DNA of 37,481 nt from Acidobacteriota bacterium (GTDB lineage Bacteria; Acidobacteriota; UBA6911; RPQK01; JAJDTT01). Made by a program: the position numbers and the translations under genes. A model generated the notes under the pieces. The model was not told the origin of the DNA and searched no databases. It saw nothing but the letters and a program-made list of their open reading frames with translations. The stretch spans positions 87,981 through 125,461 of the forward strand of contig JAPPLF010000051.1 in the NCBI GenBank assembly GCA_028874215.1, read 5' to 3'. Position 1 is the stretch's first letter, and every line of letters starts with the position of its first letter. Positions 1-37,481 of this stretch are shown here, piece after piece.

Positions 1-48
1 TTTGCTATGGCCGTTTTGGGGTCAACCTTTCTATCTTTAACTTACGTC

Positions 49-1062
49 TCACCTTTTTCGGTGTGGGCCGGCGCCGCCGGCTTGGGCTGCGGGCCCGGCC
101 GGCCGGGCGGGCGCGGGCCGGCGTTCCCGGTACCAGGCCGCCGTCCGGGAGAGTTCGTCACGGAAGTCGATGGTGGGATTGAAGTCCAGCTCGGCCCGGG
201 CCTGGGAGATGTCCGCTTGAGTGTGGGCCACGTCGGCGGTGCGGGGAGGCCGGCGTTCCAGCGGAAGCTTTCTGCCGCTGATCTGCTCCAGGGCCTGCTG
301 GAGTTGGATCAGGGAGTGGGCCTGTCCCTGCCCGATGTTCAAGACTTCAGCCGAAAAACCATGGTTGCGAACCGCCGCGGCGACATTGGCCTGCACCACG
401 TTGTCGACGAAGCAGAAGTCCCGCGTCTGCGTGCCGTCCCCTTCCAGATACGGCTGGTACGAAGGATCCACGTACAGGTGATGGAGCCACGCCGGCAACA
501 CGGTGGAATAGGCGCCGCCGAAACGGGCTCCGGGTCCGAAGACGTTGAAGTAGCGCAGGCTCACCACGTCCAGGCCGTAGAGGCGATGAAACATCCGGCA
601 CCATTGTTCGCCCTGCAGCTTGGTCAGAGCGTACGGCGACTGTGGGTTGCAGGGATGCGTCTCGGGAGTGGGCAGGGTGTCGGCGCCGCCGTACACCGAG
701 CTGCTGCTGGCGAAGACCAGCCGGCTCTCTCCCACGAGACCCGCTTTGAGCATGGCGTTCAGCACCGAGATGGTCCCGGTCAGATTGGGCGTCGCACTCC
801 GCAGAGGCTCCTGGACCGAATAGGAGACCCGTGGCACGGCAGCCAGATGGATCACTGCAGAGGGACGGATTTCCCGAAACAGGCGGCGGAGCCACTCCGT
901 GTCGGTGACGCATCGGACGTGATACCGGACGCCATTCACCGGGCGCCTGGACGAACCCTCGGAGAGGTCGTCGACGCCGATGACCTGGTGGCCCAGGTCG
1001 ATGAGCCTCCGGCAGGTGTTCTGGCCGATGAAGCCGTTGCTCCCGGTGACGACCAGCTTCAT
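49..1062 (-). CDS. NAD-dependent epimerase/dehydratase (UDP-glucose 4-epimerase-like)
   Basis: A 337-residue extended short-chain dehydrogenase of the nucleotide-sugar epimerase type. The N-terminus carries the Rossmann motif TGSNGFIG (residues 6-13). A serine-rich strand ending SSSVYGG (about 119-126) supplies the catalytic Ser/Thr, and YALTK gives the YxxxK pair Tyr144/Lys148. RYFNVFGPG follows, as in GalE/WbpP relatives. The ATG at 1062 is chosen because AGGAGAGG lies just upstream and the Rossmann strand starts there; the open frame extends further upstream but that part is not protein-like. The last 25 residues form a Pro/Ala/Gly-rich tail unlike the enzyme core. Likely role: interconverting UDP- or dTDP-sugars for surface glycans. 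The exact substrate cannot be read from sequence. Confidence 0.9.
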   Translation of the reverse strand: MKLVVTGSNGFIGQNTCRRLIDLGHQVIGVDDLSEGSSRRPVNGVRYHVRCVTDTEWLRRLFREIRPSAVIHLAAVPRVSYSVQEPLRSATPNLTGTISVLNAMLKAGLVGESRLVFASSSSVYGGADTLPTPETHPCNPQSPYALTKLQGEQWCRMFHRLYGLDVVSLRYFNVFGPGARFGGAYSTVLPAWLHHLYVDPSYQPYLEGDGTQTRDFCFVDNVVQANVAAAVRNHGFSAEVLNIGQGQAHSLIQLQQALEQISGRKLPLERRPPRTADVAHTQADISQARAELDFNPTIDFRDELSRTAAWYRERRPAPARPAGPAAQAGGAGPHRKR

Positions 1063-1274
1063 TTCGCCGAACCTCTCCTGACCGTTCTCACGCCCGGCCG
1101 AGAGGCACACGTCGACTTGCGGCGGTTGATCACGATTCTCCCCTCGTCCTTCGCCGGCGCCCACATCAAGGGTCCGTAAAGATAACCGCGACGAATCTTT
1201 AAGATAGCAGAGTCTACGGACTCGAATCGGCAGGGCGCCAAGAGTCGGATGATTTTGTGTTGCGGCAGCGAAAC

Positions 1275-2357
1275 TCAACAGCCGGACAGGTACGGCCGGA
1301 GCCGGGGGGCGATGTCGGAGCTGAACCAGGCGGCGCCGGCAGGGGAGAGGTGGTGACCGTCGGTGAAGAGACGGGGGTCCGAGTAGTCCCGGCGAGGGTA
1401 GAGGACGTCGACCCCTTTCTCTCCGGCCAGAGATTCCAACAGGCGCTGGTTTCGGGAGGCCGCCGGTTCGTGGACCCGGAGGAACGAAGGGTGCAGGGGC
1501 ATGATCAGGAAGACGGGAGTGATGCGCGCGTCTCTGACCTCGTCGATCAGCACTGAAAGATTTTCCAGATCGACGGCATTCTCTTCGGTGAAGCGGGGCC
1601 GTTGCCCCTCGCTCCGGTACTCGCCGCTGGTCAGCAGAGCCCACTGATCGCTGTGCCACCCGTACCGGGTCTGCAGGCCGGCCACCCGTTCCGCCTCCCG
1701 GAAGGTCATGGAGGCGTCCACGTAGGGAGCGACGTAGCAGTCTCCCAGAAACCAGCACTTCAGGTCCGGGATCACCTCCTGATGGATGAGGTCGGAGCGG
1801 TAGCGGTAGAGGGCCAGATGACGGGCCAGGAAATTGGAGACCGCGCTTCCGATCGGATCTTCCGCACCCGATTCGGAATGTTTCATCCGGTAGTGCAGCG
1901 AATCCCGGTAGAGGCGGGTCAATCGTGTGGACTTGTCCGTGGTCAGGAGCCAGTCGGGACTGACGCCGAACACCAGCGTCCCGGTCCGGATGCCGTTCCC
2001 CAGGAGTAACTCGGGCAGGAACACCTGCCTCGTGAAGCGGACCGTCTGGGAGCCGGTCCCGAAGTTGAAGAAGGTCTCGGGCGGGACTCCCAGGGTGCGG
2101 CCGATCACTTCCGGGTCGAATCCGCACTTGGTCCGGGAGTCTCCCGTAAAGATGATTTGCGGCGGCCGCTCATATCTCAGGATACTGGCCAGCCGTTTCG
2201 TGACCCGCGGATCGTGGGTCGGAATCAACCGGACGTCGAACTGGGGAAGGACGACCTTGCGGGCGTTGAGCTCGACAAAGGCCCAGTCCAGTGATTTGAA
2301 GCCGGCGACGGCCAGCAGAAGCGTTCCCAGAACCCGCAAACCCAGGCTTGTCCGCAT
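1275..2357 (-). CDS. Membrane-anchored SGNH/GDSL-hydrolase-like protein
   Basis: A 360-residue protein with one N-terminal hydrophobic segment (about residues 6-20), so probably anchored in or exported across the inner membrane. IIFTGDSRTKCGFDP supplies the block I GDS serine. Near the C-terminus DGHHLSPAGA supplies the block V Asp-x-x-His pattern. This layout matches the SGNH-fold proteins found beside polysaccharide gene clusters (DltD/AlgX-like), some of which are O-acyl esterases or transferases. The ATG at 2357 is preferred over the longer frame starting at 2453 because it places the hydrophobic segment at the N-terminus. It lies upstream of the sugar epimerase on the same strand, which suggests glycan modification. 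No substrate can be assigned. Confidence 0.75.
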   Translation of the reverse strand: MRTSLGLRVLGTLLLAVAGFKSLDWAFVELNARKVVLPQFDVRLIPTHDPRVTKRLASILRYERPPQIIFTGDSRTKCGFDPEVIGRTLGVPPETFFNFGTGSQTVRFTRQVFLPELLLGNGIRTGTLVFGVSPDWLLTTDKSTRLTRLYRDSLHYRMKHSESGAEDPIGSAVSNFLARHLALYRYRSDLIHQEVIPDLKCWFLGDCYVAPYVDASMTFREAERVAGLQTRYGWHSDQWALLTSGEYRSEGQRPRFTEENAVDLENLSVLIDEVRDARITPVFLIMPLHPSFLRVHEPAASRNQRLLESLAGEKGVDVLYPRRDYSDPRLFTDGHHLSPAGAAWFSSDIAPRLRPYLSGC

Positions 2358-2424
2358 CTCACCTACTCTACAACGTGGCGCCAACCATCGGACCGGAACG
2401 GGGAGACGCGTCGGGCCCCGTGAT

Positions 2425-2453
2425 TTGACTCCTTTCCCGAGAGCTGCTATCAA
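2425..2453 (+). promoter_or_regulatory. Predicted sigma70-type promoter of the TonB-dependent receptor
   Basis: TTGACT at 2425-2430 and TATCAA at 2448-2453 are separated by exactly 17 bases. They match the consensus at 5/6 and 4/6 positions. The pair lies 57 bases before the receptor ATG, in the divergent gap with the SGNH gene. This is a pattern match only. Confidence 0.45.
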
Positions 2454-2509
2454 TGGTGGTAAATTACCCCATAACTTCTTGCCTGACAGTCCTTTAGAGA
2501 GGGGGAATC

Positions 2510-5500
2510 ATGAACGAGCGGAAGGGCCTGGTCCTTTTTCTGCTGGTCGTCCTGTTGGCCTGGAGTCCCGTCTGGGCCCAGAGAACCCGCGGCTCCATCG
2601 GCGGCCGCGTGGTGGACGACACCGGCGGCGTCATCCCGGGCGTGGCGGTGACGGCGACCAACGTCGCCACCGGAGTGGATCTTTCCACCGTCAGCAACGA
2701 CACCGGCACCTACCGGGTCAACTACGTGGAGCCGGGCGAATACGAATTGACCGTGTCTCTCCCCGGGTTCAAGACCATCAAGCAGACGGTCCAATTGAGG
2801 ACGGGCGATGCTCTGCTCCTGGACTTCACGCTGGAGGTGGGCGAGGTCACGGAAGAGGTGACGGTCCAGGCCCAGGCGCCGTTGCTTCAGAGCAGCAACG
2901 CCACGCTGAGCAACCTCATCGACAACGAGCGGATCGAGACCCTGCCGTTGGCCCAAGGAAATCCGAGCCACCTGCTGATCCTGGCGCCCGGCGCGTCGAG
3001 TCCTCCGGGCGGCGGCTGGAAGTGGGACGAGCCGGGGTGGTCCATCGCCACCGGCTTCTATTTCCACGGCACGCGCGGAAACGCCATCGGTTTCACCCTC
3101 AACGGCATCAACAACGTGGGGAACGCCGTCGGCGGCAGCCAGCAGGCCCAGGTCCAGCCCTCTACGGAGGCGGTCCAGGAGATGAAGATCTCCCACGACT
3201 ACGACGCCACCAAGGGGCACCACTCGGGAACCACCATGGACGTCACCATGAAGTCGGGCAGCAACCAGTGGCACGGGTCGGTCTACGGATTCTGGCGCGA
3301 CAGCGACTGGAACGCCGCCGCCTTCTTCGACAACCGCGCCGGCGCCGACAAGGTGCCCTCCTTCTACCGGCGTTACGGCGGCGGGGTCAACGGGCCCGTC
3401 TTCAAGGACAAGACCTTCTTTGCCTTCACCTTCGAGAGCACCTTCCAGGAGACGACCGAGTTCTACGGGACCCGCACCGTGCCCACCCCCGCCATGTTGC
3501 AGGGAGACCTTTCGGCGCTGCTGGCCGCCGGCCCCGAATACCAGATTTACGACCCCGGCACCATCCAACCCACGGGGGACGGATTTTTTTCCAGGCAGCC
3601 CATTCCCAACAACATCATTCCCTCCAGCAAGATTCACCCCATCTCTCAAAAACTCCTGGAATTCTGGCCTGCGCCCAATGTGACCGGGGGAGCCGACGGG
3701 ACCCGGAACTTTCAGCCCGTGACTCCCTCCCCCACCGGGTGGACCCAGTACTTCGCCCGGGTGGACCACACCTTCAGCCCCAGCAACCGGCTCTTCGGGA
3801 ACTACGCGCTCCTGGGAGACTGGTCGGGTGAATGGCGGGACTATTACGGCAACCTGGCCACCGGCTTCTGGCAGGCGATCGAACGGTGGAACTTCGGCTT
3901 GGACGACGTCTGGACCGTGAGTCCCACGACCATCCTCAATTTCCGCTACAGCTTCAACCGCGGAGGGTATCCGGCTTACGCCAAGAGCATGAAGAAGACG
4001 AACCACCCGGACGGGTTCTTCGACCTGGCCACCCTCCCCTTCTCGGAGAACATGCTGAGTCAATTGGACCCGGCCGAGACGGCGCTGCCCCACATCCAGA
4101 TCCAGGGCTTCAGCGGTATCCACGACGAGACCCGCAACGCTCTCTACCGCACCATGGTGCACACCGCGGAGACCTCCACCGACCTCAACCGGGGCAATCA
4201 CAACGTCAAGTTGGGTATGGAGTTCCGCAGCAGCCTGACCAACCAGGCCAGCTTTACCTGGGCCAATCCGGTCTTCCGCTTCGGCTGCGATTTCACCAAC
4301 GGGCCGCTGAACACCTCGCCCTGCGCGCAGGGTCAGGGTTTCGCCGCCTTCCTGCTGGGGCAACCCTCCAGCGGATTCATCAACCGGAACGCCAACTTCG
4401 CGGCCCACACCAACTACTACGGCGTCTTTATTCAGGACAACTGGCGAGTGACTCCCGAACTGACCGTCAACATCGGGCTTCGCTGGGAGTACTTCGCTCC
4501 GGTCACCGAGCGTTTCGACCGGAGCGTGAGCACCTTCGACTTCGGAGCCGACAGCCCCATCGCGGCCGCGGCGACGGCGGCGTATATGGCCAATCCCATT
4601 CCGGAGATCTCTCCCGGCGATTTTCAGGTCAAAGGAGGGATCACCTATGCCGGCGTCGGCGGAATCCGACGAGAACTATGGGACGTGCCCTCCAACCTCT
4701 TCGCTCCCCGCATCGGTTTCGCCTACCGCTTCGGCGACGACACGGTGTTGCGCGGGGGCTACGGGATGTTTCATGAGCCGGTGGGCATCTTCGGAAACCG
4801 GTTCCGGCCCATTCTCACGGGTTTCAGTCAGTCGACCGACCTGGTTCCCAGCTTCGATAATGGCGTCACCTACATTGCCACCTTCGAAGACCCTTTCCCC
4901 ACCGGACTCAAGGAGCCCATCGGAAACAGCATGGGTCTGGCCACGAACCTGGGTCAGAGCGTGAGCTTCTTCGACCAGAACACGGTCAAGATCCCCTACA
5001 ACCAGCGCTGGTCACTGACCGTCCAGCACATGCTGCCGGCGGACACGCTGCTGGAAGTGGGGTACGTGGGAACCCGGGCGACGGGTGGATTCGGATCCCG
5101 GAACCTGAACGTCCTTCCGGGCCGCTATCTGAGTACCCTCAGCCACCGCAACGAAGCGAACATCGCCTTGCTGGGCGCTTCTTTTGCCAACCCCTTCGCC
5201 GGACTCCTCCCGGGGACGGGATTGAACACCGCCAACATCAGCCGCAGCGATCTGCTCAAGCCGTACCCTCATTTCCGGAACGTGACCCTGAGCATGACCA
5301 ATCAGAACTACGCCTGGTATCACGCGTTGGAGACGCGGCTGGAAAGGCGTCTGAGCCGAGGCATCAGCTACATGCTCGGCTACAGTTGGTCCAAGTTCAT
5401 GGAGGCCCGGCAGTACCTCAACCCCAGCGATCCGGTTCCCTACGAAGTCGTGGCGACCGCCGACCGGACCCACAACTTCAAGCTCACCGGGATCTGGCAG

Positions 5501-5965
5501 GTGCCCTTCGGGCGCGGCCACAGGCTGGGCGGTTGGCAGGTCTCCGGGGTCTGGCAGCTCCAGAGCGGTTTCCCCCTCAGTTTCGGGAACGTGTTCACCA
5601 CCTCGGGCTTCGACCCCAAGAAGCTGCCTCTGTCGGGCGGAACCGTGGAGAAATGGTTCAACACCAACGCCGGATTCGAGAGGAGTTCCGCCAGGGCTCC
5701 CGAGGGGACCCACAAGCGGACCTTCCCCTTCCGCTTCAGCAATCTGCGTTCCGCTCCGGTCGACTTCTGGGACATCAGCGTCATCAAGGACACCTTCATC
5801 ACCGAGGGCCACCGGCTCCGCTTTCAGGCCCAGTTCCTGAACGCCTTCAATCACGCCAGCTTCGGTCCGGTGGTGACGAACCCCACCAGCGGCAGCTTCG
5901 GGTTGGTTCAGCGGGACGTGACCTGGCCCAGGCGGATTATGCTGGGCGTGAAGTACATATTTTAG
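2510..5965 (+). CDS. TonB-dependent receptor with N-terminal carboxypeptidase-regulatory-like domain
   Basis: An 1151-residue outer-membrane protein. Residues 1-23 are a signal peptide with probable cleavage at VWA|Q. Residues about 26-110 form a carboxypeptidase-regulatory-like beta-sandwich (GSIGGRVVDDTGGVIPGV onward, then GTYRVNYVEPGEYELTV). A plug region follows (LPLAQGNPSHLLILAPG), then a long beta-barrel rich in alternating aromatic strands that ends in LGVKYIF. The terminal Phe is the usual barrel-assembly signal. No TonB box is evident, as is common in this Oar-like group. Acidobacteriota carry dozens of such genes, often for oligosaccharide or peptide uptake. GAGGGGGAA sits a few bases before the ATG. 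No SusD-like partner is adjacent, so the ligand is unknown. Confidence 0.92.
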   Translation: MNERKGLVLFLLVVLLAWSPVWAQRTRGSIGGRVVDDTGGVIPGVAVTATNVATGVDLSTVSNDTGTYRVNYVEPGEYELTVSLPGFKTIKQTVQLRTGDALLLDFTLEVGEVTEEVTVQAQAPLLQSSNATLSNLIDNERIETLPLAQGNPSHLLILAPGASSPPGGGWKWDEPGWSIATGFYFHGTRGNAIGFTLNGINNVGNAVGGSQQAQVQPSTEAVQEMKISHDYDATKGHHSGTTMDVTMKSGSNQWHGSVYGFWRDSDWNAAAFFDNRAGADKVPSFYRRYGGGVNGPVFKDKTFFAFTFESTFQETTEFYGTRTVPTPAMLQGDLSALLAAGPEYQIYDPGTIQPTGDGFFSRQPIPNNIIPSSKIHPISQKLLEFWPAPNVTGGADGTRNFQPVTPSPTGWTQYFARVDHTFSPSNRLFGNYALLGDWSGEWRDYYGNLATGFWQAIERWNFGLDDVWTVSPTTILNFRYSFNRGGYPAYAKSMKKTNHPDGFFDLATLPFSENMLSQLDPAETALPHIQIQGFSGIHDETRNALYRTMVHTAETSTDLNRGNHNVKLGMEFRSSLTNQASFTWANPVFRFGCDFTNGPLNTSPCAQGQGFAAFLLGQPSSGFINRNANFAAHTNYYGVFIQDNWRVTPELTVNIGLRWEYFAPVTERFDRSVSTFDFGADSPIAAAATAAYMANPIPEISPGDFQVKGGITYAGVGGIRRELWDVPSNLFAPRIGFAYRFGDDTVLRGGYGMFHEPVGIFGNRFRPILTGFSQSTDLVPSFDNGVTYIATFEDPFPTGLKEPIGNSMGLATNLGQSVSFFDQNTVKIPYNQRWSLTVQHMLPADTLLEVGYVGTRATGGFGSRNLNVLPGRYLSTLSHRNEANIALLGASFANPFAGLLPGTGLNTANISRSDLLKPYPHFRNVTLSMTNQNYAWYHALETRLERRLSRGISYMLGYSWSKFMEARQYLNPSDPVPYEVVATADRTHNFKLTGIWQVPFGRGHRLGGWQVSGVWQLQSGFPLSFGNVFTTSGFDPKKLPLSGGTVEKWFNTNAGFERSSARAPEGTHKRTFPFRFSNLRSAPVDFWDISVIKDTFITEGHRLRFQAQFLNAFNHASFGPVVTNPTSGSFGLVQRDVTWPRRIMLGVKYIF

Positions 5966-6043
5966 GCGCGGATTTCTCACCGGGGCCGCGGTCACCGTGC
6001 TCCCGGATCCTCCACACCTCGGGAAATTGGGAAGCCGGGCGAC

Positions 6044-7009
6044 TCAGGCGCAGCGAGGATCGCCTTCGACCCAGCGTTGAAAGCTGGGGTTTTCAACCTG
6101 GGCCAGATGGTCCCTGGCTTGACGCCAGCTCTCCGCCCAGATTTCCGGGTCCCTGAGTTCCGACTCGGGATTGGAACGGCTCCGCGCCACGAATCCCGGA
6201 AACCAGGGCCGCCCGGTGTGCTCTCCGATGGGGTTGTATCGAAGATCGAAGCTGCAACGCAGTTGATCGCTCCGGTTGGCGAGAGAGCTGTGCATGGTCA
6301 GCTTGTGCATGAAGAGCACGTCTCCGGCCTTCATCGGCAGGGGGCGGGCCCCGGGGGAGACGAGCCGGTCGGGAATCTGGAACTTGCCCGGGGACGTACA
6401 ATGCAAAGTCAATCCCCGTTTGTGACTGCCCGGCACCACCATCAGGCAACCATTCTCCCGGGTGGCGTCCGTGATCGGAACCCAGACCGTCAGCATCTTG
6501 GTGGAGTCGGCGTCCGGGATCACGACACCCTGGTCCTGATGCCAGGAAGTGCGCGCGACCAGCGCGTTCAGCAGCACGTCTTCGGACAGCAGGCGCTGGG
6601 GCGGCTTGATCCGAATGTGCTGCACGGGGTTCGAATAGATCTCGGGGCCGATGAAACGTTCGACCGCATCCAGCAGTCCCGGGTGTCTGAGGAGACGGAA
6701 CACCTCCGGCGGATGATGAATTGGAGTGTCGGGGTAAATCCCGCTCTGGGGAAGCGAGATCTCCATCTCCTGGAAGAAGGAGCCACCGGTCTCGCTGACG
6801 ACGGCCGCCAGGCGTGGCCCGAATGAGAGGTCCTCGTACGTACTGGAAAGGACGCCCTTGTCCGCGAGCCGGCGGGCGAGGGAATCCACGAGCCGCTCGT
6901 AGTGGTCCAGGATGGGTTGGAGGTCGAACTCCGGGTCCAGGATTCCCTCCAGCACCACGTAGCCCTGCTCCTCGAACTGCCGCATGAAACCGTTTGCCGC
7001 TTCGGTCAT
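6044..7009 (-). CDS. Phytanoyl-CoA dioxygenase (PhyH) family protein
   Basis: A 321-residue Fe(II)/2-oxoglutarate-dependent dioxygenase. The facial triad is visible: His157 and Asp159 in SWHQDQG, and the distal His240 in MHSSLANRS. Arg251 downstream is the expected 2-oxoglutarate anchor. The core motif NGCLMVVPGSHKRG is typical of PhyH relatives that hydroxylate small molecules or secondary metabolites. The frame can start with TTG at 7015, but AGGAG lies at 7016-7020, directly against that TTG and six bases from the ATG at 7009. The ATG is therefore chosen. It stands alone, convergent with the TonB receptor and divergent from the toxin-antitoxin locus, so there is no pathway context. The substrate is unknown. 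Confidence 0.88.
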   Translation of the reverse strand: MTEAANGFMRQFEEQGYVVLEGILDPEFDLQPILDHYERLVDSLARRLADKGVLSSTYEDLSFGPRLAAVVSETGGSFFQEMEISLPQSGIYPDTPIHHPPEVFRLLRHPGLLDAVERFIGPEIYSNPVQHIRIKPPQRLLSEDVLLNALVARTSWHQDQGVVIPDADSTKMLTVWVPITDATRENGCLMVVPGSHKRGLTLHCTSPGKFQIPDRLVSPGARPLPMKAGDVLFMHKLTMHSSLANRSDQLRCSFDLRYNPIGEHTGRPWFPGFVARSRSNPESELRDPEIWAESWRQARDHLAQVENPSFQRWVEGDPRCA

Positions 7010-7173
7010 GGCCAACTCCTGCTTTCGCGGTTCAGAATGTTTCCATCACGCCGGCTCGTCAGCGGGGCCCGGCTCCTGATCGCGATCGGCCGCTCGCCCG
7101 CCGGCCATTCGGGTTTGATCCCTCAGAATACGCTCCTCCAACGTACCGTGGCAAGGTGACAGGCGGGTCAATT

Positions 7174-7189
7174 TGTAGTATATACTACA
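7174..7189. promoter_or_regulatory. Perfect 16-bp palindrome, probable antitoxin operator
   Basis: TGTAGTATATACTACA is its own reverse complement. It lies 25 bases before the Phd-type antitoxin start and contains a -10-like TATACT at 7181-7186. Autorepression through a palindrome overlapping the promoter is the known mode of Phd/YefM antitoxins, so this is the likely operator. A matching -35 is weak (GTGACA at 7156-7161, spacing 19). Confidence 0.6.
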
Positions 7190-7214
7190 TAGAGCGTCAC
7201 AGAGGGAGAACCCA

Positions 7215-7460
7215 ATGCGGACCATTCCCTTGAGGGTTGCCAACCAGAAGTTCTCGAAGCTGGTGCAGGAGGTTGAAAACGGTCAGGAATTCCTGATTAC
7301 CCGGAGAGGCCATCCGATTGCGGAGCTTGTGCCCCACCAGGCTGACAAGACCACCGACCCCAACTGGAATGCGGCCTACCGGCAGATGATGACCCGCCTG
7401 AGGAAGGGGGCCTCGCTCGGAGGTCTGAGGATCGAGCGTGACGAGATCCATGAACGTTGA
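7215..7460 (+). CDS. Phd/YefM-family antitoxin
   Basis: An 81-residue protein with the Phd/YefM N-terminal DNA-binding and dimerisation fold. It shows the family pattern: a short strand (IPLRVANQKFSKLV), EVENGQEFLITRRGHPIAELVP, then a charged toxin-binding C-terminus ending GLRIERDEIHER. GAGGGAGA precedes the ATG at a normal distance. The 16-bp palindrome at 7174-7189 is the likely autoregulatory site. The partner is the PIN-domain toxin beginning at 7574. The 113-base gap between them is unusual, because most Phd/PIN (VapBC-like) pairs overlap or abut. Confidence 0.85.
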   Translation: MRTIPLRVANQKFSKLVQEVENGQEFLITRRGHPIAELVPHQADKTTDPNWNAAYRQMMTRLRKGASLGGLRIERDEIHER

Positions 7461-7573
7461 CCGGAATGGCCCCCCGCTTCAGGAAAGAGTTTCCGAGATG
7501 AATCTCATTCTCCCGCACCTGTCCATCGTCTGCCGAAGTATCCGGGACACAAAACGCACCAGCAGGCGTAGAA

Positions 7574-8041
7574 TTGCGGGTTAGGCCTGTCCCGAGACGC
7601 TTCTCGCTGGACACCAACATCCTGGTGTACGCGGTCGATCGCGATAGCGGACTCCGGCACCATGAAGCCGTCGATTTGGTGGGTCACGCGGCGAAGTGCG
7701 ACTGCGTGCTGACGATCCAGTCGCTGGCGGAATTCTTTCGGGCGACCACCCGCAAAGGGTTGCTCAGTCCGGCCGACGCGGGCGCTTTCGTGCGAGATTG
7801 GCTCGGACTATTCGATATCGCCTCAGCGGACGACGTGGCATTGGTCGATGCCATGGAAGCAGCGGAGGAACACGGGCTGTCATTCTGGGACGCGATGCTC
7901 TGGGCCGCCGCGCGGAGTGCTCGCTGCTCGTCGATTTTGACCGAAGATCTGCAAGATGGCCGGCGCCTGGGTGGAGTCGAGTTCCTGAATCCCTTCAGGG
8001 CTGAAAACAGAGACCGCTTGTCTCTCTTGCTGGGAAATTGA
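7574..8041 (+). CDS. PIN-domain ribonuclease toxin (VapC-like)
   Basis: A 155-residue PIN-domain protein. The acidic residues for Mg2+ binding are present: Asp13 in LDTNILVYA, Glu53 in QSLAEFF, Asp106 in SFWDAMLWAAA and Asp125 in LTEDLQDG. Members of this family cleave tRNA or other RNA and are neutralised by the adjacent Phd-type antitoxin. The start is a TTG at 7574; the frame is open back to 7502 but holds no ATG or GTG, and no strong ribosome-binding site is seen. This would keep toxin synthesis low. It is complete at the C-terminus (GGVEFLNPF), so the toxin looks intact. Confidence 0.85.
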   Translation: MRVRPVPRRFSLDTNILVYAVDRDSGLRHHEAVDLVGHAAKCDCVLTIQSLAEFFRATTRKGLLSPADAGAFVRDWLGLFDIASADDVALVDAMEAAEEHGLSFWDAMLWAAARSARCSSILTEDLQDGRRLGGVEFLNPFRAENRDRLSLLLGN

Positions 8042-8130
8042 TCCCTTCCTGCGTTACGGATGGCAGCAACCTTCGATTCAGGAGTTTTTCGGGTCTGCCT
8101 CGGAAGGCTGGTTGTGTGGACCATCGTTCC

Positions 8131-8159
8131 TTGACGGTTCCCGGCGCGCTTCCTAACAT
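8131..8159 (+). promoter_or_regulatory. Predicted sigma70-type promoter of the orphan ATPase
   Basis: TTGACG at 8131-8136 and TAACAT at 8154-8159 have a 17-base spacer, with 5/6 and 4/6 consensus matches. The site is between the toxin stop and the ATPase ATG at 8227, suggesting the ATPase is transcribed separately from the toxin-antitoxin pair. Confidence 0.4.
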
Positions 8160-8226
8160 GGGGCCCCCGGTCTGTTCTGGGGGCGGGGTCCACCGCCGGA
8201 ATCGTCACCCACGAGTCGAGCAAACC

Positions 8227-8826
8227 ATGTACCTGAAAATCCTCACTCATCCCATATTCATGAACCTGAACTTCCACATGCCCATGATCGTCGATCTGCG
8301 TCATCCCCTCATCATGCTGAGCGGAGAGAACGGATCGGGGAAGTCGACGCTGCTTCATTCCATCTACCATGCGCTCAGGGGTGAACGACTGCAGCACTAT
8401 TCGTATCGTCTCGAAACCCGGGACGTGGAGATCGGGGAGGTTCGCCTCTTCGACGCCGAGCAGCACAACCCCCGCAATCAGTTGCACCTCTTCAAGGACG
8501 AGCCGCAGATGCTGGAGTTCCTCCATGTCGCGAGTCACGGCCAGATCATGCTCTCGCTCTTCCAGGAGTCGTTTCCCAAGCTCCCCGAAGGGACGGTGCT
8601 CCTGCTGGACGAGCCGGAGATGGCCCTGTCCCAGTCGAACCAGCGCCGCGTGCTCAAGATGCTCATGGAACTGGTGGATCAGAAGAACATGCGCATCGTC
8701 ACGGCGACCCATTCGCCGATTCTGCTGGAGTCTCCCCACACCTACGTCATCGATCTGGACCAGGCCGTGAACCGCAACGTCCTCCCCGACGATCTGCCGG
8801 TGCCGGGTCAGAGCACGATCAACTGA
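8227..8826 (+). CDS. Predicted ABC-type ATPase (COG3910-like)
   Basis: A 199-residue soluble P-loop ATPase of the SMC/ABC class. It has Walker A GENGSGKST (33-41), a degenerate signature-like SHGQ (103-106), Walker B VLLLDEPE (124-131) and a switch motif ATHSP (160-164). The order and spacing match the small stand-alone ATPases of COG3910, which have no membrane partner and no established function. It is shorter than the roughly 240 residues I would expect, chiefly between Walker A and the signature. The ATG at 8227 is chosen because the upstream open frame overlaps a promoter-like sequence and lacks protein character. No nuclease such as an OLD-type Toprim gene is adjacent, so a defence role is not supported. 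Confidence 0.8.
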   Translation: MYLKILTHPIFMNLNFHMPMIVDLRHPLIMLSGENGSGKSTLLHSIYHALRGERLQHYSYRLETRDVEIGEVRLFDAEQHNPRNQLHLFKDEPQMLEFLHVASHGQIMLSLFQESFPKLPEGTVLLLDEPEMALSQSNQRRVLKMLMELVDQKNMRIVTATHSPILLESPHTYVIDLDQAVNRNVLPDDLPVPGQSTIN

Positions 8827-8881
8827 AGCTTCCAACCGCGCCCGCTGGAGCCCGCGCCTCGAAGCCCGTAGAGTGGGAAGG

Positions 8882-9766
8882 ATGGATGTCACCCTGCGGG
8901 AGGTGGGAAACGTCCTCACCCGGACCAGCGGCTACCTGAAGACCGTCACTTCCCACTCGCTCCAGCCCTATCGGGGCTGCAGTTTCGGCAACTCACTTTG
9001 CGGCGCCGGTTGCTACGTCCGGCACAATTTCTTTCTGACCCGGGGACGCTCCTGGGGGAGTTTCCTGGAGATCCGGGAGAACGCTGCCGCTTCCTACCGG
9101 CGGCACTGGCGGCGGGAAAGGAACTGGGCCCGCCGCTGCAGAGAGCGTTTCGGAGTCTTCCTGTCCAGTTCCACCGAGCCATTTCTGCCCCAGGAATCCC
9201 GGTACCGTGTCACCGGCAGCGTCCTGGAGGCCATGTTGGAGCGGCCGCCCGACCTGTTGGTGCTTCAGACCCACTCCCACCGGGTGACCGGTTACTCCGA
9301 CCTTTACCTGGAACTCTCACGGCGCTGCCGGCTTCGGATCCATATTTCCATCGAGACCGACCTCGACGCCGTCCCCGGCCTGCCCGGCCACGCCAGCTCC
9401 GTCGATCGCCGCTTCGAGGCTGCTTGCCGGCTCCGGCGACTCGGCCTTTTCACCGTGATCACCGTTTCTCCGCTGCTGCCCATCCGGGATCCGGAGCGAT
9501 TCTTTCGCCGAATCGGCGACGCCGCGGACCGGGTCGTGATCGACCATTTCGTCGAGGGAGACGGATCTCCCGACGGGTCACGGACGCTGAGGACGGCGTT
9601 GCCTCGAGCGATGATTCAGGTCGACAAGGAATCCATCGGTCTCGCCTACCGGGACCGTATGGTCCAGGTGGCCCGGGACATCCTCCCGGGGCGGGTCGGA
9701 GTCAGCATTGATGGGTTTGCGGGCCGGTATTTGACAAGCGGCCGGCCTTTGGTCGAATATTGCTGA
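8882..9766 (+). CDS. Radical SAM protein of the spore-photoproduct-lyase-like family
   Basis: A 294-residue protein that I recognise by the N-terminal block SHSLQPYRGCSFGNSLCGAG followed by CYVRHNF. This resembles the PYRGC...CYAR cluster region of SplB-like (COG1533) radical SAM enzymes. The three cysteines Cys33, Cys40 and Cys44 have CX6CX3C spacing, not the canonical CX3CX2C. Downstream, FLSSSTEPFLPQE and LLVLQTHSHRVT correspond to the barrel strands of that family. It probably reductively cleaves SAM using a 4Fe-4S cluster; the substrate is unknown, and DNA photoproduct repair should not be assumed. The ATG at 8882 is used, although GTG at 8873 is also possible and neither has a well-spaced ribosome-binding site. 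Confidence 0.75.
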   Translation: MDVTLREVGNVLTRTSGYLKTVTSHSLQPYRGCSFGNSLCGAGCYVRHNFFLTRGRSWGSFLEIRENAAASYRRHWRRERNWARRCRERFGVFLSSSTEPFLPQESRYRVTGSVLEAMLERPPDLLVLQTHSHRVTGYSDLYLELSRRCRLRIHISIETDLDAVPGLPGHASSVDRRFEAACRLRRLGLFTVITVSPLLPIRDPERFFRRIGDAADRVVIDHFVEGDGSPDGSRTLRTALPRAMIQVDKESIGLAYRDRMVQVARDILPGRVGVSIDGFAGRYLTSGRPLVEYC

Positions 9767-9881
9767 GTTCCACAGGCTCCGGCATCGGAGTGGTGGCGGT
9801 TCCAGGGACTTGGGCGGCCCACGGAGCCGAGCAGGAGGGGTCTTGCTAAGTGAGGGTATTGCCCGGAAAGGAGGTGATTCA

Positions 9882-9926
9882 GTGGATATAGATAAACATG
9901 GTATGGCGGAGGTGGCGTCCTTCTAA
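9882..9926 (+). CDS. Possible 14-residue leader peptide or small ORF
   Basis: GTG start two bases after AAAGGAGGTGATTCA, one of the strongest possible ribosome-binding sequences. It reads MDIDKHGMAEVASF and then TAA. A longer version in the same frame could start at TTG 9843, which has its own AGGAGG at 9833-9838. A second ORF in another frame (ATG 9898, 23 codons) overlaps it. I know no family for any of these. It could be a short secreted or regulatory peptide, a leader, or a chance ORF inside a structured RNA. Confidence 0.25.
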   Translation: MDIDKHGMAEVASF

Positions 9927-10007
9927 CGGAAGCCACTCTTGTCAAGTGGTGTCAAGGAGGGTTTCCTGAGGGAAGGGGACCCAACGCCACCGAAACCATT
10001 CCTTTCT

Positions 10008-10038
10008 GGGCCCCGCGCCTGACCCCAGGCCGGGGCCC
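10008..10038. terminator. GC-rich hairpin between convergent genes, possible terminator
   Basis: GGGCCCCG (10008-10015) pairs perfectly with CGGGGCCC (10031-10038). Inside it GCCTG (10017-10021) pairs with CAGGC (10026-10030) around ACCC, giving a near-continuous 13-bp stem with one bulge. It lies downstream of both the radical SAM gene and the minus-strand SDR gene. There is no clear T-tract on either side, so intrinsic termination is uncertain. Confidence 0.5.
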
Positions 10039-10089
10039 TTCGCATTTCCCGCCGCTACGGACCCCTCGCCGGATCCTTCCCGGTCTTGG

Positions 10090-10842
10090 CTAGTAGGTGG
10101 CCCGCCCGCCCGAGATATCGAACACGCCGCCGGTGCTGAACGAACAGTCCGGCGACGAAAGCCAGGCCACCAGCGCCGCCACCTCTTCGGTCTTTCCGAA
10201 GCGGTCCATCGGGATCTTGGAGCGCATGTAGTCGATGTGCTGCTGGGTCAACTGTTTCAGCATATCGGTCTCGATCACGGCCGGGGTCACGCAGTTCACC
10301 AGGATTCCGCTGGTGGCCAGTTCCTTGCCCAGGGCCTTGGTCAGGCCGATGACACCCGCCTTGGCGGAGCTGTAGTGGGAGGCGTTGGGGTTCCCCTCCT
10401 TCCCGGCGATGGAGGCGATGCTCACGATTCGCCCCCAGCCCCGGTCCAGCATCATGGGGACCACCGAACGGCAGCAGTGATAGACGCCGAACAGGTCGAC
10501 CTCGACGACCCAATGCCACTCCTCCGGATCATACTCCCAGAGGGGCTTGGTGGCGCCGGCGACGCCGGCGTTGTTCACCAGAATGTCGATGGACCCCAAA
10601 GCGTTGCGGGTGCTCTCGGCAACGGCATCGACCTGATCCGCCCGGGTCAGATCGACCGTCCGGAAGCTGCAGGCTCCCGTTTCCCCGAGTCGATCCGCCG
10701 CCGCCGCCGCGGTTTCCTCATTGATGTCCCAAATGCAGCAGGCTGCTCCCGAATCCAGGAGGCGCCGGGTAATGGCATAGCCGATGCCACGGGCCCCTCC
10801 GGTAACGACCGCGTTCTTTCCTGTCAGATCGATCCTGTTCAT
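10090..10842 (-). CDS. SDR-family NAD(P)-dependent oxidoreductase (FabG-like)
   Basis: A 250-residue classical short-chain dehydrogenase. It has the cofactor motif TGGARGIG (14-21), NNAG (90-93) and the catalytic Ser144, Tyr157 and Lys161 (SIASIAG and YSSAK). Asp39 at the end of the second strand (IWDIN) favours NAD over NADP. The C-terminus FSTGGVFDISGGRATY matches the usual (I)TG...DGG close of 3-oxoacyl-ACP-reductase-like enzymes. GGAGGGACAAC precedes the ATG. It is divergent from the nitrilase-superfamily gene with 87 bases between, so the two may share a control region. Likely a sugar or polyol dehydrogenase or oxoacyl reductase; the substrate is not readable. Confidence 0.9.
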   Translation of the reverse strand: MNRIDLTGKNAVVTGGARGIGYAITRRLLDSGAACCIWDINEETAAAAADRLGETGACSFRTVDLTRADQVDAVAESTRNALGSIDILVNNAGVAGATKPLWEYDPEEWHWVVEVDLFGVYHCCRSVVPMMLDRGWGRIVSIASIAGKEGNPNASHYSSAKAGVIGLTKALGKELATSGILVNCVTPAVIETDMLKQLTQQHIDYMRSKIPMDRFGKTEEVAALVAWLSSPDCSFSTGGVFDISGGRATY

Positions 10843-10929
10843 GTTGTCCCTCCGGTTTTCAGAATAAACCGTTCGGAGAGCAAAGAGGAGAGAAGTGGTA
10901 GGATTCGAGGAAAAAGGGGGGAAACGCCA

Positions 10930-11790
10930 ATGGCTTCAATCCGGATTGGGCTGGCTCAGGCCAGACAGGTGGACGACCTTCAGATCAACGCCCGGACCGT
11001 CTTCCGGTTCATGGAGGAGGCCTCGGCCCGGGGCGTGCAGATCCTTTGCTTTCCCGAGACTCACACCGTCGGCTACCGCGTCGACGTGACGCCGCCGCCC
11101 CCGCAGCGGCCGGTGCCGGCGGACCATCTTTCCCGGCTCCATCGGCAGGTGGCCGAGCGCTGCGGAGAATTGGGAATGGCCTGCATCCTGGGGACCGAAA
11201 TCCCCAACCCGGAGGATCCGGTGCTGGGGAAACCCTACAACTCGGCGCTGGTCGTTTCCGAGAAAGGCCAGATTTTGGGGGCCCACCACAAGGTCCGGCT
11301 GACTCCCCTGGACGCCACCGCCTATATCCCCGGGACCCGCTTCGAGACCTATGAGCTGTGGGGAGTCCGGGTGGGGGTCGTCATCTGCTTTGAGGGATTC
11401 CGGTTTCCCGAGGCCACGCGCGAGTGTGTCTCCCAGGGAGTCCAACTGGTCTTTCATCCTCAGAACAACACCACGCGTCCGGCCGCTTGGAAAATCCCGA
11501 TTCACCGTTCCTTGATCGTCGCTAGAGCGGCCGAGAACACGGTCTGGGTCGCTTCCTGCAACTGCTGCTACGAGGAGCATCAGAACAGCACCAGCCTGGT
11601 CGTGGCCCCGGACGGGCAGGTGGTGGGAGAAACCGGGCTGGGAGAAGAGGCGCTTCTGGTTCGGGATATCGATCCGGATCAGGCCACGCGAGCCATGTTC
11701 CTCTACGACCTGGAAGGATGCGCCCCGGTCCTGTTCGGCGATCAGGTCCGGCGGGAGGAATTCGCCCATGTTCTGGAGCCGGCCGGTTAA
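10930..11790 (+). CDS. Carbon-nitrogen hydrolase (nitrilase superfamily)
   Basis: A 286-residue soluble amidohydrolase. The Glu-Lys-Cys triad is clear: Glu43 in CFPETHTVGY, Lys121 in HHKVRLTP and Cys153 in VICFEGFRFPE. The C-terminal block with VVAPDGQVVGE and the Glu-rich end is typical of amidases, N-carbamoyl hydrolases and omega-amidases. The ATG at 10930 starts the first strand (ASIRIGLAQ) directly and is preceded by AAGGGGGGAAA. A longer open frame upstream is the shadow of the SDR gene. Hydrolyses a C-N bond of a small amide; its substrate cannot be named from sequence. Confidence 0.9.
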   Translation: MASIRIGLAQARQVDDLQINARTVFRFMEEASARGVQILCFPETHTVGYRVDVTPPPPQRPVPADHLSRLHRQVAERCGELGMACILGTEIPNPEDPVLGKPYNSALVVSEKGQILGAHHKVRLTPLDATAYIPGTRFETYELWGVRVGVVICFEGFRFPEATRECVSQGVQLVFHPQNNTTRPAAWKIPIHRSLIVARAAENTVWVASCNCCYEEHQNSTSLVVAPDGQVVGETGLGEEALLVRDIDPDQATRAMFLYDLEGCAPVLFGDQVRREEFAHVLEPAG

Positions 11791-11844
11791 ATCACTTCCG
11801 GTTCCATCGAATCTCTCGGTCCGCCGTTCTCGGGAGTGCCTGCG

Positions 11845-12129
11845 ATGAATGCCGAGTCGATCATGGACGTCCTGGGTTTCATCCTGGGAAGCTCGTTCGT
11901 TCTGATTCTGGGTCTGTGTGTCGTGCTGGGTCTGATCTGGTGCCTGGTTCCTTTCGCGATTTTCGGGATCAAGCCCCGTTTGGACGCGGTGGCCCGGGCA
12001 ATCCAGGAGCAGACCCGGGTGCAGCAGGCACTGGTCCGGGAACTGAGGTCGCTCCGGGATCAAACCGCCGAGAAGACGCCTGCGGTCCGGCCGGCGCGCC
12101 GGACATCAGCGGAACACTCCTCAGAATAG
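11845..12129 (+). CDS. Small membrane protein with C-terminal coiled coil
   Basis: A 94-residue protein with one long hydrophobic segment (about residues 6-38, VLGFILGSSFVLILGLCVVLG onward). A charged helix rich in Q, E, R and L follows (about 45-75), likely a short coiled coil. The tail is basic and Pro/Ala-rich. The ATG at 11845 is preferred over GTG 11836 because GGGAG lies eight bases upstream. It starts 54 bases after the nitrilase stop and could be co-transcribed. No family is recognised. It may be a scaffold or accessory membrane peptide; this is only a description. Confidence 0.6.
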   Translation: MNAESIMDVLGFILGSSFVLILGLCVVLGLIWCLVPFAIFGIKPRLDAVARAIQEQTRVQQALVRELRSLRDQTAEKTPAVRPARRTSAEHSSE

Positions 12130-12233
12130 GCGGCGGCGGCCGCGACGGCGATGACCCCCCTGATATGGAGGCGCGTCAAGGCGGGAACGGGCCGTTCTGG
12201 ACAAGACACCCTCGCAGGCCGAAGAGCGGCGGG

Positions 12234-14978
12234 CTAATCTTCGCCCAGCCACCATGAGGCCCCGAAGGCCGAGTGCGGGGTCAGGAATCTCACGACGACT
12301 TGCCCCGCCGTGACGAAGGTGCGGTTCGCCGTCTCCTTCTCCACCACCACGGTGCCGCCGATGAACGACCTCTTGTCCTGGGTCGGAACGCCGTCGGGAA
12401 TCTCAATCGAGCTGTCGGAAGGGTCTCCGTCTCCATAGTCCCTGGTGCATGTGACCTGGGTGCGGTGAAACCTCACCCACCCCGGTGAAGCGTTTGTCTC
12501 CGGATCGACCGGGGCGTCCAGACCCGCAAAGTCCTTCCCGCCGGCGGCCGACGATGGGACGATGTCCGTCAGGTCGGCCAAGCTCCAACCTTCGACCCGG
12601 GCATTCCCGATGCAATCCTCCGGAGAAGCATTGGGCAGGACTCCGATCCCATCCACCAGGACATGGAGGCTCGGCGGAGGCTCGGGAAGGGGCAGTCCAC
12701 CGAACACCGGGAGATCCGTCTCGGGGAACGACAATACATTTCCCATGGCGTCGTGGAGCGCGATCCTGTACAGAGTCCTGGCGGCAAGGAGTTGGTACTC
12801 GCCAGGGTCGCCGTAGTCATCTGCCACGGACAGGAACCGGACCCGCTGCTCCTGGTGGGCGGTCCGGTACAGGGCCGGCCATACCAGCGCCCCGCCGTTG
12901 ACGACCCGGTTGTTCTCCGAGGCCGTCGGATCCTGGGCCACGGGAGCCCCGGCGCCGCTGTCGTCGGCTCGGTTGTCGTCGTCGGTCGCGGCGTTCTCCT
13001 CCTCGGCGCCCCCATGCACCTTGGGGGCCAAACGACCCCCGTTCGCGCCGTCCAGGACGGTATAAGGGACGTCGATTCCGATGTGAACCGCACCCGCCGC
13101 TCCGGAGATCGCAATGGCCGGTCGCGTCAAGGCGTTCACGCCCCAGGCGATCCCCTCGCCCAGGTCCGGAAGGAGCTGGGCCGCCGTGTGGTGGCCGGTC
13201 AACCAGTTGAAAGCCAGGGGCTGGTAGTTGTGGATGCTCAAGTCGCCGACGTTCCTGGAGGTATCGTCGGCACCGGCAGCGTCGCTCGCTTGGGAGCAAT
13301 CATTGGCTCCGTCAATGCCATGCCCGGTGTATTCGAGGTTGTTGTCTTCCGCGGTGGCGCCGACGGCGGTCCTGATCTCTCCGCAATTGTCGATGTTGTC
13401 CACCCCGTGCAGGTCCTTGGCCAGGAATGTGGGGAAGAGGATGTTCGCCGTGTCAGCCGTGTTGCTTTCGTTGCCGCTGGTGTCGGGATCGTCGACCGTG
13501 TTTGCACCCACCGCCGTGACGGCAATCACGAATCGCCCGGAATTGAAGCCGGCATCCTCTTCGGAGCTCAGAGCCGGGATCGTGTCGAAGAGGATGTCCT
13601 TGACGTTCACCCTCCCCCCGGCGCCCTCTCCGTCAGCAGTGCCTGGAATCTCGTGATCGAAGGGATCGACCAGGACCGCGGCACCGGCCCGCAGGACCCG
13701 CAGGTACCAGAGAACACGTTTCATCTCGTCGTTGTGATATTGAAACAGCACCGTCACTGCCCGGTCCTCGCTGGTGTTGGCGACGGAGATGAAATTCTTC
13801 TGCGCGGCCTCCGTCGTCCCCAACAGGTCCGAGACACTCCGAGAGGCCGGGATGCCGGTCCCCGCCTGGTCTCGGGCGCTGATCCCCGTGTCGGTGATGA
13901 ACAGCAGTTGGGAACCCGGGACGTCGTCGCTGTCGTCGATCGGGGTCCCCGCCGGACCCTCCCACAAAGTGAGTGGCCTGTAGGTGAAGCGGAACCCGCT
14001 CCAGCAGACGGAGACAATGGTGCAGCTCAAGTCCGCGCTCAGGCCAGAAAGTCTGAGAGTGACGGGTCCGTCCCCGGTACGAGTCACGGTGACCGGCGCA
14101 CTCTCGGTCTCGCCCTGCGCGATAGACACCACTGCGGGCGACACGGTGCCTCCTTCTGCCGACAAGGACAACTGCAACATTGGCAGGGGAACGCCCAACA
14201 CCAGGCGGACGCGCACCGTGGCCTGTTCCTCAGTCGCGCTTCCCTCTTGCGGGAAGGTGAACAGGAATGGGAAGAGCGAATCGGGATCGTCGGGCTGGTT
14301 GCCGTAAATGTACAACAACTGCAGGCTGGTGAGGCCGACGAAGATGCCATCCGGCAAGGTCGTCAACAGGTTGTTGGGCATAATGAGCTGCTTAAGCGAG
14401 GAGAGACCCCTGAACAGGCCGGCCGGAACTTCTGTCAGAAGATTATCTCCCATTTCCAGAATTTCCAGGTTGGGCAGGCCGCTGAACAGGTCCGGCGGCA
14501 CCGTTGCCAGCGCGTTGGTATGGATGTAAAGACGCAGGAGACTCGGGAGATCGTTGAACACGCCCGACGGCACCGTAGTCAGGAGAGAATTTCGGTTGAT
14601 GGTCAGGGTTTCCAACTGGCCAAGGTCTTCGAACACGCCCGACGGCAGCGTGGTAATACTGGTGCCTGTGATATTCAGGAACTGCATGCTCGTGAGACCC
14701 GAAAAGTCGTCGGTTTGAAACGCATCGATCTCACTGTCCGAAAGGGTCAGTTGGTTGATTCCTGCCAGTTGCTGGGCAGTTACGTCGCCGCAGGCCGTGC
14801 CTGGTGAGAGCCGCGATAGAATCTCGTCTCGAACCTGTGGGGTCCGGTCGCAAATACCGGTGGATTGCGACCACGCTTCAGTCGGTCCCCACAAGACGAA
14901 CAGGGCGAGCAGGACAATCGGTGCGGGCTGTCGATGTCGACTCCGGCCGCCGGACCTCCGGCAGGCTCTCTTTGGCAT
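12234..14978 (-). CDS. Large secreted leucine-rich-repeat protein
   Basis: A 914-residue exported protein. A basic N-terminus and hydrophobic stretch (about residues 20-36) form a signal peptide. Residues 41-73 (GICDRTPQVRDEIL then CGDVTAQQLAGI) form an N-terminal cap that recurs, in my memory, in many environmental LRR proteins. About six 24-residue leucine-rich repeats span residues 74-228, each with a phase such as LPSGVFxDLxxLxxLxI. The remaining roughly 680 residues match no domain I know. They are rich in Asp, Gly, Ala and Thr, low in Lys, and include Asp-rich loops suggestive of calcium-binding beta structure. No sorting signal is seen at the C-terminus. Probable cell-surface or extracellular binding role. 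Confidence 0.8.
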   Translation of the reverse strand: MPKRACRRSGGRSRHRQPAPIVLLALFVLWGPTEAWSQSTGICDRTPQVRDEILSRLSPGTACGDVTAQQLAGINQLTLSDSEIDAFQTDDFSGLTSMQFLNITGTSITTLPSGVFEDLGQLETLTINRNSLLTTVPSGVFNDLPSLLRLYIHTNALATVPPDLFSGLPNLEILEMGDNLLTEVPAGLFRGLSSLKQLIMPNNLLTTLPDGIFVGLTSLQLLYIYGNQPDDPDSLFPFLFTFPQEGSATEEQATVRVRLVLGVPLPMLQLSLSAEGGTVSPAVVSIAQGETESAPVTVTRTGDGPVTLRLSGLSADLSCTIVSVCWSGFRFTYRPLTLWEGPAGTPIDDSDDVPGSQLLFITDTGISARDQAGTGIPASRSVSDLLGTTEAAQKNFISVANTSEDRAVTVLFQYHNDEMKRVLWYLRVLRAGAAVLVDPFDHEIPGTADGEGAGGRVNVKDILFDTIPALSSEEDAGFNSGRFVIAVTAVGANTVDDPDTSGNESNTADTANILFPTFLAKDLHGVDNIDNCGEIRTAVGATAEDNNLEYTGHGIDGANDCSQASDAAGADDTSRNVGDLSIHNYQPLAFNWLTGHHTAAQLLPDLGEGIAWGVNALTRPAIAISGAAGAVHIGIDVPYTVLDGANGGRLAPKVHGGAEEENAATDDDNRADDSGAGAPVAQDPTASENNRVVNGGALVWPALYRTAHQEQRVRFLSVADDYGDPGEYQLLAARTLYRIALHDAMGNVLSFPETDLPVFGGLPLPEPPPSLHVLVDGIGVLPNASPEDCIGNARVEGWSLADLTDIVPSSAAGGKDFAGLDAPVDPETNASPGWVRFHRTQVTCTRDYGDGDPSDSSIEIPDGVPTQDKRSFIGGTVVVEKETANRTFVTAGQVVVRFLTPHSAFGASWWLGED

Positions 14979-15484
14979 GGGCCGGCAACTCTCGGGGCGT
15001 CAATCCAGGAGATCGGATGTCCAGCGAATTTCTTCCGGCCATCGTCGTATCCCCGGGGTGGCCCTCCCCCCTCGGTCTCGTCCGGTTTGCCCGAACGACG
15101 TTTGTGAGAAAAAGAGAGGACGGAGCTTCTTTTGCTGTTTACTGAATTGGGATCGAGGGATCTTCGGTGAGCGACCCACTGCGATATATAACACTTACCG
15201 TACAGCGTAACGAAATAAATTTGAGCTGTTTTGGTAAAAGATGATATGGGAATGACAAATTGGGTCTATATTGTGACAAATCTGTGCGATTTCAACTGAA
15301 GTCGCCATCATTGGCGACCGCAGAGTCCGGTGTGTCTCCAACCCGGCTCCGGGATCGGGCCAATGCCTGGAAGCGCTGAACCGAGGCGTGCTCCGGCGTC
15401 CGACTCGGAGCAATGCGGATTATTCCTCCGGACCGGCCGGGCAGGCCGAGCCGAAGCAGCGCGAGAACTCCTGATCGCCGGAAG
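14979..15484. other. 506-bp intergenic region with AT-rich core
   Basis: No protein-like ORF is seen. Bases about 15183-15300 are clearly AT-richer than the surroundings and contain a direct repeat TGACAAAT at 15253-15260 and 15274-15281, 21 bases apart. On the minus strand TATATC (near 15185) is a possible -10 for the LRR gene, which would leave a leader of about 200 bases. The rest is GC-rich and featureless. The stretch beside the HAD gene stop (15300-15484) shows no convincing terminator. Confidence 0.5.
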
Positions 15485-16282
15485 TCAGCTCAGCAATCGC
15501 CGCATCCAGGCGGCCGCCGATTCTTCCTGCAGGGGAGTCACCGAGGCGGAGATCCCGTCCTTGACCTGTTCCGGGGTCGTGTAGCCCCAGGTGGCGTGGT
15601 AGCAGCCGACGCCCAGCTCCGATGCCGATTGCAGGTGGGAAACCTGGTCGTCGACGAAGTGGATGCGGGAGTAGGGCGCGCCCGTCAGCTCATGCAGATG
15701 GGCCAGGTGCCCGTTCTTGCCCCGGGCGCGGCGGACCCGGTCATATCCGTAGACGTGGTCGGTGGCGAGATCGATCTTCTGATACTGGAGGATCTTGGCG
15801 GCCGCATCGCTGGGCTTGGAGGTGGTGACATAGATCCGGCCGAAGTGTCTCCGGCACGATCTGAGCCCTTCCTCCACCCCGGCGTAGAGGGGATTCATCT
15901 CCATCCATGCCGCCTCGTCCCTTTGGCGCAGCGTTCTCCGGTGCTCCTGAAACACCTCCTCCAGGGCCCGGGGATCGGAGACTCCCATGGAGGCGCACAG
16001 ATCCGGCAGCAGTTCCCGGGCACGGCGGTCGAAATCCTGTTGGCGGGAGACCGAGTCCTGACCCAGGATGAGATTCAGGATGACGATGTAGTCCTTTCCG
16101 TCACGGACGAAGGGGCGCATGCGGAAGAAGGGTCCCCGCACGCTCGGGGAGATCTCCTCCAGGTTCGAGGCAGGAGGAAATCCCGCCACCGGTCCGTAGC
16201 ACGAATAGGAGGTGAAGAGGCATTCCCGGGCGCTGTCACAAATCACGCCGTCGAAATCGAGGGCCAGGATGTTCTCCGTCAC
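15485..16282 (-). CDS. HAD-superfamily hydrolase
   Basis: A 265-residue haloacid-dehalogenase-type phosphatase. Motif I is LDFDGVICDS, with nucleophile Asp9 and acid/base Asp11. Motif II is in VTTSKPS, the motif III lysine is in ARGKNGHLAHL, and motif IV is IHFVDDQVSHL. A large helical cap sits between motifs I and II (about residues 20-140), as in phosphoglycolate-phosphatase relatives. The start is GTG, with GGAG about 12 bases upstream. It diverges from the polysaccharide exporter genes by 108 bases, so a sugar-phosphate substrate is a reasonable guess only. Confidence 0.85.
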   Translation of the reverse strand: MTENILALDFDGVICDSARECLFTSYSCYGPVAGFPPASNLEEISPSVRGPFFRMRPFVRDGKDYIVILNLILGQDSVSRQQDFDRRARELLPDLCASMGVSDPRALEEVFQEHRRTLRQRDEAAWMEMNPLYAGVEEGLRSCRRHFGRIYVTTSKPSDAAAKILQYQKIDLATDHVYGYDRVRRARGKNGHLAHLHELTGAPYSRIHFVDDQVSHLQSASELGVGCYHATWGYTTPEQVKDGISASVTPLQEESAAAWMRRLLS

Positions 16283-16390
16283 GTCCTGTCTCCGCTGAAC
16301 AATGATTCCGGATCGGCCCGTCCGGCCCGCAATCGCCGCCGATGATATCAGAGGCCTTCCGCTTTCGAGCGCCGCCGATCCCGGAGAGTC

Positions 16391-17287
16391 ATGGGACTAT
16401 CGCCACGGACTGCTAACATACGGTCCGAAAGGAAACCCGGAAACACCAGTCCCGGTGAGGTGATTTCCCGCGTGAAGGTCACGGTGCCGTTCCAGATCCT
16501 GTCCAGCTTCCTCACCCAGCTCGTGGTGCGCCGGCACCTGATCTGGACCTTCGTGAGGCGCGACCTGAGGAGCCGTTACGTGGGCTCGGTCATGGGGCTT
16601 TGCTGGTCGTTGCTTCATCCGCTGGTGCTGTTGGTGGCCTATACCTTTGTCTTTCAGGTCATCTTCCAGGTTCGTCCCGAACTGGGAAGGACCGACAGCT
16701 TCGCCGTTTTCCTTTTCTGCGGACTCCTGCCCTGGCTCTATTTCCAGGACACGCTGCAGCGCTCCTGCACCTCGGTCGTGGAACAGAGGAACCTCGTCCA
16801 GAAGACCCTCTTTCCGTCGGAGGTCCTGCCCCTGACTCTGGCCGCCTCAAACCTGGTGACCCACCTGTTTGGCCTGGCGGTGCTTCTGTCGGTGCTCCTC
16901 TATCTCGGCCTGTTGACCTGGACCGTCTGGTTGTTGCCGGCATGGTTCTTCTGGCTGATGCTGCTGGCGCTGGGCCTGGGCTGGCTGTTGGCGGCCCTGC
17001 AGGTCTTCCTGAGGGACACGGCGCAGGTCCTTACGGTGTTGCTGGTCTTCTGGTTCTGGTTCTCTCCCATCTTCTACCAGGTGGAGAGGGTGCCGCCCCG
17101 GTTCCAGTTCTGGCTGCGGCTCAATCCGTTGACCCACGTCGTGGAGGGGTACCGCCTGTTGCTTCTGGAGGGCCGGATCCCGGCGGCCGAGTCGTGGCTG
17201 GCGCTGGCCGGCGTTTCGCTGGCGATATTCTTCCTGGGTGGCCTCGCCTTCAGGGGGATGAAGCGGGAGTTCGCCGATGCCCTCTGA
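16391..17287 (+). CDS. ABC-2 type polysaccharide export permease (Wzm-like)
   Basis: An inner-membrane protein of up to 298 residues with about six transmembrane segments. The family block LIWTFVRRDLRSRYVGSVMG, followed by GLCWSLLHPL, is characteristic of Wzm/TagG/KpsM permeases that export lipid-linked O-antigen, teichoic acid or capsule. The C-terminal LNPLTHVVEGYR is also typical. ATG 16391 has GGAGAG two bases before it. A GTG at 16472, preceded by GGTGAGG, would remove a 27-residue polar lead that relatives lack and is a strong alternative. The 3' end overlaps the Wzt-like gene by 11 bases, indicating translational coupling. Confidence 0.9.
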   Translation: MGLSPRTANIRSERKPGNTSPGEVISRVKVTVPFQILSSFLTQLVVRRHLIWTFVRRDLRSRYVGSVMGLCWSLLHPLVLLVAYTFVFQVIFQVRPELGRTDSFAVFLFCGLLPWLYFQDTLQRSCTSVVEQRNLVQKTLFPSEVLPLTLAASNLVTHLFGLAVLLSVLLYLGLLTWTVWLLPAWFFWLMLLALGLGWLLAALQVFLRDTAQVLTVLLVFWFWFSPIFYQVERVPPRFQFWLRLNPLTHVVEGYRLLLLEGRIPAAESWLALAGVSLAIFFLGGLAFRGMKREFADAL

Positions 17288-18578
17288 GCCGCCGCCGGTG
17301 GTGAGCCTGAGGCAGGTCTCCAAGAAATACCGGATCTACCGGCGTCCGAGCCACAAGTTCCTGGAGCTGTTTCTGGGGAAAAGGAGGCGCCTGCACCGGG
17401 AATTTTGGGCCTTGAGGGAGATCGACCTGGAAGTGGCGCCCGGGACGACGCTGGGCATCGTGGGGCGGAACGGATCGGGCAAGAGCACCCTGCTTCAACT
17501 GGTGGCCGGAATCCATCGGCAGACCACGGGTGATTTGGGGGTCCGAGGGACCGTCTCGGCCCTGCTGGAGCTGGGTTCCGGGTTCAATCCCGAGTTCACG
17601 GGACGGGAAAACATGCTCATGGCCGGCGCCGTCATGGGGTTCACCAAGCGGCAGATGGAGGAACGCCAGGACGACATTCTTGAATTTGCCCGGATCGGCG
17701 AATTCGTGGACCAGCCGGTCAAGGTCTATTCCACCGGCATGTTCATGCGGCTGGCCTTCTCCGTGGCCGTCCACGTGGACCCGGACATCCTGCTGGTGGA
17801 TGAGGCCCTGGCGGTGGGCGACCTCATTTTTCAGCATCGCTGCATCCAGCGGATCCGTCATCTGCGCCGTCTGGGCAAGACCATTCTCTTCGTCAGCCAC
17901 GATCTGCAGGCGGTCACCCAGTTCTGCGACCGGGCGATCCTGCTGGAGCGGGGGAGAATGTTGGAGGACGGCTCGCCGGAACGGGTGGTCCAGCGCTATC
18001 AGGCCCTGGTCGCGGCAAGGCAAGCGGGGCGGGAGGGGGAGAGGCTCCAATGGAGCGGGGCCGGAAGAGACGACCGCCTCCGGATCGTCCGCACCGTGCC
18101 TAACGTCCACAACCGCTACGGTGACGGAGGCGCCCGCATCATGGGCGTGCTGCTCCACTCTCCTGACGGACGGGTCCTGAATCAGGCGCAGATCGGAGAG
18201 GAGGTCCATCTGCTGATCTCGGCCCGGATGCTGAAGGATCTGGAGAATCCCATCGTCGGCTTCACGGTCCGGGACCGCATGGGGGTCGAGATCACCTCGT
18301 CCAACACTTCGTACGCCGGATTGGACCTGCCGCCGGCGCAAACGGGAGACGTGCTGACGGTAAGCTTCCGGTTCCGGATCCCCGAGTTGCGGCCGGGCAG
18401 CTATTCCATTTCCATTGCCGTCGCCCGGGGGAACATCTGGGAACACACCGTCGAGGATTGGATCGACAATGCGTACATTCTGGATCTGACCAGTCCCGGC
18501 CTGGTCTACGGGATGATGCGGTGGGAGGTCACGCCCCGTTTCCGCCGCTTCCGGGATGGCGACAGCCCGCAGGGCTGA
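17277..18578 (+). CDS. ABC transporter ATP-binding protein with Wzt-type C-terminal domain
   Basis: A 433-residue two-domain protein. The nucleotide-binding domain has Walker A GRNGSGKST (63-71), the Wzt/TagH signature YSTGMFMRLAFS (151-162), Walker B ILLVDEA (171-177) and His208 in FVSHD. Residues about 265-425 form a separate beta-sandwich (MGVLLHSPDGRVLNQAQIGE onward), matching the Wzt C-terminal domain. In O-antigen exporters of the O8/O9a type this domain recognises the modified non-reducing end of the glycan before export. Its presence implies a substrate-specific Wzm/Wzt pathway, yet no chain-terminating kinase or methyltransferase is seen nearby. Confidence 0.92.
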   Translation: MPSEPPPVVSLRQVSKKYRIYRRPSHKFLELFLGKRRRLHREFWALREIDLEVAPGTTLGIVGRNGSGKSTLLQLVAGIHRQTTGDLGVRGTVSALLELGSGFNPEFTGRENMLMAGAVMGFTKRQMEERQDDILEFARIGEFVDQPVKVYSTGMFMRLAFSVAVHVDPDILLVDEALAVGDLIFQHRCIQRIRHLRRLGKTILFVSHDLQAVTQFCDRAILLERGRMLEDGSPERVVQRYQALVAARQAGREGERLQWSGAGRDDRLRIVRTVPNVHNRYGDGGARIMGVLLHSPDGRVLNQAQIGEEVHLLISARMLKDLENPIVGFTVRDRMGVEITSSNTSYAGLDLPPAQTGDVLTVSFRFRIPELRPGSYSISIAVARGNIWEHTVEDWIDNAYILDLTSPGLVYGMMRWEVTPRFRRFRDGDSPQG

Positions 18579-18587
18579 TGAGTTCCC

Positions 18588-19466
18588 ATGGACTCCGCAT
18601 CGGGCCTGAGCGCCGTCATCGTCAACTGGAACAGCGGTTCCTGCCTGGCCCGTCTGCTGGAGTCGATGGAACCGCTGGGGAAGAAATGGGCCCGGGTCGT
18701 GGTCGTCGACAACGGGTCGCAGGACGGAAGCGCACGGCCGGCGCTGGGAAGGGACGGGGTCGAACTGGTGGAAGCCGGAGCAAATCTGGGCTTCGCCGGC
18801 GCGGCCAACCGGGGAATCGCCCGGGTCGCCACCCCCTGGGTCCTGCTTCTGAATCCGGACATCACCCTTCGTGCCGGAACGGTGGAAACCCTCTGTCACG
18901 AGGCCGACGAGAGGCCGCGTTGCGGGATCGCCACCGGGACTCTTCTCTCCGCGTCCGGCAGAACTCCCCAGATTCGCCCTCTTCCGGGACCGTGGACCCT
19001 GCTTCGGGACGCCGTATTCCTGGACGAGCTGCTGGCGGCGGCCGGCTTGGACCGCAGGAGAGATCCTGAAGCGGACGAAGTGGCGGTCGATGAATCCTCC
19101 TTGCGAGCCTTGGAAGTGGAACAGCCCGCGGCCGCTTTCTGGATGCTGAGGCGCCGGGCGTGGGAGGCCATCGGCGGTTTCGACCGACGGTTCCATCCGG
19201 CCTGGTTCGAGGATGTGGATTTCTGCCGCCGGATTCTGGCCGCAGGCTGGGAGATCCTCCATTTTCCGGGTCTGCAGGTCGGGACCCATCTGGGCGGGTC
19301 TTCGCTGGACCGGCTGGGATACGCTGCTTTCGTGGAAATCTACTACCGCAACATGCTCCGGTACCTGGCCAAGCACCACAAGTTGGCCTATCCGCTCGTG
19401 GGGCCCCTGATTCTCCTGGGTGCCCTGGCACGGCGCAGCATGATCGGCCGGTGGCGTCGGAGGTGA
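18588..19466 (+). CDS. GT2-family glycosyltransferase (rhamnosyltransferase-like)
   Basis: A 292-residue GT-A-fold enzyme. It opens with SAVIVNWNSGSCLARLLES, then VVVVDNGSQDGS, NLGFAGAANRG and LLLNPDITL, the usual WbbL-like series. The sugar-nucleotide Asp motif is in NPD, and WFEDVDFCRR carries the downstream acidic acceptor-side motif. It begins nine bases after the Wzt-like stop and ends eight bases before the next glycosyltransferase, in one operon. Likely adds a sugar to the exported glycan. Members of this group most often use dTDP-rhamnose, but no dTDP-rhamnose genes are in the window. Confidence 0.88.
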   Translation: MDSASGLSAVIVNWNSGSCLARLLESMEPLGKKWARVVVVDNGSQDGSARPALGRDGVELVEAGANLGFAGAANRGIARVATPWVLLLNPDITLRAGTVETLCHEADERPRCGIATGTLLSASGRTPQIRPLPGPWTLLRDAVFLDELLAAAGLDRRRDPEADEVAVDESSLRALEVEQPAAAFWMLRRRAWEAIGGFDRRFHPAWFEDVDFCRRILAAGWEILHFPGLQVGTHLGGSSLDRLGYAAFVEIYYRNMLRYLAKHHKLAYPLVGPLILLGALARRSMIGRWRRR

Positions 19467-19474
19467 CTTCTGAA

Positions 19475-20491
19475 ATGGGCAGACTTCCCGTCCTGGTCAG
19501 CATCGTCACCTACGACAGCGAGGCGCACCTGGACTCCTGCCTGCGCTCCGTGCGGGAGCAGGACGTGCCCGTACGGATCCGCGTCTACGACAACGCCTCC
19601 CGAGACGAGAGCTGCCGGGTGGCTCTGAGCCATGGGGCGCGGCTGCACCGCTCCAACAGGAACCGGGGATTCAGCTACGGCCACAATTTCCACCTTCGCC
19701 AGGGCGGGTTCGATCACGTCCTGATCCTGAATCCCGACGTCATTCTCTCCAAGGGGTACCTGAAGACTCTGATGGAATCCATGACCGGCGTGAAGGGGGT
19801 GGGAATGGCGGGGGGGAAGTTTTTTCGTATGGACGCGGAAGGCCGGACCGTTCGTGAGAATGGATACCCGGTGCTGGACACCACCGGCATCTATTTCACT
19901 CCGACTCAGCGGCACTTCGACCGGGGCAGCCAGCAACCGGACCGGGGCCAGTACGACCGCCGCCAACTCGTGTTCGGAATCAGCGGCGCCGCCCTCCTGT
20001 GCACCCGCGAAATGCTGGAGGACATCCGCTACGGGGACGAATACCTGGATGAGGACTTCTTCGCCTACCGGGAGGACGCGGACCTGGCCTGGAGGGCTCA
20101 ACTCCGGGGATGGCGGGCTCTCTACGAACCGGCTGCCCAGGGATTGCACCTGCGGCGGGTGCTCCCCTCACGCCGCGCACGCCTCGCCACACACATCAAC
20201 TACCACTCGCTCAAGAACCGGTACCTGATGCGGATCAAGAACCTGGACCCGGCGGTGCGGCGCAGGTGTTTCCCCTACATGTGGATTCGGGATCTGGGGA
20301 TCGTTGGGTACGTCCTGCTGCGGGAATGGTCTTCGCTGGGAGCCTACCGGCAAGTGTGGAGGCTCAGGAACCGATTCCGCCGGAAACAGGAGTGGGTCCG
20401 GGCTTCCCGCCGGGCGCCGGCGGGTTCCATGGCCCGCTGGTTCTCGTTTCGTCCCACCGCCCGGGAGTTGCGATTCTCCGATGACCTGTGA
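19475..20491 (+). CDS. GT2-family glycosyltransferase
   Basis: A 338-residue GT2 enzyme: VLVSIVTYDSEAHLDSCLRS, RVYDNASRDES, NRGFSYGHN and LILNPDVIL, then EDFFAYREDADLAWRAQLRG with the catalytic-region acidic motif. The C-terminal part is basic (RRARLATHINYHSLKNRY) and may sit on the membrane. The ATG at 19475 is chosen because GGAGGTGA lies eight bases upstream; the open frame extends far upstream only as a shadow of the first glycosyltransferase. It is the last gene in the exporter cluster and probably acts on the same glycan. Confidence 0.88.
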   Translation: MGRLPVLVSIVTYDSEAHLDSCLRSVREQDVPVRIRVYDNASRDESCRVALSHGARLHRSNRNRGFSYGHNFHLRQGGFDHVLILNPDVILSKGYLKTLMESMTGVKGVGMAGGKFFRMDAEGRTVRENGYPVLDTTGIYFTPTQRHFDRGSQQPDRGQYDRRQLVFGISGAALLCTREMLEDIRYGDEYLDEDFFAYREDADLAWRAQLRGWRALYEPAAQGLHLRRVLPSRRARLATHINYHSLKNRYLMRIKNLDPAVRRRCFPYMWIRDLGIVGYVLLREWSSLGAYRQVWRLRNRFRRKQEWVRASRRAPAGSMARWFSFRPTARELRFSDDL

Positions 20492-20540
20492 CTCGCCATC
20501 AGCGGGACTTCTGCGCCGGGACCGTAGTAGACTTCGCCGC

Positions 20541-22079
20541 ATGCCTGAGCAGTATCCCTATTCTGCGTGTCGTTCCCTGGTCTCTCTGAATCCGATCCTT
20601 TTGGTGCTGGCAGTCGGCCTGATTATTGGCGCCTCCTGCACCGGCGCCGGCGGGGACCCCGGGGCCAAACCCATTCCGGAAGCCAAGGACCAGGATATCG
20701 GCAGCCTGGGCGTGGCGGGTTACGCCAAGCTGCTCTGCTCGTCGGTCTTCGTCTCGGAAATGGAAGACGGCGTGGCCATCGAACACAGCCGGAGAGTCAC
20801 GCGGGCGCTGGTGCGCCTCCCGGCCGAGGACATGGCCCAGGTCACCGAGTCCATCGACCACGAAAACCGCCTGGTTCGGGCCACGTTGCGCGGGACCCTC
20901 ACGCGGACGGCCAAGCTCTACGGCGATCAGGGTTGCATCATCCATCCCGAGGACCACGACGGCATCTATTTCGATCCGGTTCCCGTTCGAACCTCTCTTC
21001 CCGATGGGGAAACCCTGCCCTGGCCCATGGGCGACCTCCTGCCGGACGAACCGCTGCCCCCCGAAGTGGACGAGGAGAAGCTGAAGGCGGCGGTGGAGGT
21101 GGCCTTCGAGCCGCCGTCCCGAACCGCCGGGCTGGTGGTGGTCTACAAGGGCCGGCTCGTGGCCGAACGCTACGCCGAAGGCATCGCCCAGGACACGCTG
21201 ATGGAGAGCTGGTCGCAGGGCAAAAGCCTGACCGGGACGCTCATCGGGCGCCTTGAGCAGGAGGGCCTGTTGAAACTGGAGGACCCGGCTCCCGTCCCCG
21301 AGTGGCAGGGTCCCGGAGACGAACGGTCCAAGATCACCATTGCCGACCTGATGCGGATGTCCAGCGGACTCGAGTTCACGCTCTACGAGAGGTTGGTGAA
21401 GAGTCCGGAAGGCCGCTCGGAGGTGGGTCCCCAATACCCGGATCACTACTACCCTTATGTGGGCGCCATCGACGTTTTTCGCTACGTGACGAGCCGCCCC
21501 CTCCAGTTTCCGCCCAACACGGTGGGCCGCTACCGCAACTGCGATCCCCTGACCCTGGGCTACATCGTCAAGCGGACCGTCCAGGAACAGGGCCAGGAGT
21601 ACCTGACCTACCCCCAGCGGGAGCTCTTCGACAAGATCGGGATCCGGCGCATGGTCCTGGATACCGACCCCCACGGCAATTTCGTGCTGTCCGGCTACGA
21701 GCACGGAACGCCGCGGGACTGGGCCCGGATCGGCCTTCTCTACCTGCAGCGCGGCATGTGGCAGGGTGAGCGGCTCCTCTCCGAGGAGTTCGTCGACTTC
21801 GTGCGAACCCCGGCCCCGGCCTGGAAGAACGAGGAGAACCGGGGCGAGGGCGTGGCCCGGTACGGCGGCATGTGGTGGGTCAACACCAAGGGAAACTGGG
21901 CGGCGCCCGAGGATGCCTACTACGCGGCCGGGGCCGGCGGACAGAGCACTGTGGTGATTCCGTCCCGCGATCTGGTGCTGGCCCGGCTCACCGACTATGA
22001 CGACTCCCTGGAGGCCCACAGCAAGTCCGCGGTAAACCGGGCGCTGGAGGGCATCCTGGCCGCTATCGGCACCGAATAG
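20541..22079 (+). CDS. Lipoprotein serine hydrolase (beta-lactamase/class C-like fold)
   Basis: A 512-residue exported enzyme. The N-terminus has a hydrophobic segment ending in IGASC, a plausible lipobox, so it is probably lipid-anchored. After a roughly 170-residue N-terminal region comes the serine-hydrolase domain. The SxxK motif is Ser225-Gln-Gly-Lys228 in SWSQGKSLTG, the YxN motif begins at Tyr331 (YRNCDP), and GAGGQST near the end takes the place of the KTG/HTG strand. Class C beta-lactamases, esterases and D-aminopeptidases share this fold. True beta-lactamase activity is unlikely given the weak third motif. It follows the glycan operon by 50 bases, so it may be co-transcribed or have its own promoter. 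Confidence 0.85.
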   Translation: MPEQYPYSACRSLVSLNPILLVLAVGLIIGASCTGAGGDPGAKPIPEAKDQDIGSLGVAGYAKLLCSSVFVSEMEDGVAIEHSRRVTRALVRLPAEDMAQVTESIDHENRLVRATLRGTLTRTAKLYGDQGCIIHPEDHDGIYFDPVPVRTSLPDGETLPWPMGDLLPDEPLPPEVDEEKLKAAVEVAFEPPSRTAGLVVVYKGRLVAERYAEGIAQDTLMESWSQGKSLTGTLIGRLEQEGLLKLEDPAPVPEWQGPGDERSKITIADLMRMSSGLEFTLYERLVKSPEGRSEVGPQYPDHYYPYVGAIDVFRYVTSRPLQFPPNTVGRYRNCDPLTLGYIVKRTVQEQGQEYLTYPQRELFDKIGIRRMVLDTDPHGNFVLSGYEHGTPRDWARIGLLYLQRGMWQGERLLSEEFVDFVRTPAPAWKNEENRGEGVARYGGMWWVNTKGNWAAPEDAYYAAGAGGQSTVVIPSRDLVLARLTDYDDSLEAHSKSAVNRALEGILAAIGTE

Positions 22080-22111
22080 AACTGGTCCCGCCCATCGCCG
22101 GCCGGCAAGAT

Positions 22112-22152
22112 CGGGCGCGCCGGACTTCCGGAGGAACGCCGCTTCGCGCCCG
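22112..22152. terminator. Inverted repeat between convergent genes, possible bidirectional terminator
   Basis: CGGGCGCG at 22112-22119 pairs with CGCGCCCG at 22145-22152 across 25 bases. It sits between the serine hydrolase stop (22079) and the minus-strand coiled-coil gene stop (22153), directly against the latter. There is no T-tract. Confidence 0.3.
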
Positions 22153-22422
22153 TCAGGCGTTCGAATCCCGCATCAAAGCCTCCACGGTCCGTTCCAGGCA
22201 GGCGATCCGGTGCTTCAGATCGGCGTGGGACAGCCGCAGCATGGCCTTGACCTGGGAGAGTTCCACCGTCATTTCCTGACGAATTCCCCCGAGGCCCTTT
22301 TCCAGGTTCATCTCTCCTTCGGCCACGAGCTGGATCTCATCCCGTAAGGATTCGCCCACCACGTCGAAATGGCGCCGGGTTTCGGTCAGCTGCTCAACGA
22401 AGTTTCGGTAGTCCTGGTTCAT
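22153..22422 (-). CDS. Small coiled-coil protein of unknown function
   Basis: An 89-residue protein that is almost entirely helical and charged, with heptad-like leucine and valine spacing from about residue 20 to 85 (LRDEIQLVAEGEMNLEKGLGG through LKHRIACLERTVEALM). GGAAAAGG lies just upstream of the ATG. No signal peptide or catalytic motif is visible. Similar short coiled-coil proteins are common in Acidobacteriota and have no known function. It lies 140 bases downstream of tsaD on the same strand and may be its operon partner or an independent unit. Confidence 0.65.
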   Translation of the reverse strand: MNQDYRNFVEQLTETRRHFDVVGESLRDEIQLVAEGEMNLEKGLGGIRQEMTVELSQVKAMLRLSHADLKHRIACLERTVEALMRDSNA

Positions 22423-22562
22423 AGCCTTTTCCGGTCACGCGGCCTCGTCCGCGCCGATGGGGAGGCGAGGCCGATGATTTCCCGTGAGGAGGAATGCATC
22501 AGTCAATCAAACGACAACGGGAGCGAAAACATGAAAAAGCTTGTCCGGCTGAGAACCGGGGG

Positions 22563-23603
22563 TCAGAGGGGCAGGTTGGGTTCGGCGGTCAGGTCCCACG
22601 AGTCCCTCTCTCCCGCGGCGAGGCGGCGGTGTCCGGTGGCGGCGATCATGGCCGCGTTGTCGGTGGAGAGAAGGAGGGAAGGAAAGTAGACGGGAGCGCG
22701 GTCCCGGAAATGGTCTGCCGCCCGGCGGCGGAGTTCGCTGTTGGCGGAGACGCCGCCCGAGATCTGGATGGAACGCACGTCGTGCCGTTTCCAGGCTTTC
22801 TCGAGCCGGTCCAGAAGTTGGTCCACGACGCACTTCTGGTAGCTGGCCACCAGGTCCAACATCGCTTTCGGCACCGTTTTCGGAGATTTCGCAAATTCGG
22901 GCTCGACCGGTTGGATCCCTTCCAGCCGGCAATGGCGAAGGGCCGCTGTCTTGATTCCGCTGAAGCTGAAGTCCAGCTCGGCGCCCTTGGTCCTGGGAAG
23001 CGAGAACCGCACCGCTTTCGGGTTGCCCAGCGGCGCCAGCCGATCGATGACGGGACCCCCGGGATATCCCAGGCCCAGCGCCTTGGAGAGCTTGTCCAGG
23101 GCTTCGCCGGCGGCATCGTCGCGGGTCCGGGAGAGTTCCCGGCAGGAACGTTCATCGTCCAGACAAAAAAGGCTCGTGTGCCCACCCGACACCACCAGGG
23201 CCAGGGCCGGCAACTCCGCCCCCGGATGTTCCAAGGGGACCGATCGAATGTGCCCTTCCAGGTGGTTGACTCCCACCATGGGGATCTCCAGCGCGAAGGC
23301 CAGAGCCTTGGCGTAGGCCATTCCCACCAGTAGCGCCCCCACCAGTCCCGGGCCCCGGGTCACCGCGATGCCATCCACGCGATCCCAGTCCGACTCGCCG
23401 TTCCAGGCCCGTTCCAGGCAGAGATCGACGACATGGTTGATGTTGGACGCGTGTTCCCGGCTGGCCAGCTCCGGAACCACGCCGCCGTAGACCGAGTGGA
23501 CGTCCACCTGGGAGGCCACCACGTTGGAGAGGATCCGCCGTCCGTCTTCGACCAGCGCCGCCGCGGTCTCGTCGCAACTGGTCTCAATTCCCAGAACGTT
23601 CAC
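22563..23603 (-). CDS. tsaD: tRNA N6-adenosine threonylcarbamoyltransferase
   Basis: A 346-residue TsaD/Kae1 protein. It transfers the threonylcarbamoyl group from threonylcarbamoyl-AMP to A37 of ANN-decoding tRNAs, with TsaB and TsaE. It begins [14 protein letters not shown], and NHLEGH supplies the metal ligands His114 and His118. [11 protein letters not shown] and the ATP-binding GLGYPGGP are all present, and the length is normal. The start is GTG at 23603, which lies inside the 3' end of mtnA (20-base overlap), so expression is probably coupled. It is an essential housekeeping gene in most bacteria. tsaB and tsaE are not in the window. Confidence 0.97.
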
Positions 23604-24633
23604 TGGCGATCCGGTAGAGGCCGGCCAACGACTCGACGTAGGGCGTCCGGGCGACGCCCTCCTCGGTGATGATGCCGGCGACCAGGCGGTTGGGGGTGAT
23701 GTCGAAGGCGGGATTGGCCACTTGGACGGTCTCGGGAGCCAGGTCCTGCCCGGCCATTTGGGTGATCTCGGCGATGTCCCGCTGCTCGATGGGAATCTGG
23801 GCGCCTGTGGGCGTTCCCAGGTCGATGGTAGAAAGGGGAGCCGCCACGTAGAAGGGGATCCCGTGCTCCTTGGCCAGCACGGCAACGCCGTAGGTGCCGA
23901 TCTTGTTGGCGATATCGCCGTTGGCGGCAATCCGGTCGGCCCCCACCACCACGGCCTGGATTCGTCCCGACTGCATGAAGTAACCCGCCATGTTGTCGGT
24001 GATGAGGGTGCAGGGAATGTTCTCCCGAACCATTTCCCAGGAGGTGAGGCGGGCGCCCTGGAGAAAAGGCCGGGTCTCGTCGGCGAAGACCTGGATGCCC
24101 TTTCCCGCCTCGACCGCCGCCCGGATGACCCCCAGCGCCGTTCCGTATCCGGCCGTGGCCAGGGCGCCGGCATTGCAGTGGGTCAGGACCGTCGAACCCT
24201 GTGAAAGCAGCCGTTGGCCGTGCCGGCCGATGCGCCGGTTGATCTCGATGTCCTCACCGTGCATTTCCTGCGCTTCCCGCACCAGGGCGTCCTGAACCTC
24301 GGCCAGGGAGCCGCAGTGGGCCCGGAACACCCGGTCCATCCGTTCGATGGCCCAGAAGAGGTTCCTGGCGGTGGGCCGGGTCACCCGGATGGTCTCGCAG
24401 ATCTTCTGCCATTCCGATTCCAGGTCCTCGCCGGAGGTCAGGTTCTTCACCCCCAACGCCAAGCCCATGGCGGTGGCCACGCCGATGGCCGGAGCGCCCC
24501 GGATCACCATGCTCCGGATGGCTTCGGCCACTCCTTCGACGGTGGTGTACGTGTTGTAGATCTCTTGGGTCGGCAGCAGGCGCTGGTCGATCATGACCAC
24601 GCCCTCGTCGGTCCACTCGATTGTGCGAATCAT
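23584..24633 (-). CDS. mtnA: Methylthioribose-1-phosphate isomerase
   Basis: A 349-residue enzyme of the methionine salvage pathway that converts 5-methylthioribose-1-phosphate to 5-methylthioribulose-1-phosphate. Hallmarks are [12 protein letters not shown] near residue 50, the catalytic-cysteine block [20 protein letters not shown], and [18 protein letters not shown], which contains the catalytic Asp. The frame could also start two codons earlier at GTG 24639. No other methionine-salvage gene is adjacent. The 3' end overlaps tsaD by 20 bases. Homology to eIF2B subunits means the fold alone is not specific, but the motifs are those of MtnA. Confidence 0.95.
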
Positions 24634-24860
24634 GGGCACAAGTTACACGAAGCCCTGGAAGCCGGCAACGGAATGGATGGGAGCGGAGGTTCCGTCACCG
24701 CCGATTCGTGGAACATCGAGGAATGCGGGGCACGGGCGATTGGAAATCGCCTTCCTTGTCTTTTCTCTTTCCTCATACGGCCTTGTGGAGTCCGAAGTCG
24801 AAGCGCAGAATGATAGCGGTTCACGAAACGGCGCCGAATGGCGCGGGCCTGGGTGCGGAT

Positions 24861-26918
24861 ATGGTCATTTTTCGGTCGCTTCTTCTGATCGCCGGTCTCT
24901 GCGTCTTGCTGGTTTCGTTCCTTCCCGTGCGGCTCCTGGCCGGCGAACTCGAGCGATTCGAGCCGAAGGACGTGTTCGAACTGGAATGGGCTTCCGATCC
25001 CCGCTTCGCCCCCGACGGCGGACGCGTGATCTACATGCGCAACTCCATGGACGTGATGACCGACCGGCGCCGGAGCAGCGTCTGGACCGTCGATCTGGAT
25101 GGAAGCCGGCATCGTCCGCTCTTGTCCGGAGAAGCCCGGTACTCCTCCCCCCGGCTCTCATCCGACGGGAGGCGGCTGCTTTACGTCTCCGACGCCGAGG
25201 GAAGCCCCCAGCTCTACGTCATGTGGATGGACACGCGGCAGACCGCCCGGCTGACTCAGCTCGCGCGGGCGCCTTCGAACCCGGCCTGGTCCCCGGATGG
25301 CAAATGGATCGCCTTTACCCGGTTCGTCCCCCGGAATCGGCAGCCCATGGTGCAGTTGCCGTCCCCGCCCGAAGGCGCCCAATGGGCTCCCCGGCCCCGG
25401 GAGATCCGGAGCGTCCGGTATCGCCGGGACGGTCAGGGATTGCTGGAGGAGGGCAATGTCCAGCTCTTTCTCCTGGACGACGACGGGGGCACGCCCCGGC
25501 AACTGACGCGTGGAGAATACGACTCGGGTCCGCCGGTATGGTTGCCCGAGAGCACGGGGGTCCTGATCAGTTCCAATCGCTCTCCCGGTTGGGAGTACGA
25601 GCCCCGGGAGTCGGAGATCCATGAGGTGTCCCTGACGGGTGAGATCAGGACCCTGACCGACAGAAAGGGGCCCGACTCGGACCCCGCCCTTTCTCCGGAC
25701 GGCAAGACCATCGCCTATACGGGGTATGACGACCGGGGGTTGAGCTATGCCAACAGGGTCCTTTACGTCATGGATCGGAACGGAGAAAACACGCGCCCGT
25801 TGACCCAGGGTCTGGACCGGTCCGTCTCCAGTCCCCAGTGGCATCCGGACGGTGACGAAATCTACGTCCTTTACGGCGATGAGGGCTCGACTCGAGTGGC
25901 TCGGGTCGGCCTCGACGGCGAGATCCATCCCGTGGTGACCGACGCCGGCGGCCTCTCCCTGGGCCGGCCGTACGGGGCGGGGGCCTATCGGGCCGGAAGG
26001 AACGGAGTCGTCTACACGTCCACGTCGACCCGGAGTCCTCCCGATGTCGGCTTCGCCCCAGCCTCGGGTGAAGCTCGCCGCCTGACCCGTCTGAACGAGG
26101 ACTTGCTGACCCACAAGGCGCTGGGCCCGGTGGAGCCGGTCACCTACGCTTCGCCGGTGGACGGCCGTCCCATCGACGGCTGGATCATCAAACCTCCCGA
26201 TTTCGACCCGTCCCGGGAATATCCCCTGATCCTGGAAATCCACGGAGGTCCCTACGCCTACTACGGCCCCTACTTCAGCGTCGAGCTTCAGTTGATGGCG
26301 TCGGCCGGCTACGTGGTGCTCTACACGAATCCCCGGGGCAGCACCGGCTACGGGGCGGAGTTCGCCAACCTCATCCACCAGAATTATCCGAGCCAGGACT
26401 ACGACGATCTGATGGCGGGTGTGGACTACGTGCTGGGGCGCGGCTACGTGGACCCGGAAAACCTGTTTGTCACCGGAGGTTCGGGGGGAGGCGTCCTGAC
26501 GGCCTGGATTGTGGGCAAGACGGACCGGTTCCGGGCGGCGGTCGCCTCGAAGCCGGTCATCAATTGGATCAGCATGGGCGGCACCAGCGACATCTACGTC
26601 GCCTTCAGCAAGTACTGGATGCCGGGCCCGGTCTGGGAGGAGTACGAAACCTATTGGAAGTATTCGCCTCTCTCGCTGGTGGGGAACGTCACGACGCCGA
26701 CCATGCTCCTCACCGGGGAGTCGGACCTGAGGACGCCCATCTCCGAGACGGAGCAGTACTATCAGGCCCTCAAGTTGCGCAAGGTGGACACGGCCATGGT
26801 GCGGATTCCCGAGGCCGCCCACGGCATCGCCCAGCGTCCCAGCCACCTGGTGGCCAAGGTCAGCTATATCCTGGCCTGGTTCGAGAAATACCGTGTCAAG
26901 GCCGGAGCGGACCGGTGA
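24861..26918 (+). CDS. Secreted S9-family prolyl-oligopeptidase-like peptidase
   Basis: A 685-residue serine peptidase. Residues 1-26 are a signal peptide (hydrophobic LLLIAGLCVLLVSF, probable cleavage at LLA|G). The middle has repeated beta-propeller blades marked by SPDGKWIAFTR, SPDGKTIAYTGYD and HPDGDEIYVLY. The C-terminal alpha/beta-hydrolase domain holds the triad Ser541 (TGGSGGG), Asp622 (GESDLRTP) and His654 (EAAHGI). IHGGPYAYYG is the oxyanion-loop motif. Such enzymes cleave short peptides, often acyl-aminoacyl or dipeptidyl substrates, in the periplasm. ATG 24861 is used because it places the signal peptide at the N-terminus; ATG 24810 is an in-frame alternative. Both lack a strong ribosome-binding site. 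Confidence 0.93.
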   Translation: MVIFRSLLLIAGLCVLLVSFLPVRLLAGELERFEPKDVFELEWASDPRFAPDGGRVIYMRNSMDVMTDRRRSSVWTVDLDGSRHRPLLSGEARYSSPRLSSDGRRLLYVSDAEGSPQLYVMWMDTRQTARLTQLARAPSNPAWSPDGKWIAFTRFVPRNRQPMVQLPSPPEGAQWAPRPREIRSVRYRRDGQGLLEEGNVQLFLLDDDGGTPRQLTRGEYDSGPPVWLPESTGVLISSNRSPGWEYEPRESEIHEVSLTGEIRTLTDRKGPDSDPALSPDGKTIAYTGYDDRGLSYANRVLYVMDRNGENTRPLTQGLDRSVSSPQWHPDGDEIYVLYGDEGSTRVARVGLDGEIHPVVTDAGGLSLGRPYGAGAYRAGRNGVVYTSTSTRSPPDVGFAPASGEARRLTRLNEDLLTHKALGPVEPVTYASPVDGRPIDGWIIKPPDFDPSREYPLILEIHGGPYAYYGPYFSVELQLMASAGYVVLYTNPRGSTGYGAEFANLIHQNYPSQDYDDLMAGVDYVLGRGYVDPENLFVTGGSGGGVLTAWIVGKTDRFRAAVASKPVINWISMGGTSDIYVAFSKYWMPGPVWEEYETYWKYSPLSLVGNVTTPTMLLTGESDLRTPISETEQYYQALKLRKVDTAMVRIPEAAHGIAQRPSHLVAKVSYILAWFEKYRVKAGADR

Positions 26919-26966
26919 GGAAACCGCCCGTGAGGACCAACCTCACGCGAAGGAGCAATTGAGATC

Positions 26967-27923
26967 ATGAAAGTCGTCATCACCCACCGGATCGGACCAG
27001 GATTCATTGAGGAACTCCGGGAAATCTTCCCGGAGGTGGAATTTCGAACCGCCTATACGCCGGAGGAGCAGCTTCGGGAGGTTCCCGACGCCGAGGTCCA
27101 GTTCGGTCTGATCACGGAGGAAGTCCTTGAGGCCGCCCGCAAGCTCCGCTGGTTTCATTTCGTGGGGATCGGCTTTGATCACATTCTCACTCGCGCCCCG
27201 GGACTCGTCGAGAGCGACGTGGTCATGACCAACGCCCGGGAAACCCACGTCATCGCCATGGCGGACCATGCCCTGGCCATGATCCTGGCTTTCGCCCACC
27301 GGGTCCCCGATCTGCTGGAAGACCAGCGGGCCCGCAACTGGGACACCATCAAGTACTTCGGCGCCATGACCGAACTGGCCGGCACCACCCTGGGGATCCT
27401 GGCCATGGGGGACATCGGAAAGGGCGTGGCCCAACGGGCCGCCGGATTCGACATGGAGGTCTACGGCGTGGACGTCGTGCCGATGGAGCCTCCGCCCGGC
27501 GTGCGGGAGGTGTGGGGCGTGGAACGCCTGGACGAGATGCTGGCCATCAGCGACTGGTTCGTGGTGACGGCGCCGCTGGTGGAATCCACGCGCGGTCTGA
27601 TCGACGCCGGCCGCCTGGCCCATCTGAAGCGGGGCGCCCACCTGATCGTGGTTTCGCGCGGGGGAATCGTGGACGAGGACGCCCTGGCCGAGGCGATTCG
27701 GTCGGGACGCCTGGGGGGCGCCGCGTTGGACGCCACCGACCCCGAGCCGCCGGTCCCGGAAAGTCCGCTCTGGGATCTGCCCAACGTGATCATCTCGCCC
27801 CACGTCTCGGCCGACTCGCCCCAGATGTGGCAGCGCCGCCGCGAGATCTTCATAGAGAACCTGAGGCGCTACCTGGCAGGAAAACCGCTCAAATTCGTCT
27901 GCGACAAGGCGAGGGGATATTGA
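26967..27923 (+). CDS. D-2-hydroxyacid dehydrogenase
   Basis: A 318-residue NAD-dependent dehydrogenase of the D-isomer-specific family. The catalytic Arg is in VVSRGGIVDEDAL, the Glu in DATDPEPPVPE and the His in ISPHVSA, in the correct order. The dinucleotide-binding loop reads GILAMGDIG: the usual GxGxxG has Ala at its first glycine (AMGDIG). FHFVGIGFDHI is the substrate-domain loop. AAGGAG lies upstream of the ATG. It is the first gene of a cluster with the two aconitase X subunits, 13 bases ahead of the large one. It may oxidise or reduce the product of that dehydratase. Confidence 0.92.
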   Translation: MKVVITHRIGPGFIEELREIFPEVEFRTAYTPEEQLREVPDAEVQFGLITEEVLEAARKLRWFHFVGIGFDHILTRAPGLVESDVVMTNARETHVIAMADHALAMILAFAHRVPDLLEDQRARNWDTIKYFGAMTELAGTTLGILAMGDIGKGVAQRAAGFDMEVYGVDVVPMEPPPGVREVWGVERLDEMLAISDWFVVTAPLVESTRGLIDAGRLAHLKRGAHLIVVSRGGIVDEDALAEAIRSGRLGGAALDATDPEPPVPESPLWDLPNVIISPHVSADSPQMWQRRREIFIENLRRYLAGKPLKFVCDKARGY

Positions 27924-27936
27924 CGGGCGGAGCCGC

Positions 27937-29178
27937 ATGAAGTTGACGGAGGAGCAGGAGGCTGTCCTGGGCGGTGAGCGCGGAGACCTTCTGGCCCGTT
28001 ATCTCGAGTGGTCGATCCTCTGGGGAGAGGCGCTGGGCGCCACTCGGCTCGTGCCCGTCACCAACGTCCATTGCATCCTGCGGACGCCCTGCCTCAAGGG
28101 GATTTCGGAGCGGACGCTGGACACCTACCTGGATGAGTTCCGTGAGCTGTGCCGCCACCGGGTCAAGTGCGTCACGCTGACCCACGCCAACTGCACCGAC
28201 CTGGCTGCCCTGCGGGAAAAGGGACTGACGGAGAAGGAGCTGAACTTTCAGCAGGAACTGCACGCCTTGGCGGCCGGCGCCGGGGTCAAGGCCACCTGGT
28301 CCTGTGCGCCGTACCAGGTGGGGGCGGTCCCCGCGTTCGGAGAGATCTGCGCCTGGACCGAGTCTTCGGCCGTGGTCTACTCCAACTCCATGATGGGAGC
28401 CCGGACCAACCGCAACGGCATGGAGAGCTCTCTGGCGGCGGCGTTCCTGGGCTGGGTCCCCGAGTTCGGCGCCCTCCTGGACCGGAATCGCAAGGCGGCG
28501 GTGAGAGTCGAGCTTCGGGTGAAGATGAATTCGGTCAGCGACTGGGGCGCGCTGGGCTACCATGTGGGGGAAAAAGCCGGCTCCGGGATTCCGGTTTTCG
28601 AGGGGATCGAGGAGATCGCGCCCGCCGAGGCCAAACAGCTCTCAGCGTCGCTGCCGTATGCCGGCCGGGGCACCACCATGTTCCATATCGCCGGCCTGAC
28701 TCCCGAAGCTCCGACCGCGGAAGAGGCATTGGATCCGGACCAGCCCATAGAATCGCTGACCTTCGACCGGGACGACCTCCGGACCACGTATCGGAAGATG
28801 AACCGGATGGAGAAAGGGGAACCCATCGACACGGTGGCTCTGGGTTGCCCCTTCAGTTCCCTGGACGAGCTCCGTGAGATCTCCCAGGTGCTGGCCCGCC
28901 GGCAGGTGGCTCCGGGCGTGAAGCTCATCGTCTGCACCTCCCGGCACACGCTGGTCGACGCCCGGCGCCGGGGCTATGCAGGAGTGATCGAGGAGGCCGG
29001 AGGGCACATCCTCTCGGACATCTGTCCCGGCGCCCTGGGGCATGCGCGTCCGCGCAACTACGTCTCCAACTCCTTCAAGCAGGCGTTCTACGGGCGCAGC
29101 GCCCTGGCCTCCCGCACCGGGGTCCTGCCCCTGGAAGGCTGCGTCGCGGCGGCCGTCAGCGGGAGGTGGGCCGGTTGA
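27937..29178 (+). CDS. Aconitase X catalytic (large) subunit
   Basis: A 413-residue protein of the aconitase X family. It begins MKLTEEQEAVLGGERG, and GARTNRNG plus GCPFSSLDELREI are family markers. Cysteines for a cluster or metal site include those in TLTHANCTDL, TWSCAPY and VALGCPFSS. Characterised relatives are bacterial cis-3-hydroxy-L-proline dehydratase and archaeal phosphomevalonate dehydratase. The small swivel subunit follows as a separate gene overlapping by 13 bases. With a D-2-hydroxyacid dehydrogenase upstream, a hydroxyproline-type or other hydroxy-acid substrate is more plausible than mevalonate metabolism, but this is inference. Confidence 0.92.
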   Translation: MKLTEEQEAVLGGERGDLLARYLEWSILWGEALGATRLVPVTNVHCILRTPCLKGISERTLDTYLDEFRELCRHRVKCVTLTHANCTDLAALREKGLTEKELNFQQELHALAAGAGVKATWSCAPYQVGAVPAFGEICAWTESSAVVYSNSMMGARTNRNGMESSLAAAFLGWVPEFGALLDRNRKAAVRVELRVKMNSVSDWGALGYHVGEKAGSGIPVFEGIEEIAPAEAKQLSASLPYAGRGTTMFHIAGLTPEAPTAEEALDPDQPIESLTFDRDDLRTTYRKMNRMEKGEPIDTVALGCPFSSLDELREISQVLARRQVAPGVKLIVCTSRHTLVDARRRGYAGVIEEAGGHILSDICPGALGHARPRNYVSNSFKQAFYGRSALASRTGVLPLEGCVAAAVSGRWAG

Positions 29179-29597
29179 CGCAAGAAAGGGTCATTCGAGG
29201 AAGAAAGATCGTGCCCGGCAAGGCTTCGGGAAGGGCCATGGTCAGTGAGACCCCCCTCTGCTTCCGTTCGGAGTTCGATCCCGCCAGCGGGAAGGTGATC
29301 GACAGCCAGCATCCACTCTACGATCGGAACCTGTCGGGCCGGGTGCTGGTCATGCCGTCGGGAACCGGATCGTCGGGAAATACCATGCATGTCCGCGTCG
29401 CCGGGCTGGAGGGAACGGCGCCGGCCGCCCTCGTCAACCTGGAAGCGGACCCGCCCTCGATACTGGGTTGCGTCATCGCCCGGATCCCGGTGATTCGGGT
29501 CGAAGCGGCGGACCTGAATTCGATCCGCGACGGGGATTGGGTGGAGGTCGACTCCGACCGCGGGTCTGTCCGCATCTTCGAGAATCGGCGCCTTTAA
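29166..29597 (+). CDS. Aconitase X swivel (small) subunit
   Basis: A 143-residue swivel domain (DUF126/aconitase X small subunit). GRKIVPGKASGRAMVS opens the fold. PSGTGSSGNTMHV carries the serine-containing active-site loop, and FDPASGKVID is a conserved strand. GTG 29166 lies directly after GGGAG, whereas TTG 29175 overlaps the large-subunit stop in a TTGA arrangement with better spacing, so the true start may be nine bases later. It completes the heterodimeric dehydratase with the upstream gene. The two-gene form, rather than a fused protein, is the arrangement seen in many bacteria and archaea. Confidence 0.9.
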   Translation: MGRLTQERVIRGRKIVPGKASGRAMVSETPLCFRSEFDPASGKVIDSQHPLYDRNLSGRVLVMPSGTGSSGNTMHVRVAGLEGTAPAALVNLEADPPSILGCVIARIPVIRVEAADLNSIRDGDWVEVDSDRGSVRIFENRRL

Positions 29598-29626
29598 AAA
29601 AAGACGAATCAGGGAGGAAACGAGTC

Positions 29627-30886
29627 ATGCGAACTTGGACGACGCTTCTGGTGGGGATCAGTCTTCTCGGGTCTGCCGCCGGGCAGGAAAAGGAGAAATT
29701 TCTCGCCATCAGTTGGGGAGACGTGATTCACGGAATGGAAGGCGTGCTCCAGTTGGACACTCCCGAAAAGGTTCTGGAGGCAACTCGAAACTGGAAGCGG
29801 AACGGGGTGGACAAGGTCATGTTCCGGGTCGACGACTTCCGGGTGGTTCTGTATCACCACGTCACCGTGGACGGAAAGAACGAGTATCTGCGGGAATGGA
29901 TCAAGATCACCCGGCGGGCCTGGAAGGAGGGGCTCGTCAAGACCGCCGTGGATGCGCTGAAGGCGGCGGAGATCGAGGTCTACATGTGGATCGCGCCCAC
30001 CGACGAGGGGCGTCCTCCCGACGTGAACGTGTTCGACATGGGGCCCACCGGAAGGGCCTTCTGGCCGTGGCACTCCAAGTTCACCAAGGCAAACCCTCAG
30101 TTTCTGGTCCACGACCGGAGCCTGACCACCAACGGACGCCAGTACCAGTGGCACGTCATGGAGTACGCCTACCCCGAGGTGCGCGACTACATGATCAACA
30201 AGATCATCCGCACCTTTTCGGACGGGTTCGATTTCGACGGAGTCTTCCTGAGCATCCGGTCCCACGGCCTCCCGCCGGACCACGCGGACCAGTACGGATT
30301 CAACCAGCCCATCGTCCAGGAGTACAAGCGCCGCTACGGGCGGGACATCATGCGCGAAGACTTCGACGTGGAGAAGTGGCGCGAGCTCCGGGGAGAGTAT
30401 TTCACCCTCTTTCTCCGGGAATTGAAGGCCCACCTGAAGACGAAGGGGCAGAAGCTCTCCATCGGCGTCCAGCAGGGGGAGTACATCGGTCCTCCTTTTG
30501 GAAACATGAGGCTTCAATGGCGAAAGTGGATCGAGGAGGGAATCATCGACGATCTGGTCCTGGGCCACATCACCCGGGTCCGATCGCGCTATCCGGAACG
30601 GATCCAGCGCACCTGGGGATACCTGCAGAACCAGGAGACGGGTCTCGGCCTGCCCCCGCTGGTGCAGGCCATTCGCAGGGACTACGGCCCTCTCTGCCAG
30701 AAATACGGGGTCAAGCTGTACGTGGAGCCGGGGAACTTTCTCCGGTTCCATGAGCACCCGGCGGTGGGACGGGCCGGCCCGACGACCGAGGCCACGAAAC
30801 GGCTGCGGAAGCAGTTGGAACTCCTGCCCCAGGTGACGGGTCTGTCGGCCAGTTACAGGGAAGTGACGAGATCTTCGAAGCCCTGA
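29627..30886 (+). CDS. Secreted glycoside-hydrolase-like TIM-barrel protein
   Basis: A 419-residue exported protein with a signal peptide (MRTWTTLLVGISLLGSAAG then QEKEK). The body looks like an (alpha/beta)8 barrel: VDKVMFRVDDFRVV, IEVYMWIAPTDEGRPP, GFDFDGVFLSIRSHG and KLSIGVQQGEYIG fall in strand-turn positions typical of the family-10-glycosylhydrolase-like (DUF187-type) proteins of Planctomycetota and Acidobacteriota. Catalytic acids are not certain. AGGGAGGAAA precedes the ATG. It lies 29 bases after the aconitase X genes and may be in the same transcript, but its function does not obviously connect. The next gene is 93 bases on. Confidence 0.7.
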   Translation: MRTWTTLLVGISLLGSAAGQEKEKFLAISWGDVIHGMEGVLQLDTPEKVLEATRNWKRNGVDKVMFRVDDFRVVLYHHVTVDGKNEYLREWIKITRRAWKEGLVKTAVDALKAAEIEVYMWIAPTDEGRPPDVNVFDMGPTGRAFWPWHSKFTKANPQFLVHDRSLTTNGRQYQWHVMEYAYPEVRDYMINKIIRTFSDGFDFDGVFLSIRSHGLPPDHADQYGFNQPIVQEYKRRYGRDIMREDFDVEKWRELRGEYFTLFLRELKAHLKTKGQKLSIGVQQGEYIGPPFGNMRLQWRKWIEEGIIDDLVLGHITRVRSRYPERIQRTWGYLQNQETGLGLPPLVQAIRRDYGPLCQKYGVKLYVEPGNFLRFHEHPAVGRAGPTTEATKRLRKQLELLPQVTGLSASYREVTRSSKP

Positions 30887-30979
30887 ACGCCGGCCGCCAA
30901 CTCAAGATAAAATTAGATTAGGCATATCCTCAGCGCCCGGGTGAGAAATTCGGGCCAGACTGGAATGCCGGGTGCGGAC

Positions 30980-32131
30980 ATGAAATTCTTCAGACTTCTC
31001 GCCACGAATCTGTTCCGGAACAAGCTCAGGACCCTGCTGACGGCCAGCAGCATCGGGGCATCGGTTTTCCTGGTGGCCACCTTGATGACGGTGCTCGACG
31101 AGCTGACCAGTCCGCCCGAGACCCCGGACTCCGCCTTGCGGCTCGTGGTCCGGCACAAGATCTCCCTTTTCAATACCTTGCCCACCTCCTACCGGGATAA
31201 GATCGCCGCCCTCGACGGAGTGGAAGCCGTGATCGGATCGATGTGGTTCGGCGGCCTCTACAACCATCAGGGGACCGAAATCGGATTGGCGCAGTTTGCC
31301 TCCGATACGGACCGGTTGTTTCAGATCTATCCCGACATGGCCGTTCCCGAAGAGCAGAAACAAGCGTTTCTGCAGGATCGTTCCGGAGCGTTGGTGGGGA
31401 GTACCCTGGCGGAGCGTTTCGGCTGGCAGGTGGGGCAGACGATCCATACCGGCAGCAACCTCTTCCCGACCGAGTTGGAATTGACGATCCGCGCCATCTA
31501 CCAGGGGGGCGGCGACGAGGGGGGCAGCATCTATTTCCATTGGGACTACTTCAACGAACTCATGAACGACAACGGCGTCACCGGAACCTTCTCGATCCGG
31601 GCCTCGTCGCCGGAGGTGATGTCCGCCATCGCCGAGGAGGTGGACGAACTCTTCAAGAATTCCATGGCTCCCACCAAGACGGAAACCGAGAAAGCTTTCA
31701 TCATGGGGTTCGTCTCCATGCTGGGAAACGTGCAGTTTCTCATCAGCAGCATCTGTCTGGCGGTGATCTTCGCCGTCAGCCTGGTCGCCGCGAACACCAT
31801 GGCCATGTCCATCCGCGAACGGGTCCGGGAGATCGGGATTCTCAAGACCCTGGGATTCCGGAAGGCCCAGGTTCTGGGATTGTTGCTGAGCGAGTCGCTG
31901 CTGCTTGCAATCAGCGGGGCGGGGTTCGGCGCCCTGGGCGCCCGCGTGATTTTCCAGTCGGTGCCGATGCAGGCCATCAGCAACGGGTTCATCCAGAATT
32001 TCGATGTCCGGTTCTCCACCATCGGGGTCTGCGTCCTGATTGGCGCGTTGATCGGATTGATTGCCGCCGGCCTGCCGGCGTGGCAGGCGGCCCGGCGGCC
32101 GACGCTCGAAGCCTTGCAGAGTGTGGGCTAG
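30980..32131 (+). CDS. MacB/FtsX-type ABC transporter permease (first)
   Basis: A 383-residue inner-membrane protein with the MacB topology. One N-terminal transmembrane segment (LLTASSIGASVFLVATLMTVL) is followed by a large periplasmic domain (about residues 50-235). Three C-terminal segments form the FtsX domain (SMLGNVQFLISSICLAVIF and onward, with EIGILKTLGFRKAQVLG). ATG 30980 is preferred over GTG 30941 because the N-terminal amphipathic helix MKFFRLLATNLFRNK starts there. A -10-like TAAAAT occurs at 30908-30913, without a good -35. The second permease starts immediately after this stop codon. Confidence 0.88.
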   Translation: MKFFRLLATNLFRNKLRTLLTASSIGASVFLVATLMTVLDELTSPPETPDSALRLVVRHKISLFNTLPTSYRDKIAALDGVEAVIGSMWFGGLYNHQGTEIGLAQFASDTDRLFQIYPDMAVPEEQKQAFLQDRSGALVGSTLAERFGWQVGQTIHTGSNLFPTELELTIRAIYQGGGDEGGSIYFHWDYFNELMNDNGVTGTFSIRASSPEVMSAIAEEVDELFKNSMAPTKTETEKAFIMGFVSMLGNVQFLISSICLAVIFAVSLVAANTMAMSIRERVREIGILKTLGFRKAQVLGLLLSESLLLAISGAGFGALGARVIFQSVPMQAISNGFIQNFDVRFSTIGVCVLIGALIGLIAAGLPAWQAARRPTLEALQSVG

Positions 32132-33295
32132 ATGAAGATCCCCATCCGGTACAACTTGAGGAGTCTCTGGGTGCGGCGGGTCGGGACTCTGATGACGGCC
32201 TTGGGAATCGGGCTCACGGTCGCCATTCTGGTGGCCATGATGGCTCTCATCGACGGCCTCGACTCGACCTTCGTCAACACCGGATACCCCAATGACCTGG
32301 TGGTCATTCGGCAGGGCTCCCAAAACGAGACCAACAGCTATCTCGACCGGGACATCTTCCCGAGGGTCCGATTTCTGCCTGAAGTGGCCCGCGACCAAAA
32401 CGACGAGCCCTGGGCCTCGGGCGAACTCATCGTCGTCATCAATCATGAGCGGATCGCCGGAGAAAACGAAACCTCGAACATTGTCATTCGCGGCGCCGGC
32501 AACCGGAGCTTCGAAATGCGGCCGGAGGTCCGAATCGTCGAGGGACGGCGCTTTGCGAAGGGCGTGCGGGAACTGATCGTGAGCCGGTCATTGTCGCGCC
32601 GCTTCAAGCAGATGAAGCTGGGCGACACGTTGCCCATCGCCCAGAATGAGTGGAGTGTCGTGGGAATTTTCGACGCCGGCGGCACGGCCTACGATTCGGA
32701 AATCTGGGGAGACTACGACGAGATCGCATTGGCTTGGTCCCGGCCCATCTACACCTCATTCCTGGTTCGCGCCAAGAACGGAGAGGCTCGAGCCGCTCTG
32801 GCGAAACGGATCGAAGAGGATCGAAACATCGAGCTGCAAGCCATTCCCCAGACCGAATACTACGAGGGACAGACGATCTCCTCCGTGGGACTCAAGGCCT
32901 TGGGAATCTTTATCGCTGTGGTCATGGGAATCGGTTCCTGCTTTGCCGCCATGAACATGATGTACGGCACCGTCATGGCCCGATTCAAGGAGATCGGGAC
33001 CCTGCGGGCGCTGGGATTCCGCAGGCGGAGCATCCTGGCCTCGTTTCTGGCGGAATCCGTTCTGCTGGCGTTGCTGGGTGGAGTCGCCGGTTGTCTCATG
33101 GCGTTGCCGGTCCACGGCATTTCCACGGGGACCACCAACTTCGCCAGTTTCAGCGAAGTCCTGTTCCATTTTCGAATCACCCCGGAAATCCTTTTCAAGG
33201 CGATTCTCTTCGTCAGCCTGGTGGGGATTGCCGGCGGCCTGCTGCCGGCCGCACGAGCCGCCCGGGTGAGATTGATCGACGTGATGCGAGACTGA
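32132..33295 (+). CDS. MacB/FtsX-type ABC transporter permease (second)
   Basis: A 387-residue paralogue of the previous gene with the same one-plus-three transmembrane layout. MKIPIRYNLRSLWVRRVGTL leads into the first segment, and FKEIGTLRALGFRRRSILASF marks the coupling helix of the FtsX domain. Two different permeases in one operon suggest a heterodimeric membrane core, unlike the homodimeric E. coli MacB. Its ATG follows the previous TAG with no gap, and its TGA shares bases with the next ATG (TGATG), so the whole operon is translationally coupled. Confidence 0.88.
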   Translation: MKIPIRYNLRSLWVRRVGTLMTALGIGLTVAILVAMMALIDGLDSTFVNTGYPNDLVVIRQGSQNETNSYLDRDIFPRVRFLPEVARDQNDEPWASGELIVVINHERIAGENETSNIVIRGAGNRSFEMRPEVRIVEGRRFAKGVRELIVSRSLSRRFKQMKLGDTLPIAQNEWSVVGIFDAGGTAYDSEIWGDYDEIALAWSRPIYTSFLVRAKNGEARAALAKRIEEDRNIELQAIPQTEYYEGQTISSVGLKALGIFIAVVMGIGSCFAAMNMMYGTVMARFKEIGTLRALGFRRRSILASFLAESVLLALLGGVAGCLMALPVHGISTGTTNFASFSEVLFHFRITPEILFKAILFVSLVGIAGGLLPAARAARVRLIDVMRD

Positions 33296-34452
33296 TGGAA
33301 AAAGATTTGAAGGCGTTGCGGATCGACCGCAACCGGAAGCGTGCCAGGCCGCCCCGAAACTTGTGGCTGATGGGACTGATGGCTTTCGTTCTGGGCGCTG
33401 TCCTGTCCGGGCTGGTTTTCCTGAACCTGTCGTTGCAGACGCCGGATGCCGCGGTGGCGGACGTGCAGGCGGATCGGGCGAACGCCGTTCCTGCCGTCCC
33501 CGGGGCCGATGGGGCGCCGGAACGGAACAGGACGTTGCTCATCGCCTCGGGCTACATCGTCCCTCGCCACCGGATCGAAGTCAGTTCCAGGATCATGGGG
33601 AAGGTCGCATGGGTCGGTGTCGACAAATCGGATCGAGTCGAAAAAGGCCAGTTGCTGGTCCGGTTGGAGGATGCCGAGTTCCGGGCCCAACTCCAGCAGG
33701 CGCAAGCGGGTCACGACTCGGCACGGGCCCGCCTCACCGAATTGGAAACCGGTTCACGGCCTGAAGAGATCCAGCGAGCGGAGGCGGAGCTGGAACGAAG
33801 CCGCGCCGACTTGGAAAATGCCGAACTCGAACATCGACGATTGAGTCAACTCATCGAAAGTGGCGTCATCGCACAACAACTGGTGGACGATGCCCGGTCT
33901 CGCCGTGACATGGCCAAGGCCACCGTCGCCGTGGCCGAGAAGAACCATCTGCTCCTGGAGATCGGTCCGCGAACCGAGCAGATCCAGGCTGCGCGCGCCG
34001 AGCTCGAACGAAGCCAGGCGGACATCTCATATTGGCAGACCCAATTGAAGGAAACGGAGATCCGGGCGCCCGTCAACGGCACGATCCTGGAGCGGGTCGT
34101 CGAAGTCGGCGAAATGGTCTCGGCTTATTTTATGGGGGGAGCCGTCCTGGTGGCGTTGGCGGATCTGAATGATCTGCAAGTGGAGATGGATATCAGCCAG
34201 TCGGACTTTCACAACATCTCGCCGGAGAACGGATGCAAGATGTCTCCTATCGCCTATCCGGCCCGGGAATACGAATGTGAGTTGGACGAGATCGCGCCCG
34301 AGGCCAACCGGCAGCGGGCCACGATCGAGGTGAAGGTCCAGATTCTGAAACCGGATCAGTACCTTCGGCCGGAAATGGATGTTCAGGTCACTTTCTTTCG
34401 CAGGCACCCGGACTCCGGAGCCGAAGCGGCCACCCCGGGGGAAACCGGATGA
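33295..34452 (+). CDS. HlyD/MacA-type periplasmic adaptor
   Basis: A 385-residue membrane-fusion protein. A cytoplasmic basic N-terminus (RKRARPPRN) precedes a single transmembrane segment (about 25-46). The biotinyl-lipoyl-like domain begins at [21 protein letters not shown] long coiled-coil hairpin covers about residues 120-250 ([17 protein letters not shown] through [12 protein letters not shown]), and the second lipoyl half is [19 protein letters not shown]. It would bridge the ABC permeases to an outer-membrane channel. No TolC-like gene is present. ATGA overlap with the ATPase gene follows. Confidence 0.9.
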
Positions 34453-35141
34453 CAAACGTTTTGATCGAAATGCGCCATCTGACCCGCGTGTTCCAGCGCG
34501 ATACCGTCCAGGTCGTAGCGCTGCAGGACATCAATCTGGACATCCGCGAGAAGGACTTCATCAGCTTGATGGGACCCTCCGGTTCGGGAAAGAGCACCCT
34601 GCTCAACCTGATTGCCGGCATCGACCGGCCGACCGGCGGCGAGCTCCGGGTCCTGGGAGAAGACCTGACCGCGCTCAACGAAGACGAGCTGGCCGGCTGG
34701 CGCAACGAACACGTGGGATTCGTGTTTCAGCACTTCAACCTGATCCCTGTCCTGACCGCCTTCGAAAACGTGGAGCTTCCCTTGCTGCTGACCGCGCTTT
34801 CCCGGAAGGAAAGGCGGGAGCATGTGGAAACGGCCCTGCGTCTGGTGAACCTTTCAGACCGAATACACCACTATCCGCGCCAGCTCAGCGGGGGAGAGGA
34901 GCAACGGGTAGCCATCGCCCGGGCAATCGTCACCGATCCCACCTTCATCCTGGCCGACGAACCGACGGGCGACCTGGACGCCGAGTCGGCCGGGGACATC
35001 CTCAAGGTTCTGGAGGCATTGAACCGGGACTTCGGCAAGACCATCGTCATGGTCACCCACGATCCCCGCGCCGCGGCCTACGCCGGCATCAATCATCACT
35101 TGGAAAAAGGGTCCCTGTTGGAGAAGGCCCAGGCCGAGTGA
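34449..35141 (+). CDS. LolD/MacB-type ABC transporter ATP-binding protein
   Basis: A 230-residue ATPase: Walker [10 protein letters not shown] (42-50), Gln94 in the Q-loop [10 protein letters not shown], signature LSGGE (146-150) followed by EQRVAIARA, Walker [10 protein letters not shown] (167-174) and the H-loop MVTHDPRAA. The residue after LSGG is Glu, and the next is also Glu, instead of the usual Gln-Gln. It is the last gene of the four-gene exporter operon, and its stop lies within the left copy of the hairpin repeat at 35134-35184. Likely substrate class: a peptide, lipid or antibiotic. Confidence 0.92.
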
Positions 35142-35184
35142 TCCGTTCGGAGGGGGGACATTCCTGTCCCCCCCTCTTCTTCAA
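35134..35184 (+). repeat. Hairpin repeat, copy 1 (also a probable terminator)
   Basis: A 51-base unit starting CCGAGTGA that also exists at 36265-36315. Its centre is a 9-bp perfect stem, GGGGGGACA (35152-35160) and TGTCCCCCC (35165-35173), around a TTCC loop, followed by a pyrimidine run CTCTTCTTC. It begins inside the final codons of the exporter ATPase gene (GAG TGA). Both copies lie in the same orientation. Confidence 0.8.
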
Positions 35185-35222
35185 CGTTTCACTCGAAATC
35201 CCAAAACAGCCGCATCGCGACT

Positions 35223-35375
35223 TCAGGTCAACTTGCGGAGGAACATGGCAACGCGTTCCAGCTTGCCGACCTCCTCCGGGTCCAGGCCGTCAGGCGCGAA
35301 ATGCATTACCTCGTTTCGCAACTCCCGGATCTGGCCCAAGTTGTGTATGAAGGTGGCGCGATCGACTTGCAATCC
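35223..35375 (-). pseudogene. C-terminal remnant of the CBS protein beyond an in-frame TAG (HEPN motif)
   Basis: Directly past the TAG at 35376-35378, the same frame stays open for 50 codons to TGA at 35223-35225. It encodes GLQVDRATFIHNLGQIRELR then NEVMHFAPDGLDPEEVGK and an end LERVAMFLRKLT. RNEVMH fits the Rx4-6H (RNxxxH) catalytic motif of HEPN ribonucleases. This matches the C-terminus I expect for CBS-plus-Swt1-like-HEPN proteins, so the stop looks like a nonsense mutation (TTG to TAG would suffice) and not the natural end. Sequencing error or readthrough cannot be excluded. Confidence 0.75.
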
Positions 35376-36212
35376 CTACCTGTCCCATCGATCCGGGTTC
35401 TCAATCAGGCGGCAATAGGCGCCGAAGTTGAGATCCCACGAGCCTTCGATCGGTCTGTTTGGATCATCGGACTCCTTCCTCATCTCTTCGAGAGTGAATT
35501 TGCTCACGAGATTCCGCAGATGGAGTTCGATTTCGCCAATGGTCAGGAACGGTTGGGCAAGCTGCGCGAACTGTATGGCGAAATCACTTGCCGTTACTAT
35601 TCCTGAGATTGTCCGGTCGATGTCTCGAACGAGAACGTATCCATGTTCCCAGATGTCCTTGATCGCATTGAACAAGGGAGCGTTGATGCCTATTTCCCGA
35701 GGGGATTCCATCCAGTCGCGGACCTCGTCGCTCTCGCATCCGAGCGTGTAGGCTGTTCCGATCGACCGCCAACTGACCACGCCCTTCACGTCGCGTTCGT
35801 TTGTCATCACCGGCAGCTGTGAGAAATCCTCGATCAACATGAGTGTCGTCGCTTTGGCGAGCGGGTTGTTCGGCTGCACGCTCGTTAGTTTGCAGCGGGA
35901 CGTCGGAAGTACGCGGATACGCACGGTCGGATCGGCCGGCTCGTTCCGGACACCCGTCGCCTCCATGTCCAGTTCGATCGCGATATCGCCGTCGATGTGC
36001 TCTCGCTCGAAATCGGGGACCGTGCGGAGATCGAGTTCCGCAAATTTGGTCCTGATCCGCCTGATGAGCCTGTCGCTTCGGCGCGAATAGTTGAACCAAC
36101 CCAGAAGCTCACGGACCGTCGTGAATTCCGCAACCGGCATGGCCCCACTATCCCGTTCAGATTTCATCCTGTCTGCGATTTTTTTGAGTTTCTCGTGGGC
36201 TTGATCAGGCAT
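35376..36212 (-). CDS. CBS-domain protein with truncated HEPN-like C-terminus
   Basis: A 278-residue protein up to the TAG. Residues about 30-100 form a family-specific N-terminal domain (TVRELLGWFNYSRRSDRL...PDFE). Two CBS modules follow at about 105-160 (LTSVQPNNPLAKATTLM) and 165-215 (ESPREIGINAPLFNAI, then SGIVTASDFAIQF). CBS pairs bind adenine nucleotides and would sense a ligand. The last segment (PFLTIGEIELHLRNLVSK onward) is the first half of a HEPN-type helical domain, cut before its catalytic motif. ATG 36212 is used; TTG 36227 is an in-frame alternative. It is flanked on both sides by the hairpin repeat. The product, if made, probably lacks RNase activity. Confidence 0.75.
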   Translation of the reverse strand: MPDQAHEKLKKIADRMKSERDSGAMPVAEFTTVRELLGWFNYSRRSDRLIRRIRTKFAELDLRTVPDFEREHIDGDIAIELDMEATGVRNEPADPTVRIRVLPTSRCKLTSVQPNNPLAKATTLMLIEDFSQLPVMTNERDVKGVVSWRSIGTAYTLGCESDEVRDWMESPREIGINAPLFNAIKDIWEHGYVLVRDIDRTISGIVTASDFAIQFAQLAQPFLTIGEIELHLRNLVSKFTLEEMRKESDDPNRPIEGSWDLNFGAYCRLIENPDRWDR

Positions 36213-36264
36213 GGCAATATTTCTCAAATGCCGTCGAAGCGGCTCGGACCCTCAATTTAGCAGT

Positions 36265-36315
36265 CCGAGTGAGCCGTTTGGAGGGGGGACATTCCTGTCC
36301 CCCGTTCTTCCTTCA
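36265..36315 (+). repeat. Hairpin repeat, copy 2
   Basis: Matches copy 1 at nearly all positions across CCGAGTGAnCCGTTnGG and the hairpin, with one indel in the 3' pyrimidine part. The stem is GGGGGACA (36284-36291) and TGTCCCCC (36296-36303) around TTCC. Just upstream, CGGCTCGGAC (36240-36249) can pair with GTCCGAG (36263-36269) plus GCCG, forming a second imperfect hairpin. Confidence 0.8.
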
Positions 36316-36371
36316 CCTTCATGGGGGCGCCTGCGGCGAGAAACCCGTCGCTCCCTAGCTGCTCCTGTTCT

Positions 36372-36653
36372 TCAGTGGATTTGCGAACGGTATGCGCCTC
36401 GACGATGGGCGATCCGGACGACAAGAATTCGAATGCGTTCATCGTTGATTTCGGCAATTATCCGGTAGTCTCCAACGCGGTACCGCCAAAGTTTGCGATA
36501 CCTGGTTCCCCGCATGGCACGCCCAAGTTGACGAGGATTTCGCATCCTGGCCAATCGGACCTCCAGGTAATCCCGAAGCCACTGTTGAGTCTGCCGACTC
36601 TGTTTTCGAATGGATTTCTGAACACTCTCAGCATACTCAACCTTCCAGGTCAC
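36372..36653 (-). CDS. RelE/ParE-family toxin
   Basis: A 93-residue protein of the RelE/ParE superfamily. It begins TWKVEYAESVQKSIRKQ and ends with the conserved strand block YRVGDYRIIAEINDERIRIL, followed by VVRIAHRRGAYR. That block and the basic C-terminal residues (Arg, His, Arg) form the mRNA-interferase core in RelE relatives. The start is GTG at 36653, inside the antitoxin gene's end (17-base overlap), a classic coupled pair. It appears complete. Ribosome-dependent mRNA cleavage is the likely activity; gyrase poisoning (ParE) cannot be excluded. Confidence 0.87.
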   Translation of the reverse strand: MTWKVEYAESVQKSIRKQSRQTQQWLRDYLEVRLARMRNPRQLGRAMRGTRYRKLWRYRVGDYRIIAEINDERIRILVVRIAHRRGAYRSQIH

Positions 36654-36855
36654 GCCACATCTCTTCGGAAGTTACGACTTTCTCGTCTCCATTGCGAACC
36701 CGTTCCAACACCTGTTCCGCCAGATGCAGGTCCTCCATTTCCTCGATCTTCTCGAGGATGGCTTCACGGGCGTAGGCGCTTTTGGTTTGGCCTGCCTCCT
36801 TTGCGAGTCGCTCAAGCCGAGCGTCAATCTCCTCGGGGATTCGGATTGAAAGCAT
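36637..36855 (-). CDS. Ribbon-helix-helix antitoxin (RelB/DUF6290-like)
   Basis: A 72-residue protein: MLSIRIPEEIDARLERLAKE forms the DNA-binding strand and first helix, AGQTKSAYAREAI the second helix of the ribbon-helix-helix, and the acidic C-terminus (VVTSEEMWRDLEG) is the probable toxin-binding region. ATG 36855 has GGAG six bases upstream, whereas the alternative ATG 36867 and longer frames do not. It overlaps the RelE-type toxin gene. It likely represses its own promoter. Confidence 0.85.
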   Translation of the reverse strand: MLSIRIPEEIDARLERLAKEAGQTKSAYAREAILEKIEEMEDLHLAEQVLERVRNGDEKVVTSEEMWRDLEG

Positions 36856-36876
36856 GACAATCTCCATACTGACAAG

Positions 36877-36904
36877 ATTACATATTCGGATGGAAAGCCT
36901 CCAA
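36877..36904 (-). promoter_or_regulatory. Possible promoter of the RHH/RelE pair
   Basis: On the minus strand TTGGAG (36904-36899) and TGTAAT (36882-36877) have a 16-base spacer and lie 21 bases before the antitoxin start. The -10 matches at 5/6 positions; the -35 is weak. Confidence 0.35.
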
Positions 36905-37017
36905 GTCCAACAAACGATCCGCGTGGAGAAACCGTGATCGAGGGCACCGATGCCGAGGCTCTCTGGACAGATGCCATGCCCAGACAACCGGTGACAAAGC
37001 CATCCGATATTGGGCTC

Positions 37018-37481
37018 TCACCCGCCGGAAACTTCGAACCCGGCAGGCTGCCGGGAGTGATGGTCGGTGACCTGCTGGTAGGCTTGCCCCAGAGCCAGGA
37101 TCCGGGACTCGTCGAAGAGGCGCCCGGTGAGGGAGATGCTGGTGGGACGGCCTTCGGGATCGAAACCGTTGGGAAGCGCGAGGCAGGGGAGTCCCGTCAG
37201 GTTGGTGAGTCTCACGTTATAGCTGAAACTGGGAGCCAGGTAGGCGTCGATTCCAGACATGACCTGGGCCATGTCCTCCATCAACAATGAGCGTAGCCGA
37301 TTGGCCTGGATATACTCCACGGCCGGCACGAACCGGGCCTGACGGAACACGCACAGGGCGTTGTCGTAAGCGTCCCCTACCGAGCACATCGACGGCCGCA
37401 CTCCCGCCTCCCGGCATCTTTTCCCAAAGGCAGCCGAGGTGTACTGCGTTCCCTGGTCCGAGTGGTGGATCACCTGCTTGG
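37018..37481 (-). pseudogene. Chimeric ORF: IS3-family transposase fragment fused to amidase C-terminus (partial)
   Basis: The frame is open to the window edge. Its visible first part, down to about 37351, reads VIHHSDQGTQYTSAAFGKRC, then SMCSVGDAYDNALC. This is the integrase-core block of IS3-type OrfB, but it breaks off just before the expected catalytic Glu (DNAxxESF). From about 37350 the same frame continues as FRQARFVPAVEYIQANRLR and LTNLTGLPCLALPNGFDPEG, ending with the terminal block of an amidase-signature enzyme. The amidase lacks its N-terminal catalytic Ser-Ser-Lys region. Neither half can be functional. An IS insertion followed by deletion is the likely history. Confidence 0.75.

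Follow-up and report, generated by a model that had tools for sequence, protein, structure and literature searches.

DS-11 is a one-protein anti-phage system that was described in the DefensePredictor paper and validated in Escherichia coli (PMC13092281). Defence by the E. coli protein is lost when the HEPN catalytic residues are changed and also requires the CBS residue Tyr157, which is the predicted adenine contact (PMC13092281); anti-phage activity has been demonstrated for this E. coli protein only (PMC13092281). The proposed working of the intact protein is that its CBS pair senses a ligand of the adenine type and controls a dimeric HEPN RNase at the C-terminus. Fusions of HEPN to CBS domains were described by Anantharaman et al. 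(2013), who covered the Abi2/Swt1 group and CBS-HD fusions, with nucleotide sensing proposed to control RNA stability (PMC3710099).

The 37,481-nucleotide stretch of Acidobacteriota DNA analysed here (the window) contains a gene with the same architecture as these fusions and with the Rx4–6H motif, interrupted by an in-frame stop. It differs from them in matching no HEPN Pfam model, so that a place in the Swt1 branch is not supported by a profile. The features of the gene are as follows.

35376–36212, minus strand: truncated DS-11 frame, comprising the N-terminal domain, the CBS pair and the first part of the HEPN domain; 278 amino acids from the ATG, 283 codons from the TTG at 36227
35538–35915, minus strand: CBS pair, about residues 100–225, with Phe130 aligned with Tyr157 of E. 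coli DS-11 (Pfam, PDB folds, alignment and PMC13092281)
35376–35378, minus strand: in-frame TAG stop, a Leu codon in three congeners (translation and congener alignment)
35223–35375, minus strand: in-frame remainder after the stop, 50 codons and TGA, corresponding to the last two HEPN helices (alignment and structure model)
35301–35318, minus strand: RNEVMH, the HEPN Rx4–6H motif, with Arg299, Asn300 and His304 in the numbering from the ATG (alignment of 14 homologues)

Family assignment

Read through the stop, the frame matches NCBIfam NF053863 (DS11_antiphage, CBS domain-containing anti-phage protein) over the whole profile (positions 1 to 305, spanning the stop) with 334.8 bits against a curated whole-protein cut-off of 260 bits, and it scored 332.3 bits in a six-frame search. 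Judged by this match the gene is a clear member of the DS-11 family, so that the CBS–HEPN protein recognized in the first-pass annotation is borne out and its family sharpened to DS-11. The R, N, V, M and H of RNEVMH are invariant in all 14 aligned homologues. A CBS Pfam model matched with 34.8 bits, and Pfam detects the CBS part only: no HEPN Pfam model matched at E 0.1, the tail giving just a sub-threshold match to DUF3644, and the 'Swt1-like' label originally given to the HEPN domain is not established. Among the 50 matches listed from a PDB fold search there are only CBS-domain or CBS-containing chains; since the CBS part dominates this search, the result bears on the HEPN assignment neither way. 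DS-11 is not among the PADLOC 2.0 models. The assignment of the C-terminus as a putative HEPN domain is based on the motif, on family membership and on the published work (PMC13092281).

Like E. coli DS-11, with which it shares 43% identity over the aligned residues, the window gene gives a full-length profile match above the cut-off and combines a CBS pair with a C-terminal HEPN domain carrying RNxxxH. The residue at the predicted adenine contact, located from the CBS Pfam match, the PDB CBS folds and the alignment, is aromatic in both proteins but is Phe130 instead of Tyr in the window copy, as it is in the intact congeners. The two also differ in the stretch preceding the CBS pair, where the long insert of the E. 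coli protein is short in the window copy, and in that the window allele ends 50 codons early.

A phage or viral origin of the gene was considered and rejected: phage records contain nothing that matches it, and searches of viral contigs confirmed no relative. The N-terminal region varies among homologues: one from another genus of the phylum (L034, 1057–2424) is extended at its N-terminus by about 110 residues that resemble Mrr_N by eye, and one from Geomonas (L021, 3965–4837) is without the N-terminal domain, its homology running from the CBS pair onwards with the HEPN motif intact.

The interrupted frame and its predicted structural consequence

Translation of 36227 to 35223 confirmed the interruption as first annotated: on the minus strand the frame runs for 283 codons to the TAG at 35376–35378, just before the RNase motif (RNEVMH, 35318–35301), and continues without frameshift for 50 more codons to the TGA at 35225–35223. 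The start is likely to be the ATG at 36212 (MPDQAHEK...) and not the TTG at 36227, because homology to the congeners begins at the former; this gives a truncated product of 278 residues in a frame of 329 residues including the TAG position. An open tail of 50 codons is by itself not improbable, as 15% of base shuffles of the stretch also stay open. The tail aligns gap-free with the C-terminus of the intact orthologues in three congeneric genomes and of ten further DS-11 homologues, and because of this homology it is more than a chance opening. On the assembled sequence, the window allele is a broken DS-11 gene and not a working member of the family, R-N-x3-H being in frame but absent from the translated product. 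It has the character of a pseudogene, with an in-frame stop relative to intact orthologues that removes essential residues (the need for the HEPN residues being taken from PMC13092281).

Modelled with the stop read through, the frame gives a structure with a mean pLDDT of 85 in which the stop falls at residue 279, the last of helix 273–279; the truncation removes the motif-bearing helix 285–303 and the final helix 312–328, including Arg299, Asn300 and His304. In the window allele residue 278 would be the last one translated, where the helix before the catalytic one ends; because the R-N-x3-H helix and the last helix would be missing, the product is predicted to have no RNase activity and to provide no defence. 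With the HEPN fold incomplete in the model, the short product may in addition be unstable. Of the possibilities raised in the first-pass annotation, that of a disarmed defence effector is the best reading.

Ancestral state and age of the stop

The orthologue is intact in each of the three further species of the genus that have been sequenced (G001, G002 and G003). These orthologues (L017, L018 and L019) are 80–88% identical to the window copy, have the same length and share the amidase neighbour, but carry leucine where the window copy has the stop; the Leu codon, which had been guessed beforehand, is seen in 3/3 congener alignments. Across the phylum, DS-11 is present above the family cut-off in 10 of 396 genomes, and the stop occurs in the window copy only. 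No homologue that ends naturally at the TAG position, which would have told against an interruption, turned up within or outside the phylum; the alleles of E. coli with ends nearby are broken copies.

A four-taxon codon model, purpose-written for the analysis and applied to four sequences, gave a dN/dS of 0.16 on the window branch (approximate 95% range 0.09–0.265) versus 0.17 elsewhere, and dN/dS = 1 was rejected on the window branch (2 × ΔlnL = 43). For the 50-codon tail alone, which is too short for the test, dN/dS was 0.285 and 1 was not rejected. From the upper limit of 0.265, a rough mixture estimate puts the fraction of the branch without selection at no more than about 0.12, or roughly a tenth. 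Because the window-branch value lies far below 1, the gene was under selection until almost the present, and the stop is either very recent or a base error; the recent event proposed from the sequence alone is thus supported. Since the frame and tail are otherwise preserved, the mutation is placed at or near the tip of the lineage. A single nonsense mutation would have arisen there and inactivated the genus's single-gene DS-11, and a recent nonsense mutation that disarmed this anti-phage system is the best-supported account of the locus, one that we consider probable.

Locus history

No second intact copy of DS-11 was found in the genome. Another contig, C89, carries a decayed and frameshifted DS-11 remnant (L027, 889–1333) that covers only residues 57–205 approximately, is without the HEPN part, is about 75% identical to the window copy and adjoins a complete amidase gene. 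Because the intact DS-11 of the congeners adjoins the same amidase, gene order places the amidase side of the ancestral locus on C89, where DS-11 has decayed. The neighbours of the window copy include an ABC transporter gene and an amidase fragment of 314 bases, the latter being 93% identical to C89 and 88–89% to the congeners; these identities suggest a duplication within this lineage. Provided that the stop is real, both copies of DS-11 would have been lost from this lineage, the C89 copy long ago and the window copy only now. The surroundings of the window copy contain the following features.

35130–35183, no strand assigned: repeat copy 1, 3' of the gene, with the palindrome GGGGGACAGGAATGTCCCCC at 35153–35172
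36261–36315, no strand assigned: repeat copy 2, 5' of the gene, with the same palindrome at 36284–36303; same orientation as copy 1 and 89% alike
36372–36987, minus strand: type II module, separate from DS-11 and just upstream of it, with genes for a RelB-like antitoxin and a ParE/RelE-family toxin
37036–37349, minus strand: partial amidase gene (complete on C89), fused at the end of the contig to a piece of an IS3 transposase

The gene order in the window (34449–37349) is ABC transporter, DS-11, RelB/ParE module and amidase fragment; in the congener G001 (L025, 15565–19818) it is ABC transporter, RelB/ParE module, DS-11 and amidase, with the toxin–antitoxin module on the other side of DS-11. 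DS-11 in the window is flanked by the two same-oriented palindromic intergenic repeats, and their core, GGGGGACAGGAATGTCCCCC, has nine exact copies in the genome (reversed control, 0). These repeats may be REP-like and may have served as the substrate of the module swap. At the contig end, an open frame (37018–37479) fuses the IS3 transposase fragment to the amidase C-terminus, likely through an IS-mediated break.

Natural breaks in E. coli

DS-11 at 99% identity or more is present in 127 of 5,426 complete E. coli genomes. Among the variant alleles that were examined from the matches listed, which makes the count a lower bound, there are at least three independent C-terminal breaks, and all three lose RNDVMH: one adjoining an IS5-like element in strain SCU-482, a one-base deletion common to LSC52 and 2021CK-01784, and, in M00057, a premature stop following codon 301. 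Two further examined variants are single substitutions with the frame intact. These natural truncations (L113, L114, L115 and L116) include one allele, in two strains, that breaks at the residue aligned with the window TAG; in LSC52 the break is at Thr310, a coincidence of position that concerns two events only. With an older remnant in the window's own genome and three breaks in E. coli, loss of DS-11 is not rare.

Alternative explanations

Purifying selection up to the tip, an intact tail and three intact congeners fit equally well with a base-calling, assembly or strain-mixture artefact, in which case the organism's gene would be intact and encode a working DS-11. A lone substitution in one draft assembly would look the same as a base error or as a variant from a minority strain, and the genome is a draft of 113 contigs with an estimated contamination of 1.5%. 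Indels are typical of long-read errors, and substitution errors are rare in polished short-read contigs. The change is, however, a clean substitution and not an indel, and the C89 remnant and the E. coli alleles show that genuine breaks of the DS-11 gene happen; an artefact is considered unlikely, if still to be reckoned with. The preserved tail would also be expected if programmed or leaky readthrough, or re-initiation at the in-frame TTG two codons past the stop (35372–35370, with a weak AGG 6 nt upstream), yielded full-length DS-11 or a two-piece split HEPN. Against the regulated readthrough product that had been envisaged, RNA folding around the stop is no better than in shuffled sequences (z = −0.33), on which ground a readthrough element was rejected, and no aligned relative has a stop at that position. 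Recoding of TAG as an amino acid was likewise rejected: ARAGORN read a CUA anticodon in none of the 53 tRNA matches of the genome, one weak match having an unreadable anticodon, PylS scored below its cut-off, and TAG also terminates other large reading frames of the window. Readthrough or re-initiation is regarded as highly improbable.

The shortened CBS protein could instead be retained for a function of its own, for example by pairing with other CBS proteins and inhibiting them, in keeping with the E. coli breaks, which also leave a CBS-bearing N-terminus and in one case end near the same aligned residue. Those breaks nevertheless lie at three different places, one within the CBS pair, the genome is without an intact DS-11 to inhibit, half a HEPN bundle is expected to fold poorly and persistence of the short form is not known from any lineage, so that retention of this kind seems very doubtful. 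In a broader version, DS-11 would be recurrently switched off in unrelated bacteria by truncation just before the catalytic HEPN helix, the CBS-only form being either harmlessly parked (reversible) or a regulator. The window TAG would then be one case and the E. coli frameshift, at the residue aligned with it, an independent second one. We give such a switch little credence.

Biological implications

With a recent nonsense mutation as the favoured account, the window gene is probably a new, inactivated member of the DS-11 family, and the finding looks like an ordinary recent loss of a defence gene, with no new mechanism shown. Together, this allele and those of E. coli suggest a possible cost of DS-11, with the RNase end being what is lost. 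Constraint was strong until the stop appeared, and every other sequenced species of the genus keeps DS-11 beside the same amidase; a real stop would make this gene a clean, dated null allele from nature for an anti-phage protein that has only recently been validated.
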